The notes under the pieces are model-generated. The model did no database searches, was not told the DNA's origin, and saw only the letters and a list, made by a program, of their open reading frames with translations. From assembly GCF_039545095.1 (NCBI RefSeq), contig NZ_BAABRS010000004.1, positions 1 through 64,000 of the forward strand: a DNA stretch of 64,000 bases, given 5' to 3'. Source of the stretch: Fodinibius salicampi (GTDB taxonomy: Bacteria > Bacteroidota > Rhodothermia > Balneolales > Balneolaceae). This document shows, piece by piece, positions 1 through 64,000 of this stretch. The position numbers and the translations under genes were made by a program. The stretch's first letter is position 1, and each line of letters starts with the position of its first letter.

Positions 1-128
1 CGGGCGATAACGTGACGATGGACGTGACGTTGATCCAGCCGGTGGCCATGGAAGAGGGGCTTCGGTTTGCAATCCGCGAAGGCGGTCGCACAGTCGGCGC
101 CGGCGTGGTAACTGACATAATTGAATAA
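1..128 (+). CDS. tuf: Elongation factor Tu, C-terminal fragment (cut by window start)
   Basis: Only the last 41 codons of domain 3 are present, read from base 3, ending in TAA at 126-128. The residues include [19 protein letters not shown] and then GRTVGAGVV, the conserved end of EF-Tu, which carries aminoacyl-tRNA to the ribosome as a GTP complex. The fragment is richer in G and C at third positions than most later genes, as expected of a very highly expressed gene. It is followed by tRNA-Trp, secE and nusG, the usual bacterial order. Confidence 0.95.
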
Positions 129-198
129 TATCTACTTCGGTAGATAGCACAACTGCTTATGAGAATAGGTCTTGTGAAGGTCTATTCTCTTGGCATTT

Positions 199-271
199 AC
201 GGGTGTAGCTCAACTGGCAGAGCAGCGGTCTCCAAAACCGAAGGTTGTGGGTTCAAGTCCTTCCACCCGTG
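199..271 (+). tRNA. tRNA-Trp (CCA anticodon)
   Basis: The 7-bp acceptor stem ACGGGTG (199-205) pairs with CACCCGT (264-270), and G271 is the discriminator. A GCTC/GAGC-type D stem, an anticodon loop CTCCAAA with CCA, and a TTCAAGT T-loop follow. The 3' CCA is not encoded. It lies between tuf and secE, the common location for tRNA-Trp in this gene block, and is probably co-transcribed with it. Confidence 0.95.
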
Positions 272-296
272 CAGATATTGAACAAGTGATAAGTAC

Positions 297-479
297 ATGG
301 ATAAGATTAAAGCATTTTTACTGGATGTCCGCAAAGAGATGAAGAAAGTCTCTTGGCCAGATCAGGATGAGCTGGTGGATTATACGATTGTTGTGGTTAT
401 CTTTACCATACTTCTGTCTGGATTCATTTTTGCGGTAGATCAAGTTTATAGCACTATATTAGAGGCCATTTATCAATGA
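297..479 (+). CDS. secE: Preprotein translocase subunit SecE
   Basis: This 60-residue protein has the minimal SecE layout: a short amphipathic N-terminus with the conserved segment VRKEMKKVSWPDQDEL (about residues 11-26), then one membrane segment (about 31-48). SecE clamps the two halves of SecY in the protein-conducting channel. The single-TM form is normal for most bacteria outside the enterics. Its stop overlaps the nusG start in an ATGA, so the two genes are translationally coupled. It begins 25 nt after tRNA-Trp. Confidence 0.95.
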   Translation: MDKIKAFLLDVRKEMKKVSWPDQDELVDYTIVVVIFTILLSGFIFAVDQVYSTILEAIYQ

Positions 480-1042
480 CACAAGAAGAACAGCATGATT
501 GGTATGTAGTTCGTGTGTTTTCCAGTCACGAAAAGAAGGTTAAGCGATATTTAGATCGTGAAATCGAACTTCAGGGACTGGAAGATAAAATTAGCGAAGT
601 TCTTATACCGACTGAAACGGTGATAGAAATTCGCTCAGGTAAGAAGCGTACGCGGGAGAAAAATTTCTTCCCGGGTTATATACTTTTAAAAACCTCTTAT
701 GATGAAGAAGTAAATAATCTTATTCAGGGTGCACCGTCAACTATTGGTTTTTTGAAGGCGGGAAAAAATCAGCATCGTCCAAAGCCATTGCGCAAGTCGG
801 AAGTGGATAGGATACTAGGCCGAGTCCATGAGAGTGAAGAAGCCATGGAAGAGGGTGGAAAGATTGAAATACCCTATGATGAAGGCGATATTGTTAAGGT
901 TATTGATGGACCGTTTAAAGATTTTGATGGAACCGTACAAGAAGTTAATGCAGAGAAACTGAAATTACGTGTTCTTGTAAGTATTTTTGGTCGAAAGACC
1001 CCGGTTGAAGTTGATGTGAACCAGGTAGAACCTGCAACTTGA
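476..1042 (+). CDS. nusG: Transcription termination/antitermination factor NusG
   Basis: The 188-residue protein has an N-terminal NGN domain (WYVVRVFSSHEKKV near residue 9; NFFPGYILL near 63), which binds the RNA polymerase clamp. A C-terminal KOW domain (GDIVKVIDGPFKDFDGTV, about 137-154) contacts Rho or ribosomal protein S10. NusG raises elongation rate and couples transcription to translation. Its length is typical and no insertion is seen. The start overlaps secE by four bases and rplK follows after 71 nt. Confidence 0.97.
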   Translation: MTQEEQHDWYVVRVFSSHEKKVKRYLDREIELQGLEDKISEVLIPTETVIEIRSGKKRTREKNFFPGYILLKTSYDEEVNNLIQGAPSTIGFLKAGKNQHRPKPLRKSEVDRILGRVHESEEAMEEGGKIEIPYDEGDIVKVIDGPFKDFDGTVQEVNAEKLKLRVLVSIFGRKTPVEVDVNQVEPAT

Positions 1043-1113
1043 CCACTTAAATCACTGATGCAAAGTGAGCTATTACGCGGCAATAAACAGATAAGTATAA
1101 GCAGTAAATTCAA

Positions 1114-1545
1114 ATGGCAAAAAAAGTAGATCAAGTACTTAAGCTCCAGATTCGTGGTGGGCAGGCTAATCCTGCGCCTCCTGTTGGACCTGCTCTAGGT
1201 CAGGCTGGAATTAATATTATGGAGTTTTGTAAGGCTTTTAATGCTGCTACACAGGAAGACGCCGGTACTATTATTCCGGTTGAAATTACAGTGTACCAGG
1301 ATAAGTCTTTCACTTTCATAACTAAGACTCCACCTGCTGCTGTTCTGCTCAAGCAAGCTGCTGGGATTAAATCCGGTTCCGGAGAACCCAACCGTACAAA
1401 GGTTGGTCAGGTAACCTGGACCCAGTGCAAAGAAATAGCGGAACAGAAAATGCAGGATCTTAATGCTTTTGAGGTAGAAAACGCTGCTGAAATGATTGCA
1501 GGTACTGCCCGGAGTATGGGGCTTCGAGTGCTAAGAGATAAATAG
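1114..1545 (+). CDS. rplK: 50S ribosomal protein L11
   Basis: At 143 residues this is a full-length L11. The N-terminal domain shows [20 protein letters not shown] and the C-terminal rRNA-binding domain shows the usual IKSGSGEPN...VGQVT block. L11 binds the GTPase-associated centre of 23S rRNA. The gene opens the L11-L1-L10-L12 run behind secE-nusG and is followed 15 nt later by rplA, so the pair is almost certainly one transcript. Confidence 0.97.
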
Positions 1546-1560
1546 GAAGTAAGATAAATT

Positions 1561-2259
1561 ATGGCACAACGAGGAAAAAAGTATCAAAAGGCCGCAAAGC
1601 TCATCGATCCCGAGTTGGAATATACTCTGGAAGAAGCTTGTGATCTTGTGAAGAAAACCTCTACAGCTAATTTTGATGAATCCGTCGATCTGGATCTTCG
1701 TCTGGGAGTTGATCCCCGACATGCCGATCAGATGGTACGCGGTTCTGTATCGTTGCCTAATGGCACCGGTAAAGAAGTTCGCGTTTTGGCATTAGTAAAC
1801 GAAGCCAAACAAGAGGAAGCTGAAGAGGCCGGAGCAGATCACGTAGGTCTGGAAGAGTATATCGAAAAAATTCAAGATGGATGGACTGACGTTGATGTGA
1901 TCGTTGCCACCCCGGATGTTATGGGCAAGATCGGAAAACTGGGACCTGTTTTAGGTCCGCGTGGACTGATGCCTAATCCTAAGAGTGGTACCGTTACAAC
2001 CGATGTTGCTGAGACTATCAAAGAGGTAAAAGCCGGCAAGATTGATTTTCGTGTGGATGACTACGGAATTCTGCACGCATCAATTGGAAAGGTTAGCTTT
2101 GATGCCAGTGAACTTCGGGAGAATGCAATGAAATATTTGCAGGAAGTCATGCGACTCAGACCCGCTTCTGCTAAAGGTTTATATATCAGAAGCGCGTATA
2201 TGAGTTCCAGCATGGGACCAAGTATTCCATTAAGTCGTTCATCTATAATTTCTGTATAG
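1561..2259 (+). CDS. rplA: 50S ribosomal protein L1
   Basis: The 232-residue protein carries L1 landmarks: the N-terminal [16 protein letters not shown], a central [20 protein letters not shown], and [21 protein letters not shown] (about 124-144). L1 forms the mobile stalk at the E site and in many bacteria represses its own operon. The last 20 residues ([16 protein letters not shown]) are more serine-rich than the usual short SMGPGIKVD-type tail, but total length is normal. Confidence 0.97.
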
Positions 2260-2285
2260 AAGTTATAAAAACAGGGAACTGAACA

Positions 2286-2810
2286 ATGCCAACATTAGCA
2301 GAAAAGAAAGCAGTTGTTGAACAAATAACAGAAGATCTTGAAAACGCCGGTGCTGTATATATCGCCGACTATTCAGGAATGTCTGTTGGAGAAGTCAACA
2401 ATATGCGTGGAAAATTTTACGAAGGCGACATTAAGTATAAGGTATACAAAAATACGCTGATGAAGCGAGCCATGGACGAGGTGGGAGGATACGAAGATTT
2501 ATATCCCCACTTGGTTGAACAAAATGGCTTTGCCTTTGTAGAAGAAGAGCTTGCTGCACCCGCAAAAGTGATAAAAAAATTAAACGAGGAAATAGAAAAG
2601 CCAAGGTTTAAGGCTGCAATCATCGATGGAGATTATTACGGTGAGGATGAGCTAAGTACCTTGGCGGCAATGAAGTCTAAGAGCGAAGTGATAGGTGATA
2701 TCGTTGGGCTTCTGCTTGCACCTGTTTCCAATGTGGTAAGTGCACTCGAAGCTCCCGGCAGAAATATTGCCGGAGCCGTGGAAACCATCGCCGAAAAAGG
2801 CGAAGAATAA
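2286..2810 (+). CDS. rplJ: 50S ribosomal protein L10
   Basis: This 174-residue L10 begins PTLAEKKAVVEQITEDLENA, has the conserved ADYSGMSVGEVNNMR segment, and ends in the helical tail that anchors L7/L12 dimers to the stalk. It starts 26 nt after rplA and precedes rplL by 54 nt, the standard arrangement. The L10-L12 complex commonly autoregulates translation from a leader upstream of rplJ; the short gap here shows no evident long leader. Confidence 0.96.
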   Translation: MPTLAEKKAVVEQITEDLENAGAVYIADYSGMSVGEVNNMRGKFYEGDIKYKVYKNTLMKRAMDEVGGYEDLYPHLVEQNGFAFVEEELAAPAKVIKKLNEEIEKPRFKAAIIDGDYYGEDELSTLAAMKSKSEVIGDIVGLLLAPVSNVVSALEAPGRNIAGAVETIAEKGEE

Positions 2811-2864
2811 TTACAAACTAACATTACGAATTTTCAATTCACAAAGATCAATCGGAGAAATAAA

Positions 2865-3236
2865 ATGGCTGACGTTAAAGATTTAGCTGAACAATTAGTT
2901 AATTTAACAGTAAAAGAAGCAAACGAACTCGCTAACGTTCTTGAAGAAGAATACGACATTAAGCCTGCGGCTGCAACAGCAGTAGTAGCTGGTGGCGGCG
3001 ACGAAGGCGGTGGCGGTGAAGAACAAACAGAATTTGATGTTATTCTGAATGGCCCCGGCGACAAGAAAATTGCCGTCATTAAAGAGGTTCGTAGTATTAC
3101 GGGTCTCGGCCTTAAGGAAGCAAAAGAGCTTGTTGATAACGCACCTAATCCTATTAAGGAGGGTGTTGATAAAGCAGAAGCTGAAGACCTTAAGTCTAAG
3201 CTTGAAGAAGCAGGCGCTGAAGTTGAACTTAAATAA
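2865..3236 (+). CDS. rplL: 50S ribosomal protein L7/L12
   Basis: The 123-residue protein has the N-terminal dimerisation domain ([26 protein letters not shown] split over residues 1-26), a flexible hinge with [12 protein letters not shown] (about 43-54), and the factor-binding C-terminal domain with [20 protein letters not shown]. It recruits translational GTPases. The hinge is richer in Gly and Glu than the Ala-rich hinge of enterics, and the whole protein is strongly acidic. A hairpin separates it from rpoB. Confidence 0.97.
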
Positions 3237-3267
3237 TTAGGTTCAAATACTAACATTTTTGTCATTA

Positions 3268-3293
3268 GCCAATGCCGTATCACCGGTATTGGC
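3268..3293 (+). promoter_or_regulatory. Intergenic hairpin between rplL and rpoB (attenuator or processing site)
   Basis: A 10-bp stem, GCCAATGCCG (3268-3277) with CGGTATTGGC (3284-3293), closes a 6-base loop with one G:U pair. It lies in the 165-bp gap between rplL and rpoB and is not followed by a clean T-run, so it is not a strong terminator. In other bacteria this gap holds an attenuator and an RNase III site that set the ratio of ribosomal protein to polymerase subunits; the same role here is an inference. Confidence 0.55.
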
Positions 3294-3401
3294 TATTGGC
3301 GTCTATTTGCATGCTAAAAAATCCGCTTTATTTTTAAGTGTGGATAAAAGCGGCAAATTCGGCTCATCACCATCTTAATAAATTTTAAAGGAGAGGTTCC
3401 T

Positions 3402-6400
3402 TTGAGTACACAAAGCAAAATGGAAAAAGTTCCTTTCACTGATCGCTTAACATTTGCCAGTACTGAACATGTATTGGATTATCCTGATTTTCTGGATATC
3501 CAGTTAGAATCTTTTGGTGACTTTACCCAGTTGGATATCGCACCCGAAGATCGCCAGGTTCAGGGGCTACAAAAGATTTTTAAAGATAATTTTCCTATTC
3601 AGGATTCGCGGGAAACCCATATCCTTGAGTTTCTTCATTACAGCGTTGATACTCCGAAGTACAGCATGAAGGAGTGTCAGGAACGCGGGCTTTCTTATGC
3701 GGTTCCGCTAAAAGCAAAGCTGCGTCTTTCCGCTGTTGATGACGATGATGAAACAACGGAAACAATTGAGCAGGAGGTCTTTTTAGGAGATCTTCCCTGG
3801 ATGACCGAAAAGGGGAGTTTTATTATCAATGGCGCTGAGCGCGTGATTGTAAGCCAGCTTCATCGGTCACCGGGTGCTTTTTTCGGTCAAAATGTACACC
3901 CTAACGGTACACAGCTATACAATGCACGGGTTATTCCGTTTAAAGGTTCCTGGATTGAGTTTTCTACAGATATCCGAGATGTACTTTGGGCTTATATTGA
4001 TCGTAAAAAGAAAGTCCCATTTACAACACTGTTACGTGCTCTTGGCTACTCTACAGATGAGGAACTTTTTAACCTATTTGAGCTTTCTGAGAAAGTAGAA
4101 GTAGGCTCAAAAAAGAATTTCAATGAGAACCTGGTCGGAAAACGGCTGGCGGTTGATATCGTTGAAGAGAAAATGGAAGAAGTGGTAGATGATCAGACGG
4201 GCGAAGTTACAGAAGCCTTGAACAGGGAGGTTCTTCTGGAGATCGACCATGAACTTACTGAAGATGATTACGGACTGCTGAAAGAAGCGGATATGGATAA
4301 AGTACGTATCCAGAATATGGCACCAGAAGATTCTGAGCGTAATATTTTCATGAATACCCTGCGCAAGGATCCGACTCATGATGAAGAATCGGCTCTTGGT
4401 GAAATCTATAAGCAGATACGCACCGGTGAAATGCCAGATCCCGAAACCGCACGGCAGGTTCTCGAGCGGTTGTTTTTCAGCGATAAGAAGTATGATCTGG
4501 GTGAAGTAGGCCGCTATCGCTTGAATAAGCGTCTTAAGCTGGATGTGGATATGGATATCCGCTATCTGGTGAAAGAAGATATTGTGGCGATTATTAAAGA
4601 GGTGATTCGCCTGAAAAACATGAAGGCCCAGGTTGATGATATTGATCATCTGAGTAACCGGCGTGTGAGAACAATCGGTGAACAGCTTGGACAGCAATTT
4701 TCTATCGGTTTGGCCCGAATGTCCCGTACTATTAAAGAACGGATGAATTCCCGGGACGCTGAACAACTTACTCCGCAGGATCTCGTAAATGCACGGACGA
4801 TCTCTTCGGTAATTAATACGTTCTTTGGTACGAACCAGCTGTCGCAGTTTATGGATCAGACCAACCCAATTGCGACTCTTACACACAAACGACGTATGTC
4901 TGCTCTCGGGCCTGGGGGACTGACACGTGAACGAGCCGGCTTTGAAGTTCGTGACGTTCACTATACGCACTACGGTAGACTGTGCCCTATTGAAACTCCT
5001 GAAGGTCCGAATATTGGATTGATCACCTCTTTATGTGTACATGCGAAGGTTAACGATTTTGGATTCCTTGAGACGCCATATCGGAAGATTAAGGAAGGGC
5101 AGGCAACTGAGGATATTGAATATCTCTCAGCTGAACAGGAAGATGAGACCATTATTGCTCAGGCAAATGCTGAATTGGGTGAAAATGGCATATTCAAAAA
5201 TGATAATATCTTTTCTCGCTTCCGCGACGGAGAGGTAGGATTAGCCAGCCCCGATCAAGTTGAATATATGGATGTAGCTACCAACCAGTTAACTTCGGTT
5301 GCTGCTGCGCTTATTCCATTTATTGAACATAATGATGCTAACCGTGCCCTTATGGGTTCGAACATGCAGCGTCAGGCCGTGCCCTTGTTACGTCCTGAAG
5401 CTCCGGTAGTGGGCACGGGACTTGAACACCGTGCTGCTAAAGACTCGCGGGCTATTATTACTGCAGAAAAAGATGGCGAAGTAGTTTATGTAAGCTCTAA
5501 AGAGATCCATGTGAAGTATGATCGTACGGAGTTGGAACAAAACTGCTATTTTGATGATGGCATTAAGAAGTACGACCTGACAAAGTTTGAGCGTACCAAT
5601 CAAAGTACCACTATCAATCAAAAGCCTATTGTTGAAGTAGGTGACAAGGTTGTAAAAGGCCAAACGCTGGCTGATGGCTGTGCTACCGATCAGGGTGAGC
5701 TTGCTCTTGGACGTAACCTGCTGGTAGGCTTTATGCCTTGGCGAGGATACAACTTTGAGGATGCCATTGTAGTAAGTGAACGGGTCGTTCAGGATGATCT
5801 GTATACTTCCATTCACATCGAGGAATTTGAACAGGAAGTGCGTGACACCAAACGTGGTGAAGAGGAACTTACACGTGAAATTCCGAATGTTAGCGAAGAG
5901 GCCACTAAGAACCTCGACGAACACGGAATTATCAGGACGGGTGCTAAAATAAAGCCAGGTGATATTCTGGTTGGAAAGATTACACCCAAAGGTGAAACAG
6001 ATCCAACACCGGAAGAGAAACTTCTGCGTGCGATCTTTGGTGATAAAGCCGGTGACGTGAAAGATGCATCGCTGAAAGTGAAGCCGGGTGTCCATGGAAC
6101 AGTTATTGATACCAAGCTCTTCAGTCGTAAGCGAGACGAACAGATTTCGCGAAAAGAGGAGAAGAAGCAGGTTGAACTGGAAAATGAGCGGCATGCCGAA
6201 AAGGTAGATGAGCTTAACAGCCAAATGGTGGATAATCTTTACAGCCTGTTAAGAGACAAGACGTCTCCCGGCGTGTACGATTTTAATGGTGTAGAGCTTA
6301 TACCTAAAGGTGAGAAATATCGTAAGTCAGATTTTGAAGAGCTCGATCCCGTTAATATTAACGAAAATATTCAATGGGCTACCGATGATGAATTGGTAGA

Positions 6401-7235
6401 GCACGTACGATTACTTTTCAAGAACTACCGTGATCTGCGTAGAGAAATTGATACCGAAGCCAAGCGACGTAAGTATCAGATTCAGGTCGGAGATGATCTG
6501 CCACCGGGTATTATTCAAAAAGCCAAAGTTTATGTTGCTAAAAAACGTAAGCTGCAGGTAGGAGATAAAATGGCCGGCCGCCACGGTAATAAAGGTGTTA
6601 TCGCAAAGGTAGTACCTGTAGAGGATATGCCTTTTATGAAAGACGGTACACCGGTTGATATTTGCTTGAATCCACTTGGAGTACCATCACGAATGAACCT
6701 TGGTCAGATTTATGAAACTATTCTTGGCTGGGCCGCTAAGAAGCTTGGCGTGAAGTTCGCTTCTCCTATTTTTGACGGAGCAACTGAAGACCAGGTTAAG
6801 CAGCAGCTCAGAGAAGCAGGTCTGCCTGAAGATGGTCGCGTTACGCTTTACGATGGACGCACAGGCGAGCCAATGGATCAGAAAACCACAGTCGGTTATA
6901 TGTATATGTTGAAACTCAATCACTTGATTGAGGACAAAATGCATGCCCGGTCTATTGGACCTTATTCATTAATTACGCAACAACCACTGGGTGGTAAAGC
7001 TCAGTTTGGTGGTCAGCGTCTCGGTGAAATGGAGGTATGGGCTCTGTATGCTTATGGAGCTTCCAGTATCCTCAAAGAGATGCTTACTGTTAAAAGTGAC
7101 GATGTGAAAGGTCGTTCCCGCATCTATGAAGCAATTGTCAAGGGCGAAAATCTGCCTGAAGGTAATGTACCTGAATCATTTAAGGTACTGCTGCGAGAAA
7201 TGATGGGACTCGGTCTTGAGATTCACATCGATTAA
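3402..7235 (+). CDS. rpoB: DNA-directed RNA polymerase subunit beta
   Basis: The 1277-residue beta subunit is full length. The rifampicin pocket starts near Q482 with FMDQTNPIATLTHKRRMSALGPGGL in two blocks. D485, H495 and S500 correspond to E. coli D516, H526 and S531, so the sequence looks rifampicin-sensitive. The C-terminal region has KMAGRHGNKGVIAKV and the QPLGGKAQFGGQR clamp motif. The chosen start is TTG at 3402, because AAAGGAGAGG (3387-3396) lies five bases upstream; the first ATG, at 3420, is too far from that site. rpoC follows after 51 nt. Confidence 0.97.
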   Translation: MSTQSKMEKVPFTDRLTFASTEHVLDYPDFLDIQLESFGDFTQLDIAPEDRQVQGLQKIFKDNFPIQDSRETHILEFLHYSVDTPKYSMKECQERGLSYAVPLKAKLRLSAVDDDDETTETIEQEVFLGDLPWMTEKGSFIINGAERVIVSQLHRSPGAFFGQNVHPNGTQLYNARVIPFKGSWIEFSTDIRDVLWAYIDRKKKVPFTTLLRALGYSTDEELFNLFELSEKVEVGSKKNFNENLVGKRLAVDIVEEKMEEVVDDQTGEVTEALNREVLLEIDHELTEDDYGLLKEADMDKVRIQNMAPEDSERNIFMNTLRKDPTHDEESALGEIYKQIRTGEMPDPETARQVLERLFFSDKKYDLGEVGRYRLNKRLKLDVDMDIRYLVKEDIVAIIKEVIRLKNMKAQVDDIDHLSNRRVRTIGEQLGQQFSIGLARMSRTIKERMNSRDAEQLTPQDLVNARTISSVINTFFGTNQLSQFMDQTNPIATLTHKRRMSALGPGGLTRERAGFEVRDVHYTHYGRLCPIETPEGPNIGLITSLCVHAKVNDFGFLETPYRKIKEGQATEDIEYLSAEQEDETIIAQANAELGENGIFKNDNIFSRFRDGEVGLASPDQVEYMDVATNQLTSVAAALIPFIEHNDANRALMGSNMQRQAVPLLRPEAPVVGTGLEHRAAKDSRAIITAEKDGEVVYVSSKEIHVKYDRTELEQNCYFDDGIKKYDLTKFERTNQSTTINQKPIVEVGDKVVKGQTLADGCATDQGELALGRNLLVGFMPWRGYNFEDAIVVSERVVQDDLYTSIHIEEFEQEVRDTKRGEEELTREIPNVSEEATKNLDEHGIIRTGAKIKPGDILVGKITPKGETDPTPEEKLLRAIFGDKAGDVKDASLKVKPGVHGTVIDTKLFSRKRDEQISRKEEKKQVELENERHAEKVDELNSQMVDNLYSLLRDKTSPGVYDFNGVELIPKGEKYRKSDFEELDPVNINENIQWATDDELVEHVRLLFKNYRDLRREIDTEAKRRKYQIQVGDDLPPGIIQKAKVYVAKKRKLQVGDKMAGRHGNKGVIAKVVPVEDMPFMKDGTPVDICLNPLGVPSRMNLGQIYETILGWAAKKLGVKFASPIFDGATEDQVKQQLREAGLPEDGRVTLYDGRTGEPMDQKTTVGYMYMLKLNHLIEDKMHARSIGPYSLITQQPLGGKAQFGGQRLGEMEVWALYAYGASSILKEMLTVKSDDVKGRSRIYEAIVKGENLPEGNVPESFKVLLREMMGLGLEIHID

Positions 7236-7286
7236 TTAGAACACAGAATTTGCACTGTTAAATAAAGTCAATCCGGAGGTACATCC

Positions 7287-10200
7287 TTGCCGACTACTAA
7301 CACATTAACAGTTTCGAAAGACTTCGATACAATTGGTATTTCTCTTGCGTCGCCGGAGACTATTCTCTCCCGCTCGCATGGCGAAGTCTTAACGCCCGAA
7401 ACAATCAACTATCGTACCTTTAAACCGGAAATGGACGGTCTTTTCTGCGAAAAGATTTTTGGTCCGGTTAAAGATTATGAATGCCACTGTGGCAAATATA
7501 AACGAATCCGCTACAAAGGGATTATCTGTGACCGTTGCGGTGTAGAGGTCACGCGAAAAGCCGTTCGTCGGGAACGCATGGGGCATATTTCCCTGACGGT
7601 ACCGGTGGTTCATATATGGTACTTTAAGTCACTACCAAATAAACTTGCATACCTGCTTGGCTATTCGTCCAAGAATCTGGAAAAGATTGTCTATTATGAG
7701 ACCTATGTGATCATGAATCCGGGTGTGGCCCGTGATCTTGGTTACAAAAAAGGCGATCTTATTTCTGAAGAGGAATACTACGACATTCAGGAACAACTCC
7801 CCGAGGATCAGTGGGAGATGGATGACGAAGATCCTGACAAGTTCCGTGCTAAAGAAGGAGCCGATGCCATTGAAGAGCTGCTTGCTACGCTCGATCTTGA
7901 TGAATTGGCTTATCGCCTTCGTTATGAAGCACGTAATGAAACTTCCCAGATGCGGAAGAAGAAAAAACTGAAGCGTCTGCAGGTTATAGAATCATTCCGT
8001 GCCGCTAACCAGCATACCGAAAACCGTCCTGAATGGATGGTACAGCGTGTAATCCCGGTTATTCCACCGGAACTTCGTCCCCTTGTACCTTTGGAAGGAG
8101 GGCGATTTGCAACTTCCGATCTCAATGATCTGTATCGCCGGGTTATTATCCGAAATAATCGATTGAAGCGTCTGATCGATATTAAAGCGCCCGATGTGAT
8201 CCTTCGCAACGAGAAGCGGATGCTGCAGGAGGCTGTTGATTCCCTTTACGATAATTCTCGTAAATCCAATGCCGTACGTAATAATAACCGTCCGCTGAAA
8301 TCACTCAGTGACATGCTGAAGGGTAAGAGCGGTCGTTTTCGGCAGAATCTGTTGGGTAAACGGGTTGACTATTCCGGACGTTCGGTAATTGTAGCCGGAC
8401 CTGAGTTAGGTCTTCATGAATGCGGTCTTCCGAAAGAAATGGCGGTAGAACTCTATAAGCCGTTTATTATTCGACGACTTATTGAGCGTGGTTATGTAAA
8501 GACAGTTAAATCGGCCAAAAAGGTTGTTGATCGTCGCGATCCGGAAGTTTGGGAGGTACTGGAGAATGTTATTGATGGACATCCGGTACTGCTTAATCGT
8601 GCACCGACCTTACACAGATTAGGGATACAGGCGTATCAGCCGGTACTTATTGAGGAAAAAGCGGTACGTTTGCATCCTCTTTCCTGTACCGCTTTTAACG
8701 CTGACTTTGACGGTGACCAGATGGCGGTACACTTGCCGCTGAGTCATGATGCCATCCTTGAAGCCTCGGTCTTGATGCTGGGCTCGCATAATATTTTGAG
8801 TCCCGCTAACGGTGGACCGATTGCGGTGCCTTCACAGGATATGGTTCTGGGTATTTATTACATGACGAAGATGGCCAGTGATAAAAAAGGAGAGGGTAAA
8901 ACCTTTGCCAATACCAGTGAGGTTCTTGTAGCCTACGATCGGAATCGCCTGGATATGCATGCAAAAATCAATGTCCGCATTCCTAATCTAGATGAAAACG
9001 GAGAACAAGAAGGATATGAGATTATAAAAACTACTACCGGCCGTGTACTCTTTAATGAGATTCTGCCGGATGAAATGGGTTTCATTAATCGTACGCTTGG
9101 TAAGAAGGAACTGCGTAAGATTATTGGTGATATCCATTATAAGGTGGGAACTTCCCGAACGGTTGAATTCCTTGATAATATGAAGGAGATGGGCTTCGAG
9201 CAGGCTACTGTCGGAGGTATTTCCTTTAGTCTGGAAGATATTGTTATTCCGGATGAAAAGGATGAGCTCATCCAGAATACCAAGGATGAAGTAGAAGATA
9301 TTACCGGCCGCTATGAGATGGGTTTCATTACCGATAATGAACGCTATAACCAGGTTATTGACAAGTGGACAAGTACTACAAACCGCGTGTCTGAATCCCT
9401 GTTTACTGCGTTGACGGAAGATCGGCAGGGTTTTAATCCCGTCTATATGATGGCCGACTCTGGTGCTCGTGGATCGAAAGAACAGATTCGACAGTTGGGC
9501 GGTATGCGTGGATTGATGGCGAAGCCGCAGAAAAGTTCACAGCAGGAAGGTAATGAAGTTATTGAGAATCCAATTCTCTCATCCTTTAAAGAGGGACTTA
9601 CGGTTCTTGAATACTTTATTTCAACACACGGTGCTCGTAAAGGTCTTGCTGATACGGCGCTTAAAACGGCTGATGCGGGTTACCTGACTCGTCGTCTTGT
9701 TGACGTATCGCAAGACATTATTATCAATGAGCAAGATTGTGGTACGCTTCGCGGTATTAAGATGAAGGCACTTAAGGATAACGAAGATGTTATCGAAAGT
9801 CTTGAAGATCGTATTCTGGGCCGCGTTTCTCTGCACGATATCTATGATCCCCTGACAGATGAATTGATCTGTGAAGCGAATCAAATGATTGATGAAGGCG
9901 TAGCCCAAAGTATTGCTGAGACCTCCATTGAAGAGGTTGAGATTCGATCAGTACTTACATGCGAAACCGAGCGTGGTGTATGTTCTAAATGCTACGGTCG
10001 CGATCTTTCCAGGGGAACTATGGTACAGGTTGGTGAGGCAGTAGGTGTTATTGCTGCTCAATCAATTGGTGAACCTGGTACCCAGCTTACTCTCCGAACG
10101 TTCCACGTTGGTGGTACGGCTTCTCGAATGGAGTCAGAATCACAACACAAAGCGAAGTTTGGCGGTAAGATTGAGTTTGAGAATATCCGAGTAGTTGAAT

Positions 10201-11642
10201 ACGATGACGGAGAAGAAATACATGATGTAGTTCTTAGTCGGGCCGGAGAAATAAAAATCGTAGACGAAGAAGGTAAGGTACTGACAACCTATAATATTCC
10301 GTACGGTTCAGAACTCTTGGTTGAAGAGGGGGATGAAATTCCGAAGGGAGTTCCCATCTGTAGCTGGGATCCGTATAATGCAAATATTTATGCGGAAATT
10401 GATGGTAAAGTTGAGTACAAAGATATTCTGGAAGACATTACATTTTCCGAAGAAACAGATGCTCAGACCGGTCACCGCGAAAAAGTGGTGATAGATTCCA
10501 AAGATCGCTCACTCGTACCCACGCTTTTGGTTAAAGGGAAAGACGATCGTATCCGTGAGAAAACCTTGCCTGTCGATACGCATATTGTTGTTGAAGACGG
10601 CGAGGAGGTATCAGCAGGACAGGTACTTGCGAAGATTCCACGATCAACGGGTCAATCCAAGGATATTACGGCCGGTTTGCCGCGTGTTACGGAGCTGTTT
10701 GAGGCTCGTTCACCGAGTGATCCTGCTGCAGTATCTGAGATTGACGGTATCGTTCGCATGGGCGGACGAAAGCGTGGTAAGCAGGAAGTGATTGTCGAAA
10801 GTAAGGACGGCAAGACAGAAAAAACGTATCTCATTTCACTCTCCAAGCATATCCTTGTTCAGGAGAATGATTATGTAGAGGCCGGACAACAACTTTCTGA
10901 CGGTACGATTCCTGCAGAAGAAATTCTGAATATTCTCGGTCCTTATGCCGTACAGTCATACCTTGTGAATGAAATTCAGGAGGTCTACCGACTGCAGGGT
11001 GTACAGATTAATGATAAGCACATTGAAACTATTGTGCGGACCATGATGCAGAAGGTAGAGGTTACCGATTCTGGTGATACCATGTTCCTTGAAGGGGATA
11101 AAGTGGATCGGTTCGAGCTTAACCGCAAGAACGATGAGCTTATTGGTAAATACGTAGTTACCGATGTCGGAGGTAGTGACCTTAAGCAAGGCACTATTTT
11201 AGATCGCCGTGAAGTTCGTGAAATTAATAACGAGCTTATTAAGGACGGTGAGGAAGAACTTGAAACCAGAGAGGCAGAACCTGCAATTTCCAAGCCCATT
11301 CTGCTTGGTATTACACGGGCTGCTCTTTCTACTGAAAGCTGGTTATCGGCCGCTTCCTTCCAGGAGACTACTAAGGTCTTAACACAAGCTTCTATAGAGG
11401 CTAAGAAAGATGAACTGCTTGGTCTTAAGGAGAATGTAATTGTTGGACATAAAGTACCTGCTGGAACCGGCCTGCGAAAATACGACGATCTTATTGTCGG
11501 TAAGAAGGCCGAGCTTGATGAAGATGAGCAAGAAGTTGCGAAAGTGTTTGATCAGCTCAGTGGAGCTGGCGAACCCGATGGTGCACAAGAAGTACCCGAA
11601 GCAACAGCTGAAACAGCGGAAGCAGAAGAAGATGATTCCTAG
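7287..11642 (+). CDS. rpoC: DNA-directed RNA polymerase subunit beta'
   Basis: This is a complete 1451-residue beta' subunit. The N-terminal zinc ribbon has Cys66, Cys68, Cys81 and Cys84, and the catalytic [12 protein letters not shown] loop starts at N471 with the three magnesium-binding aspartates. A second cysteine group (C892, C899, C902) follows. The tail is very acidic ([17 protein letters not shown]). It starts at TTG 7287 behind GGAGGT (7275-7280), and no ATG lies in frame for the next 48 codons, so TTG must be used. A strong terminator lies just downstream. Confidence 0.97.
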
Positions 11643-11663
11643 TCCGCAATAATATACTTTAAC

Positions 11664-11701
11664 AAAAAAAGCGCCTGATTTTATAATCAGGCGCTTTTTT
11701 A
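11664..11701 (+). terminator. Rho-independent terminator of the rpoBC operon
   Basis: A near-perfect stem, AAAAAAGCGCCTGATT with AATCAGGCGCTTTTTT, has a 4-base loop and a T-run (11695-11701), starting 22 nt after the rpoC stop. The flanking A-run means it could also stop transcription arriving from the other side. Confidence 0.93.
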
Positions 11702-11843
11702 TTTGTAATTAGTTTCTAACAAAAGACCATCTTCTATGAAATTGAGCTATTTGGATTTTTATTCCGGGGCTTTTAAAAGCCTGTCTACTCATAAGAAACT
11801 GGAAGAGATTATAATTATTGGCTTTATATAGTATATTTCCCAC

Positions 11844-11875
11844 AAAAAAAGGTCTCCCTGCAGATAAGGAGACCT
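11844..11875 (-). terminator. Rho-independent terminator for the YtxH-like gene
   Basis: AGGTCTCC (11850-11857) pairs with GGAGACCT (11868-11875). On the minus strand the stem is followed by seven T residues (the A-run at 11844-11850). It lies 37 nt past the stop of the minus-strand gene at 11913-12230. Confidence 0.85.
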
Positions 11876-11912
11876 CTTGGAAAAAAGAAAGCGATGCCCA
11901 AATAGTTGAATG

Positions 11913-12230
11913 CTATTCGGATTCTTTTACATTTTCTTTCGCTTTTTCAATAGAACCCAACAAGTCTTCTGCTTCGTTGATTAAATCTTCAGCCCTCTTT
12001 CGAGCGTCTTCAACAACTAAGTCTCCTTTTCTTTTCGCTTCAGAGATCGATTCCTTTTCGTCAGACAGCTTATCAATAAGATGGGTTAATTCATCCATAT
12101 AAGAACTTAGTCTGTAAGAAAGAACATCACGGGTATTACTACCTTTGTCAGGAGCATATAGAAGTGCGATGACCGAACCTACCAAGGCACCGGATAACAA
12201 ACCAAGGGTAAAATCTTTTGACTTACTCAT
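11913..12230 (-). CDS. YtxH domain-containing protein
   Basis: The 105-residue protein has one N-terminal membrane segment, LGLLSGALVGSVIALLYAP (about residues 9-27), followed by the DKGSNTRDVL motif typical of YtxH-family proteins. The rest is a charged, heptad-like helix rich in Lys and Glu, probably coiled coil. Related proteins are often linked to general stress in Firmicutes and Bacteroidota, but their biochemical role is unknown. It is transcribed alone, converging on rpoC, with its own terminator. Confidence 0.8.
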   Translation of the reverse strand: MSKSKDFTLGLLSGALVGSVIALLYAPDKGSNTRDVLSYRLSSYMDELTHLIDKLSDEKESISEAKRKGDLVVEDARKRAEDLINEAEDLLGSIEKAKENVKESE

Positions 12231-12353
12231 AATATTATAACCTCTTAAACTGTAGCTTCTTTGTTCAAATACATTACTGTTAATAACGATTATTATGTTG
12301 CTTTAATATGCAATTTACTGAACTTATTTAAAAGTGCTTGCAAGAATTAATAT

Positions 12354-15300
12354 TTACTCTTTATGTTGGCGAATTGCTTCTCGTCTTTCTTTTTTATTCC
12401 CCATTATAAAGGCGGGAATCACATAGAGCGTTAGGATAGAACCGAAAAGGAGCCCCCCAATGACAGCACGAGCAAGGGGTGCCCAGATCTCAGCTCCGGT
12501 GCCGATTCCCAGGGAAAGTGGAATCATCGAGCAAATAGTTGTGATAGCCGTTAAAAGAATAGGTCTGAGTCGTCTTTTACAGGCTTCAATGGCATTGTTG
12601 AGTAAAGAATCTGAATGTGCGTTATGTTTGGTATAGAGATGCATATAGTCGACCAGTACAATGCCATTATTAACGATAATGCCGACAAGCATAAACATTC
12701 CTATAAAGGCGGTCGCACTCAATGGTGTTCCTATCATCCAAAGTCCAAATAAGGCCCCAAAGAATGCGAGGGGTATGCTGAACCAGATTACAAAAGGATC
12801 AACGAAATTTTCAAACAGTGATGCCATAATCATATAGGTCAACAATACTGCAAAGAGCAGAGCCCATATAATCTCATTGCTTCCTTCATCGGACTCTTGA
12901 AGGGATCCGGTAAATTCATAGCGATAGCCTTCTGGAAGTACTACCTGCTCCTGTATTATACTGATAATTTCCTCACGAAATTCATTGGGATTTCCATCAA
13001 CCTCAATATTTACATCCAGTACAGTTTCGCGGTTACGGCGAGAAATTTGATCAACCCCTTCTACGCTTTCAAAGATACCCAGAGCGGCCACGGGCAACCG
13101 CTGGTCTTCTATTTGTAATAACTGGAGGTCCAGGAGTTGTGCCCGGCTGGTGAGATCATTTTTAGAGGTCCGTACATCTATGGGAATTTCTCGTCCTTGC
13201 TGACGCAAAAAGCCTACCCGCGTACCTTGTACCTGTGTTTTTAGCGAACTCGCAACGTCATTGAGAGAACTACCCATTCTGCTTATTCGCTGTCGATTAA
13301 CCCGGTAATGTAATTCGGGAGTAGGATCGGACTGTCCGTTATCTACGGATATTACGTTGGGATCTGTAAGGAGTGTACGTTCTATTTTGTCAGAAATTGC
13401 TTTCAGGACTTCTATTTCTGGTCCAACGAGGCTAAGGGTTATGCCGCCCCCGCCAAAGCCTCCAAATCCACCGCCACCACCGCTTATGTTGACATCTACT
13501 CCCGGGGACTGTAATTCCTGACGCAGTTGTGCGGAAAAACTGTTGGTAGTAATATCTCTATCTTCTTCATCGACGAGGGTAATGGTCATTTGCCCCACAT
13601 TGGTTCGGGTTGTGAAGCCTCTCTGGCCCATCTGAGTAACCACGGTTTCAACTACGTCTTTTTGCTGGAGTTGGTCACTAAAGCCCCGCAAGACCTCAGC
13701 TGTTTTTACAAGCTTTGTTCCCGAAGGTAACTCTATATTGACGGATACACTTCCCGAATCGGATTGCGGAAAGAACTCAAATCTTAAATTGTTATATAGC
13801 AGATATGTGCATCCCAAGATAGCGAGGGCAGTAATAACAGCGGTCCATTTTCGGAACATGACCCACCGTAGAGTACGGGCATACCACTGTTCCAGTTTAC
13901 CCATACTTGCAGAAGTATCTGCTTGCGAGTTGAATTGGTCGCTGTTTAAGAATAGGAGGGCAAGAACGGGAACTAATATAATTGAAGATATGAAGGATAT
14001 CCCGATTGCAATACTAATAGTAATGGCAAACTCTACAAAAAGTTGAGCCTGAATACCGGATAAGCCAATAATGGGAACAAAAACTCCGAGTGTAGTTAGC
14101 GTCGCTCCCAAGAGCGCCCCCACCACTTCATTAGTGCCTTCGAGAATAGCCTGCATTTTGTCTGTATGCTCTTCCAACTTACGGGCAATACTTTCAGAGA
14201 CGACAATAGCATTATCTACCAACAGACCAATGGCCAGAGCCAGGGCAGTAATAGTTAAAATATTCAGAGAAAGCCCAGCGGCGTACATCGCACCGAAACT
14301 CGCAGTAATGGATACCGGTATGGTAGCTGCAACAACCAGTGAGATTCGCCATCCACCCATAAAAAGCAGCAGAACGACAATAACAACAAGGAGCGCGGCG
14401 AGTGCCGATTGTGTGAGGTTTGATATCGAATTTTCAATATTTTCTCCATCATCGGTCAAAACCTGCAGGCTAACATCAGGTGGAAGATTGTTATTGATGT
14501 TTGATAGCTGATCTTTGACAGCGTTTACAACATCCAGGGTATTGGCATCAGATTTCTTTTGAACTTCCAAAGAAACACTGTTTTTTCCATTGATTTCCAC
14601 AAGCGTTGTAATTTCAGCAAAGCTGTCTTCAACCTCGGCTATGTCCTTAATGCGAACGGGTACTCCTTCTTCGGTAACCGTTACAATCGTTTGTCTTATT
14701 TGTTCTACATTTGAATACATAGAGGTGGCACGTAGGCTAAAACTGTTTTGACCATTTTGTATATCGCCAATAGGGACCTGAACATTATTGGACCGCAAAG
14801 CAGACTCGATATCAGAAGGGATAAGGCGATGCTGTGCCAGTGACATGGGGGATACATTGATAAATATTTTACGCTCAAGACCTCCACGAGTGTCTGCCGA
14901 GGCCACTCCCTTTAATCGCTCAATACGAGGTTCTATAAATTCTACGCCTAGACGCCGCAGCTCATCCAGTCCGGTATGATCAGAATCCAAACTCAATCGC
15001 ATGACAGGGAAATTATCCGGATCGAACTGGAATATTACTGGCTCTGCGGCTTCTTCGGGCAGTTCATTGCGAATACGTGATAATTCTTCTCGTACTTTTA
15101 GTTCTGTATGGCGAATATTTACGCCTGCCTTAAGTCGCAGGATAATAAAAGCACTTCCCTTGCTTATGTTGGATTCCAGCGTTTCGATACCCTCAACCGC
15201 CGAAATTGCCCCTTCAATAGGCTCAACAATAAGGGTTTGCATATCTTCAGGAGCTACATTGCTGTAGCTGGTAGAGATTGCAAGTATCGGGATGTTCAAT

Positions 15301-15425
15301 GAAGGAGTGAGCGTCACCTTCAAGTTGGATAGCGAAAATACACCAAACCCAATAATAACCAGGGTAACCATGATTACGCTGATCGGTCGTTTTAAGACGC
15401 TGCCGGCTAAAGTAAATTTCTTCAT
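12354..15425 (-). CDS. RND efflux transporter permease, second pump subunit
   Basis: This 1023-residue inner-membrane pump has the RND layout: an N-terminal TM, a large periplasmic loop, six TMs, a second loop with a glycine-rich stretch (SGGGGGFGGFGGGG, near residue 660), and a final TM bundle. It is of the HAE-1 type that exports hydrophobic or amphiphilic compounds. The TM4 proton relay, DD in AcrB, reads D404-N405 (GLLVDNAIVV), and the TM10 lysine is replaced by Asn (GIIVNNGIVL). Pumping may therefore depend more on its partner, whose gene ends 10 nt upstream. No outer-membrane TolC-like gene is adjacent. Confidence 0.9.
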   Translation of the reverse strand: MKKFTLAGSVLKRPISVIMVTLVIIGFGVFSLSNLKVTLTPSLNIPILAISTSYSNVAPEDMQTLIVEPIEGAISAVEGIETLESNISKGSAFIILRLKAGVNIRHTELKVREELSRIRNELPEEAAEPVIFQFDPDNFPVMRLSLDSDHTGLDELRRLGVEFIEPRIERLKGVASADTRGGLERKIFINVSPMSLAQHRLIPSDIESALRSNNVQVPIGDIQNGQNSFSLRATSMYSNVEQIRQTIVTVTEEGVPVRIKDIAEVEDSFAEITTLVEINGKNSVSLEVQKKSDANTLDVVNAVKDQLSNINNNLPPDVSLQVLTDDGENIENSISNLTQSALAALLVVIVVLLLFMGGWRISLVVAATIPVSITASFGAMYAAGLSLNILTITALALAIGLLVDNAIVVSESIARKLEEHTDKMQAILEGTNEVVGALLGATLTTLGVFVPIIGLSGIQAQLFVEFAITISIAIGISFISSIILVPVLALLFLNSDQFNSQADTSASMGKLEQWYARTLRWVMFRKWTAVITALAILGCTYLLYNNLRFEFFPQSDSGSVSVNIELPSGTKLVKTAEVLRGFSDQLQQKDVVETVVTQMGQRGFTTRTNVGQMTITLVDEEDRDITTNSFSAQLRQELQSPGVDVNISGGGGGFGGFGGGGITLSLVGPEIEVLKAISDKIERTLLTDPNVISVDNGQSDPTPELHYRVNRQRISRMGSSLNDVASSLKTQVQGTRVGFLRQQGREIPIDVRTSKNDLTSRAQLLDLQLLQIEDQRLPVAALGIFESVEGVDQISRRNRETVLDVNIEVDGNPNEFREEIISIIQEQVVLPEGYRYEFTGSLQESDEGSNEIIWALLFAVLLTYMIMASLFENFVDPFVIWFSIPLAFFGALFGLWMIGTPLSATAFIGMFMLVGIIVNNGIVLVDYMHLYTKHNAHSDSLLNNAIEACKRRLRPILLTAITTICSMIPLSLGIGTGAEIWAPLARAVIGGLLFGSILTLYVIPAFIMGNKKERREAIRQHKE

Positions 15426-15435
15426 AGCGTTGTCA

Positions 15436-18400
15436 TTATTTCAATTCCGATTGCAGCAAAGGATCTTCTTTATGGACTGAATCGAATCCGAAGTTCTCTA
15501 CCATGATGTTAATAAGTTGATAGAGGCAGGGAACAACAAAAAGCATCAGGAACGTAGACATGGCCAGTCCGCCGATAACCGTTCGGGCCATAGGACTCCA
15601 TGTTTCGGAACCTGAGCCTAGCTCCAAGGCAAGAGGGACCATTGACAAGATCGTTGTAAAAGCTGTCATGAGTATTGGTCGGAGGCGTCGTACAGCCCCT
15701 TTGATTATAGCTTCGTTACGCTCCATTTTACGGGCCTGTAGGATTTTAATATAGTCGATCATAACAATACCATTATTAACAACAATACCCGACAAGAGTA
15801 TCAGTCCCACCATAGACGTAACGCTGATAGAAGTGCCCGTTATCCATAGCATCAACAAAACACCAGTTAGGGCCAGTGGGATGGTGAGAATAATAATAAA
15901 CGGCTCTACCAAGCTTTCAAATTGTGAGGCCATGACCATGTAGGTAAGAATACCGGCGATGATAAAAGCAATCATTAAATAATTAAATGATGCTTGTTGG
16001 TCTTCGGCCGTACCTGAAATTTCATATCGATATCCGTCCGGCCAGTTAATTGTATCAAGTTGCTGACGTACTTGAGAACTAGCTTCTTTTAAATCCAGGT
16101 CAGCCAGATCAGCGGTTATTTCAGTAATGCGTTCCTGGTTAATTCTAATGATATTAGTTGGACCGCTATAACGTTCTATGCGGGCCAGGTTTGCAAGCGG
16201 TACCCATTCTCCGCCGGGTGTTTCTACCTGTAGGTTTCTAAGATCATCAATACTAGTCTTATCAGATTCTTGAAGTTGGACCATAACTTCAAATTCTACT
16301 CCCTGATCTACATAAGTAGTTGCTAAATTGCCCTTAACAGCATTTCCAAGGGCCGAAGCTACCTGAGAAGTGTTCATATCCAGTCGTGAAATACGCTCCC
16401 TGTCCATTGTAATTTGTAGCTCTGGACGTCCTTCTTCTGCGGCACTATACACATTGGCTATGCCGTCGATATCCTGTAATCTACTTTTTGCAACATTTGC
16501 CAGTTCTTCTCTTTGTTCAGGTTCATATCCGAATATTTGTACGATAAGTCCGCTTTCTCCTTCCGGACTTAAAGGGTCTTCCTGAACTTCTTTGATATCT
16601 GTTCCGGGCACTTGGGTAAGTTCTTGAAGCAGGGAAGCGACAATAACCCTCTCGGACCGGGAGCGTTCACTTTGCGGAACTAATTCTACACGAACCCTTC
16701 CGTTGTATCCACCGGGATTGTCGGCACCCTCAATGCCTTCTTTATCTCCAAAATCGGATACCACAAGCCGCGTCTCCGGTACTTCTTTGTTGATGATTTG
16801 CTCAATCCGGGAGACTGAACGTTCCAGCTCAATTAAGCTTACGCCCGGTTCCCTTTGAACATTCAGGATAAACGTATTGTCATCAACTTCAGGAAAAAAT
16901 TCTCCGCCAAGAAAACCGAATATTGGCAATGTCAGCAGGAACAGCAGTACTGCTGAGGTTACAACGGTACCGCTATGATTTAAAAGTGTTGTTAATCGTT
17001 GTCGGTATGCGGATTCCATACGGTCAAGCGCTCTGTCGATAAATGGGCCTACTTTTTTATTGAAGAACAATCCGATCTTCTTGCCTACATACTTGAATCC
17101 CCAAATAATCGGATAAATAATTGCTCCTACCAAAAGTAATGGTGAAGCTAATATTCGTTTAAAGATATTTCCCCGGCTCCAGTCTAGCAGTTGCTTAAGA
17201 TAGGAATCTTTGGCACTATCGGATTCTGTGGAATCCAATAATTGAGAACTCATCATGGGAATGAGACTGAGCGCAACAATGGAGGATACCGAAAGCGCAA
17301 AAGAGATAGTGAGGGCCAAATCACGGAAGAGGAATCCGGCGATACCTGGAACAAACAGGATGGGAATGAAGACTACAAGCGTAGTCAGTGTAGATATGAC
17401 GACAGGTACCGCTACTTCCTGTGCTCCCCAAACTGAGGCCTCATCTCTATCGTGCCCCTCTTCTTTAAAGCGAAATATATTTTCCAGCACAACTACGGCA
17501 TCATCCACTACCATTCCCACAGCTAGTGTAAGGCCTGAGAGTGAAATGATATTCAGGCTCAGGTCTGCCCAATCCATAATGCTGAATGTAGATATGATGG
17601 AAACGGGTATGGAAATGGCTATGATGAGAGCCGATCGCCCACTACGAAGGAAAGCCAGCAGAATAAGGACTACCAATATGACGGCTTGCAGACCTGTCCA
17701 TAGTAAGTTATCGATGGATGTTTCAATAAAGTTTGCTTTATTAGTGAGCACGTCAATGGAAACGTCGTCGGGGAGGATACGATTTAAGTTGTCAATATTA
17801 TCGACTACGGAATTGGCGGTCGTAACCACATTGGCATCGCTTTGGCGATAAATATTCAGGATGACTCCCTGTTCACCATTTACGTGCACATTGCCGATGG
17901 GCTGTGCAACACCGTCTTCTACCGTGGCCACATCCCTAAGCATGAGAGGTTCGCCCTCGCGAACGGTAATTATAGTATTCCGTATTTGTTCTACATTTTT
18001 GAATTCACCGATCGTACGAAGGGAATAAATGGTACGTCCCTCAATAAGTTCACCGGCGGGGACCTGTATGTTTTCTTGCTGCAGCTTATTTGCAATGGTT
18101 GAAATGCTGAGATTGTAGGCCCGCATCTGTTCATTGCTGATATCGATATTGATTTGCCGTTCATAACCTCCGGAGGTCTCGCTGGATGCCACGCCGGGAA
18201 TACGTTCCAAGTGTTGTTCGAGATCTTGTTCGGCAATGGTTCGGAGTTCTCGGGGACTCCGTATGTCGGAAGTCAGCGTGAGGACTATGATAGGTTCTTG
18301 GTTCGGGTCGTATGAAAAGACGATAGGTTGTTCGGCATCGTCAGGGATCGTTCGACGTACGAAATCAAGTTCCTTCCGCACATCCGATTCTGCATTATAT

Positions 18401-18705
18401 AAATTGGTTCCCCAGTCAAAATCCAGCTTAACAATCGAAGTTCCTTGGTTAGACATCGACCGCACCTCTCTAACTCCACTGATACTTCCTACCGCTTCCT
18501 CTATGGGGCGTGTAACAAGCGTTTCCATATCTCCCGGCGCCACTCCTTCATATGTGGTATAAACGGTTATGGTTGGAAATGATACGTCAGGATAGAGGTT
18601 AAGTCTGAGATTGGAGAGTCCGAAAAGCCCGAATCCAATGACGATCAGGCTCACCATGAAAAAAGTGACCGGACGCTCAACCGCTTTTTTAGCAAGTGCT
18701 TTCAT
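15436..18705 (-). CDS. RND efflux transporter permease, first pump subunit
   Basis: The 1089-residue RND permease keeps both TM4 aspartates (D401-D402 in GMVVDDAVVVLENIF), so it should be proton-coupled. A charged cytoplasmic linker (about 485-560) between the two halves makes it longer than AcrB. Like the downstream pump it has Asn at the TM10 lysine position (GIVVNNGIVMIDY). It lies between the adaptor gene (28 nt upstream) and the second pump (10 nt downstream), recalling MdtB-MdtC pairs that form mixed trimers; heteromer formation here is inference. The substrate cannot be told from sequence. Confidence 0.92.
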   Translation of the reverse strand: MKALAKKAVERPVTFFMVSLIVIGFGLFGLSNLRLNLYPDVSFPTITVYTTYEGVAPGDMETLVTRPIEEAVGSISGVREVRSMSNQGTSIVKLDFDWGTNLYNAESDVRKELDFVRRTIPDDAEQPIVFSYDPNQEPIIVLTLTSDIRSPRELRTIAEQDLEQHLERIPGVASSETSGGYERQINIDISNEQMRAYNLSISTIANKLQQENIQVPAGELIEGRTIYSLRTIGEFKNVEQIRNTIITVREGEPLMLRDVATVEDGVAQPIGNVHVNGEQGVILNIYRQSDANVVTTANSVVDNIDNLNRILPDDVSIDVLTNKANFIETSIDNLLWTGLQAVILVVLILLAFLRSGRSALIIAISIPVSIISTFSIMDWADLSLNIISLSGLTLAVGMVVDDAVVVLENIFRFKEEGHDRDEASVWGAQEVAVPVVISTLTTLVVFIPILFVPGIAGFLFRDLALTISFALSVSSIVALSLIPMMSSQLLDSTESDSAKDSYLKQLLDWSRGNIFKRILASPLLLVGAIIYPIIWGFKYVGKKIGLFFNKKVGPFIDRALDRMESAYRQRLTTLLNHSGTVVTSAVLLFLLTLPIFGFLGGEFFPEVDDNTFILNVQREPGVSLIELERSVSRIEQIINKEVPETRLVVSDFGDKEGIEGADNPGGYNGRVRVELVPQSERSRSERVIVASLLQELTQVPGTDIKEVQEDPLSPEGESGLIVQIFGYEPEQREELANVAKSRLQDIDGIANVYSAAEEGRPELQITMDRERISRLDMNTSQVASALGNAVKGNLATTYVDQGVEFEVMVQLQESDKTSIDDLRNLQVETPGGEWVPLANLARIERYSGPTNIIRINQERITEITADLADLDLKEASSQVRQQLDTINWPDGYRYEISGTAEDQQASFNYLMIAFIIAGILTYMVMASQFESLVEPFIIILTIPLALTGVLLMLWITGTSISVTSMVGLILLSGIVVNNGIVMIDYIKILQARKMERNEAIIKGAVRRLRPILMTAFTTILSMVPLALELGSGSETWSPMARTVIGGLAMSTFLMLFVVPCLYQLINIMVENFGFDSVHKEDPLLQSELK

Positions 18706-18733
18706 AAAATGTAAGTCCTTTTAGGATGAGCTT

Positions 18734-19954
18734 TTATTCGTCAGATTCAGGGTTTGTTGACTGCTTTATACTATCTGAGGCTGCATTTTCAATCGGGATT
18801 TGTGAAGGTTCATTGAAATCCTGCTGATTGGCAATTCGAACTTTGGTACTGTCTCCAAGCGATTGCTGGCCCGTTATAACCACCTCATCCCCGGCTTCAA
18901 TACCTTCTAATATTTCTATCTGATCTCCTTGTTCAATGCCAAGCTTCAATTCACGTTGAAGCGCGAGGGAATCTCCTTCCACTACGAAGGCAGAATAGGA
19001 ACGCCGCAGCTGTATGGAATTTGATTCGGGCTCTATGAATGTCTGCACATTCTCCACCAGCGTTGAGCGGGGAATTACTATGGCATTTTCATGGGTTTCA
19101 ATACTAATTGTTGATTCTACCAAAACACCTTGAGCAATTAAAGGATTTTTTTCGGTTAAACTGATAACCACTTCTCCCAATCCGGTTGTTGGATCCAGAC
19201 GAGGGCTTATTCGGCTGACGCGTCCTCGTCCACTAATATCAGAATCATTTGAAAGTCGGAAATTAACTTCTTGTCCTACCTTTACTTTACGCCATTCTTC
19301 TACAGGCAGAAAGATGCGTGTCTGATAGCCGGTGAGGTTGGCAACCTCAAAGGCTGTCTGGCCCGTTGTGGCTACATCACCCACAGAGACTTCCTTGCTA
19401 AGAACGACGCCATATACTGGTGAAGTGACTTCTGTATTTTCCAAATCCTCACGGCTTTGGGTCAGGTTAGCCCGGGAAGATTCATACTGAGCCTTGCTAT
19501 TTTGGAAGGTTGCCTGTGCATCATCAAATTCTGATGAACTGATGAGCTCCTGCTCGTACAGTTTTTTCTGCCGGTTAAACTGCAGGCTGTCTCTGACATA
19601 AGCAGACCGGCTCTGTTCTAATTGAGATTTCGCTTGCTCAAATTGATCGCGAAAGGGGGCATCATATATTTTGGCCATGACATCTCCTTGCTGCACAGTA
19701 TCTCCCAAATCAACATAAATATGGGTTATCCTGTTGGAAACTTGCGGAGTAATATTCACAATTTCTTCTGCCCTGATATTTCCGAACGATTTAATTTGGT
19801 CAGAAATACTTTTCGTTTCAGCAGTAACTGTTTCCACACTGGTTCGCTGTTGTTGTCCCGGGTTGTTAAAATTAGCCGGAGGTCCATTACTACCACTACA
19901 TGCTTGTAGAATAATCAGGGAAATAACGGCAAAATAATAGGGTAACTTCTTCAC
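18734..19954 (-). CDS. Efflux RND periplasmic adaptor (membrane fusion protein), lipoprotein
   Basis: This HlyD/AcrA-type adaptor links an RND pump to an outer-membrane channel. From GTG at 19954 it begins VKKLPYYFAVISLIILQAC, a classic lipoprotein signal with its cysteine at residue 19. A coiled-coil hairpin (RDQFEQAKSQLEQ to NLTQSREDLENTEV) sits between two lipoyl halves (ITHIYVDLGDTVQQGDVMAKI and TSPVYGVVLSKEVSVGD), followed by a beta-barrel. An upstream in-frame ATG at 20050 would add 32 featureless residues ahead of the signal, so I prefer GTG, although neither start has a strong ribosome binding site. It leads the operon with the two pumps. Confidence 0.88.
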   Translation of the reverse strand: MKKLPYYFAVISLIILQACSGSNGPPANFNNPGQQQRTSVETVTAETKSISDQIKSFGNIRAEEIVNITPQVSNRITHIYVDLGDTVQQGDVMAKIYDAPFRDQFEQAKSQLEQSRSAYVRDSLQFNRQKKLYEQELISSSEFDDAQATFQNSKAQYESSRANLTQSREDLENTEVTSPVYGVVLSKEVSVGDVATTGQTAFEVANLTGYQTRIFLPVEEWRKVKVGQEVNFRLSNDSDISGRGRVSRISPRLDPTTGLGEVVISLTEKNPLIAQGVLVESTISIETHENAIVIPRSTLVENVQTFIEPESNSIQLRRSYSAFVVEGDSLALQRELKLGIEQGDQIEILEGIEAGDEVVITGQQSLGDSTKVRIANQQDFNEPSQIPIENAASDSIKQSTNPESDE

Positions 19955-20214
19955 GAGTATAATTTTTTTGGGTATTGTCAATGTCTGCAACAATGGCCTT
20001 ACGTAAGTAACTGAAAAATGATTCAGGATAATAGAGGCTAAATCCTTCATTATTGGTTTTTTAAACCTTTTAACAATTGCAGGGTCATGGTTGTTTTAAT
20101 TCAAGGTATAAGTCTTGCAATAATTAATTAAGAGACAATTAAGAAAGAGAAACTTTTTTTATATCTTACTTGCAGATCCTCAAAGACCAACTGTAACATA
20201 TATAATACCGACTT

Positions 20215-20874
20215 ATGAAATTTTTTATTGACACCGCTGATCTGGATGAAATTCAGGAAGCACATGATTTAGGAGTACTTGATGGAGTGACTACCAATCC
20301 CAGCCTATGTGCTAAGATTGGAGTAGCTGACTTTGAAGGTCATATTGCAAAAATTTGTAATATGATTGAAGGCGATGTTTCTGCAGAAGTTGTTTCTACT
20401 GAGTACGATGAAATTGTGGAAGAAGCCCGCCACTTAGCCGCAATAGCAGAAAATGTTGTAGTGAAGGTACCGCTGATTAAAGATGGAATAAAGGCCATTC
20501 GAACCCTTTCGGATGAAGGCATTCGTACTAATTGTACGCTTTGTTTTTCTGCAACTCAGGCTCTTTTGGCAGCAAAAGCAGGAGCCACTTATATTTCGCC
20601 TTTCATCGGGCGCCTGGATGATATTTCCGAAGACGGCATGCAACTGATTGAAGATGTGGTAACCATTTATGACAATTATGGTTATGAAACCGAAGTACTT
20701 GCTGCCAGTATTCGTCATCCGATGCATGTCTTGGAATCTGCACGATTGGGTGCGGATGTAGCAACAATGCCATTGAGCGTTATTGACCAATTGTTACATC
20801 ATCCATTAACTGATAGTGGGCTTGAGCGTTTTCTGGCTGACTGGGATTCCCTGCAGAAAGAACTCGCGGAATAA
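20215..20874 (+). CDS. fsa: Fructose-6-phosphate aldolase / short transaldolase (TalC/FSA family)
   Basis: The 219-residue protein starts [13 protein letters not shown] and shows [11 protein letters not shown] (about 24-34), the short-transaldolase signature. K84 in [11 protein letters not shown] is the Schiff-base lysine, and the ring [15 protein letters not shown] follows. Members act as transaldolase in the non-oxidative pentose phosphate pathway or cleave fructose 6-phosphate. Sequence alone does not separate the two here. It is monocistronic, divergent from the efflux operon, and ends in a hairpin terminator shared with no other gene. Confidence 0.9.
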
Positions 20875-20909
20875 GTGGAATAACTGGATTCTATTTCCGA
20901 TTTATTATG

Positions 20910-20947
20910 AATGCCGTCACTACCTGTGGCGGCATTTTGTATTTTTG
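20910..20947 (+). terminator. Terminator of the transaldolase gene
   Basis: AATGCCGTCAC (20910-20920) pairs with GTGGCGGCATT (20926-20936) with one G:U and a 5-base loop, followed by TTGTATTTTT. It lies 36 nt past the stop. In the opposite direction no T-run follows, so it serves the plus strand only. Confidence 0.8.
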
Positions 20948-20948
20948 A

Positions 20949-22424
20949 TCAGCTGCAAATGAGCTTTTCAGCAATTTTCGCCGAAGAAAGCACCCCGGGA
21001 ATACCCGCTCCGGGATGGGTTCCTGCCCCTACAAAAAAGAGATTGTCTATATCTTCTGCTTTATTATGTGGTCTGAACCAAGCCGATTGCGTTAAAATAG
21101 GTTCAATTGAAAAAGCTGATCCTTTATAACTATTGAGAGTATTTTGGAAGTGCAGTGGATCTATATGATGTTCAACGACAATATTTTCCTGGAGATCGGG
21201 AAGATAGTTTTCTTCCAGGAAATTCATGATTGCATCCCGGTAGAGTGGGGCTTGAGTGTTCCAGTCGATATCGCCGTCCAAGTGTGGTACCGGAGAAAGT
21301 ACGTAAAAACTTTCACACCCTTCTGGTGCCAATGAGGGATCTGTTTTAGTGGGCATATGAAGATAGAGGGAGAAATCTTCTGCGAGTTCTTTATTATGGA
21401 ATATATCTTGAAGGAGCTCTTCATATCGCTCTCCCAAAATAATATTGTGATGTTCTAGCTTGGAGTCCAAGTACCGTTTTTTGGTTCCAAAATAGATTAC
21501 AAAAAGAGACATGCTATACCGCATCCGATCGAGTTTCCGGTTGCTGTAGGTGGGTCTTTCCTCCTTCGGAATCATATGGCGGTAGGTAAATGCCACATCT
21601 GCATTGGAAACGATTTTATCAGCCCGATAGCGTGCTCCATTTTTTAGCCGAACTCCTGAGGCTTTGCCGTTTTGAATAAGAATTTTATCAACTTCCGCCT
21701 CCAAGTGAATTTTGCCTCCCTGCTCTTCGATCAGCTGCGTAAAGGCTTCAATAATAGCCCCGGTGCCTCCCATAGCGTAATGTACTCCCCATTCACGCTC
21801 GAGATAATGTATCATCGCGTAGATAGAGGTGGTATCAAAGGGATTGCCCCCAACTAGCAGTGGATGGAAGGAAAAAACACGTCGCAGAAAATCATTTTCA
21901 ATGAATTTTGAGATATAGTTATAGACCGATCGATGGGATTGCAAGCGTATAAGATCAGGAATAACTTTAATCATATCCCATAAACTCAGGAACGGCTGGT
22001 CAGCCAGCTCAACAAAACCTTTTTGAAAGATAGCTTTTGTTGATTTGATAAAATCAGTATATCCCTGTTTGTCATTGGGGTTCCACCGCTCTATTTCGCT
22101 CAGTACGAATTCATGATTCCCGTTATAGTCAAATTTGTCGCCATCAGCATTAAAAATTCGATAAAAGGGATCACAGGGAGTAAAGGAGATATAGTTTTCG
22201 CGTTTCCTGCCTGCCTTGTCAAAGATTTCATCAAAAAGAAAAGGAGCTGTGATAACAGTGGGACCTCCGTCAAAGGTAAACCCATTTTTTTCATAGACAT
22301 ACGCACGCCCCCCGGCTTTGTCTCGTTTTTCAAATATTTCTACGGAATACCCTTCCGAAAGTAGTCGAGAGGCAGTAGCAAGCCCCCCAAATCCACTTCC
22401 GATGATAATAATATGTTCGCTCAT
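20949..22424 (-). CDS. crtI: Phytoene desaturase family protein (CrtI-like)
   Basis: The 491-residue flavoprotein opens with the FAD-binding Rossmann motif [13 protein letters not shown] (about 5-17), then [18 protein letters not shown] and FDGGPTVIT, all typical of CrtI desaturases. It ends with [17 protein letters not shown], the CrtI C-terminal signature. CrtI dehydrogenates phytoene to coloured carotenoids at the membrane. No phytoene synthase or cyclase gene is adjacent, so the desaturation step number cannot be guessed. A related isomerase/ketolase of the CrtI family is the main alternative. Confidence 0.88.
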
Positions 22425-22494
22425 TAATATAGTCCGAAAATTGTTGGAAAGTCCCTTAAACTATAAATAGGGATAATACATTCCGGCGGCGCAA

Positions 22495-23187
22495 TTAATT
22501 TTGAATTTGTTTGACATATCCGCGATAACCCTGTCTGGCAAGCTCCCGCATTTTTTCTTTTGCATCCTCTTTTTTGACAAAAGTCCCATAGAAAACCCTA
22601 TATACCTTTTGAGAAGACAGTTCTACTGTTTCTACCCGTGATCCGGTAATCTTGCGGGATTGTTCAAAGGCTTTGTTTTTTTCCTGAAAAGAACCGAGCT
22701 GTACCGTGTAGGTAGCAACTTTAAGGTCGGTAGTCCGGGAATTTTCAAGGCTGCCTTCCATGACAAATAGCGCTACATTGGCGGTGCCATTGCCAATCAT
22801 ATCAATTTCACTGGCAGCTTTTTTTGATAAATCGATAATTCTGTTTTTTGCAAAAGGTCCTCGGTCATTAATACGTACCTGAACCTCTTTTCCATTATCC
22901 AGGTTTTTAACGTTTACAATGGTATCAAAAGGGAGGGTGCGATGGGCCGCGGTATACTGGTGCATATCGTACTGCTCTCCATTAGCGGTTAGCTTACCGT
23001 GAAATTTAGGGCCATACCAGCTGGCAACCCCCTCCTCAATTTTTTGTCCGATACGATCTGCATCTGGGAAATCAATTTCCGATGGTTCTTTGGGATTCTT
23101 ACTGGGGGTACGCGAAAGCGTTCCGCAAGAACTTATCAATAGTGATGCAGCAAAGAAGATATATAAATAAGAAAGTTTACGAGGCAC
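22495..23187 (-). CDS. rlpA: Septal ring lytic transglycosylase RlpA with SPOR domain
   Basis: The 230-residue lipoprotein has a signal peptide ending in the lipobox LLISSC (about 16-21). A double-psi beta-barrel domain follows, with GVASWYGPKFHGKLTANGE and RINDRGPFAKNRIIDLS. The C-terminus (about 155-230) is a SPOR repeat (YTVQLGSFQEKNKAFEQ) that binds denuded septal glycan. RlpA trims naked glycan strands or supports daughter-cell separation. It lies 70 nt upstream of crtI on the same strand, so read-through is possible, but a shared role is unlikely. Confidence 0.92.
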   Translation of the reverse strand: MPRKLSYLYIFFAASLLISSCGTLSRTPSKNPKEPSEIDFPDADRIGQKIEEGVASWYGPKFHGKLTANGEQYDMHQYTAAHRTLPFDTIVNVKNLDNGKEVQVRINDRGPFAKNRIIDLSKKAASEIDMIGNGTANVALFVMEGSLENSRTTDLKVATYTVQLGSFQEKNKAFEQSRKITGSRVETVELSSQKVYRVFYGTFVKKEDAKEKMRELARQGYRGYVKQIQN

Positions 23188-23281
23188 GTATTGTTAGGTC
23201 ATCTATAGGGTTTTATAAAAATATTTTTCAGGCCGTCTATAAACCTGTGGAGAAACAATTTAATAATCTTTTAAGATGTAT

Positions 23282-24086
23282 CTAAGCCTCATATATTTTG
23301 TGATAATAGGATAATATAAGCAGATATATGCCATAAATCATGAGCCCGGCCGCAGTGGTGCCTAAAACCCAAACTCCAAAAGGTTGTTCACCTAAAGCAC
23401 TTAACGCATCATTTAGGCCTCCGGCTTCTTCTGCATTAAACGATATGGCAGCTTGATAAAAAAGTATTCCAAGCATACAATAGACGATACCCCACGCCGA
23501 AATACCAATCTGACCAAACTTTCGAAGTGTTGTCCGTTCTTTGTCATTCATGTTTATAATATCAAAGCGATAGTCAAAATTGGCCACATAGGCCGAATAG
23601 AATTGGTAAATCCCGGCAATTATAATGATGAAAGCGACAAATAGTACCAGCCATTTCCCAAAAGGAAGTTCCAATATTTTTCCAACCCATATCTCAGTAC
23701 TTTCACTATCGCTTTGGATGTTGAGTCCCCGGAAGATTTGCCAGGGCTGCATAGGAAAAAGAGAGATAGAGAAGGCCAGTGAAGAAATCCACAATTCTCA
23801 ATAGGAAAACTTCATTGCTTTTGGACCGGTTTTCAGGATCAATGATCGCCTGCAGGATTTTCCAAACAGCATGGGCAAAAAGTCCAATAATACATCCTAT
23901 GAGTAAAATAGAACCAAAAGGTTGGTAAATAAATTCTTCGAGAGCTTGTTTAGTGCCGGCTGTTTCGCCGCCCATCCCAATAGCTGTTTGTAATGCCAGA
24001 AGCCCAACCATAAAATAAACAACTCCCTTGGCGATGAAGCCAACCCGGGCTATAATTTTGATAACGGTTTGTTTGCTTGAATTCAT
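23282..24086 (-). pseudogene. DUF1206 membrane protein, interrupted by a frameshift
   Basis: The family is about 265 residues with three repeated two-helix units. Here the first part (from ATG 24086; begins MNSSKQTVIKIIARVGFIAK) covers unit one and half of unit two, then runs into TAG at 23706. The rest continues in another frame from about GLNIQSDSES to the stop at 23282, with helices LVLFVAFIIIIAGIYQF and GIVYCMLGILFYQAA. Reading ANLPG into GLNIQ needs one base fewer in the C-run at 23727-23730 (GGGG on the coding strand). So one extra base is present: a recent mutation or a sequence error. Function of the family is unknown. Confidence 0.82.
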
Positions 24087-24101
24087 ACAAATAGCGGATA
24101 G

Positions 24102-24115
24102 ATATCAGCTGATAT
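24102..24115. promoter_or_regulatory. 14-bp perfect palindrome upstream of the DUF1206 gene
   Basis: ATATCAGCTGATAT is perfectly self-complementary and ends 16 nt upstream of the minus-strand ATG at 24086. Its position suits a repressor site, but no regulator is adjacent and no second copy was noticed. Confidence 0.3.
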
Positions 24116-24236
24116 ACTAGTGTTTATATCTCACAAGGTAATGTGAAGGACAGGAACTTACTAACTTAAACAGGTTGTGTCGCTCTTTTTGTCACTAAAG
24201 GAATAGAATAAAACAAGAGAGGTAATAAAATAAATG

Positions 24237-24308
24237 AGCCGGTGACTGGATTCGAACCAGCGACCTATTCTTTACGAGAGAATCGCTCTACCCCTGAGCT
24301 ACACCGGC
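24237..24308 (-). tRNA. tRNA-Thr (CGT anticodon)
   Basis: On the minus strand the acceptor GCCGGTG pairs with CACCGGC (plus-strand 24238-24244 against 24302-24308). The anticodon stem is a perfect ATTCT/AGAAT around the loop CTCGTAA, giving CGT for ACG codons. A GGTTCGAATCC T-arm is present and CCA is not encoded. It stands alone between the DUF1206 and rhomboid genes. Confidence 0.93.
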
Positions 24309-24428
24309 ATTAGATCAGAAAAATATAAGCATTGTCCAACTTTTATACCAAGTAGTTAAACAATTGTAAGATGAAATAAAATAATTGGTGTTACAGAAAG
24401 CTCTTGATTATTTTCAGGTTCTGAAAAA

Positions 24429-25061
24429 ATGAATAAATATTATATGGAAAACTTTTTATCCGCAAGTCCCGTTACTTTTTACTTAGTCGCTGCAAGTGTA
24501 TTGGTATCTCTTGCCGCACTGTATGCTTATCCTGCTATGTTGCAGACAGGATATTTAAAACCCTATCGTACAGTTCGGGAGCATAGTTGGTACGAACTTT
24601 TAACCTCCGGTTTTTTGCATGCCAACCTGGGGCACCTATTTGTTAATATGTTTACTCTCTATTTTTTTGGCCCGGTAATGGAACAGGTCTTGGGACCCAT
24701 ATATTTTTTAGGGCTTTATGTAACGGGATTAATTGTATCGGGTCTGCCTTCGGTGGTTAAGTTCAGGAATGATCCCAATTATGCTACGCTTGGAGCTTCC
24801 GGGGCTATAGGGTCTGTACTGTTTGCTTTTATTTTTCTCTTTCCCATGGAAAATATATATCTGCTGTTGATTCCCATACCTATCCCGGCTTTTGTATTTG
24901 CTATTGCCTATTTGATATACAGCATCTATGCCAGTAAACAAAAAGAAGGGAAAATAAATCACGAAGCACATTTGGCAGGAGCTATATGGGGGATTGTATA
25001 TTTAGTCGTTTTTGTACCCAATTCTATCGATCATGTTCTAACAGTTATAGGCTTAATATAA
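24429..25061 (+). CDS. Rhomboid family intramembrane serine protease
   Basis: The 210-residue, six-helix protein carries the rhomboid signature: HANLGHLFVNMFTLYFFGPVMEQ (split near residues 64-86), the nucleophile serine in LGASGAIGS (about 121), and the catalytic histidine in HEAHLAGAIWG (about 181). Rhomboids cleave other membrane proteins within the bilayer. Start ATG 24429 has a weak AGG ten bases upstream; ATG 24444 is an alternative. It converges on serC and shares a bidirectional terminator with it. Confidence 0.92.
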   Translation: MNKYYMENFLSASPVTFYLVAASVLVSLAALYAYPAMLQTGYLKPYRTVREHSWYELLTSGFLHANLGHLFVNMFTLYFFGPVMEQVLGPIYFLGLYVTGLIVSGLPSVVKFRNDPNYATLGASGAIGSVLFAFIFLFPMENIYLLLIPIPIPAFVFAIAYLIYSIYASKQKEGKINHEAHLAGAIWGIVYLVVFVPNSIDHVLTVIGLI

Positions 25062-25097
25062 AATCAGCATGAACCCATTAGGATCCATGCTGATTTT
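25061..25097. terminator. Bidirectional terminator between rhomboid and serC genes
   Basis: AAATCAGCATG (25061-25071) pairs perfectly with CATGCTGATTT (25086-25096), with A-rich sequence on the left and T-rich on the right. It overlaps the rhomboid stop codon and lies 30 nt beyond the serC stop, so it can serve both converging genes. Confidence 0.88.
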
Positions 25098-25126
25098 TAT
25101 ACAAACAATAAATAGGACAGCTGTTG

Positions 25127-26209
25127 TTATCCGTTTTTGGAACGGAAATCAGCCATGAAATTAACCAGGGTCTCTACACTTTCCCGGGGACAAGCATTGT
25201 ACATGCTGGCCCGGACACCGCCTACGCTCCGGTGCCCTTTAAGGGTATATAGATCATGTTCTTCCTGGGCTTCTTTAAGAAATTTTTGTTCGAGATCTTC
25301 TGTTGGCAGCCTGAACGTAGCATTCATGATGGATCTGGAATCTTTTTCTACAGCTCCACGATAAAAATCATCCTTATCAACTTCATCATAAAGAAGTGCT
25401 GCTTTCTCTTCATTAAACTTTTTAAAGTAGGAGAGCCCTCCTTTTTGCTGAATCCATTCGAGTACCAGGTTCACCATATACACATTAAAGACAGGAGGCG
25501 TATTGAATATTTTTTCCGTATGCGTCTGGTATTGCAGGATGGTTGGTACATTATCCGTATCTGCCTGGGCCAGAAAGTCCTTGCGAATAATAACAATAGT
25601 CACACCCGCGGGACCCACGTTCTTCTGGGCGCCGGCATAAATAATTCCATATTTGGAAACATCAATAGGCTTGGACAGAAAATCGGAAGAGGCGTCACAG
25701 ACCAGCGGGACTCCATTGGTTTCCGGTTCAGTAGAAAACTGGGTGCCGGCTACCGTATTGTTTGATGTAAAATGTACATACTTTGGATTGTCACTAAAAT
25801 CGAGCTCATCGTTAGTCGGTACTCTGTCATATCCACTCTCGCTACTGCTAAATGGTCGATGAACGTTTCCAAATAGCTTGGCCTCCTTTATAGCTTTATT
25901 TGACCAGCGTCCGGTATCGATATAATCGGCTGTTTCGTCTTCAGATAAGAAATTGAAAGGCGCCATCATAAACTGTGAGCTGGCCCCTCCCTGTAAAAAC
26001 ATAATTTCAAAATCATTGCCCAGACCAAGAAGCTCAGTCAAACGCTCTTTTGCCTGCTGGTCAATTGCTTCATATTCCGCACTACGATGACTCATCTCCA
26101 TGATGGAGCGGCCTTTATCTTTGTATTCAGTTAGTTCATCCTGGGCCTTTTCGAGTACTTCCAAAGGTAATGTAGCAGGTCCTGCGCTAAAGTTATGAAC
26201 GCGATTCAT
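25127..26209 (-). CDS. serC: 3-phosphoserine/phosphohydroxythreonine transaminase
   Basis: The 360-residue class-V aminotransferase starts MNRVHNFSAGPATLP, has GGASSQF (about 74-80) for the phosphate pocket, and the PLP lysine K196 in YAGAQKNVGPAG. It ends with GHRSVGGVRASMYNACP. SerC converts 3-phosphohydroxypyruvate to phosphoserine in serine synthesis and also serves vitamin B6 formation in some bacteria. It lies 23 nt downstream of the DUF1015 gene on the same strand, an arrangement seen near serine genes in related phyla. Confidence 0.96.
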   Translation of the reverse strand: MNRVHNFSAGPATLPLEVLEKAQDELTEYKDKGRSIMEMSHRSAEYEAIDQQAKERLTELLGLGNDFEIMFLQGGASSQFMMAPFNFLSEDETADYIDTGRWSNKAIKEAKLFGNVHRPFSSSESGYDRVPTNDELDFSDNPKYVHFTSNNTVAGTQFSTEPETNGVPLVCDASSDFLSKPIDVSKYGIIYAGAQKNVGPAGVTIVIIRKDFLAQADTDNVPTILQYQTHTEKIFNTPPVFNVYMVNLVLEWIQQKGGLSYFKKFNEEKAALLYDEVDKDDFYRGAVEKDSRSIMNATFRLPTEDLEQKFLKEAQEEHDLYTLKGHRSVGGVRASMYNACPRESVETLVNFMADFRSKNG

Positions 26210-26232
26210 AATATGTATGGGTGTTTATGTGA

Positions 26233-27441
26233 TTAAAAAGTATGGACAAGCAGTCCAGATTGTAATTTAGGTTCAAACCAAGTTGATTTTGGCGGCATTA
26301 ACAAGCCATTATCCGAGACTTCTATCAATTCTTCTATGCCAGTGGGGTACATGCTTACAGCCATTTGGGCTTTACCATTTTGTACCAATCGTTCGAGTTC
26401 TTCAGTACCCCGGATACCGCCTACAAAGGAAATATTTTCATTGCGGCGGGGATCAGAAATTCCCAGCATAGGATCAAGCAGAAATTCCTGTAGACGATGA
26501 ACATCCAGTTTTTCCACACTGTTGGGCTCATCGGTAATCGGCAAGGTCATCCCATACCACTGTCTATCGATATAAATGGAAATATCACCTTTTTCAGAAG
26601 GTACGGGATCGACATCAACTCGGAGTTCAAAATTTTGGTCAAGTTCATTTAGAAAATGATCCGGAATTTCATGTACGATCCGATTATATGCCATGATATG
26701 CATATCAGACATCGGAAAGGCTACCGCCGGGAAAAAATTATACTCTTCTTCTCCGGTATGGTTCTCATTTTCCTCTTTCATCTTTGCAGCAGCACGGGAC
26801 GCACTTTTGCACCGATGATGTCCATCTGCAATATAAAGCTTTGGAATGTTCTGGAAAGCATTCTCAAATGGTTCAGTATGCTCAACTTTCCATAGCTTAT
26901 GTCGTACCTCATCCAGAGCCACATAGTTGTAAAGTGGTTCCTCTCGGGTTACCTGATCGATGAGATCCTGAGTCTTTTCATCATCCTTATACGTAAGCAT
27001 AACGGGCTCGGCATGAGCCTGCTGCGTGAGAATATGCCGGGTGCGGTCGTCCTCTTTAGTAGGACGAGTCAGTTCATGCTTGAGAATCACTTCATTATCG
27101 TAGTCCTCTACCGACACACAGGCAAAAACTCCTGTTTGGGTTCGTCCTTCCCGAATGAGTTGATAAATATAAATAGAAGGTTGCTCATCCTGTTGAAGTG
27201 TTTTCCCGGACAGCAACTGCTGAAGGTTCTCAGCCCCTTTTTCATATACAGCATCATCATGGGGATCTGTATTATCCGGCAGGTCAACTTCCGGCCGACT
27301 TACATGTAAAAAATTATGGGGGTTGTTTTCAGCTATCGTTTGCACTTCATCAAAAGTAATAACGTCGTAAGGAACAGAGGCAATTTCTTTTACCCGTTTT
27401 GGGTCCGGCCGCCACGCTTTAAAAGGATGTAAATGAGCCAT
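26233..27441 (-). CDS. DUF1015 family protein
   Basis: The 402-residue protein starts MAHLHPFKAWRPDPKRVKEIASVPYDVI and has ADGHHRCKSASRAA near residue 208, both diagnostic of DUF1015. The family is cytosolic and of unknown biochemical function, repeatedly found beside serine biosynthesis genes; here serC is 23 nt downstream. The conserved DGHHR motif suggests a nucleotide- or phosphate-handling site, which is inference. Start ATG 27441 is well placed, with no upstream gene on this strand for more than 100 nt. Confidence 0.88.
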   Translation of the reverse strand: MAHLHPFKAWRPDPKRVKEIASVPYDVITFDEVQTIAENNPHNFLHVSRPEVDLPDNTDPHDDAVYEKGAENLQQLLSGKTLQQDEQPSIYIYQLIREGRTQTGVFACVSVEDYDNEVILKHELTRPTKEDDRTRHILTQQAHAEPVMLTYKDDEKTQDLIDQVTREEPLYNYVALDEVRHKLWKVEHTEPFENAFQNIPKLYIADGHHRCKSASRAAAKMKEENENHTGEEEYNFFPAVAFPMSDMHIMAYNRIVHEIPDHFLNELDQNFELRVDVDPVPSEKGDISIYIDRQWYGMTLPITDEPNSVEKLDVHRLQEFLLDPMLGISDPRRNENISFVGGIRGTEELERLVQNGKAQMAVSMYPTGIEELIEVSDNGLLMPPKSTWFEPKLQSGLLVHTF

Positions 27442-27563
27442 TAGGTTAAATAAAAATTAAACAAAATATCAGCTATCAAAGGTACTTGGTAAAAAGCAAT
27501 AATTAAAGTTTCAAATCAGAATAAAATAATCTGTTTAATCATTGGGGAAAACAGGAGGCAATA

Positions 27564-28172
27564 CTAATCCAGAACTTTTATGTGCAGATTTTTCCACCTG
27601 ACTTTGACCTCATTGCCTTCGGTTGCGGAGTGGATTTGAAGGGCGATGGAACCGGTTGCCTGACCGATTTTCTGATCCTCCAATGCGACCATTTTTTTAT
27701 CATTCAGCCAGCTGGTTACTTTATCGCCTTCCACGCGGATAACCATATGATTCCATTCCCCGGGCTTTAGTGCCTTTTCATCTTCCGGACTGGGTTTTTT
27801 AAGCCATCCTCTACCATAAGATTCATAAATTCCCCCGGTATGAGAACCTAACGGGGCTACTTCTACCTGCCAGCCCTCTATTTTAGTCCCCTCAACACTG
27901 GATCGAATGAATACGCCGCTGTTTCCATTGGATTCTTGTTTAAAATCCAGGCTTAAAACAAAGTTTTTATAGGTCTTATCGGTTGTCAGGTAACCATATT
28001 CTTTATCAGGGCCACTTTCGCATACCAGCTCGCCATCTTCGACATACCAATGCTCGGTACCGTGAATCGTCCAGCCGGATAAATCTTTCCCATTGAATAT
28101 AGGCTCAAACTCCTGGGCGATAGTGGGGTTGGTTAACAATAGAAAGGTGCATGCCAGCAAAAAATATTTCAT
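27564..28172 (-). CDS. Secreted DUF1080 protein (3-keto-disaccharide hydrolase-like)
   Basis: From ATG 28172 the protein begins MKYFLLACTFLLLTNPTIAQ, a clean signal peptide, and has AGAGG just upstream of the start. A longer open frame reaches 28277 but would bury the signal. The mature part is a concanavalin-like fold with FEPIFNGKDLSGWTIHG, YLTTDKTYKNFVLSLDFK, NSGVFIRS and GIYESYGRGW, the DUF1080 pattern. Family members bind or cleave sugars, some acting on 3-keto-glycosides. It is monocistronic; the substrate is unknown. Confidence 0.88.
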   Translation of the reverse strand: MKYFLLACTFLLLTNPTIAQEFEPIFNGKDLSGWTIHGTEHWYVEDGELVCESGPDKEYGYLTTDKTYKNFVLSLDFKQESNGNSGVFIRSSVEGTKIEGWQVEVAPLGSHTGGIYESYGRGWLKKPSPEDEKALKPGEWNHMVIRVEGDKVTSWLNDKKMVALEDQKIGQATGSIALQIHSATEGNEVKVRWKNLHIKVLD

Positions 28173-28301
28173 GCCTCTGATTAATTCATTTATTTTTAGA
28201 GTCAGATTAAGAACATTGAAGCACAATATCGAATGAATGGAATAATTACAAATCTGTTTATTCCTAATCAAAATCATCTAATTATTAAAAATTGGTAGCA
28301 T

Positions 28302-28625
28302 ATGGATCAAATGAATTTTGACGGAGATAACTTATCAGAAGATAAACAGCAACAACTTTTATTTATGATGCTTGTTCAGCAGCATCAGCAAATAGCGATG
28401 ATGGGGATGGGGAAAATTGAAAACCCAAACACCGGGGAAGTAGAAAGAGAACTGAAGTCGGCAAAGTTTGCCATTGATACCCTGGTAATGTTGCAGAAGT
28501 TTACCGAAGGAAATCTTCCCAAAGAGTTGGATAACTATCTGAAAGAGACGTTGAATAATCTGCGTATGAACTATGCCGATGAGACTGAAAAAGAGGATGA
28601 AAGTGATGAAGGACAAGAAGAGTAA
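28302..28625 (+). CDS. DUF1844 domain-containing protein
   Basis: The 107-residue acidic protein matches DUF1844: an N-terminal helix QQQLLFMMLVQQHQQIAMMGMGK and KSAKFAIDTLVMLQKFTEGNL, followed by LDNYLKETLNNLRMNY and a Glu/Asp tail. No catalytic residues are evident and the family role is unknown. Its 3' end overlaps the downstream NUDIX gene by 20 nt, so the two are translated from one message. Confidence 0.82.
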   Translation: MDQMNFDGDNLSEDKQQQLLFMMLVQQHQQIAMMGMGKIENPNTGEVERELKSAKFAIDTLVMLQKFTEGNLPKELDNYLKETLNNLRMNYADETEKEDESDEGQEE

Positions 28626-29040
28626 TACCCTGAAACGAGTTGCTGCGGCGGGCGGAGTAGTTGTAGATACCCTTGATAAGGATTCCGATCCCAAAGTATT
28701 GCTAATACATCGCAGGGGCGTATGGGATTTACCTAAGGGAAAGCTTGAAGAGGGGGAATCGATCGAGGAATGTGCCATACGCGAAGTATCCGAGGAGGTC
28801 GGTCTTAAAACCGATCCAACCGTTGTTTCACCGCTTATAGAGACTTATCATGAATATGAGCGGTCGAATACCAGGTATGGAAAAACAACCCACTGGTATT
28901 TGATGAAGCTTAATTCCAACAACTATGAGTTCGTGCCACAAAAAGAAGAAGGGATTGAGAAAGTAGAATGGGTTCCTCTGGAAAAAGCAAAAGGAAAAGT
29001 GGGATATGATAACTTAAGAGAGGTCCTCGAAGAGTTATAA
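28606..29040 (+). CDS. NUDIX hydrolase
   Basis: The Nudix box is perfect: GKLEEGESIEECA followed by IREVSEEVGL, matching GX5EX7REUXEEXGU. Members hydrolyse nucleoside diphosphates linked to another group; the WDLPKGK context resembles diadenosine polyphosphate or broad-range enzymes. I chose ATG 28606 (MKDKKSNT) because AAGAGG at 28591-28596 sits nine bases before it; ATG 28597 lies directly on that site and an earlier ATG at 28573 is deep inside the upstream gene. Length is 144 residues. A strong terminator follows. Confidence 0.9.
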   Translation: MKDKKSNTLKRVAAAGGVVVDTLDKDSDPKVLLIHRRGVWDLPKGKLEEGESIEECAIREVSEEVGLKTDPTVVSPLIETYHEYERSNTRYGKTTHWYLMKLNSNNYEFVPQKEEGIEKVEWVPLEKAKGKVGYDNLREVLEEL

Positions 29041-29090
29041 GTTAGTTATGTAATGCCGATATTAAATCATATCTCCCGAATAGAAATAAG

Positions 29091-29122
29091 AAAAGGCCGC
29101 TGCAAGAACAGCGGCCTTTTCT
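29091..29122. terminator. Bidirectional terminator between NUDIX and first TonB gene
   Basis: AAAAGGCCGCTG (29091-29102) and CAGCGGCCTTTT (29109-29120) form a perfect 12-bp stem with a 6-base loop, with T-rich sequence to the right and A-rich to the left. It serves the converging NUDIX and TonB genes. Confidence 0.92.
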
Positions 29123-29149
29123 TTTATGAAAATAACTGGTTAAGTAAAA

Positions 29150-29809
29150 CTAGTTTTGCAGACGGTAGATAATAGGCAAGCTGTATTGAACGCGTACCGG
29201 TTCTCCACGTTGGCGCCCGGGCTTAAACTTCGCCTGTTTGACCACGCGAAGGGCCTCTTGATCAGCCCCGCCGCCAATGCCCCGAACAACCTTGGGGTCT
29301 TCTACATTTCCATCTTCAGTTACAATAAACTGGACGATAACACGACCTTCTATTCCGGCACGTTTTGCCCGCTCGGGATAGTTTATCTTTTGTTGCAGCT
29401 CGGCCAACCCGCCAATCAGTTCGGGCATCTGTTCTACCGCTACAAAGAAATCCTCTTCCTCCTCTTCTTCCTCCTCGGGAGGTGGCGGCATATCCAGCGG
29501 TTCATTTAGGTTCATGTCGGCATCCAGGTTAATTTCCTGGTCTTCAATGATCTCGTCGTTAGGCACTTCTACCGGCACCTGTGGCTTGGGCGGGGGGGGA
29601 GGGGTTTCCTCTTGCTGTGTTTGGATGACTTCCTCCATCTCAACCACTTCCTGCTCTTCGGTGAGATCCGTATCCGGACTATCTGCGACAAATTCCACTT
29701 TCATTGCTACAATAAAAAGCAGCAATACTGCCACAAGTCCCAACTGAAGAAAGACCGTGTAATACTTCCTTAAATCGGATTCGGGTTCTTTTCTTTCTTG
29801 TATACTCAT
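29150..29809 (-). CDS. Energy transducer TonB, paralogue 1
   Basis: The 219-residue protein has one N-terminal membrane anchor (LGLVAVLLLFIVAMKVEF, about 23-40) and a periplasmic linker with TPPPPPKPQVPVEVP and an eight-glutamate run. A C-terminal TonB domain (about 130-219) follows, with YPERAKRAGIEGRVIVQF and the RGEPVRVQYSLPIIYRL end. TonB carries proton-motive energy to outer-membrane receptors. No exbB or exbD is nearby, so it must borrow them. It is the last of three tandem copies; its linker DNA matches copy 3 while its domain entry matches copy 2. Confidence 0.92.
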   Translation of the reverse strand: MSIQERKEPESDLRKYYTVFLQLGLVAVLLLFIVAMKVEFVADSPDTDLTEEQEVVEMEEVIQTQQEETPPPPPKPQVPVEVPNDEIIEDQEINLDADMNLNEPLDMPPPPEEEEEEEEDFFVAVEQMPELIGGLAELQQKINYPERAKRAGIEGRVIVQFIVTEDGNVEDPKVVRGIGGGADQEALRVVKQAKFKPGRQRGEPVRVQYSLPIIYRLQN

Positions 29810-29957
29810 AACATCCTCCGCACTGATTCTAAGACAATTTCGTTAATGTTTGCCTAATGAAACAAATAATTATATCCAATTTCTACTTTTGTAACTTTTT
29901 TAAACAAAAAAAATTGTATAACCATTTCGTGGAGAGGTTAGAAGGGCTCAAAACAGC

Positions 29958-29983
29958 AAAGGCGCACCAAAAAGTGCGCCTTT
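29958..29983 (-). terminator. Hairpin terminator after TonB paralogue 2
   Basis: AAAGGCGCAC and GTGCGCCTTT form a 10-bp stem. On the minus strand the stem is followed by only a broken T-tract. It lies 26 nt past the stop of the gene at 30010 and separates it from paralogue 1, suggesting independent units. Confidence 0.7.
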
Positions 29984-30009
29984 GAGATACTTTGTTATTT
30001 AATGTAAAA

Positions 30010-30672
30010 TTAGTTTTGCAGGCGGAATATAATAGGAAGGCTGTACTGGACACGTACGGGCTTGCCGCGTTGACGTCCAGGCTGAAACTTCGCTTCCTTC
30101 ACTACTCTCAGGGCTTCCTGATCGCATCCGCCGCCAATGCCGCGAATAACTTTGGGGTCTTCTACATCACCGGTTTCAGTCACAATAAACTGAATAATAA
30201 CCCGGCCATCTATTCCGGCGCGTTTTGCCCGCTCGGGATAGTTTATCTTTTGTTGCAGCTCGGCCAACCCGCCAATCAGTTCAGGCATCTGTTCCACGGC
30301 TACAAAGAAATCCTCTTCCTCCTCTTCTTCCTCTGCGGGAGGCGGCGGCATATCCAGCGGCTCATCAAAATTTAAGTCAGCATCCAGGTTAATTTCCTGG
30401 TCTTCAATGACTTCATCGTTGGGAACCTCTACCGGTACCTGTGGTTTGGGCGGTGGTGGGGGCATTTCTTCCTGCTTAGTCTGAATGACCTCTTCCATTT
30501 GAACTACTTCCTGCTCTTGTGTTAGGTTGACATCCTGCTGAGATGCCCGGAAATCAATTTTTGTAGCTACAACAAAGATGAGAAGGACAGCCAAAAGTCC
30601 AAGTTCCAAAAAAAGTGTATAGTAATTACGCAGATCTGCTTCGGCAGTTTTTCTGCTTCCTTGTTTTGACAT
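30010..30672 (-). CDS. Energy transducer TonB, paralogue 2
   Basis: The 220-residue protein has the same plan as its neighbours: a TM anchor (LGLLAVLLIFVVATKIDF, about 24-41), PPPPPKPQVPVEVPNDEVI, an acidic run, and the TonB domain with YPERAKRAGIDGRVIIQF. The second half of the TonB domain carries CDQEALRVVKEAKFQPGRQ. It shares an uninterrupted stretch of over 60 identical bases with paralogue 1 (30221 onward against 29361 onward), more than their overall similarity predicts. It appears to have its own promoter region (30673-30838) and terminator. Confidence 0.92.
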   Translation of the reverse strand: MSKQGSRKTAEADLRNYYTLFLELGLLAVLLIFVVATKIDFRASQQDVNLTQEQEVVQMEEVIQTKQEEMPPPPPKPQVPVEVPNDEVIEDQEINLDADLNFDEPLDMPPPPAEEEEEEEDFFVAVEQMPELIGGLAELQQKINYPERAKRAGIDGRVIIQFIVTETGDVEDPKVIRGIGGGCDQEALRVVKEAKFQPGRQRGKPVRVQYSLPIIFRLQN

Positions 30673-30838
30673 GACAATAAGCTTTATGTTTCAGGGTTAT
30701 TTTATATATAATTGCAATTTATACATTTACCCTATTAAAGCAAATAAATCAGCTATATTTTTTTACGTACAACTATAATTATTGCAATGATAACCCAATA
30801 GAAATTGGAAGCAGATCCATTTATATCAATGGCAAAGC

Positions 30839-31495
30839 TTAGTTTGTTAATCGGAAAACTATTGGCTGGGACATTTTAACCCGCACCGGTTTGCCGCGCT
30901 GACGTCCCGGCGTAAATTCGGCTTTTTTGATAACCTCCAGCGCCGCCTGGTCGCATCCGCCGCCAATACCGCGGATAACTTTGGGGTCTTCTACTTTACC
31001 GTTTTCGGTTACGATAAACTGAACCGTAACCCTTCCTTCAATGTTCGACTTTCTAGCGCGCTCCGGATATTCTACATTGTCATACAACCACTCTTGTCCG
31101 CCTTTAATTTTAGGCATCTCCTCCACGGCCATAAAGAAATCCTCTTCCTCCTCTTCTTCCTCGTCGGGGGGGGGCGGCATATCCAGCGGGTCATTCAGGT
31201 TCATGTCGGCATCCAGGTTAATTTCCTGGTCTTCAATGATCTCGTCGTTAGGCACTTCTACCGGTACCTGTGGCTTGGGCGGGGGAGCAGGTATCTCCTC
31301 TTGATCTGTTTGGATGACTTCCTCCATTTCAAGCACTTCCTGTTCTTCGACTAAATTTACGTTTTGCTGAGAGGACTGGAATTCTATTTTGGTAGCCACA
31401 ATGAAAATGAGCAAAACAGCTATAACTGCAATTTGAAGGAAAATAGTATAGTATGTTCTGAGATTAGCTGTGGGTTCTTTTCGTCGATAATCCAT
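30839..31495 (-). CDS. Energy transducer TonB, paralogue 3
   Basis: This 218-residue copy has the anchor IAVIAVLLIFIVATKIEF (about 22-39), the linker PAPPPKPQVPVEVP, a long acidic run, and a TonB domain opening with GQEWLYDNVEYPERARKSNIEG. The domain start is the least like the other two: it lacks the GGLAELQQKINYPERAK form, so partner specificity may differ. The linker DNA at 31198-31265 is identical to that of paralogue 1. It is the first gene of the trio in transcription order. Confidence 0.92.
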   Translation of the reverse strand: MDYRRKEPTANLRTYYTIFLQIAVIAVLLIFIVATKIEFQSSQQNVNLVEEQEVLEMEEVIQTDQEEIPAPPPKPQVPVEVPNDEIIEDQEINLDADMNLNDPLDMPPPPDEEEEEEEDFFMAVEEMPKIKGGQEWLYDNVEYPERARKSNIEGRVTVQFIVTENGKVEDPKVIRGIGGGCDQAALEVIKKAEFTPGRQRGKPVRVKMSQPIVFRLTN

Positions 31496-31573
31496 AATAT
31501 TAAGTTTTTAATACTAAGTAGTTAGTACTAAATAATAATAAAATATGGTTATTATCAACTCTTTAGGGTAAAA

Positions 31574-31969
31574 TTATTCTTCAGGGATTATTTTTTGGAG
31601 GAGAAAGACCGCAACCAGGCAGCCGCCCGCATCAAAAAGGATGTCATAAACATCGGCATGGCGGTTCAGGGCGGGAAGGCTATATTGGAGGAACTCTACA
31701 AATATTCCGAAAAAGGTGCCAATGAGAAAGATGATCCAGATACTTGTGTTGCCCGAGAGAGCAATATTGTGATAAAGTCCGAGCAAAAGCGTCCAGCTCC
31801 CAAACAGAAGAAAGTGGCCGATCTTGTCGTAGCTAAATAACTTACTGTGGGAGAACGTCTCGGCCGGCAGCAGCATAAGGGCCAGCATTAATATAGTGAG
31901 TCCTACTATAGCGGTTACCAGGAGATAGGTATTATTTGCCAGAAAAGTGTAAAGCGCGGTAGGTTTCAT
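31574..31969 (-). CDS. VanZ-like family membrane protein
   Basis: The 131-residue protein has four membrane helices and the VanZ pattern: DKIGHFLLFGSWTLLLG (about 48-64), GTFFGIFVEFLQYSLPALNRHADVYDILFDAGG (split over about 84-116). VanZ gives low teicoplanin resistance in enterococci, but most relatives are housekeeping membrane proteins of unknown role, so resistance should not be inferred. It overlaps the nnr stop in an ATGA and is the last gene of the proS-PAP2-nnr operon. Confidence 0.8.
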   Translation of the reverse strand: MKPTALYTFLANNTYLLVTAIVGLTILMLALMLLPAETFSHSKLFSYDKIGHFLLFGSWTLLLGLYHNIALSGNTSIWIIFLIGTFFGIFVEFLQYSLPALNRHADVYDILFDAGGCLVAVFLLQKIIPEE

Positions 31970-33474
31970 ATAAAATCTGTTGGTTCCGGTAGATCTCTAT
32001 TGGTATCTAAATAGGTAAATAGTTTTTTCTTTCCGTTTAAAAGAGCCTGCGCGCAACTGTATTCGGGGGAATAGTCGAGTGCCAAATAAGCTGATATCTT
32101 ACCGGCAAGCACATCTCCGCTGCCGGCGCGCGCAAAATAGCGGGTATCGTAATTTGTCAGATAGCTGTCTCCGTTTTTAGTTGATACTATACCCGGCATG
32201 CCCTTGGATAGCGTCGTAACATTATGCTCAGCGGAGAAATTACGAACCAAATTTAATCTTTGATAGTCCTTTTTTACATCCTGTTCCAGCAGTCTCGCAA
32301 GCTCACCGGGATGTGGAGTTAAAATCCATTGCTTTTCCTCAAATTCTTTCCACTTCTGAGATTGCGCAAGGGCCCACAGGGCATCGGCATCTATAACTGT
32401 TTTCCGGTTATTTTGGGATAGAAAATCTATTACAAAGCGTACGGTCTCTTCCTTTCGGCCCAGTCCGGGACCTAACAGAACCGCTCCCTGTTTTTCCCCG
32501 ACAATTTGCCGGACATCCGGCAGGTGTGCTTCGCTGAAACAGGTATCGGATTGTTCTCCCACCGGTTTTTTTATGATCGAAGGAAGATTATGTTCATAAA
32601 CTGAGAGCAATCCACGTGGACATACTAAAAAAACGGCGCCCAGCCCCTCGGCCCAGGCACTTTTAGCAGCCATGACAGCGGCACCGGTCAATCCTTCCGA
32701 GCCGGCAATAATATAAAGAACACCTGTATCATATTTGTGAACTCCAAGCGACGACTGATGTTCCGACACCCAGGATTCGTCTATTAAGAAGGTATTGCAG
32801 GAAGTTTTGAGCTCGTTGGGGAATGGTAATTCGCAGTAGGTGACCTGACCGGTGTGTAGTGGGCCATCCTGCAGATAAAAACCTTGTTTGCGTCCTCCGA
32901 ATGTAAAGGTATGATCGGCTTTAATAACCTTTCCCATGATTTCACCCAAATCAGCATGAAGTCCGGTGGGGATATCTATGGAAAAAACAGGTACCGATTG
33001 CTGATTGGCCCACTGAACGGCTTTTTGATAATCCCCGCGAAGGTTACTATCCAGACCAGTGCCAAGCATGCCGTCAATAATAAAATCGAAGGAGGCCTGT
33101 CCTGAGAAGTCATCCCAGCTGTCATAAATAGAGATCTTATTCTCCGGATCAAACTTTTTGAGTAGTTCAAAATTCTTGTGGGTATCCGGAGAAAGACCAT
33201 CCATACCGCTTAAAAATACGATAGATGCATTGATATCGTGCTGGATCAGGTATCGGGCAATAACCAATGCATCACCCGCATTATTTCCTTTTCCGCAGAG
33301 ATATATCCCGTGAGATAGTTCAGGGTAAATATTTAGTATTTGTTGACTGGCCGAATAACCGGCAATTTCCATAAGGGTAAATCCCTCAATACCGATTTCA
33401 TTGATGGTCTGTTCATCGATATCTCTGCTTTGTGCAGCGGTAAACAGATAATGTGATACGGGAGCATTAAGCAT
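31966..33474 (-). CDS. nnr: Bifunctional NAD(P)HX epimerase / ADP-dependent NAD(P)HX dehydratase
   Basis: The 502-residue protein fuses a YjeF_N epimerase (about 1-215; AQSRDIDEQTINEIGIEGFTLME, CGKGNNAGDALVIARYL, DGMLGTGLDSNLRGDY) to a ribokinase-like dehydratase (about 230-500; AGSEGLTGAAVMAAKSA, LTPHPGELARLL and FARAGSGDVLAGKI). Together they repair hydrated NADH and NADPH. I start it at ATG 33474, two bases after the stop of the upstream gene; the open frame extends to 33732 but that part overlaps the PAP2-like gene and has no family residues. Confidence 0.94.
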   Translation of the reverse strand: MLNAPVSHYLFTAAQSRDIDEQTINEIGIEGFTLMEIAGYSASQQILNIYPELSHGIYLCGKGNNAGDALVIARYLIQHDINASIVFLSGMDGLSPDTHKNFELLKKFDPENKISIYDSWDDFSGQASFDFIIDGMLGTGLDSNLRGDYQKAVQWANQQSVPVFSIDIPTGLHADLGEIMGKVIKADHTFTFGGRKQGFYLQDGPLHTGQVTYCELPFPNELKTSCNTFLIDESWVSEHQSSLGVHKYDTGVLYIIAGSEGLTGAAVMAAKSAWAEGLGAVFLVCPRGLLSVYEHNLPSIIKKPVGEQSDTCFSEAHLPDVRQIVGEKQGAVLLGPGLGRKEETVRFVIDFLSQNNRKTVIDADALWALAQSQKWKEFEEKQWILTPHPGELARLLEQDVKKDYQRLNLVRNFSAEHNVTTLSKGMPGIVSTKNGDSYLTNYDTRYFARAGSGDVLAGKISAYLALDYSPEYSCAQALLNGKKKLFTYLDTNRDLPEPTDFI

Positions 33475-33476
33475 AA

Positions 33477-34154
33477 TTACCAGAGATTGTTGAACAAAAA
33501 GAGTTCGATTATGGTCAGTCCGAATCCGGTGACAATTCCACCCAAAAGTTCCGGAAGGGTATGGACGCTCAGGCGATAGCGCGACCAAACCATCACTGGT
33601 AAAAGTAGAAAAAGGATTGTTAAGGAAAAAATATAAGAGTTGAGGCTCGCCAATGAAGGGTAGAAGAAAGTAAGGCCGAGGAGAATAGCCCCAGCAGAAG
33701 CAAGAGCACCGGTGTGGATGCTTATTTTCCAAGAGAAATTAATGAGCAGGCTTATGATCGGATTGATAAAATAGATCGCTGAAATAATAACGATGAGAGG
33801 GTCCAGGCTCTCCAGATTAAAGAGGAAAATCAGGAAAAGTACGAATGCACTGATGATGGAATAAATATATAATCGGCTCCGGGTTTCCCGTACCGGCAGA
33901 TCCAAAGAAATTATATGCTTGGTACGGATCAGGTAAAAAGCCAGGATCAGCGGGATAATGGTATAAAATATCAGGGCCGCAGAAGTTACCAGAAAGGTAG
34001 TTAATGCGGGTAACTGTAATATCCAGCTGATAATAAAGATCACAAGCGGGGATAGAAATAGCGGATTCAGCAAGTCGGATACCACCCGGGCCAGCACGTT
34101 CTTCCCGAGGTATCTGTCCAGGCCGGTACCGCTATCTGGTGAAATGTGTTTCAA
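33477..34154 (-). CDS. PAP2-like membrane protein
   Basis: The 225-residue protein has about six or seven membrane helices. Late motifs SIHTGALASA (about 141-150) and WSRYRLSVHTLPELLGG (about 184-200) match the second and third parts of the PAP2 phosphatase signature, with His in place. The first KX6RP motif is only approximate (DLPVRETRSR). It may act on lipid phosphates or be a degenerate relative. The start is TTG at 34154; no ATG lies in frame near it. It sits 18 nt after proS and 2 nt before nnr, inside one operon. Confidence 0.72.
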   Translation of the reverse strand: MKHISPDSGTGLDRYLGKNVLARVVSDLLNPLFLSPLVIFIISWILQLPALTTFLVTSAALIFYTIIPLILAFYLIRTKHIISLDLPVRETRSRLYIYSIISAFVLFLIFLFNLESLDPLIVIISAIYFINPIISLLINFSWKISIHTGALASAGAILLGLTFFYPSLASLNSYIFSLTILFLLLPVMVWSRYRLSVHTLPELLGGIVTGFGLTIIELFLFNNLW

Positions 34155-34172
34155 TATGTATTGTATGATTGA

Positions 34173-35639
34173 TTAGTAAGCCCGTGCAAAAAGAACTTTC
34201 TGTTTTGAAGGCTTGCCGGTTACCATACATTCTCCTTCTTCTCCGTCTTCGAGGGGAATACAGCGGATAGTTGCTTTTGTTTCCTCTTTTATTTTCTCTT
34301 CGGTTTCAGCAGTGCCGTCCCAGTGGGCATAGACAAAGCCCCCCTCGTTTTCGATGATGTCCTTAAACTCATCGTAGGAATCTACCGAGTGGGTATTGTC
34401 CTCGATCCGTTCCTTCGCTGTAGTATAGAGCTTTTCCTGGATGGTCTTAAGCAGATCATCCACTCGTTGGGCCAGTCCCTCGCGCTCCACAATATTTTTA
34501 TCCAGTGTATCGCGGCGGGCCAGTTCGGCATTGTTGTTTTTAAGGTCGCGAGGCCCGATGGTGAGCCGTACCGGGATGCCGGTAGCTTCGTGCTCATTGA
34601 ATTTCCAGCCCGGACTCATGTTCTCCCGGTCGTCCACCTTAACCCGGATATCGCGTTCTTTAAGCTCACTGACGATATCGTCACAGTAATCCATTACTTC
34701 TTCTTTTTCCTCATCACTCTTCCAGATAGGTACGATAACCACCTGGTTTGGAGCCAATTTTGGAGGGAGAACCAATCCCTGGTCATCCGAGTGTGTCATG
34801 ATAAGTCCACCGATCAATCGTGTTGAAACGCCCCAGCTGGTAGCCCAGACGTACTCATGCTCTCCTTCCGAACTCTGGAACTTCACGTCAAAAGCCTTTG
34901 CAAAATTTTGTCCCAGGAAGTGCGAGGTCCCAGCCTGCAGCGCTTTGTTATCCTGCAGGAGCGTTTCGATGCAATAGGTGTCTTCTGCACCGGCAAAGCG
35001 TTCGGATTCCGTTTTCACTCCTTTAATGACTGGCATGGCCATAAAGTCTTCGGCAAAGGTGCGGTACACTTCCAGCATCCGCGTGGTTTCCTCAACCGCC
35101 TCTTGTTTGGTGGCGTGGGCGGTATGCCCCTCTTGCCACAGGAACTCCATGGTTCTCAGGAAGAGGCGTGTGCGCATCTCCCAGCGGACGACATTGGCCC
35201 ACTGGTTAATAAGAATGGGAAGGTCGCGGTAGGATTGAATCCAGTTCCGGTAGGAATCCCAGATAATAGTTTCAGAAGTGGGCCGGACAATAAGTTCTTC
35301 TTCCAGCTTAGACTCCGGGTCTACTTCCACGCCGTCGTCGGTACTTCTAAGGCGGCTGTGGGTTACCACGGCGCATTCTTTGGCAAAGCCTTCCACGTGC
35401 TTGGCTTCTTTGGAAAGAAAGGATTTCGGGATAAAGAGCGGGAAATAGGCATTTTCATGGCCGGTATCTTTAAACATCTGGTCCAGGGCCTGCTTCATAT
35501 TTTCCCACAGGGCAAATCCATTGGGGCGGATCACCATGCTTCCGCGCACCGGGGAATGATCCGCCAGTTTACCTTCGCGAATGACATCCTGGTACCATTG
35601 TGAAAAATCTTCTGTGCGTTCCGTGATTTTGTTAGCCAT
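34173..35639 (-). CDS. proS: Proline--tRNA ligase (short, archaeal/eukaryal-type)
   Basis: At 488 residues this lacks the editing insertion of the 570-residue bacterial form, so it is the short type. Class-II motifs are visible: [18 protein letters not shown], then [19 protein letters not shown] and [20 protein letters not shown] (motif 2), and the anticodon-binding domain [20 protein letters not shown]. The C-terminal extension (about 400-488) ends FARAY, as is typical of this type. It charges tRNA-Pro in the cytosol and leads the PAP2-nnr-vanZ operon. Confidence 0.96.
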
Positions 35640-35864
35640 GTTATTCTACTAATAGAAAAAAGGTTTATAATTCAGACGCTAAAAATAAGGCGAAAAACAG
35701 GACCCTCAAAAAAGAAGTTGGGTTCCCTTTTAAGGATAGGCACACAATCGGATTGCAGGCATGAGCGCCTGCGGGGGGATTAGCTCTCGGAAAGATGCAA
35801 AAGAGATTTTTTCCCTTAATATTTTGATAGAAAAGTTATATATTTGGCAACTCTTGATTTGAAT

Positions 35865-35938
35865 GGCGTGGTAGCTCAGTTGGTGAGAGCGTCGGATTCA
35901 TAACCCGGAGGTCGGCGGTTCGATTCCGCCCCACGCTA
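35865..35938 (+). tRNA. tRNA-Met (CAT anticodon), probably elongator
   Basis: The acceptor GGCGTGG (35865-35871) pairs with CCACGCT (35931-35937) with one G:U at the end, and A35938 is the discriminator. The anticodon loop is TTCATAA. The anticodon stem lacks the full GGG/CCC set of initiator tRNA (it has GGA on the 5' side), and position 1:72 can pair, so elongator is favoured. A tRNA-Ile with a modified CAT anticodon is not excluded. Confidence 0.88.
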
Positions 35939-35967
35939 CTCCATACTATATATCATATACCATATCT

Positions 35968-36005
35968 CCCTAAGTAGTTGAATATAGCTGCTTGGGGATT
36001 TTTTG
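35968..36005 (+). terminator. Terminator after tRNA-Met
   Basis: CCCTAAGTAG (35968-35977) pairs with CTGCTTGGGG (35988-35997) with two G:T pairs, followed by ATTTTTTG. It lies 30 nt past the tRNA and has no other gene to serve. Confidence 0.72.
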
Positions 36006-36234
36006 TTTTGGGGATCGGAAGCTGGGGCGTGATAAACAGTGTATGTAATGTATCCGTCGTTTTTTATACATTCTATATTGACTGCAATAGTTAAAAGCAG
36101 AGAGGAGAGAAAATAATCATTTCAAAAGTTTGCAAAATTGGTTAGTTATCAGTCTGGGCTTTTTTAGTAGTTGAAGCAGAAGTCCTACTCAAAAAAGAAA
36201 GAGCGGGAAACAGTTAATTAAACGGGTATTTATT

Positions 36235-37041
36235 ATGAAATCCTTCCTCACATTTATCTTTACGGTTGTTCTTGCTACATCACTTTTTGCACAGGATTAT
36301 GCCGTACAGCAGCTTGAAAACTCTCCGCGTCACCACGAGTGGGTTGAATTGGAATCGAGTGGACGTACGATGCATAATTTTGTGGCATACCCTGAAAGCT
36401 CAGAATATGCTACCGTGGTTATTGTGATCCATGAAAATCGCGGACTTAATGACTGGGCGCGCAGTTTCGCCGATCAGCTGGCCGAAGCCGGGTATATAGC
36501 CGTCGCCCCGGATCTTATTTCCAATACCGTGGATGGAGTAGAGAAAACCTCTGATTTTGAAAACTCTGACGCGGCACGCGAGGCCATTTATAATCTGGAT
36601 GCCGAAATGGTAACGCAGGATTTGAAGAACGTGCTTGAGTATGCACAATCCATAAAAGCGGGGAACGGGAAAGTTGCTGTAGCAGGATTTTGCTGGGGCG
36701 GGTCTCAATCCTTCCGCTTTGCCACCAATGCGGGCGATGCCATTGAAGCGGCCCTGGTATTTTACGGGACGGGGCCTGACAATTATGAAGATTATAAGCG
36801 CATTGAAGCACCGGTTTATGGATTCTACGGAGGAGATGACCAGCGTGTAAATGCGACGATTGAAGATAGCGAGGCGATGATGGAGAAGGCCGGGAAAACC
36901 TATGAGTACGAAATCTACGAGGGGGCGGGACACGCTTATATGCGCAGCGGCGATGATCCCGAAGCGCCGAAAGATGACCCCAATGTGCAGGCGCGTAATG
37001 AATCGTGGGATCGCTTAAAGAGTATTCTTAAAAGTCTTTAA
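36235..37041 (+). CDS. Secreted dienelactone hydrolase family protein
   Basis: The 268-residue alpha/beta hydrolase has a signal peptide (MKSFLTFIFTVVLATSLFAQ). The triad is visible: nucleophile C153 in GFCWGG, an acid near D201/D202 in GGDDQRVNA, and H233 in GAGHAYMRSG; E67 in HENRGL is the conserved glutamate that activates the cysteine. Classical dienelactone hydrolases are cytosolic enzymes of chloroaromatic breakdown; exported relatives in this group have unknown esters as substrates. It stands alone after tRNA-Met. Confidence 0.9.
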   Translation: MKSFLTFIFTVVLATSLFAQDYAVQQLENSPRHHEWVELESSGRTMHNFVAYPESSEYATVVIVIHENRGLNDWARSFADQLAEAGYIAVAPDLISNTVDGVEKTSDFENSDAAREAIYNLDAEMVTQDLKNVLEYAQSIKAGNGKVAVAGFCWGGSQSFRFATNAGDAIEAALVFYGTGPDNYEDYKRIEAPVYGFYGGDDQRVNATIEDSEAMMEKAGKTYEYEIYEGAGHAYMRSGDDPEAPKDDPNVQARNESWDRLKSILKSL

Positions 37042-37308
37042 GTGTTTATTTAGGAATTAATAAGTTTTTAAAAAATTCCCTAACCGCTCTGATGAGGCTG
37101 CTCCAAAAGTAACTATAACAAGTTGTACGCCTTATTTTGTTAGGTGTAGGATAAATAAAAATGTCCCTTGTCAGGATTCCAGGGGGGGCTAGCGCCGTTT
37201 TTGGGTCGTTACAAAAATGGAACAAGACAAGGAGACATGTTTAAAAATTCTGCTCTTTTATCTCGGGAAATGTTCTTTATCTTCTCCCGTCTTTTAACGT
37301 TTTCCTTA

Positions 37309-37331
37309 CCACTTTTGGTCGCCAAAAGTGG
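37309..37331. repeat. Perfect hairpin, copy A of a related pair
   Basis: CCACTTTTGG and CCAAAAGTGG form a perfect 10-bp stem around TCG. The segment CTTTTGGTCGCCAAAAGTGG resembles copy B (37707-37732) in order and spacing, including the following GAGCA/GACAC. No T-run makes it a terminator. Confidence 0.7.
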
Positions 37332-37596
37332 AGCAAAAACGACCGGCGAACCGGCTTCGGCGTTCGGCATCGCTCGGTACGGAAATAAATGAAGATCTCG
37401 TTTATTCGGTTGCCCCAACAAGGGGAAAGTCCGGAAGTATCTCCTGCTTTTATCACAGCTTTCCCCATTTATTTCTCTTTCGTACCTCCCGCTCCCTTTC
37501 CACGCCTCACCTGCTAAGGCCGGTGGGTTGGAATAATGTCCCACCAGCCTTGCGAACAGGATAAGTCCATTGGAGCACAAAGAAATAAACCGGGGT

Positions 37597-37695
37597 CTGG
37601 GGAATAGCGGGAACGCTAAGAGCAAAAACAACTAACGCAACCCGGCGCTCCCCGTATTGAGATTTATAACAAAACAATATCTTGCTATTCCCCAG
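37597..37695. repeat. 12-bp inverted repeat spanning about 100 bp
   Basis: CTGGGGAATAGC (37597-37608) is the exact reverse complement of GCTATTCCCCAG (37684-37695). The 75 bases between contain short GC-rich self-complementary runs, so a folded RNA or a small element end-structure is possible. No transposase is present. Confidence 0.5.
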
Positions 37696-37706
37696 CACTT
37701 TTTTCG

Positions 37707-37732
37707 TCTATTTTTTGGTGACAAAAAATGGA
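37707..37732. repeat. Hairpin, copy B of a related pair
   Basis: TCTATTTTTTG (37707-37717) pairs with CAAAAAATGGA (37722-37732) over 11 bases with one G:T, loop GTGA. It matches copy A in overall pattern, and a third, weaker look-alike (TTTGCCA-CTTT-TGGCAAA) is at 39734-39751. Confidence 0.6.
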
Positions 37733-38030
37733 CACTGCTTATCAATAAAAACACAAAAAGGGTTGCCTAAACCATTATGCCATGGTGCATTTATGTTTTG
37801 TCCCTTTCAAGAATGGAACAATATTAGTGATTACAAAAAACAAAATGTATCAAATCATCCCCTTGCCTCCTTCAGTTTACATGCAGTATCTTTTCAACGG
37901 CCGTGCCGAAAGGGGGACTTGATTCCCGGCCTTGTATTCCCTCCGGATCGGTGGGATATTTCTTAGGAGGGTGCTTTGATAGATTCTACGGCGCAGGCTT
38001 TTTCTTGTGTAACGATAACCATGGCTGCTC

Positions 38031-38184
38031 CTGGTGTCAGTAATATTAACTTCTGGTGTCGGTGACACTAACTCTTGGAGTCAGCGATACTAACTCCTGG
38101 TCATAGTGACTCTAACTCCCAGTGATAGCGTTACTAAGTAGTAGTGGTAGTGTCTCTGACTCCCAGTGGTAATAGCGCTATTAT
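38031..38184. repeat. Seven-unit diverged 22-bp tandem repeat
   Basis: Seven consecutive units of exactly 22 bp start at 38031, 38053, 38075, 38097, 38119, 38141 and 38163. Most open with CTGG or CCAG and close with TAACTC or GACTC. Unit two reads CTGGTGTCGGTGACACTAAC plus TC. Units have diverged by substitution only; the spacing never slips. Several contain a short dyad (GTGTCGGTGACAC). Because 22 is not a multiple of three and stops occur, it is not coding. A weak eighth unit may precede at 38009-38030. Confidence 0.8.
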
Positions 38185-38512
38185 TACATGGCAAGGTGCG
38201 GTCGGTATCTGGGATGACACATGGCTATTATTTTATCCGGAGTTAGAAAAGATTTAGCCGTTAAGCGCGTTGACAAATATAATATCCCAAAATTATTGCC
38301 GTAAAGGAGGGATGGATATTGTCTGTTAAGATTAGCTATTGAGGTGGTCAAACCAGGGATTTTCATATCTTTTCTTGTTGAATCAGGTTATATATATCCG
38401 TAAGAAAAGTTATTTCAACATTTAAGATTCTTTTTTGACATTTTATCGTAAATAAACGAGACTAAACAAGCTCGATATGAAAAGAAAATATTAAACTAAA
38501 CCGTTCAAAATT

Positions 38513-39517
38513 ATGGCACGTCCTGTAACTTTATTTACTGGTCAGTGGGCTGACTTATCATTGGAAACTATAGCAGAAAAGGCATCCTCTTGGGGGTACG
38601 ACGGACTGGAGCTTGCCTGTTGGGGAGATCATTTTAATGTTCAAAAGGCGCTCAGTGAAGATGGTTATTGCGAGCAGCGCAAAGAGTTGCTCGCCAAGTA
38701 TGATCTGAAGGTATGGTCGGTCAGTAATCACCTGGTGGGTCAGGCGGTTTGCGATCCCATCGATAAGCGACACAAGGAGATTCTTCCGGGCCGTATCTGG
38801 GGTGACGGTGAACCCGAACAGGTGCGCCAGCGGGCTGCAGAGGAAATAAAGGATACTGCAAGGGCAGCCGCTAAGCTGGGTGTCGATGTGGTAAATGGCT
38901 TTACCGGCAGTTCTATCTGGTCAAAGATGTATTCCTTTCCTCCGAATACGCCGGGATTAATTGACGAAGGATTCGAAGATTTTGCCAACCGCTGGAATCC
39001 CATCCTCGATGTATTTGATGATGTAGGCGTGCGCTTTGGTCTGGAAGTGCATCCTACCGAAATAGCCTTTGATATTGTAACGGCCGAGCGGGCTATTGAC
39101 GCACTGGACGGCAGAAAAGCTTTTGGATTTAACTACGATCCGAGCCATATGGGTTACCAGGGCGTAGATTATATCCAGTTTATCCGGGAATTCAGTGACC
39201 GTATTTATCACGCACATATGAAAGACGTATGGTGGTCTTCTGAAACCCGCCGTTCGGGAGTCTTTGGCGGACACCTGGAGTTTGGTGATGTTGACCGGTA
39301 CTGGGATTTTGTTTCTATCGGTCGCGGAAGGATTGACTTTGAGCGGGTGGTTCGCGCATTGAACCGCATTCAGTATGACGGGCCGCTTTCCGTTGAGTGG
39401 GAAGACAGCGGTATGGATCGTGAGTTTGGTGCCGAGGAATCTTGCCGATATGTTAAGAATATCGATTTCCCCGCTGCCGAAGGGGCCTTTGATTCCGCCT
39501 TTTCCGAAAACGACTAA
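38513..39517 (+). CDS. Sugar phosphate isomerase/epimerase-like TIM-barrel protein
   Basis: The 334-residue cytosolic protein matches the AP-endonuclease-2/xylose isomerase-like barrel. Likely metal ligands are E178 (FGLEVHP), D209 and H212 ([10 protein letters not shown]), H235 (HAHMKD) and E295 (LSVEWED). Such enzymes isomerise or epimerise sugars, inositol derivatives or hydroxypyruvate. No signal peptide is seen, unlike most later enzymes in this cluster. It opens a plus-strand sugar-acid gene cluster (38.5-47.3 kb) but is separated from it by 1.1 kb and a terminator, so co-regulation is only suggested. Confidence 0.88.
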
Positions 39518-39528
39518 ATATTAGTCAG

Positions 39529-39570
39529 GGCCGTATCCTCTCCTTCAGGAAATGGATACGGCCATTTTTA
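39529..39570 (+). terminator. Terminator of the TIM-barrel isomerase gene
   Basis: GGCCGTATCC (39529-39538) pairs perfectly with GGATACGGCC (39554-39563), followed by ATTTTTATTT. It lies 12 nt past the stop. Confidence 0.88.
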
Positions 39571-39902
39571 TTTAATCTGGTAGGCAGTATTTGGGATAAC
39601 GGAGAAAATAAAGTGAATCGTTATTCTGATTAAATAGATACTTCTTTATTCTTCAATTTATCATCCTGTTAGTAAATATTTCTTTGTAGTGGGAATACCG
39701 TTCCCGTTTATGATGATTTTTTGGAGGCTTTGGTTTGCCACTTTTGGCAAATGGCAGAATGCGGATAATCCGGTACAAATGCCCACTTAATTATTGACAC
39801 CATTGCCGATATTCGGTAGTCAGTTTGGTATATGGATTAATCGATTTACTGCAAAACTTTACTTATAAATTTGCAGCTGGGACTCTATTCCAGGTATCCT
39901 GA

Positions 39903-40040
39903 TTCCAAGGCATATCATATAATGATAATGATGTGTATGAGATTGCGCAAAGGCTGAACGTTCGCTCCTCATTAAATCAGATGCGCAACCAATTTTTTTA
40001 TTTGCAATATTTTTTAGAAAAGAGAAAAATATTTGAATAA
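39903..40040 (+). pseudogene. Possible remnant of an ECF sigma factor C-terminus
   Basis: In this frame the residues read FQGISYNDND, VYEIAQRLNVRSSLNQMRNQ and FFYLQYFLEKRKIFE. The order resembles sigma-70 region 4 of Bacteroidota ECF factors: a YFxGxSY start, EIAxRLN, a recognition helix, then a YLxxFLEK tail. A TGA lies immediately upstream and no start codon is available. Alignment to real families is needed; a chance resemblance is possible. Confidence 0.35.
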
Positions 40041-40345
40041 GACTCTGTAAATAATATTTTCTTTGTGGTGGATGGACAAGGGATAAGCGTATTAGTATCA
40101 GAAGCTTGAGGGAATAAGTATCGCTTACCAAGCTTTCGAAGGGTATGTATATTAATCTTTCGTTTCCCAATGGTAACATTTGTATCGGATTAACAATGGA
40201 ATCATGAAAAAATCGCACAAAGATTTTTTAAGGGATAGGGCATTATTAACGGTTATATCAGCGATTGGGATATTAGCCTTCGAATTGGACAGAAGCTTTT
40301 TCCACTAATTATTTATTTATAAGGATACCGGTACAATAAGGATAA

Positions 40346-40591
40346 AATATAGTCCATTGCTATCGCTGGAATGATTATGGTGTTTTTGAGCTGAAGCCTA
40401 ATCCATCCGATGAAGAATTTCTTACACCGGTTACGGGAATATATAAAAGTGAAGGATATTATTTGGGAAACCCTATTCGCTACCGGTTATATCATAGGGT
40501 TGCGGAAGAGGTGAAACTTGGCTCCAGAGAAGTAACTCAGCTGTGTTCTGTTTTGCTGGTCGACCTGCCAGTTATTTTTACATCTGTTTAA
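40346..40591 (+). pseudogene. Unrecognised open stretch without start codon
   Basis: Eighty-one codons run without a stop from just after TAA (40343-40345) to TAA (40589-40591), with protein-like composition: VHCYRWNDYGVFELKPNP, EEFLTPVTGIYKSEGYYLG and NPIRYRLYHRVAEEVKLG. No ATG, and no plausible GTG or TTG near its beginning, lies in frame. I do not recognise the family. The 34-codon frame at 40204-40308 may be the start of the same dead gene in another frame. Confidence 0.3.
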
Positions 40592-40625
40592 TCAAAAACA
40601 ACAACTAGAAATATATAGAAAATAC

Positions 40626-41567
40626 ATGATGAAATATTTAAAGTTTATTCCAGTACTCCTTCTAATGTTTTGTGTCTGCTTTCAATATCAGTCGGAAGCG
40701 CAAACAATACCCAAAGAACGGCTCATTGCTTTAACTCCGGAGTGGGAGGGGGAACGCTTTGATGACGGCCGTCCCCGGGTGCCCGACAGTATTCTTGAAC
40801 GTATGGAGCACGTCACGATTGAAGAAGCGTGGGGTATTATTCGGGAAGAAGGCTACCATAACCAGTTTGAGGGTGGTAAATGGGAGATTCTGCATCCAGA
40901 AGAACCCATTGTGGGCAGGGCTTTGACGGCGACCTATACGCCGGCGCGTCCTGCGGTACAGAAGCAAATTGTAGACCAGGGCGAAGAGGCAGGGCGTTCA
41001 GGTCCGCCTAATACCTGGCCTATCGATATGCTTGAAAAGGGGGATGTCTATATCGCGGACGGCTATGGCAAGGTGAAGGATGGTACGCTGATTGGGGATC
41101 GGCTGGGAAATACTATTTACGCGAATTCCGGCAATGGAGTGGTTTTTCACGGTTCCTCCAGGGATCGGGAAGGGCTGTCAGAAATTGAAGGCTTTAATGC
41201 TTTTGTTCGCGCCTGGCATCCCTCATTTATACAGGAAATGATGCTAATTGGATTGAATACGCCCACGCGCATCGGTTCTGTTACGGTTATGCCGGGCGAT
41301 GTGGTATTGGCCAAGAAAGAAGGGGTTATTTTTATTCCTGCACACTTGGCAGAGAAAGTGGTCGATCAGTCTGAGGTTATTCGAACCCAGGATACTTTCG
41401 CACACCAGCGGGTCCGCGAAGGGACATATACTGCTGGGCAAATGGATACCGAGTGGACGGATGCTATCGAGGAGAATTTTGAAAACTGGGTAGAAGAAAA
41501 TACCCAATACCTAAAAGAAGAGATAGGTATTAGTCAGGTGACAATAGATAGCATACTAGACGACTAA
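40626..41567 (+). CDS. Exported RraA-like / class II pyruvate aldolase-like protein
   Basis: The 313-residue protein has a signal peptide (FIPVLLLMFCVCFQYQSEA, cleavage near residue 25). The RraA fold is recognisable in GRALTATYTPARPA, the DRLGNTIYANSGNGVVFHG run and R179-D180 (GSSRD), the pair that binds metal and substrate in HMG/CHA aldolases and related oxaloacetate decarboxylases. RNase E inhibition is unlikely for an exported protein. The C-terminal 60 residues are an acidic helical extension. It lies 58 nt upstream of the first enolase-superfamily gene, suggesting cleavage of a keto acid made by that enzyme (inference). Confidence 0.86.
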   Translation: MMKYLKFIPVLLLMFCVCFQYQSEAQTIPKERLIALTPEWEGERFDDGRPRVPDSILERMEHVTIEEAWGIIREEGYHNQFEGGKWEILHPEEPIVGRALTATYTPARPAVQKQIVDQGEEAGRSGPPNTWPIDMLEKGDVYIADGYGKVKDGTLIGDRLGNTIYANSGNGVVFHGSSRDREGLSEIEGFNAFVRAWHPSFIQEMMLIGLNTPTRIGSVTVMPGDVVLAKKEGVIFIPAHLAEKVVDQSEVIRTQDTFAHQRVREGTYTAGQMDTEWTDAIEENFENWVEENTQYLKEEIGISQVTIDSILDD

Positions 41568-41625
41568 TGACTTAATACGCTACAAAATTTATTATAACCA
41601 TAAGGGGATATAGAGATATAGGATT

Positions 41626-43053
41626 ATGAAAAAAAATAATAAATCAGATAAAAAAGGAACTGATCGACGTGACTTTTTAAAGAAGGCCGGAATGGGAGGG
41701 CTTGGACTTGGTTCCCTGCTGATGGCTCCTTATCGAAACCAGATTGAACATGCGACTTCCAGGGTTAACCGGAACTCGGCTCCCTCAGATTTGGAGATTA
41801 CGGATATGCGTATTGCCGAGATTGATGGTATTCCTTTTCGAACTCCCATCATTCGCATCGATACCAACCAGGGAATATCGGGATTCGGTGAAGTGCGGGA
41901 TGCTGGTGATCCTCGCTATGCGTTGATGTTAAAAAGCAGAATATTAGGCAAAAATCCCTGTAATGTTGAAAAGATATTTAAAATTATCCGTCAATTTGGC
42001 CATCATGGACGCCAGGGGGGCGGGGTTTCCGGAGTAGAAACAGCTCTGTGGGACCTCACAGGAAAAGCCTATGGCGTACCGGTATACCAGCTATTGGGCG
42101 GAAAATATCGTGATCGGGTGCGTCTTTATGCCGATACAGCAGGGGCGGATGATCCCCATATTTTTGCTAAACGGATGCAAAAAACGCGTGTGGATAAAGG
42201 ATATACCGCTTTAAAGATGGACATCGGTATTGGCTTAGTGGCTGATATTCCCGGAACATTAACCAATACGCATGCCCATGCACCGGTAGGTAGTCGCGAT
42301 CTTCAAAGTCAGTATTCTGGCACGCCCGGAGAATACGGCCAAATTGATCATCCATTCACGCGTGTTCAGATTACGGAAAAAGGACTTGATGCCCTTGAGG
42401 AGTACGTCAAGGTAATGCGCGATACCATTGGCTATGAAATTCCTCTGGGGATCGATCATACCGGTCATTTTGATGTGGATGAAGCCATCAAGCTGGCCCG
42501 CCGTCTGGAACCCTATACGCTGGCTTATCTGGAAGATACGATTGCCTGGCAGTGGATTGATAAATGGAAGGAAATTACGAATTCAACTACTACTCCAACT
42601 ATGACCGGCGAAGATATTTTTGGCCTTGAAGGAGGATTTAAGGAAATAATCGACAAACAGGCTGTAAATATGGTTCATCCTGATCTGGGATCAGCTGGCG
42701 GAATATTAGAAACAAAGCGTATTGGGGATTACGCCGAACAGGGCGGATTGGCAATGTATCTGCATTATGCGGGATCTCCTATCGGATTCTTTGCTTCGGT
42801 CCATGCAGCAGCGGCTACTCAGAATTTTGTAGCCCTCGAGCATCACTCTGTTGAAAACGACAACTGGTACAGCCTTATATCGGATGATACCGTTGTGTTT
42901 GATGAAGGTTATGTACCGGTACCGGAAAAACCGGGACTGGGTTTCGAGCTTAATATGGAAGCTATTAAAGAGAATCTGACCGATGAATCAGGATTCTTTG
43001 AACCTACTCCGGAATGGAACGAAGCCCGGTCGTGGGATAGGCTATGGAGTTAA
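41626..43053 (+). CDS. Tat-exported mandelate racemase/muconate lactonizing-like enzyme, copy 1
   Basis: The 475-residue protein has a Tat signal, DRRDFLKKAG (R14-R15) followed by a glycine-rich hydrophobic stretch. The mature enzyme is an enolase-superfamily barrel: K197-M-D199 on strand two, metal ligands D277 (GIDHTG), E303 (YLEDT) and E329 (TGEDIF), with D353 and H380 as possible bases. Such enzymes abstract a proton next to a carboxylate; many dehydrate sugar acids. Export of this superfamily is uncommon. Copy 2 lies beyond the BASS transporter gene; the two align end to end. Confidence 0.9.
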   Translation: MKKNNKSDKKGTDRRDFLKKAGMGGLGLGSLLMAPYRNQIEHATSRVNRNSAPSDLEITDMRIAEIDGIPFRTPIIRIDTNQGISGFGEVRDAGDPRYALMLKSRILGKNPCNVEKIFKIIRQFGHHGRQGGGVSGVETALWDLTGKAYGVPVYQLLGGKYRDRVRLYADTAGADDPHIFAKRMQKTRVDKGYTALKMDIGIGLVADIPGTLTNTHAHAPVGSRDLQSQYSGTPGEYGQIDHPFTRVQITEKGLDALEEYVKVMRDTIGYEIPLGIDHTGHFDVDEAIKLARRLEPYTLAYLEDTIAWQWIDKWKEITNSTTTPTMTGEDIFGLEGGFKEIIDKQAVNMVHPDLGSAGGILETKRIGDYAEQGGLAMYLHYAGSPIGFFASVHAAAATQNFVALEHHSVENDNWYSLISDDTVVFDEGYVPVPEKPGLGFELNMEAIKENLTDESGFFEPTPEWNEARSWDRLWS

Positions 43054-43185
43054 CCTTAACCAGATATTTGATCCGTGTTTTTTAAAATGAGCTATGAGAT
43101 CGGATAAACGGTAAAAATTATATCGGTCCATCGGGACTCAATCCTTAATAATCTGCATAAAAAATTAAAGATATAAACTCACGTA

Positions 43186-44337
43186 TTGATGAAGAATATA
43201 TATAAAGTACTTCTGTATCTAAGTCTCGGCTGCTTTATCTCATTATTATTGTTGTATCTGTTGGGTTATGGTGCCGGAGCGATAGGGCCGCTTATGGTAT
43301 TCATGTTTGTGTCTCTGGCACTGGGGGTTCGGGGAACGGATACCTTATTTAAGTCCTTTGCCTTCTCCATATGGATTTTTGCATCTGTTACTTTTGCCAT
43401 GTTTTATCCGGGACTTATTGTGGAGGTCGGCGGTTTTGATACCAGTCAGCTCATCGTACCGCTTATTCAGCTCATTATGTTTGGCATGGGTACCCAGCTG
43501 AGCCTGCAAGATTTTGCTGGGGTCTTAAAGAAGCCACGCGGTGTACTGGTGGGACTGGTTTGTCAATTTTCCATCATGCCCATAGTAGGTATTAGCCTGG
43601 CATTGGCGTTTAATTTTCCGGCTGAAATTGCCGCCGGTGTTGTACTTATTGGCTCGTGTCCTGGTGGGGTAGCTTCTAACGTAATGGCCTTTATAGCGGA
43701 GGCCGATCTGGCCCTGTCGATTACTCTAACAGCCGTGGCAACGATGGTTTCCCCGTTTATGACTCCTTTCCTTATGCAGTTACTGGCTGGTCAGTTTGTG
43801 CCAATTGATGCTTTTGGGATGATGCTCAGCATTTTAAATATGATTATCCTGCCCATTGTAGTAGGATTGTTGTTTAATCATTTCTTGCACGGTAAAGCCA
43901 AATGGCTGGACGATATTATGCCGGTGGTTTCAATGGTCGGTATTGCGGTGATTATTACGGTCATTACCGCTGCAGGCCGTGATTCACTGGTCGCCATAGG
44001 CATGTTGCTGGTATTAGCGGCAATCATACACAATGCTGCCGGTTATTTATTTGGCTATTGGGGTGCCAGGTTAATGGGTATGGATGAAAAATCCTGTCGG
44101 ACTATTGCCTTTGAGGTTGGAATGCAAAATGGGGGTATGGCTTCGGGACTCGCTGCAGAAATGGGTAAGATAGCGACCGTAGGTCTGGCTCCGGCTGTCT
44201 TTGGTCCGTGGATGAATGTTTCGGGTTCCACACTGGCTAACTGGTGGCGCCGTAAGGCACTAAAAGAAGAAGATACGGAAAAGGCCAATGTTAGTGCAGC
44301 CGGCATCCAGCAGCAGGCAAATGAAATAAATAGCTAG
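43186..44337 (+). CDS. Bile acid:sodium symporter (BASS) family transporter
   Basis: The 383-residue membrane protein has about ten to twelve helices. The core carries PLIQLIMFGMGTQLSLQDF and SCPGGVASNVMAFIAEADLALS, the sodium-binding motif of SBF/BASS carriers, plus FEVGMQNGGMASGLA in the second repeat. Two extra N-terminal helices precede the core. Relatives import pyruvate, other keto acids or bile acids with sodium. It sits 46 nt before the second enolase-superfamily gene and between the two Tat-exported enzymes, so I infer it takes up their product. Confidence 0.9.
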   Translation: MMKNIYKVLLYLSLGCFISLLLLYLLGYGAGAIGPLMVFMFVSLALGVRGTDTLFKSFAFSIWIFASVTFAMFYPGLIVEVGGFDTSQLIVPLIQLIMFGMGTQLSLQDFAGVLKKPRGVLVGLVCQFSIMPIVGISLALAFNFPAEIAAGVVLIGSCPGGVASNVMAFIAEADLALSITLTAVATMVSPFMTPFLMQLLAGQFVPIDAFGMMLSILNMIILPIVVGLLFNHFLHGKAKWLDDIMPVVSMVGIAVIITVITAAGRDSLVAIGMLLVLAAIIHNAAGYLFGYWGARLMGMDEKSCRTIAFEVGMQNGGMASGLAAEMGKIATVGLAPAVFGPWMNVSGSTLANWWRRKALKEEDTEKANVSAAGIQQQANEINS

Positions 44338-44383
44338 CCGGTGATTTGGTAGCTAAGAATTTAATTCAGAGAGTATCGATATT

Positions 44384-45781
44384 ATGAAGGATAAAAAGAA
44401 AGGAAATAGCCGTAGAAACTTTCTCAAAAATATGGGGATAGGGGGGCTAAGTATGGCTGGGATGTCGATGCCATTCATAGGAGATCAGGTAGCATACGCG
44501 ACGCAAAACGTAAAACGAAATTCCAGTCCTTCTGATCTGAAAATTACGGATCTCCGGGTAACCCGTGTACTTAGAACGCCCATTATAAGAATTTATACGA
44601 ATCAGGATATAGTCGGACACGGAGATGTGCGGGATATTGGAGACTATCGCTATGCCCTGATGCTTAAAAGTCGGATCTTGGGTGAAAATCCTTGCAATGT
44701 TGAGAAGCTATTTAAGTTGATCAGCCAATTTGGTCACCACGGTCGTCAGGGTGGTGGGGTTTCGGGCGTAGAAACAGCACTGTGGGATCTGGCCGGAAAA
44801 GCTTACGGCGTACCGGTATATCAGTTACTGGGTGGCAAATATCGGGATAAAGTTCGTATCTACTGCGATACGACCATGTCCCAGGATCCCCAGGAGTACG
44901 CCCGTCGCATGCAGGAACGGGTTGATGCAGGTTACACTTCTCTGAAAATGGATATAGGAATTAACCTGATTGAAGATGTAGAAGGTGCACTCGTCAATGC
45001 GGAATTCTGGAAGAACCAGCCGGGTGGACTAAGCGGATGGAACAGCATACCCGGGAGTTATGCAAACACCGAACATCCCTTTACCCGGGTTCAGGTAACT
45101 GAGAAGGGGATAGATAAACTGATGGAATACATTGATGTCATGCGCTCAAAAATTGGTTATGAAATCCCTATGGGTACAGATCATTGGGGACATTTTGGAG
45201 TAAATGAAGCTATAAAACTGGCACGCGCCGCCGAGCCTTATAACTTGGCCTATATGGAAGATCTTATTCCATGGACCTACACCGACCAATGGCGGAAAAT
45301 AACCGAATCAACAACGACTCCTACTCAGACCGGCGAAGATATTTATATGCTCAATGGGGGTTTTAAAGAGCTCATTGATAAGCAGGCGGTTAATGTCATT
45401 CATCCAGATCCCGTTGGTTGCGGAGGATTATTAGAGACCAAGAAAATAGGAGACTATGCTCAGCAGCATGGTATCCCGATGCAGCTGCATCATGCATCCT
45501 CACCGGTCTCATTTTTTGGAGCCGTTCATGCCGCTGCTGCTACCGAAAATTTTCTCTGGCTGGAGCATCACTTTGTGGATACCCCTTGGTATGATGACTT
45601 GGTAACAGGCATAGAAAAGCCGATTGTGCAGGATGGATACGTTCCCGTTCCTGAAAAACCGGGTATAGGTGTTGAACTAAACGAAGAGGTGGTTAAAGAA
45701 CACATGGATCCTGAAATCGGATTTTTTGAACCCACCCCGGAATGGGACGAATCACAATCATGGGATCGTTTGTGGAGTTAA
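44384..45781 (+). CDS. Tat-exported mandelate racemase/muconate lactonizing-like enzyme, copy 2
   Basis: The 465-residue paralogue of copy 1 begins with a Tat signal NSRRNFLKNMG (R10-R11). Catalytic landmarks are kept: K188-M-D190, metal ligands D266 (GTDHWG), E292 (YMEDL) and E318 (TGEDIY), then D342 and H369-H370. Copy 1 has HY where copy 2 has HH, and GIDHTG where this has GTDHWG, so substrates may differ. The duplication probably predates this locus, since the DNA has diverged well beyond recent tandem copies. The epimerase gene follows after 99 nt. Confidence 0.9.
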   Translation: MKDKKKGNSRRNFLKNMGIGGLSMAGMSMPFIGDQVAYATQNVKRNSSPSDLKITDLRVTRVLRTPIIRIYTNQDIVGHGDVRDIGDYRYALMLKSRILGENPCNVEKLFKLISQFGHHGRQGGGVSGVETALWDLAGKAYGVPVYQLLGGKYRDKVRIYCDTTMSQDPQEYARRMQERVDAGYTSLKMDIGINLIEDVEGALVNAEFWKNQPGGLSGWNSIPGSYANTEHPFTRVQVTEKGIDKLMEYIDVMRSKIGYEIPMGTDHWGHFGVNEAIKLARAAEPYNLAYMEDLIPWTYTDQWRKITESTTTPTQTGEDIYMLNGGFKELIDKQAVNVIHPDPVGCGGLLETKKIGDYAQQHGIPMQLHHASSPVSFFGAVHAAAATENFLWLEHHFVDTPWYDDLVTGIEKPIVQDGYVPVPEKPGIGVELNEEVVKEHMDPEIGFFEPTPEWDESQSWDRLWS

Positions 45782-45880
45782 GTTTCAAATACAATAGAAC
45801 AGACTGGGTATCTGAGTTATTTCAGATAGTCGATTTGGCTAGAGCCTCTAAATAAAAAATTCAGATTTTAAGGGATATTT

Positions 45881-47251
45881 ATGGTAAGAGATCAATGGAG
45901 GAGAATTATGTTAACTGGATTAAACTTGGTACTGGTCACAATATTGGTAGCCAGCTGCCAGAGCCAAGAGACAGAAGAGGAGGCAAGTGATGACGTTCAG
46001 TATGCAAATATTGCGGCAGAGATTGATAGTGTGCTGACTGATCAGTATCAGCTATGGTATCCCCGAACAGTTGATGAGGAGTATGGCGGTTTCCTGAGTC
46101 GCTTTACCAACGATTGGCAGCCCGAGGGCCCGCAGGATAAATTTATTGTTACACAGGCGCGACATGTTTGGGCCAGTTCCAAAATTGCGAAAACGGATAA
46201 AAACCACTCGGGAATGGAAAAGTATGGCAAGCACGGCTATCAATTTCTTAAGGATGTGATGTGGGATCGGGAGCATGGAGGGTTTTATGAGATGGTCAGC
46301 CGTGAGGGAGAAGTCATAACAGAAGAAGATGGAAGTATCCGGAAGCAACTTTACGGCAATGCTTTCGCCATTTATGGACTCGCTTCCTATAATCAGCTCT
46401 CGAAAAATGAAGAAGCATTGCATTTAGCGCAGGAAGCTTTCCAATGGTTGGAAGAGGGAGCATATGATACCAAACACGGCGGGTATTTTAATGATCTCAA
46501 CCGCAAGGGTCAGCCCATTGATTCCTCCTTCCCCAAGGATTATAACAGCAGCATTCATATGTTAGAAGCGTTGGCGGAACTGCACCAGGTATGGCCGGAC
46601 AGTTTGGTTCGGGAGCGGCTCCATGAAATGTTCCGGATTGTGCGGGACACAATTGTGACCGATAAAGGATATATGAACCTTTACTTTGCGGAGGATTGGT
46701 TGCCCATTGTTTACCAAGACTCTTCCAGAGAGGTACAGAAAGAAAACCTGGATGTAGACCATATTACTTTTGGACACGATATCGAAACAGCCTTTCTGCT
46801 TCTGGAAGCCGCACATTCTCTGGACTTTAGTGTCGATTCAACGCTGTCGCTTGCCAAGAAGATGGTCGATCATACCATTGATCACGGATGGGACGAAGAG
46901 GACGGCGGGATATACGATTACGGCTACTATTTTCAGGGAGACGATTCACTAACGGTAACCCAGACATCAAAAGAGTGGTGGTCGCAGGCCGAGGCCTTGC
47001 ACTCTTTGCTCATTATGGCCCGGTATTTCCCCGATGATCCTCGGAATTACTTTGATCGGTTTACAAGGCAATGGGAATATATTAAACAGTATATGCTTGA
47101 TTCGGAACATGGCGGATGGTACAGAAGTGGCATTGATGAAGATCCGGAGGCGGCAGAATCAACAAAAGCTTCCATATGGAAAGGGAATTATCATACAGTG
47201 AGATCTCTGCTCAGATCCAGAGATCTTCTCAGGGAAATGAATCAGCATTAG
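45881..47251 (+). CDS. AGE / cellobiose 2-epimerase-like lipoprotein
   Basis: The 456-residue protein has a lipoprotein signal with the lipobox ILVASC (C26); M10 is a possible later start. The mature part is an (alpha/alpha)6 barrel of the N-acylglucosamine 2-epimerase family. NSSIHMLEALAELHQ and ITFGHDIETAFLLLEAA hold the histidines that in cellobiose 2-epimerase shuttle the C2 proton, and WWSQAEALHSLL follows. It should epimerise the reducing end of a sugar outside the cytoplasm. As the last gene of the 40.6-47.3 kb cluster it fits a sugar-preparing step. Confidence 0.9.
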   Translation: MVRDQWRRIMLTGLNLVLVTILVASCQSQETEEEASDDVQYANIAAEIDSVLTDQYQLWYPRTVDEEYGGFLSRFTNDWQPEGPQDKFIVTQARHVWASSKIAKTDKNHSGMEKYGKHGYQFLKDVMWDREHGGFYEMVSREGEVITEEDGSIRKQLYGNAFAIYGLASYNQLSKNEEALHLAQEAFQWLEEGAYDTKHGGYFNDLNRKGQPIDSSFPKDYNSSIHMLEALAELHQVWPDSLVRERLHEMFRIVRDTIVTDKGYMNLYFAEDWLPIVYQDSSREVQKENLDVDHITFGHDIETAFLLLEAAHSLDFSVDSTLSLAKKMVDHTIDHGWDEEDGGIYDYGYYFQGDDSLTVTQTSKEWWSQAEALHSLLIMARYFPDDPRNYFDRFTRQWEYIKQYMLDSEHGGWYRSGIDEDPEAAESTKASIWKGNYHTVRSLLRSRDLLREMNQH

Positions 47252-47301
47252 GGAATATCCGGTAGGAAATGGATGGTATACAGATAAATTATTGTAAGTG
47301 T

Positions 47302-47520
47302 ATGTTTTTGGGGCGGTATTGGAGCTGCATTTTAATGATTGTTGTTTTCGTTGGCTGCCAGTCTGCGCAGGAACGCAATGACTGGGAAGCGTATAAGGTG
47401 GATTCCAAAAGCAGCAGTTTTTTCACTGGAACAAATAAATAAAGAAAAGATAGATTAGCTGGAAATTGGCTGTACTTACCGTAATGATGATTTATGCAGA
47501 TTAAGATCTGCCTACTCCAC
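47302..47520 (+). pseudogene. Decayed N-terminus of a PQQ-dependent dehydrogenase
   Basis: From ATG 47302 a lipoprotein signal (LMIVVFVGC) leads to NDWEAYKVDSKSSSF, the start of membrane-type PQQ dehydrogenases (usually DWPxYGGDxxGxRYSPLxQIN). The frame then stops at 47440. Removing one T from the six-T run at 47418-47423 restores FSLEQINKEKID, a TAG at 47456-47458 where these enzymes usually have Gln, then LEIGCTYRNDD, matching their QLEVAWTYRTGD. The remaining 600 or so residues are gone. The remnant ends in front of a sigma-factor fragment. Confidence 0.72.
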
Positions 47521-47537
47521 CTAACCTGGTTGTTTGA

Positions 47538-47651
47538 GAGAACAGAGGTAAAGAGACTGTCAAACAATTGGATATATCCGTTAATACCGTGGATACACAA
47601 ATATGCAGGGCATTGAAGACTTTGCGCGATAAGTTTTCATCCTTCCTTTAA
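47538..47651 (+). pseudogene. ECF sigma factor C-terminal fragment
   Basis: This frame, open after a TGA, reads KETVKQLDISVNTVDTQIC and RALKTLRDKF before TAA at 47649. It matches the recognition-helix end of sigma region 4.2 in Bacteroidota ECF factors (EIAEQLxISVNTVxTQIxRALKxLR). No regions 2 or 4.1 precede it; PQQ-dehydrogenase debris does. It is a severed gene end, not a functional gene. Confidence 0.72.
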
Positions 47652-47737
47652 AGCCTCTTTTCAAACAATTATGTTAGGGTAAGTTAAGTAGCTCCTGGAA
47701 GATCTGAATGATAGAAAAAATGGTAAAAGGGAAGGAT

Positions 47738-47777
47738 AAAAAAAATAGCAGCCATCCTTTCACAGAGTGGCTGCTAT
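47738..47777 (-). terminator. Terminator of the NarL-type regulator gene
   Basis: ATAGCAGCCA (47745-47754) pairs perfectly with TGGCTGCTAT (47768-47777). On the minus strand a run of eight T residues follows (A-run 47738-47745). It lies 120 nt past the stop of the regulator. Confidence 0.82.
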
Positions 47778-47896
47778 ATATCATCTACAGACGGCTATTA
47801 CCCCATTTGTACTTCTAATGTAATTGTCAGGTATATAGCAGTCAATAGCTATAAATAAGTATTTTTGATACGTATAATTACGTAGATAGCTTATAC

Positions 47897-48547
47897 TCAT
47901 GCTGAAACCAGTTTATTCTTAAGAGCAAAGCGAACTAAATCAGCGATATTTTTTAATTCCAGCTTCTCCATAAGGTTCGATCGATGAGTATCAACGGTGC
48001 GGGGACTAATGTAAAGCTCTTTTGCAATCTCTTTGCTGGTCATTCCCTGGACGATAAGCTCAAGGATTTCCCGCTCACGCTTTGTTAGGTCGGTTTCTAC
48101 TTTGGGCGGGGAAATTTCCTCCTTATTTAAAAATGATTCAGTAATCATGTCAGAGATCGGTGGACTAAATACGCGCTGGCCCCTCATTATAGCGCGTATG
48201 CCGTGCAGTATATCCGATTTATCGGTGTCTTTAAGAAGATATCCATCAACCCCGGCCTCAAGGACATCAGCCAGTTTTTGGCGGTCGATATGCATGGAGA
48301 GGATCAGTATTTTGACATCCGGATCAAGGCTGCGAATAATGCCGGCCGTTTCAATGCCATCTTTGTCAGGCATGCCAATATCAAGCAAGCATACATCGGG
48401 CTGGGTTTGCTCGAACAACTTAAGACATTCTTCACCGGTGGATGCTTCCCCCACAACGGTAATATCTTCAGCGGAAGATAGATAAGTACTTATGCCAAAA
48501 CGGACGATCTCGTGATCTTCCGCAATAAGGATAGAAATTGGAGCCAT
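47897..48547 (-). CDS. NarL/FixJ-type response regulator
   Basis: The 216-residue protein has a receiver domain (1-120) with acidic pocket residues near D11, phosphoacceptor D56 in VCLLDIGMPDKDG, and the conserved Lys in GYLLKDTDKSD. A LuxR-type helix-turn-helix follows (about 145-210; LTKREREILELIVQGMTSKEIA and VDTHRSNLMEKL). It should be a DNA-binding regulator activated by a sensor kinase. No kinase is adjacent; the HisKA_2 kinase at 62 kb is distant and unlinked. The gene has its own terminator. Confidence 0.93.
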   Translation of the reverse strand: MAPISILIAEDHEIVRFGISTYLSSAEDITVVGEASTGEECLKLFEQTQPDVCLLDIGMPDKDGIETAGIIRSLDPDVKILILSMHIDRQKLADVLEAGVDGYLLKDTDKSDILHGIRAIMRGQRVFSPPISDMITESFLNKEEISPPKVETDLTKREREILELIVQGMTSKEIAKELYISPRTVDTHRSNLMEKLELKNIADLVRFALKNKLVSA

Positions 48548-48752
48548 GGAGAACTCTCGCTTTAGATGATACCAACTTGAACATTATTTATTTAATAAAG
48601 TAACTAAACTGGTGCAGTAAGAGAAGCGTTAAAAGATGAAATTATTCTAATATTGTGAAATTTGAAGATCAGTAAGCGATTGGTCTTCATAATACTTATT
48701 TTCCAAGCTTCTTAATGAGATCATAAATTTAGCAAAAGGTAGAGTTTTACTT

Positions 48753-50540
48753 ATGGCGTGGAGACGAACCCACAACTGTGGAGAATTGGGAATTGAAAAT
48801 ACCGGCGAAGAAGTTGTTTTAAATGGATGGGTTGATACCCGTCGCGATTTGGGAGGTGTAATATTTATTGATCTGCGGGATCGATATGGCATCACACAAA
48901 TTGTATTTAATGAAGTGGATAAGAAGCTCCACGAAAAGGCTGAGCAGCTGCGCACTGAATATGTTATTGGTATTAAAGGTGTGGTTGATAAGCGGGATGA
49001 CGAAAATGTTAATCCCGATCTTGATACGGGAGATATCGAAATTATCGTTAAGGAATTAGAAATTTATTCAAAGGCGGAAACCACTCCTTTTGAGATAAAG
49101 GAAGATATTGAAACCGGGGAAGAGATAAGGCTAAAATACCGTTACCTGGATTTACGGCGGCCCGATATTCAGCAAAATATGATTCTCCGCTCTGATTTTT
49201 ATCAGACAGTTCGATCATATTATCACCAACACAATTTTGTGGAGGTGGAGACCCCCGTATTGATGAAAAGCACTCCCGAAGGCGCACGTGATTACCTGGT
49301 GCCCAGCCGGGTCAATGCCGGGAAATTCTTTGCGCTTCCCCAGAGTCCCCAGACCTATAAGCAGTTATTGATGGTTTCAGGCTTTGATCGCTATTTCCAA
49401 ATTGTAAAGTGTTTTCGCGATGAGGATCTCCGGGCAGATCGCCAGCCAGAATTTACCCAGATTGATGTGGAAATGTCTTTCGTCAATGAGGAAGACATTA
49501 TGGAATCGACTGAGCAGATGATGACAAAGCTGATGAAGGAAACGATTGGACGGGATGTTGCCCCTCCTTTTGAGCGCATGACGTATAAGGAAGCGATGAA
49601 AACGTACGGCACAGACAAGCCGGATACACGTTTTGGACTGGAATTTGCAGACTTTTCGGAGCTGGTTAAGGATTCAGAGTTTAATATATTTTCCAATACG
49701 GTACAGGAAGGCGGAGCGGTATTGGGTATTACCGTACCCGGACAGGGTGAGATGGGGCGCGGCGCCATTGATCGCCTTACAGAACGTGTAAAAGAAGAAA
49801 CGGGAGCCGGGGGGCTTATTTATATTAAGTTGAATGAGGAGGATGGCGTTAAGTGCAGTGTCGAAAAGTTCCTTAAAGAGGAGACTGTTGATGCAATGGT
49901 GCAGAAGGCCGAGGCGGAGATGGGGGACTTGGTGTTAATTTTAGCGGGTCCCGCCCCCGATGTTTATACGCAAATGAGTAAATTGCGGCTCATGATGGGA
50001 AAAGAACATAACCTTATTGATGAAGATGCTTTTAATTTTTTGTGGGTAACGGATTTTCCGCTTGTTGAATGGAGTCGCGAGGACCAGCGGTATCATGCTC
50101 TGCATCATCCTTTTACTTCGCCTAAGCAAGAAGATCTTGGCAAGCTGGATGATGATCCTACCGAGGTACGCTCTAGGGCGTATGATTTAGTGCTTAACGG
50201 TTATGAAATTGGTGGTGGTTCTATTCGTATCCACGATCGAGAATTACAGAAACGGATGTTTGAATTATTGGGAATTGGAGCAGAAGAGGCCCAGGAGCGA
50301 TTTGGTTTTCTGCTGGATGCCTTTAAATATGGAGCTCCCCCCCATGGCGGCATTGCACTGGGCGTTGATCGTATTATTATGATTCTGGCCGGAGGAAACA
50401 GTCTCAGGGATGTAATTGCCTTTCCAAAAAATCAGAAAGCCCAAAGTACCATGGATAACAGCCCTGATTATGTTGACCAGGAGCAGCTGGATGAGCTGCA
50501 TATTCGCCTGAAACGTGGGGTAGGTCCGGAAGAAAAGTAA
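48753..50540 (+). CDS. aspS: Aspartate--tRNA ligase (bacterial type)
   Basis: The 595-residue enzyme has an OB-fold anticodon domain (VVLNGWVDTRRDLGGVIFIDLRDRYG), class-II motif 2 (FRDEDLRADRQPEFTQID), the bacterial GAD insertion (about 290-420), and motif 3 in HGGIALGVDRIIMILAG. It is of the long bacterial type. Whether it also charges tRNA-Asn depends on gatCAB and asnS, which are not in this window. The start ATG 48753 follows AAAGGTAGAG. A DUF429 gene lies 30 nt downstream on the same strand. Confidence 0.96.
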   Translation: MAWRRTHNCGELGIENTGEEVVLNGWVDTRRDLGGVIFIDLRDRYGITQIVFNEVDKKLHEKAEQLRTEYVIGIKGVVDKRDDENVNPDLDTGDIEIIVKELEIYSKAETTPFEIKEDIETGEEIRLKYRYLDLRRPDIQQNMILRSDFYQTVRSYYHQHNFVEVETPVLMKSTPEGARDYLVPSRVNAGKFFALPQSPQTYKQLLMVSGFDRYFQIVKCFRDEDLRADRQPEFTQIDVEMSFVNEEDIMESTEQMMTKLMKETIGRDVAPPFERMTYKEAMKTYGTDKPDTRFGLEFADFSELVKDSEFNIFSNTVQEGGAVLGITVPGQGEMGRGAIDRLTERVKEETGAGGLIYIKLNEEDGVKCSVEKFLKEETVDAMVQKAEAEMGDLVLILAGPAPDVYTQMSKLRLMMGKEHNLIDEDAFNFLWVTDFPLVEWSREDQRYHALHHPFTSPKQEDLGKLDDDPTEVRSRAYDLVLNGYEIGGGSIRIHDRELQKRMFELLGIGAEEAQERFGFLLDAFKYGAPPHGGIALGVDRIIMILAGGNSLRDVIAFPKNQKAQSTMDNSPDYVDQEQLDELHIRLKRGVGPEEK

Positions 50541-50570
50541 GTGAAAACTAAATTTTAAAGTATAGTTATA

Positions 50571-51281
50571 TTGAAAACCTTAGGTATTGACGGCTGTAGA
50601 GCGGGATGGATTGCTATTTCACTGGATGAGGAACATGCAGGTTATTGGTTGGTGGAATCAGATAAGCAGCTCGAAGAGTTTCTGGTAGAGTACGATCGTA
50701 TTTTTATTGATGTGCCGATAGGCCTCACCAGAGAATCCTATGAGCGGGAATGTGATCGTCAATTGAGGGAAGTGTTGGGGCCGGACTATCAATCCAGCGT
50801 CTTTAGTCCACCTATTCGTCCGGCACTGCATGCTCCCACCTATGCCGAGGCTTCTATGACGAGTTACGAGATAACCGGTAAAAAGGTAACCATCCAGGCT
50901 TGGAATATTACGCCTAACATTAAGACTATTGACCGGTTTTTGCAGGAAAAGGAGGAATTGCGTGAAAAGATATTTGAGAGTCATCCGGAACTCCTCTTCC
51001 AAAAATTAAATGGCGGTAATAGCATTCTTCAGAAAAAAGCTACTAAAAAAGGATTACGGCATCGGTTAGGTCTTTTGAAGGAAAAAAGTAAGTTTGCCGA
51101 TGATTTTTTCCGGGATATCAAGGAAGAGTACCGGCGCAATCAGGTTGACGAAGATGATATTGTAGATGCCATGGTATTGGCCCTGTATGCAGGCTATTCG
51201 ATCGAAGAAGATATTAAAACGCTGCCGGAAGATCCCCCTACTGATGAAACCGATCTACCAATGGCTATTCATTATGTCTGA
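50571..51281 (+). CDS. DUF429 domain-containing protein
   Basis: The 236-residue protein starts at TTG 50571 and reads KTLGIDGCRAGWIAI, then IFIDVPIGL, the DUF429 hallmark, an RNase H-like fold with acidic residues in GIDG and FIDVP. SPPIRPALHAPTY and SHPELLFQKLNGG follow, and DDIVDAMVLALYAGYS carries the last acidic group. A nuclease role is plausible from the fold but unproven. It is co-oriented with aspS at 30 nt and converges on sthA with only a 5-base gap. Confidence 0.85.
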   Translation: MKTLGIDGCRAGWIAISLDEEHAGYWLVESDKQLEEFLVEYDRIFIDVPIGLTRESYERECDRQLREVLGPDYQSSVFSPPIRPALHAPTYAEASMTSYEITGKKVTIQAWNITPNIKTIDRFLQEKEELREKIFESHPELLFQKLNGGNSILQKKATKKGLRHRLGLLKEKSKFADDFFRDIKEEYRRNQVDEDDIVDAMVLALYAGYSIEEDIKTLPEDPPTDETDLPMAIHYV

Positions 51282-51286
51282 TTCTT

Positions 51287-52741
51287 TTAATCTTCTTCTT
51301 TGAGAAGACTGTGATACTTGGTACCGGTCTTATAGACTCGGTTCACTCCATTAAAAGCTGCAATTCGGTATGCCTCGCTTAACGTCGGGTAGTTCATTAC
51401 CTGCTGGATAAAGTAACGTACATCTCCGTCAAAGGCGATTACGGACTGTCCCAGATGGATGAGATTGGCCGCCTCATCACCCAGAATATGAACCCCCAAT
51501 AGTTTCAGAGAGTTAGTATCAAACACTAGTTTGAGCAAGCCTTCATCGTGGTTGGTCATATTGCTTTTTGCAATATTTTTAAAGTAAGCGCGTCCCACGG
51601 TAACATCAAAGCCTTTTTCCTTTGCTTGCTGTTCTGAGAGACCAATATTGGAAATCTCTGGAATAGAATAGATCCCATAGGGGATTTGCTCCGGTACTTC
51701 CAGGGTAGGTATGCCAAACATATTGCAGGCGGCCAGTCGTCCTTGTGAAAAAGAAGCTGAAGCCAGTCTTGGAAAACCTACAATATCCCCGGCAGCATAA
51801 ATACTGTCAATATTCGTTTTAAATGTTTCATTTACAGCCACAAAGTTTTTTTCATCTGTAGCAACCCCAACATCTTCCAGTCCAATATCATGAACATTGG
51901 GTTGGCGACTTCCTATATATAGCACATGTTCGGTTTCAAGAACCTGAAGCCTGTCATCTCCGTTATTGGCCCTGTATTTTACTTCTGTATTATTTAACAG
52001 GGGATTAAATTCTACTTCCTGTACGGAGATGTTATCTTTAACCGTAATACCCTTTTTATTAAGAGATTTTTGCAGGTGTTCTTTAATTTCTTCATCCAGA
52101 AAGGAGAGATAATCTGTTCGCTCGCAAAGCAATGTTACCCGGGTTCCAAGGGAAGCAAAAATCGTGGCATACTCAAAAGCATTAACGCTGGAACCTACTA
52201 CAGCTAATCGGCGCGGTATGTGGGTGAGGTCGAGGATCGATTTGTAATCCAGTATTTTATCATGGTCAATGGAAAAAGTCTCTGGCTGGGAAGGGGTGCT
52301 GCCCGTGCACAGAAGAATATAATCAGCGGTGTAGGTTTCGGTCGTCCCATAATGCGTAACGACATCAACAGTATGCTCATCTTTTAGCCGGCCCATTCCG
52401 CGAGCTACATCCACATTGTTTTTAATGAGATCATTTTTAACCTTCTGATTTTCTTTTTCTAATATTTGTTGCTTGTATTGCAGCAAATCAGCCATTTTAA
52501 AGCGCTCGTAAGGTTTTTTTGCTTCGTCATCCCCAAACTGTTCATTAAATTCCAAAATGGTTTTAGCAGCTTCACGAAGCGATTTACTTGGTACCGTTCC
52601 AGTATTAATCCAGGTCCCGCCCAAATGTTCTTCGTGGGATTCAACCACTAGAACCTGCTGATCAAACTTCGAACTTTGCATGGCACACGAAAAACCAGCC
52701 GGCCCGCTGCCAATAATTATAACATTGTAATCTCGACTCAT
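51287..52741 (-). CDS. sthA: Soluble pyridine nucleotide transhydrogenase (Si-specific)
   Basis: The 484-residue flavoprotein opens with VIIIGSGPAGFSCA (FAD), has a second Rossmann motif VVGSSVNAFEYATIFASLG (about 183-201) for NAD(P)H, and YAAGDIVGFPRLAS. The disulphide of related lipoamide and glutathione reductases is missing: the region reads LGGTWINTGTVPSKSL, with no CxxxxC pair, as in SthA. It balances NADPH and NADH in the cytosol. It is monocistronic, divergent from the SOD gene by 243 bp. Confidence 0.88.
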   Translation of the reverse strand: MSRDYNVIIIGSGPAGFSCAMQSSKFDQQVLVVESHEEHLGGTWINTGTVPSKSLREAAKTILEFNEQFGDDEAKKPYERFKMADLLQYKQQILEKENQKVKNDLIKNNVDVARGMGRLKDEHTVDVVTHYGTTETYTADYILLCTGSTPSQPETFSIDHDKILDYKSILDLTHIPRRLAVVGSSVNAFEYATIFASLGTRVTLLCERTDYLSFLDEEIKEHLQKSLNKKGITVKDNISVQEVEFNPLLNNTEVKYRANNGDDRLQVLETEHVLYIGSRQPNVHDIGLEDVGVATDEKNFVAVNETFKTNIDSIYAAGDIVGFPRLASASFSQGRLAACNMFGIPTLEVPEQIPYGIYSIPEISNIGLSEQQAKEKGFDVTVGRAYFKNIAKSNMTNHDEGLLKLVFDTNSLKLLGVHILGDEAANLIHLGQSVIAFDGDVRYFIQQVMNYPTLSEAYRIAAFNGVNRVYKTGTKYHSLLKEED

Positions 52742-52984
52742 AATAATGTTTTATTATCCTAAATAATGCTTTGTGACAAGAAAAGTAAAATAGAGGAATT
52801 TGCGAAGGAATTCTCCATTTTTAATGGTTGTTTTAAAAACATTTAAAATTGGAACGAAAAAGCCGTTACTTTTGATTGAAAACTGTACAGATTAAATGCT
52901 AAATTTAATATTTTAATCTGTTTACAGTTATTATTTTTTGTCGTCACATTATTTTTAATTTAAAAATTTAAAACCATAATAATT

Positions 52985-53593
52985 ATGGCTTACGAATTAC
53001 CGGATTTACCATACGACTATGATGCGCTTGAACCACATATTGATGAGCGTACTATGAAAATTCACCACACGAAACATCACCAGGGATATACCAATAAGGT
53101 GAATGCAGCACTGGATGGGCATAAGTTTGCTGATCTTCCAATTGAGAGTGTCCTCCAACGAATTAATGAAGTGCCTGAAGATATTCGCCAGTCAGTCATT
53201 AATAATGGTGGTGGATATGCTAACCATAAGCTCTTTTGGACGATTCTTTCCCCAAATGGCGGTGGTGAAGCTACCGGAGATATAGCTGATGCTATTGACG
53301 AAGAGTTTGGAAGCTTCGCTGATTTCAAAGAAGAATTCAGTAATGCAGCAACCGGACAGTTTGGTTCTGGTTGGGGTTGGCTGTGCGTGAAATCTGACGG
53401 TAGTCTTGAAGTACTATCCACTGCTAACCAAAATAGCCCCTATATGAACGGATTAACCCCGATCTTAGGACTTGATGTTTGGGAACATGCATACTACCTG
53501 CACTACCAGAATAAGCGTGGTGATTACGTGGAAAGTTTCTGGAATCTGGTTAATTGGGACCAGGTAAATGAATATTATGCGGATGCTACCTAA
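52985..53593 (+). CDS. sodA: Superoxide dismutase (Mn-type)
   Basis: The 202-residue enzyme starts [20 protein letters not shown] and has the four metal ligands H27 (MKIHHTKHH), H81 (YANHKLFW), D164 and H168 ([14 protein letters not shown]). Gly in GGGYANH and the Gln in STANQNSP point to the manganese form rather than iron. It removes superoxide in the cytosol. It has a promoter region of about 240 bp, shared with sthA in the opposite direction, and a downstream hairpin; the bacilliredoxin gene follows in the same direction. Confidence 0.95.
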
Positions 53594-53623
53594 TTAAAGG
53601 TGGATTCGAAGAAGATCATTAAA

Positions 53624-53662
53624 GGAGAAGGCGTTTCGTTTACGACGGAACGCTTTTCTTCT
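53624..53662 (+). terminator. Hairpin terminator after the SOD gene
   Basis: AGAAGGCGTTTCGT (53626-53639) pairs with ACGGAACGCTTTTCT (53645-53659) with a G:U and a bulge, followed by a T-rich tract. It separates sodA from the bacilliredoxin gene, so the latter likely has its own promoter. Confidence 0.68.
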
Positions 53663-53728
53663 TTAATACTTCATAATAGCATTATATTTTATACTTACAT
53701 AAAAGCTGAAATAAACAAAAACTCTATT

Positions 53729-54181
53729 ATGCAATTTGGATTAGGAACAGGCCCCGATGTTTCATGGATGCGTGAAGAACTTACGGATTTGGGAATTGAA
53801 GAACTGAAGACCGTTGATGATGTTGACCGTGCGATGGACGAGTATAAGGAAGGCACAATGTTAATGGTCATAAACTCGGTTTGTGGCTGTGCAGCAGGTA
53901 ATGCACGTCCAGCAGTTGAAATAGCGCTAAATGAATCGGATGCCAAGCCGGATCATAAAGTTACGGTATTTGCAGGGCAGGATAAGGAGGCAACGGCTAG
54001 AGCCCGTGAATACTTTAGTGAATATCCTCCATCTTCACCGGCATTTGCCTATTTTAAGGACGGAGAAATTAAAGCAATGATTCCGCGCCATCGTATTGAA
54101 GGTCGAACAAAAGTGGAGATCGCTGATGACCTAAAGATGGTATTTGAAGCATTTGAAGGGGAAGAAGAGGTTTCTGAATAA
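53729..54181 (+). CDS. BrxA/BrxB family bacilliredoxin
   Basis: I start the gene at ATG 53729, giving 150 residues; the frame stays open to 53600 but that stretch overlaps the sodA terminator. The CGC active site is C52-G53-C54 in SVCGCAAGNARP, and the fold landmarks VFAGQDKEATARARE and PPSSPAFAYFKDGEI are typical. Bacilliredoxins remove bacillithiol from mixed disulphides, so the host probably makes bacillithiol (inference). It follows sodA, pairing two oxidative-stress functions, and ends in a strong terminator. Confidence 0.92.
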   Translation: MQFGLGTGPDVSWMREELTDLGIEELKTVDDVDRAMDEYKEGTMLMVINSVCGCAAGNARPAVEIALNESDAKPDHKVTVFAGQDKEATARAREYFSEYPPSSPAFAYFKDGEIKAMIPRHRIEGRTKVEIADDLKMVFEAFEGEEEVSE

Positions 54182-54231
54182 GTAAGTAAGACCGACTTTT
54201 CTTCTTACAATACAGACTTATTTTTAATATT

Positions 54232-54262
54232 AAAGGCCGATGAAAAATCATCGGCCTTTTTA
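54232..54262. terminator. Terminator after the bacilliredoxin gene
   Basis: AAAGGCCGATGA (54232-54243) pairs with TCATCGGCCTTT (54248-54259), loop AAAA, followed by TT. It can also act on transcripts arriving from the minus-strand AarF gene. Confidence 0.9.
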
Positions 54263-54340
54263 AGTTATCGAGTCTAGTAATTTTATAAAACTGGAGCGTA
54301 GCAAAACAGGACAACTATGTAAATTTTCGCCGTCCGTATC

Positions 54341-55672
54341 CTAATTAGTGGGTTCTTGCTGCATTTCCCCGAGTACCCGCTGCGTTATTTCCTTACTGCG
54401 ACGAGTATCTACCTGGGCTTTTAGCTTAGTCAGAATGTTATAAAGTCCGATATGGACTTTGGTGCTGTAGATAAAATTTTTATCACCGCGGGGCTCATTC
54501 ATGATGGGCATTTCTTTGGCATAACGGTTTATCCGCTGTTGAAAGGAGGGATCTCCGAAATCAAATTCATCATCCAGGTAGGGCATGGCAAAGGTATGGC
54601 CATAATTTTTGCAGAACTGGAAGAACTGTTCCTCCTTCTTGGGGTTGTCGGGATTCTCCTTGATGATGTCCAATCGTTTGTATAGCTGTCGGATATCTTG
54701 CTCGTCCCCATTGATGAGGACGGGCAAAAGCTGCATATAGTTTTGAGTAAACTCTTCATCAAATTTCTTAACACATCCGAAATCGATGACGCCCAGGCGG
54801 TTGTCATCCCGGAAAAAGAAATTTCCCGGATGCGTATCGGCGTGGATAAAATTTCGTTGTTCTACCTGGTTATGGAAAAAATCCCAAAGTAACTGTCCAA
54901 AATGGTTTCGTTTTTCCTGAGAGGGATCGGTAGCCAGAAATTCTTTCAGGTGACGCCCCTCTATATAGGTCATGGTCAGCACTTTTGGAGAGGAATAGTC
55001 TTTAATCCACTGGGGAGTAATTACCTGTTCACCGGCAAAACGGTCGTAAAAGTATTCAATATATTGGCCCTCTTGCAGGTAGTCTGTCTCTTCCATCAAT
55101 GTGGATTCTACCTCCTCAAAGTAGTCATCCAGGTTTGCACCCCGCTTTGTAAGTCGATTCATTAGCGATTTAGCCATTGCCAGGTCGGAATGGATGGTAT
55201 TCCGTACGTTTGGATACTGGATCTTGATCGCTACTTTTTGTCCGTTTTTTAATTCGGCCGCGTGTACTTGTCCGATTGATGCTGCGGCAATAGCTTCGGG
55301 GTCAAAGTTGTGAAACAGTTTTTCGGGATAGCCCCCGAGTTCTTTTTTTATGATAGAGCGAGCCAGCGCTTTATTTATAGGGGGCACGCTGTATTGAGCT
55401 TCACTCATCACTTCGGAAAACTCATTAGGGAGGATCCCTTCATCCATACTGAGTGATTGGGCGATTTTTAAAGCAGTGCCCCGGAGCTTAGAAAATTCAT
55501 TAAAAACCTGCCGGGCATTTTCGGAATGGAACTGACGTCCCTCTTCTTCGGTTTCTTTTTTTCCTACTGATTTTTTTAAATATCGTTTCGCATAGTTTGT
55601 GCCTACTTTTAGGCCTGTCTTGGCAAATATTTTGCCTCTTTCAAATTTTGAAGATGGAAAGTCGTTACTCAT
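54341..55672 (-). CDS. ABC1/AarF (UbiB) family atypical kinase
   Basis: The 443-residue protein has the UbiB/ADCK layout. ALKIAQSLSMDEGILP (about 67-82) carries the K-x-x-Q region, here KIAQ, where the family mostly has KxGQ. VAIKIQYPNV contains the ATP lysine; HADTHPGNFFF and VIDFGCVKK are the catalytic and metal loops. Such proteins support quinone or lipid metabolism at the membrane. No ubi or men gene is near. It starts 3 nt after the TetR gene and forms a two-gene operon with it, so that regulator may control it. Confidence 0.9.
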   Translation of the reverse strand: MSNDFPSSKFERGKIFAKTGLKVGTNYAKRYLKKSVGKKETEEEGRQFHSENARQVFNEFSKLRGTALKIAQSLSMDEGILPNEFSEVMSEAQYSVPPINKALARSIIKKELGGYPEKLFHNFDPEAIAAASIGQVHAAELKNGQKVAIKIQYPNVRNTIHSDLAMAKSLMNRLTKRGANLDDYFEEVESTLMEETDYLQEGQYIEYFYDRFAGEQVITPQWIKDYSSPKVLTMTYIEGRHLKEFLATDPSQEKRNHFGQLLWDFFHNQVEQRNFIHADTHPGNFFFRDDNRLGVIDFGCVKKFDEEFTQNYMQLLPVLINGDEQDIRQLYKRLDIIKENPDNPKKEEQFFQFCKNYGHTFAMPYLDDEFDFGDPSFQQRINRYAKEMPIMNEPRGDKNFIYSTKVHIGLYNILTKLKAQVDTRRSKEITQRVLGEMQQEPTN

Positions 55673-55675
55673 AAA

Positions 55676-56374
55676 TTATCGTATTTCAATTTTGGATAGG
55701 AGTTCACGAACACCCGGAATCTGCTGTATAAATGTTTCTTTGTTGGTATAGATAAATTTACCGAGTTCAAATCCCTGGTCGAGAACCCTGTTATATAAAA
55801 GCTCTTGCAGAAAGTTCGTAAGCTTATCAGTGAGTTGCATGGTCAGTTCGTGTCCTTCGCTGGTGTCGGAGAGCCGAAAACGTATCAGCTCAAGATATTG
55901 CCGGCGAAGAAAAGCGTAAAAATAGTGGTTTAAAATAGTTGTAGAACTGACAGATAGATTGTTGTCATCTTCTAAGAAATCTACCATGAGGGTTTCTACT
56001 TCTTTTTCAAAATCTGTCTTTGCGTAGGAACATAGAATCAGTGATTTAAATGTACGCTCAACGAAGGCCTCTTTTTCATCCAGTATGTCGAAGGTAGTAT
56101 ATGCAAAGTTTGATAGTTTTTCCCCAATGGTATAGGAATCAAAGTGTTCAATTTCATCAATCATCAGGCGATAACGGAATACAATAGTCGTATAGTAAAA
56201 CTGTAGAATCGCCTGCTTGTTGGGAAAGTAGTTGAATACCTCAGCGGGTGTAATACCCACCTTCTGTGCAGCATCTTTTATGTTAAAGTGGTTGTCGCCT
56301 TCTACATATAGATCGGCCGCAGCCTCAGCAATCGCAAACTTTATTTCAACGGTTTCAGAATTTATGGTAGTCAT
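55676..56374 (-). CDS. TetR/AcrR family transcriptional regulator
   Basis: The 232-residue protein has an N-terminal TetR helix-turn-helix (about 10-55; NIKDAAQKVGITPAEVFNYFPNKQAILQFYYT) and an all-helical ligand domain. Its ligand is unknown. It is the first gene of a pair with AarF/UbiB (3-nt gap), so autoregulation of that pair is likely. A 7-bp inverted repeat ATAAATA/TATTTAT lies at 56376-56402 directly upstream, a weak operator candidate in AT-rich DNA. A dead umuD-like gene lies just upstream on the same strand. Confidence 0.88.
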   Translation of the reverse strand: MTTINSETVEIKFAIAEAAADLYVEGDNHFNIKDAAQKVGITPAEVFNYFPNKQAILQFYYTTIVFRYRLMIDEIEHFDSYTIGEKLSNFAYTTFDILDEKEAFVERTFKSLILCSYAKTDFEKEVETLMVDFLEDDNNLSVSSTTILNHYFYAFLRRQYLELIRFRLSDTSEGHELTMQLTDKLTNFLQELLYNRVLDQGFELGKFIYTNKETFIQQIPGVRELLSKIEIR

Positions 56375-56388
56375 AATAAATATGCGTA

Positions 56389-56824
56389 TTAAATGTATTT
56401 ATGGATGGCATGTGAAACTACGCCCCATATTTCAAAATCATGGGCTTTTGTAATCCGGGTTGCATTTTCTAGATTGCCATCCGTTGAAATATAAACGTCA
56501 TTTCTTTTCTTCAGTAGTTTCCGCACGACCATTTCTCCTTCCAGGATTGCTTCGATTAAATGGGTATCTACAGCATTTATGGAACGATCAACAACTAAAA
56601 TATCGTCTTAAAAGATACCGATATCATTGAGACCATTTCCCATTACACGTATAAAAACGTAGCGGCGGGCCGTTTAATTATGTACTCATCCAGCGAAAGA
56701 GATTTCTCAAAGTGGTCGCGGCCCGAGGGGGAAATCCCGTTTCTGTATGAAACCAATTTTCGTCTTTCTGAGGTTTACGGTCAATGTTGCCGGAACGTAT
56801 ATCGGTAATCCTGAAATCTTCCAT
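56389..56824 (-). pseudogene. Decayed umuD-like (S24 peptidase) gene
   Basis: From ATG 56824 the frame reads MEDFRITDIRSG and ends early. In shifted frames UmuD motifs appear in order: SLSLDEYIIKRPAAT, VMGNGLNDIGIF, DDILVVDRSINAVD, then EGEMVVRKLLKK and an intact C-terminal third to TAA at 56389 (AHDFEIWGVVSHAIHKYI). At least two frameshifts and one in-frame TAA (after GIF) break it. The catalytic serine of the usual GNSM is Gly (GNGL), while the general-base lysine in VVRKL remains. A umuC partner should follow on this strand, but the TetR gene is there instead. Confidence 0.85.
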
Positions 56825-56998
56825 AAATCTATGCTTAGTTACTTATGTTTGTTAAACAAGTAAATGATGATATTACATTCCGCATTGCTGAAAGAATCCC
56901 GGAATAATTGCAATATGTACTCAAATAACAATGACTATAGGATAGTGCTGACATCCGGGTCCATTACAGAAAGAAAGCAAGCAAGTCCTAAAACCAGT
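56825..56998 (-). other. Short gap upstream of the dead umuD-like gene
   Basis: These 174 bases lie between the umuD-like remnant and the stop of the tricorn-like protease gene. I see no open frame, hairpin or clear LexA-type box in them. Confidence 0.4.
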
Positions 56999-59900
56999 TT
57001 ACCGGTTGTCATTGTCAATCTGCTGGAGTAGGATATCTACTGCGCGTATTAGTTGAGTATCCTCTTTGCTTCGGTAATCCGGTGGATTAATGACCTCTAT
57101 ATCGGGCACAGCGGGACCGTGCTCCATGTTTTGATCCGTAGCCTTGACAAACCATCCGCGGAAGGGCAGCCGGATATAGGAATCTCCCATAAGTCCTGCA
57201 CCACCAGTTGATATGACAGCACCGAAAGTCGGCTCCCCAACCAGGGTTCCCAGGTTTAATTGTTTGTAGGCATGGGAGAATATTTCAGCGTTGGAATAAC
57301 TGTTCTGATTGGCCAATGTAATAGAATGGCGGGTCCAGCTTGAAAGAGGTAAACGTTCGCCAAAGGGATAGTGGTCCCGGAATTCAGTTTTTCTCTGACT
57401 TAAATTGTTGGTTGCTCCCCGGGGAATGGTGTACGCGTGTTGGCGATAGTTAAGCACCGTCAGAAGGTAGTCAGTGGTCCATCCGCCACCATTATAGCGA
57501 ACATCAATTACAATGCCTTCTTTTCCCTCACCGGCGGCAACCAGCTCGCGTTCGAAACGTTCAAAGCTTGGCCAGTTCATCCCCTGGATGTGGATATATC
57601 CCAGGCGGCTATTGGAATACTGTTCCGTCAGTTCTTTGCGTTTTTCTATCCATTCTTTGTAGAGTTCATCGCTGAGATTCCCGGTTGGCTCGATTGTAAT
57701 TTCGCGTTGCTCTCCTTTCGTATTTTCGACCGTCAAGAGTATAGGTGTGTCAACTTTATCGGTAAGTAGCTGATAGAAATTGTCTGTTTGGGCAACCGGT
57801 TGGTCATCTATATGCGTAATTACTTCTCCGACATGAAGTTTGCTCACTTCTCGATCAGCGGGAGAATTGGAAACAACACGATCAATTTTCGCACCTTTTT
57901 CCACGGGAGTTACTTCCACACCGAGCAGTCCGGTGCGAATACTTTGTGTTTCGGCACGTTCGGAGCCATAGAATCCCATGTGACTGGCATTGAGTTCGCC
58001 CAGCATCATGTTAATGACATCTTCAAAATCCCGGTCGGATGAGGCCTGCATAGCCCATGGCTTGTAATGGTCGTGAAGCTGATCCCAGTTTTTTCCATGA
58101 AAATCCGGGTCATAGAAACCGTTGTCAATCGTGCGCCAGGCCTCTTCAAAAATCTGCTCATGCTGTTTAGAGTGATTAATAGTCATCTTAGCCTGGAAGG
58201 GGAACTGCTCAAGGCGATCTTCATCCAGATTATAGCGACTAATGGTACCTCCGTCCCGTCTCAGGTAGAGGGCATTAAGATCAATGTTCAGGCGGACGTC
58301 GCGGGGATTGATATCCCCATCGGTTAAAGCTTTTCTTTCACTTCCGTCCCATGTTACCTGGTATAAATCCTGATCGGCATTGTATTCCCGGCGACTGTCG
58401 CGATTGGTTACAAAGTAGAAGGTCTGTCCATCCTCCGATATAGCGATGTCTGATTCGTTGCCCGGAAGAGAAGTAACCTGCTGTAATCGTTTATAAATGT
58501 TGTCAAAATCAATTTCTACGTTTACATTTGCCGTATCTTCCGGGGTGACTTCCTTAGGTTTCTGGCTTTTTCCCCATTCCAGCTCCGTGCGCTGCCAATC
58601 CCGCTTAGTTAACCAGGCAAACCAAATATCGTTATCTCCATTATTGCGGGAGGAAAGAAAAGCCAGTTTACTACCGTCAGGGCTCCATACAGGATCGGTA
58701 TCCGGATGCGGATGCTTACTTATATTGACTGGGTCGGTATTACCATCAACCGGATGGATGTATACTTCGGTATTAAAGTCAAGATTGGGCAGGGCGTATG
58801 CGAGCCATTCATTATCGGGGCTCCAGGCGATGTCTCGGGCGGTTGCCCAGCCAGTATCCAGCAGGATCTGTTCTTCCGATAGCTTTGCACTATCAGAAAT
58901 ATCAGCTGCCACTAATTTTCCCCGACCTCGGTTAAAAACAACTTTTTCGCCGTTGGGGGAAATAATGGGATTCCGCTCATCCTCTTCTTCGGTCGAGGTA
59001 AGCTGTGTGGTTTCAAATCGCATGCTTTCAAAAAGATTGTCTGTCTCGTCCTGCCCGGATTTGAGACTGTATAAATCATACTGCCCGTTACGGTCGCTGC
59101 TAAATATGAGGGTCTTATCATTCAAAAATGCTACATCACGGTCTCGATAGGGATGGTCTGTAACTCTGACTGCACGGTTTTTGTCAGGGTCATTGGGCTT
59201 GACAAAAATTTCACCCTCAATGACAAAAGCCATTAAATCGCCATTGGGAGATATTACAAATTCTTCGGCCTTTTCTGTAAAGGTTTTACGCTCAATATTA
59301 TAAAAGCGATCGTCGTGAGATACCTCAATGGATATCGGTTCCATATTATTACCATCAAGCGTATAAATGCCGGTCTGGTATTCCATGACGACCGTTTGGT
59401 TATTTGGGCTCACATCAAAATAACGGATGCCGTCACCTTCCAGATGGGTAATTTGGTTAGGAGAACTACTGGGCATTCCTTTATCGGTAAGCGTAATGCG
59501 ATACAGGTTATGAGTTCCATCTCGTTCGCTGATAAAATATAGTGCTTGATCATTGGCAAATGTGGGATACATGTCATTGCCCTCTGCATCCGTTAGTTGT
59601 CGAAAAGTTTGGCTCTCAGTATGGTAAAGCCACAGATCCTTATTGGCCGGCCCATCGTAGTTTTTGCGATAAACTCCGTTATATCCGCGGACAAACACCA
59701 TAAATTTGCCGTTTGGAGACATTGTTGACATAAATCCGAAAGCATCAAAATAACGTTCCGGGGTACCGCCTTCAGCTGGAACGGTATGAATTTCAGGCTC
59801 CCATTCTATCTGGTTATATAATCGGTCTGTTGTAAAAATAAGTTTGTTATCGTTTGTCCATCCAGTTAATTCGTCGGTGGTAGAATGATAGGTGATGCGT

Positions 59901-60208
59901 CGGATTTGACTCCCATTTGCATTCATTACAAAAAGGTCATCGTTGCCGTGGCGGTCACTTATAAAAGCAATTTTATCGCCATCGGGACTCCATTTAGGAA
60001 GAGATTCATAGGCTTCGTGTACCGTTAAACGGATGGCTCTTCCTCCACTAACAGGTACGGTCCATATATCTCCCTGGTAAGAGAAAGCGATGATTTTACC
60101 ATCGGGACTGACAGAAGGAAAGCGGACAAAAGGTTCATCGGATTGAGCCTGAACGGGTATAGCTGAAAGGGAGAAAAAAAATCCCAGTACAAATATAAAT
60201 TTCTTCAT
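56999..60208 (-). CDS. Exported tricorn-like S41 family protease
   Basis: The 1069-residue protein has a signal peptide (FIFVLGFFFSLSAIPVQA). WD40-like beta-propeller repeats cover about 25-660 (many SPDGxxIAF and SNRDG-like blades), followed by a helical linker, a PDZ domain (about 745-835; VTPVEKGAKIDRVVSNSPADREVSKL) and an S41 peptidase domain. The catalytic serine is S972 in NSYSNAEIF, with GIVIDVRYNGGGWTTDYLL upstream. Such enzymes trim peptides in the periplasm or outside. It is monocistronic. Length and domain order match tricorn-related secreted proteases of this phylum. Confidence 0.92.
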   Translation of the reverse strand: MKKFIFVLGFFFSLSAIPVQAQSDEPFVRFPSVSPDGKIIAFSYQGDIWTVPVSGGRAIRLTVHEAYESLPKWSPDGDKIAFISDRHGNDDLFVMNANGSQIRRITYHSTTDELTGWTNDNKLIFTTDRLYNQIEWEPEIHTVPAEGGTPERYFDAFGFMSTMSPNGKFMVFVRGYNGVYRKNYDGPANKDLWLYHTESQTFRQLTDAEGNDMYPTFANDQALYFISERDGTHNLYRITLTDKGMPSSSPNQITHLEGDGIRYFDVSPNNQTVVMEYQTGIYTLDGNNMEPISIEVSHDDRFYNIERKTFTEKAEEFVISPNGDLMAFVIEGEIFVKPNDPDKNRAVRVTDHPYRDRDVAFLNDKTLIFSSDRNGQYDLYSLKSGQDETDNLFESMRFETTQLTSTEEEDERNPIISPNGEKVVFNRGRGKLVAADISDSAKLSEEQILLDTGWATARDIAWSPDNEWLAYALPNLDFNTEVYIHPVDGNTDPVNISKHPHPDTDPVWSPDGSKLAFLSSRNNGDNDIWFAWLTKRDWQRTELEWGKSQKPKEVTPEDTANVNVEIDFDNIYKRLQQVTSLPGNESDIAISEDGQTFYFVTNRDSRREYNADQDLYQVTWDGSERKALTDGDINPRDVRLNIDLNALYLRRDGGTISRYNLDEDRLEQFPFQAKMTINHSKQHEQIFEEAWRTIDNGFYDPDFHGKNWDQLHDHYKPWAMQASSDRDFEDVINMMLGELNASHMGFYGSERAETQSIRTGLLGVEVTPVEKGAKIDRVVSNSPADREVSKLHVGEVITHIDDQPVAQTDNFYQLLTDKVDTPILLTVENTKGEQREITIEPTGNLSDELYKEWIEKRKELTEQYSNSRLGYIHIQGMNWPSFERFERELVAAGEGKEGIVIDVRYNGGGWTTDYLLTVLNYRQHAYTIPRGATNNLSQRKTEFRDHYPFGERLPLSSWTRHSITLANQNSYSNAEIFSHAYKQLNLGTLVGEPTFGAVISTGGAGLMGDSYIRLPFRGWFVKATDQNMEHGPAVPDIEVINPPDYRSKEDTQLIRAVDILLQQIDNDNR

Positions 60209-60379
60209 ATGATTAATTAGGTGGAATTGAACGACCTAATAGCCACGTTTTTTGATGAATGTGATGGATAAGGCCAAAGTAAAAATATCAATCAAACAAT
60301 AATGTAAGAGATTTGTTAAATAAAGCAAGTAATTCTCTAATTACCAGGTGATCGGATAATATGAACCAATCGAGTTTTT

Positions 60380-62239
60380 TTATTCTCTTTCGACTACTAC
60401 CAGCTGCTGAAATTGAAGGAGCAGTCGTTCAGTGACGGTAAGTTCTTGCATCTCCCTGCGAACCTGGATGGCTAATTTGGGATTGTCTGTAATGATTCCA
60501 TCAACTCCGTATTCGATCATATGTGCCATACCTGGAACCTCATTAACCGTCCAGGCATATACTTCTAAATTACGATTTTGTGCCTGATTTATTAACTGTT
60601 TGGAAATTGAACGCTGATTTATAGCCAATAGTCCGACAGGAAGCTGACTTATATCTCCCAATGTAAAGGCGGAAATATATCCAGTAGCAACTTCGGGTGC
60701 TATATCCTGAACCTTTCGGAGGCTTTCAAGGTTAAGTGAGAGGATTATTGTCCCATCAATCATTTCCTTTTGCCGGAGCTTTTTTACAGTACGGCTTATT
60801 AAGGCAGTATTGTTTTGCTTAAGCTCAATCATCAATTTAATTTGTCCCTGAGCGGCTTCTAAAAAATCATCCAATGTGTTTATCTTCGCCCGACCTTTCT
60901 TATCGAGTATATTCTGGAGCTCATTAAAGTTTGTTTCGGATATCTGAGCCGGGTTATTGGCCATGCGCATAAGGTCTAGGTCATGAGCCACTACAACGAC
61001 ACTGTCATTACTCAACTGGACGTCAATTTCAGCATATTCAGCATCGGTTTGGAAGGTGAGATCAAGTGCCTGAAGGGTGTTTTCAGGAGCGGGTGGTGGC
61101 CCCGCACGGTGGGCTATCACTTTTATATCAGAGTCTGAAGTTGATTTTGAAATTTCTGTAATCATATAGCCACTCAAAACAACGCTACTAAGAATAGCGA
61201 CTGCAATAATTGAAACAAGAATCTTTGGCCGTAATGCATTTCCTAAAAAGGAGGTTAGTTTTTTGAGTTTCGGCCGGGAGGAAGGAGCTTTTGTGGATAT
61301 GCCAACTTCTTGGTAATATAATTTTGTAATAAGTATGGAAACATGGGAGAAGCCCAGGAATGAAATAAGGGCATCGAGCATGAGAGAGCCTATTACATAA
61401 ATGCCGGTAGAGAGGGCAATGAAGCGTACACTTTGGATGTAGTGACTCATCCAATTAATCACCCCAGTTGACAGGACAAAGAAAATACCGGCTGCTGTCA
61501 GCCCTACAAATAACCAAATACCAGTGATTACCAGGATGATTTTCAGGTTGCTTTTGGATTGTTTGAAATCCAGATTCCAGGCATAAATAAAAGATTCTCT
61601 CACTGATTTTTGACTATGTAAATAAGTCGGTAGTGTTAAAATACTTCTGGCAATACAATACATGGCACCTAACAGCCATATGACAAACCAGGCTGTAGAG
61701 GTCAATAGTGCAAGATGCCATTCAAGGGGTGTTTCAGACAGATAGTAGTTAATGTCGTAGGTATTAAGGTAATACTCATAAATAAAGCCGAGTCCTGCCA
61801 ACAGCGGTAAAGCGAACAGTAGTCCCGCTGTAACTATGGTCAGACATAGACGAAAGAGTAGATGGATTTTACTGCTGATCCGGATAATAATATCACGGGA
61901 GCTTACTTTTTTACCATGGATATCATCCGTTACAATTTGTGATAAACCGGCAAATCGAATAACCCAAGCTGTAAGGGATAGGGCCGCAGCGAGCAAGATA
62001 TATCCTAATCCAACCGGGGATAATAACCATGAAAGCAGATCTTCATTACCAACAATGAGATTACCGCTCCGAAAGAATTGTAAGCCTAATACGGCAGATG
62101 AGACAGGGGCTAAAATAATGGCAACGATCGCCCAAACGAAAAGGGTCCATATTGCCATCGGTTTCCATAAGTGAATGAGGCTTCTCCAAGCCGACCGGCT
62201 ATGACGGGTATGAAAAATTTGAGAAAGATATTTCTTCAT
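60380..62239 (-). CDS. Membrane-anchored glycerophosphodiester phosphodiesterase
   Basis: The 619-residue protein has about eight membrane helices in its N-terminal 365 residues and a GDPD catalytic domain after that. H377 starts AHRAGPPPAPENT, then YAEIDVQLSNDSVVVVAHD and LMIELKQNN provide the metal and acid residues. GDPDs split glycerophosphodiesters into glycerol 3-phosphate and an alcohol. The membrane part suggests action on lipid headgroups at the membrane face. The gene is alone; no glpT or ugp genes are near. Confidence 0.9.
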   Translation of the reverse strand: MKKYLSQIFHTRHSRSAWRSLIHLWKPMAIWTLFVWAIVAIILAPVSSAVLGLQFFRSGNLIVGNEDLLSWLLSPVGLGYILLAAALSLTAWVIRFAGLSQIVTDDIHGKKVSSRDIIIRISSKIHLLFRLCLTIVTAGLLFALPLLAGLGFIYEYYLNTYDINYYLSETPLEWHLALLTSTAWFVIWLLGAMYCIARSILTLPTYLHSQKSVRESFIYAWNLDFKQSKSNLKIILVITGIWLFVGLTAAGIFFVLSTGVINWMSHYIQSVRFIALSTGIYVIGSLMLDALISFLGFSHVSILITKLYYQEVGISTKAPSSRPKLKKLTSFLGNALRPKILVSIIAVAILSSVVLSGYMITEISKSTSDSDIKVIAHRAGPPPAPENTLQALDLTFQTDAEYAEIDVQLSNDSVVVVAHDLDLMRMANNPAQISETNFNELQNILDKKGRAKINTLDDFLEAAQGQIKLMIELKQNNTALISRTVKKLRQKEMIDGTIILSLNLESLRKVQDIAPEVATGYISAFTLGDISQLPVGLLAINQRSISKQLINQAQNRNLEVYAWTVNEVPGMAHMIEYGVDGIITDNPKLAIQVRREMQELTVTERLLLQFQQLVVVERE

Positions 62240-62315
62240 TACCCGACATAATAACCAATCAAAAATAGAATTCCATTAGTTTAAGTCTCGTATTACGGGT
62301 CTAAAGTTAGACTTG

Positions 62316-64000
62316 TTAATTAAATGCAGTTCCTACCAATCCATTTGGCGGGCCGTAATTATTCTTTTGAGTGAAAATACATTCAAATTTTTGATAATCA
62401 CTATCGGTGTTTGGCCATAGGAAGGTTCCGTTGAGTTGTTCAACCAAGGTTTCAAGAAGAAGGTTATGTAGCGTTTTTTGCTTCTTAACGGCTACCTGGG
62501 ATTCGATAATATTATCACCTTCAAGGATAACATGAACTTGTTTCCCATATTGGCGAAAGATTATGTCAAGCTCTTTTCTGTTATTAACATTGGTGGTTTC
62601 GAATATTAGACCAAACAACTCATTTAGAAGAAGTCCGCATGGAATAGCTTGGTTAATATTGAGAGATAAGTCAGTTTTATCAACATTCACTGTGATATTA
62701 TGATTGTCAAGCTTTTGCTTGAAGGCCGGGGTATCAAACAGTTTCTTAATAAATTTATTGAAGGGGATATTATTTAAGTCTCCGCTTTGATACAAAACCT
62801 CATGGATAGAAGCAATGGTTAGTATTCTATCTTGTGTATCGGAAAGTTTTTTCTTCAGGTGCTCATTATCAGATTCATAAACCTGAAGTTCCACCAAGCT
62901 ATTAATCAGAGCAAGATTGTTTTTGACCCGATGATGAAGTTCTGACAATAATAGCATCTTTTCATTCAGGGCCTCCTCAATTTTCTGGCGATATTGGCGC
63001 TGCTGAGAAATATCCACATAAATTCCGTAGGTGGCAATTATCTCTTCCTGAAACTCCACAGGAACATTACCGATAAGCACGGGTACTTCCTGCCCATCTT
63101 TTCGAAGACGTAGTGATTCTTTTTGAAAAGTTCGACCGTTTTGAGTAGCAGAAGACATGGCTTCTGCCTCAGCCTTTTTATGATGGGGAGCTAATAATGT
63201 GTTGATATCTTTTTGCTCTATCTCTTTTTTTCGATATCCAAAAATAGTTTCAAAACTTTTATTGATTTGTTTGATCTTATTTTCGTTATCTACAATAGCA
63301 ATGCCTACCGGAGCATTTTGGAATAGTTGCTCGAGCATCAGCTGGTTTCTACGATTTTCTCGCTCAATATTCTTTTCTTCTGTTACGTCCAGCGCGGCTC
63401 CCGAAACATATTTATCTCCATCCTGGATAAACATTTTAGCTCCAATATAGTAGTCTCTAATCTCTCCCTTTTTATTAGTAATTTTTGTTTCCAAAGATAA
63501 TTCCTGGCCTTCAAGGCATTTCTTGAACTGTTTAAAATTATCTTCTTTGTGACCTTCAACAACAAAATCAAAGACTTTTTTCCCAGATAATTCTTCCGCA
63601 GAATATCCAAGTCGGGTTACTAGGTTTTCATTCCATCGAATCATTTCACCTTTATCATTGAGTACAAAAAATGCCCCGGGAATACTTCCGAGTGCATCTT
63701 TGATAAATTTTTTATTTCTGACCAGGTCTTGTTCTATTTCTTTTCTGCGACTGATATCCCGAATATTGACAATTGCACGAAGCTTTCCCGAATCGGTCCG
63801 ATAGGCACTGGAAGATATTTCCGCAGGTATTTTATGTCCCTTTTTATGAATCAGGTCCGTTTCAATCTGGTACTTACCGGTTTTTTTTCGTGTGGCAAGT
63901 GCTTCCTGGTATACAGGATCTTCTATATCCATGATATCTTCCCGGGAACATTCGACGAGATCCTCATGATCTCGCCCAAGAATATTTTCAGCGGCAGGAT
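62316..64000 (-). CDS. Multi-PAS histidine kinase (HisKA_2 type), N-terminus beyond the window
   Basis: The open frame continues past 64000, so ATG 63932 is internal. About 560 residues are visible: a partial PAS (ENILGRDHEDLV...), a second (SIPGAFFVLNDKGEMIRWN), a third (NAPVGIAIVDNENKIKQIN), then a HisKA_2 helix with the phospho-His in LLSELHHRVKNNLALINSLVE. The ATPase part keeps an N-box-like LLLNELFGLIFE, but where HATPase has DNGxG and the LGL loop it reads EGDNIIESQVAVKK and LHNLLLETLVEQLNG. ATP binding may be impaired. No response regulator is adjacent. Confidence 0.88.
   Translation of the reverse strand, partial: PAAENILGRDHEDLVECSREDIMDIEDPVYQEALATRKKTGKYQIETDLIHKKGHKIPAEISSSAYRTDSGKLRAIVNIRDISRRKEIEQDLVRNKKFIKDALGSIPGAFFVLNDKGEMIRWNENLVTRLGYSAEELSGKKVFDFVVEGHKEDNFKQFKKCLEGQELSLETKITNKKGEIRDYYIGAKMFIQDGDKYVSGAALDVTEEKNIERENRRNQLMLEQLFQNAPVGIAIVDNENKIKQINKSFETIFGYRKKEIEQKDINTLLAPHHKKAEAEAMSSATQNGRTFQKESLRLRKDGQEVPVLIGNVPVEFQEEIIATYGIYVDISQQRQYRQKIEEALNEKMLLLSELHHRVKNNLALINSLVELQVYESDNEHLKKKLSDTQDRILTIASIHEVLYQSGDLNNIPFNKFIKKLFDTPAFKQKLDNHNITVNVDKTDLSLNINQAIPCGLLLNELFGLIFETTNVNNRKELDIIFRQYGKQVHVILEGDNIIESQVAVKKQKTLHNLLLETLVEQLNGTFLWPNTDSDYQKFECIFTQKNNYGPPNGLVGTAFN

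Follow-up and report, generated by a model that had tools for sequence, protein, structure and literature searches.

The window studied here, a stretch of 64,000 nucleotides from Fodinibius salicampi, contains an orphan member of a family of tandem arrays, defined here, that is linked to HU-DUF4469 genes; it has a period of 22 bp and dyad units. The private arrays found behind genes of this class suggest that each protein is paired with its own row of putative binding sites. Gene and array would probably form a module, in which the array offers the cognate HU-DUF4469 protein successive dimer sites at intervals of two helical turns, and the array of the window would be an orphan member of such a module.

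The array in the window and its relatives in the same genome

The array and the features around it are listed in table 1.

Table 1. Coordinates of the window array and of neighbouring features.
Position	Strand	Feature	Basis
37307..37745	.	separate dispersed repeat, 86% to L005 4220-4670, in a repeat-rich intergenic stretch	sequence comparison
37964..38008	-	tail common to C1:1597270, absent from the gene-linked C3 array	own-genome sequence comparison
about 38009..38030	-	strongly degenerate eighth unit	alignment to the copy at C1:1597270, by eye
38031..38184	-	orphan array, seven 22-bp dyad units	Tandem Repeats Finder, own-genome comparison, dyad test
38185..38211	-	leader common to C1:1597270	own-genome sequence comparison
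38405..38512	+	promoter block (TTGACA ... GAGACTA) for the gene downstream, separate from the array	kept in relatives without the array
38513..39517	+	downstream gene, xylose isomerase-like TIM barrel (PF01261), neighbour only	domain match

An earlier, sequence-only reading had described seven 22-bp units here. Tandem Repeats Finder reports periods of 22 and 44 at 38028-38168, and the array is well above chance: a 300-kb stretch of the same genome contains just two other arrays with period 22/23 at or above the threshold of 47 of 88 matches, and both are already known orphans, found independently as relatives. Each unit is exactly 22 bp long, with no internal indels. The minus strand is the natural orientation, and the family consensus on this strand is about TAACACCAGGAGTTAGTGTCAC. 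The internal dyad that had been noticed in the units is significant (z 3.6, p 0.004, column permutation). As also claimed, the array is non-coding in effect, since 22 cannot be divided by 3 and the ORFs that overlap it are all short chance ones, and it is not CRISPR-like, its units following one another head-to-tail without spacers. No match was obtained with Rfam (which finds only tRNAs in the window), PADLOC, NCBIfam or PHROGs. No inverted repeat pairs of at least 10 bp are reported in 37930-38250, and no terminal inverted repeats were found.

There are three homologous arrays in the same genome, at C1:1597270, C2:122022 and C3:400689. The last of these, to which the window array aligns, is directly behind an intact gene with HU-DNA_bdg (PF14848) and DUF4469 (PF14734) domains (C3:399935-400567), and the array at C2:122022 carries the last 45 bp of an HU-DUF4469 gene whose intact copy is the C3 gene. 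The window itself has no HU-DUF4469 gene, and its array is classed as an orphan copy. The block homologous between the window and C1:1597270 is about 248 bp long (about 37964 to 38211) and comprises leader, array and tail; the leader has a weaker likeness to the stretch just 3' of the stop codon of the C3 gene. The C1:1597270 copy has exactly one 22-bp unit more than the window array. Variable unit length had been named as the mark of an ordinary minisatellite; here the length stays at 22 and the copy number differs by a whole unit. Leader and tail have diverged between the two copies about as much as the array, so there is no sign of special constraint on these two orphans. A search of the kind that had been proposed yields three homologous arrays in the own genome; used as a DNA query against 97 relatives, the window array gave no match there. 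Sequence homology alone therefore misses the pattern, and the partner gene is needed.

With gene-linked arrays as queries, about ten further orphan arrays were found, which makes about 13 including the three orphans of the window family; arrays lacking a resident gene could be missed by this census outside the 300-kb sample, in which every array has a resident gene-linked match. The orphans match the arrays of five genes (L009, L010, L012, L014 and L015). Those examined are intergenic, beside unrelated genes, with no preferred orientation to their neighbours. For most of the orphans outside the window family, homology to the gene-linked array stops at the array edges.

Arrays behind HU-DUF4469 genes

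The genome has eight HU-DUF4469 loci: six are intact, L013 has a TAG stop and L016 is broken. Other Fodinibius relatives have from none to five each, a patchy distribution within the genus. A tandem array with a period of 22, 23 or, once, 24 bp, mostly palindromic, is present 3' of 33 of the 34 intact genes, which come from Fodinibius and its relatives, Parabacteroides, a Treponema plasmid and fecal scaffolds. The linkage between gene and array spans three phyla.

In Fodinibius and same-phylum relatives, 24 of the 25 distinct intact genes have a 22/23-bp array in the 3' flank, some of these loci being orthologues and hence not independent (L047-L051, which duplicate L028-L031 and L033 in content, are counted once). 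Significant 22- or 23-bp periodicity is found in the 400 bp 3' of the stop for 23 of the 25 genes; the 24th is L042, with periodicity at +383, and L038, with no array in its 3' flank, is the sole exception. By contrast, none of the 5' flanks of the same 25 genes has a significant array. The nine further loci (six from Parabacteroides distasonis, one from a Treponema saccharophilum plasmid and two from fecal scaffolds) all have an array, of period 23 or, once, 24 bp. For L120, among the six Parabacteroides genes, the annotation gives two overlapping frames; on the fecal scaffold L114, a short additional frame separates the gene from the array, which follows the stop at a distance of about 490 bp. 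Although labelled as plasmids, the Parabacteroides records appear to be chromosome pieces. Among the damaged or partial genes, L016, L041 and L046 have no array and L013 has a weak one. At L009, L010, L025, L026, L028, L030, L031 and L033, the interval between gene and array contains clear terminator-like hairpins; a simple hairpin scan gave hits at 15 of 23 loci, several of these hits being weak.

Other features of these loci were also recorded. A promoter-like motif, TTTGTAAGGATT and, after about 14 bases, GGTCTTACTATA, is found upstream of many HU-DUF4469 genes (5' flanks of L010, L011, L025, L027, L031, L032 and L040) and upstream of at least one other stretch, and also in L087 at about 3220-3260; it looks like a promoter read by an alternative sigma factor. 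In two species of Treponema (L109, and T. denticola TDE_2258/2259, PMC12724145), the HU-DUF4469 gene is beside a gene for a leucine-rich-repeat protein. Scans of viral contigs gave no relative of the HU-DUF4469 protein.

The array motif is private to each gene and common only to orthologues or close pairs. At a patatin-gene locus, three species have the gene with an array of the same period, and the motif of G000 differs from those of G002 and G009. Protein and array similarity are correlated (Mantel r 0.48), for which linkage and common descent could by themselves account. By column permutation, 24 of 28 arrays have a significant dyad, the exceptions being L031, L045, L109 and L111. The orthologous loci L011 and L040 (50% protein identity) both have GACA-N6-TGTC-type cores in 23-bp steps, with different linkers; the exact motif is present in 4 and 5 copies at these loci, compared with 1 in the 300 kb background. 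In the arrays of L015, L082 and L083, the units alternate between the palindromes CCCATATATATGGG and CCCATTACTATGGG, giving a period of 46 on top of 23, beside which the 44-bp period of the window array may be set.

A candidate protein–site module and its alternatives

The partner protein, which combines PF14848 and PF14734, has an HU fold in its AlphaFold model (pLDDT 88.8), with an Ig-like DUF4469 tail. The best solved relative of the model is 4fmr, a 'putative bacterial DNA binding protein', followed by weaker matches to HU and IHF. Both HU and IHF act as dimers. Palindromes two turns apart and private to each gene suggest cognate dimers stacked along the array. In the module that we propose, an HU-fold gene with an Ig-like tail carries its private palindromic array, at 22-24 bp spacing, just 3' of the stop; a dimer of the cognate protein probably binds each palindrome; and the dimers would be lined up along one side of the DNA at intervals of about two turns. 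A long nucleoprotein complex could then form over the linked array, and over orphan copies at other sites such as that of the window, and would most likely control local chromatin or transcription by bridging the linked array and its orphans.

The module reading is based on the paralogous arrays of the genome, one of them directly behind a gene for HU-DNA_bdg plus DUF4469; on the arrays in the 3' flanks (24/25 and 9/9), against 0/25 in the 5' flanks; on the prevalence of significant dyads (24/28); on core conservation between orthologues; on the lack of any unmatched array in 300 kb; and on the modelled HU fold. The possible origin of the Mantel correlation in linkage and descent, the similar divergence of array, leader and tail between the window and C1:1597270 copies, the gene without an array (L038) and the dyads that are not significant speak against it. 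The sequence-only reading had suggested protein sites lined up on one face of the DNA, and this fits the two-turn period, the dyad, the linkage to an HU-fold gene and the cores of orthologues, binding being the predicted step. More tentatively, and with somewhat less than even chances in our estimate, HU-DUF4469 genes and their private arrays may make up a widespread, self-contained system in which each protein would recognise no array family but its own, on chromosomal and perhaps also on invading DNA, and such pairs would diversify quickly: a self-labelling nucleoprotein system without a described counterpart.

The arrays could instead belong to a passive dispersing element of leader, array and tail, a MITE-like minisatellite such as BrickBuilt, with no binding function and with the HU-DUF4469 gene as passenger or source. 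The discrete block of about 248 bp common to the window and C1:1597270, the 45 bp of gene that accompany the C2:122022 array and the patchy distribution across the genus are all in keeping with this explanation, as is the P. distasonis locus L121 (2343-3341), where an HU-DUF4469-like gene and its array stand amid consecutive ABC transporter genes of the opposite strand, as though the two had been inserted together. However, terminal inverted repeats were not found in the window array, most other orphans are homologous in the array alone, cores are kept between orthologous loci and the linkage is to one gene class in three phyla. We regard a passive element as rather unlikely.

That the array is transcribed and acts as a row of small RNA hairpins, the other suggestion of the sequence-only reading, is very unlikely. 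Predicted folding of the plus strand is strong (z -2.6), but arms pair equally well within a unit and between units (difference 0.02, p 0.47), G-T pairs (51) are not in excess over A-C pairs (75), terminator-like hairpins precede the arrays at several loci and Rfam has no match. With no pairing advantage within units and no wobble excess, the symmetry is that of a conserved DNA motif: the dyads belong to the motif level, without unit-by-unit covariation, which argues against hairpins. Binding of the arrays by a different, general DNA-binding protein, with the HU-DUF4469 gene merely co-inherited, is most improbable; a motif that differs for every gene is hard to reconcile with one general binder.

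An operator for the downstream sugar-acid genes, the first of which starts about 330 bp from the array, is hardly credible and was rejected, because three relatives keep the downstream gene (82-85% identical) and part of its promoter region (48-112 bp aligned) with no array there, and homologous arrays lie beside unrelated genes. The position upstream of the sugar-acid cluster, noted earlier, is thus correct, but it is not a conserved link. In two of the three relatives, the distance from a tRNA gene to the counterpart of the 38513 gene downstream of it is a few hundred bases, compared with about 2.6 kb in the window (35865-38513); by this comparison the array appears to sit in inserted or rearranged DNA, and the data suggest that 35865-38513 is an insertion hot spot. 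The dispersed repeat of about 450 bp (37307-37745 and L005 4220-4670) is beside orphan arrays at both places, and pieces of it are also found near the locus of an L010-type gene.

Comparison with known systems

The linked genes belong to the HU-HIG / Bvu_2165 family (PF14848, PF14734, PF18291; structure 4fmr), which, as a 2017 paper on HU clades reportedly proposed, may act against invading elements. The same pair of domains is present in T. denticola TDE_2259 (PMC12724145); literature searches for the domain brought up this paper alone, and a text search of it turned up no mention of arrays. In the open-licence literature, we found no description of arrays linked to HU-DUF4469 / HU-HIG genes.

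BrickBuilt of Porphyromonas gingivalis consists of 23-nt tandem repeats without spacers, with a dyad, a leader and a tail, in 19 dispersed intergenic copies that expand by whole units; one copy is beside an HU-type (PF00216) gene (PMC4596501). It has terminal inverted repeats, target duplications and one sequence family, and no partner gene was proposed (PMC4596501). The arrays described here share its unit length, its dyad, its leader and tail and its dispersal, but they have no terminal inverted repeats that we could find, and every HU-DUF4469 gene comes with a sequence family of its own. As for target duplications, the relatives found offer no sufficiently similar empty site for comparison. 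Such proteins could have their sites in the dispersed 22-23 bp minisatellites of Bacteroidota, perhaps including BrickBuilt.

In REP/RAYT systems, a gene is flanked by private palindromes and orphan copies of the same family are dispersed, as is the case here; RAYT is a Y1 HUH transposase. The partner here has an HU fold (PF14848 plus PF14734) and no known nuclease, and is not a Y1 (HUH) transposase; its sites, strictly tandem at 22-24 bp, occur solely 3' of the gene. BrickBuilt and REP/RAYT are the closest known systems, and neither fits.

The iteron and centromere arrays of plasmid origins and parS/parC are tandem sites about two helical turns apart, bound by the product of the adjacent gene. 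The spacing and the adjoining gene are alike here, where binding by the gene product would be expected, but the arrays are chromosomal, with numerous paralogous modules in one genome. Among the neighbours, neither a replication initiator nor a ParA-type gene was noticed; the window array adjoins a dienelactone hydrolase gene and the TIM-barrel gene.

An uncharacterised, expanded class of HU-fold proteins thus gains a concrete candidate DNA target, the array behind each gene, and the many natural protein–site pairs may serve to study changes of DNA specificity. DNA-binding proteins encoded beside a series of their own sites are known as an arrangement; that in the HU-DUF4469 class, across three phyla, each gene has a private series appears to be new.
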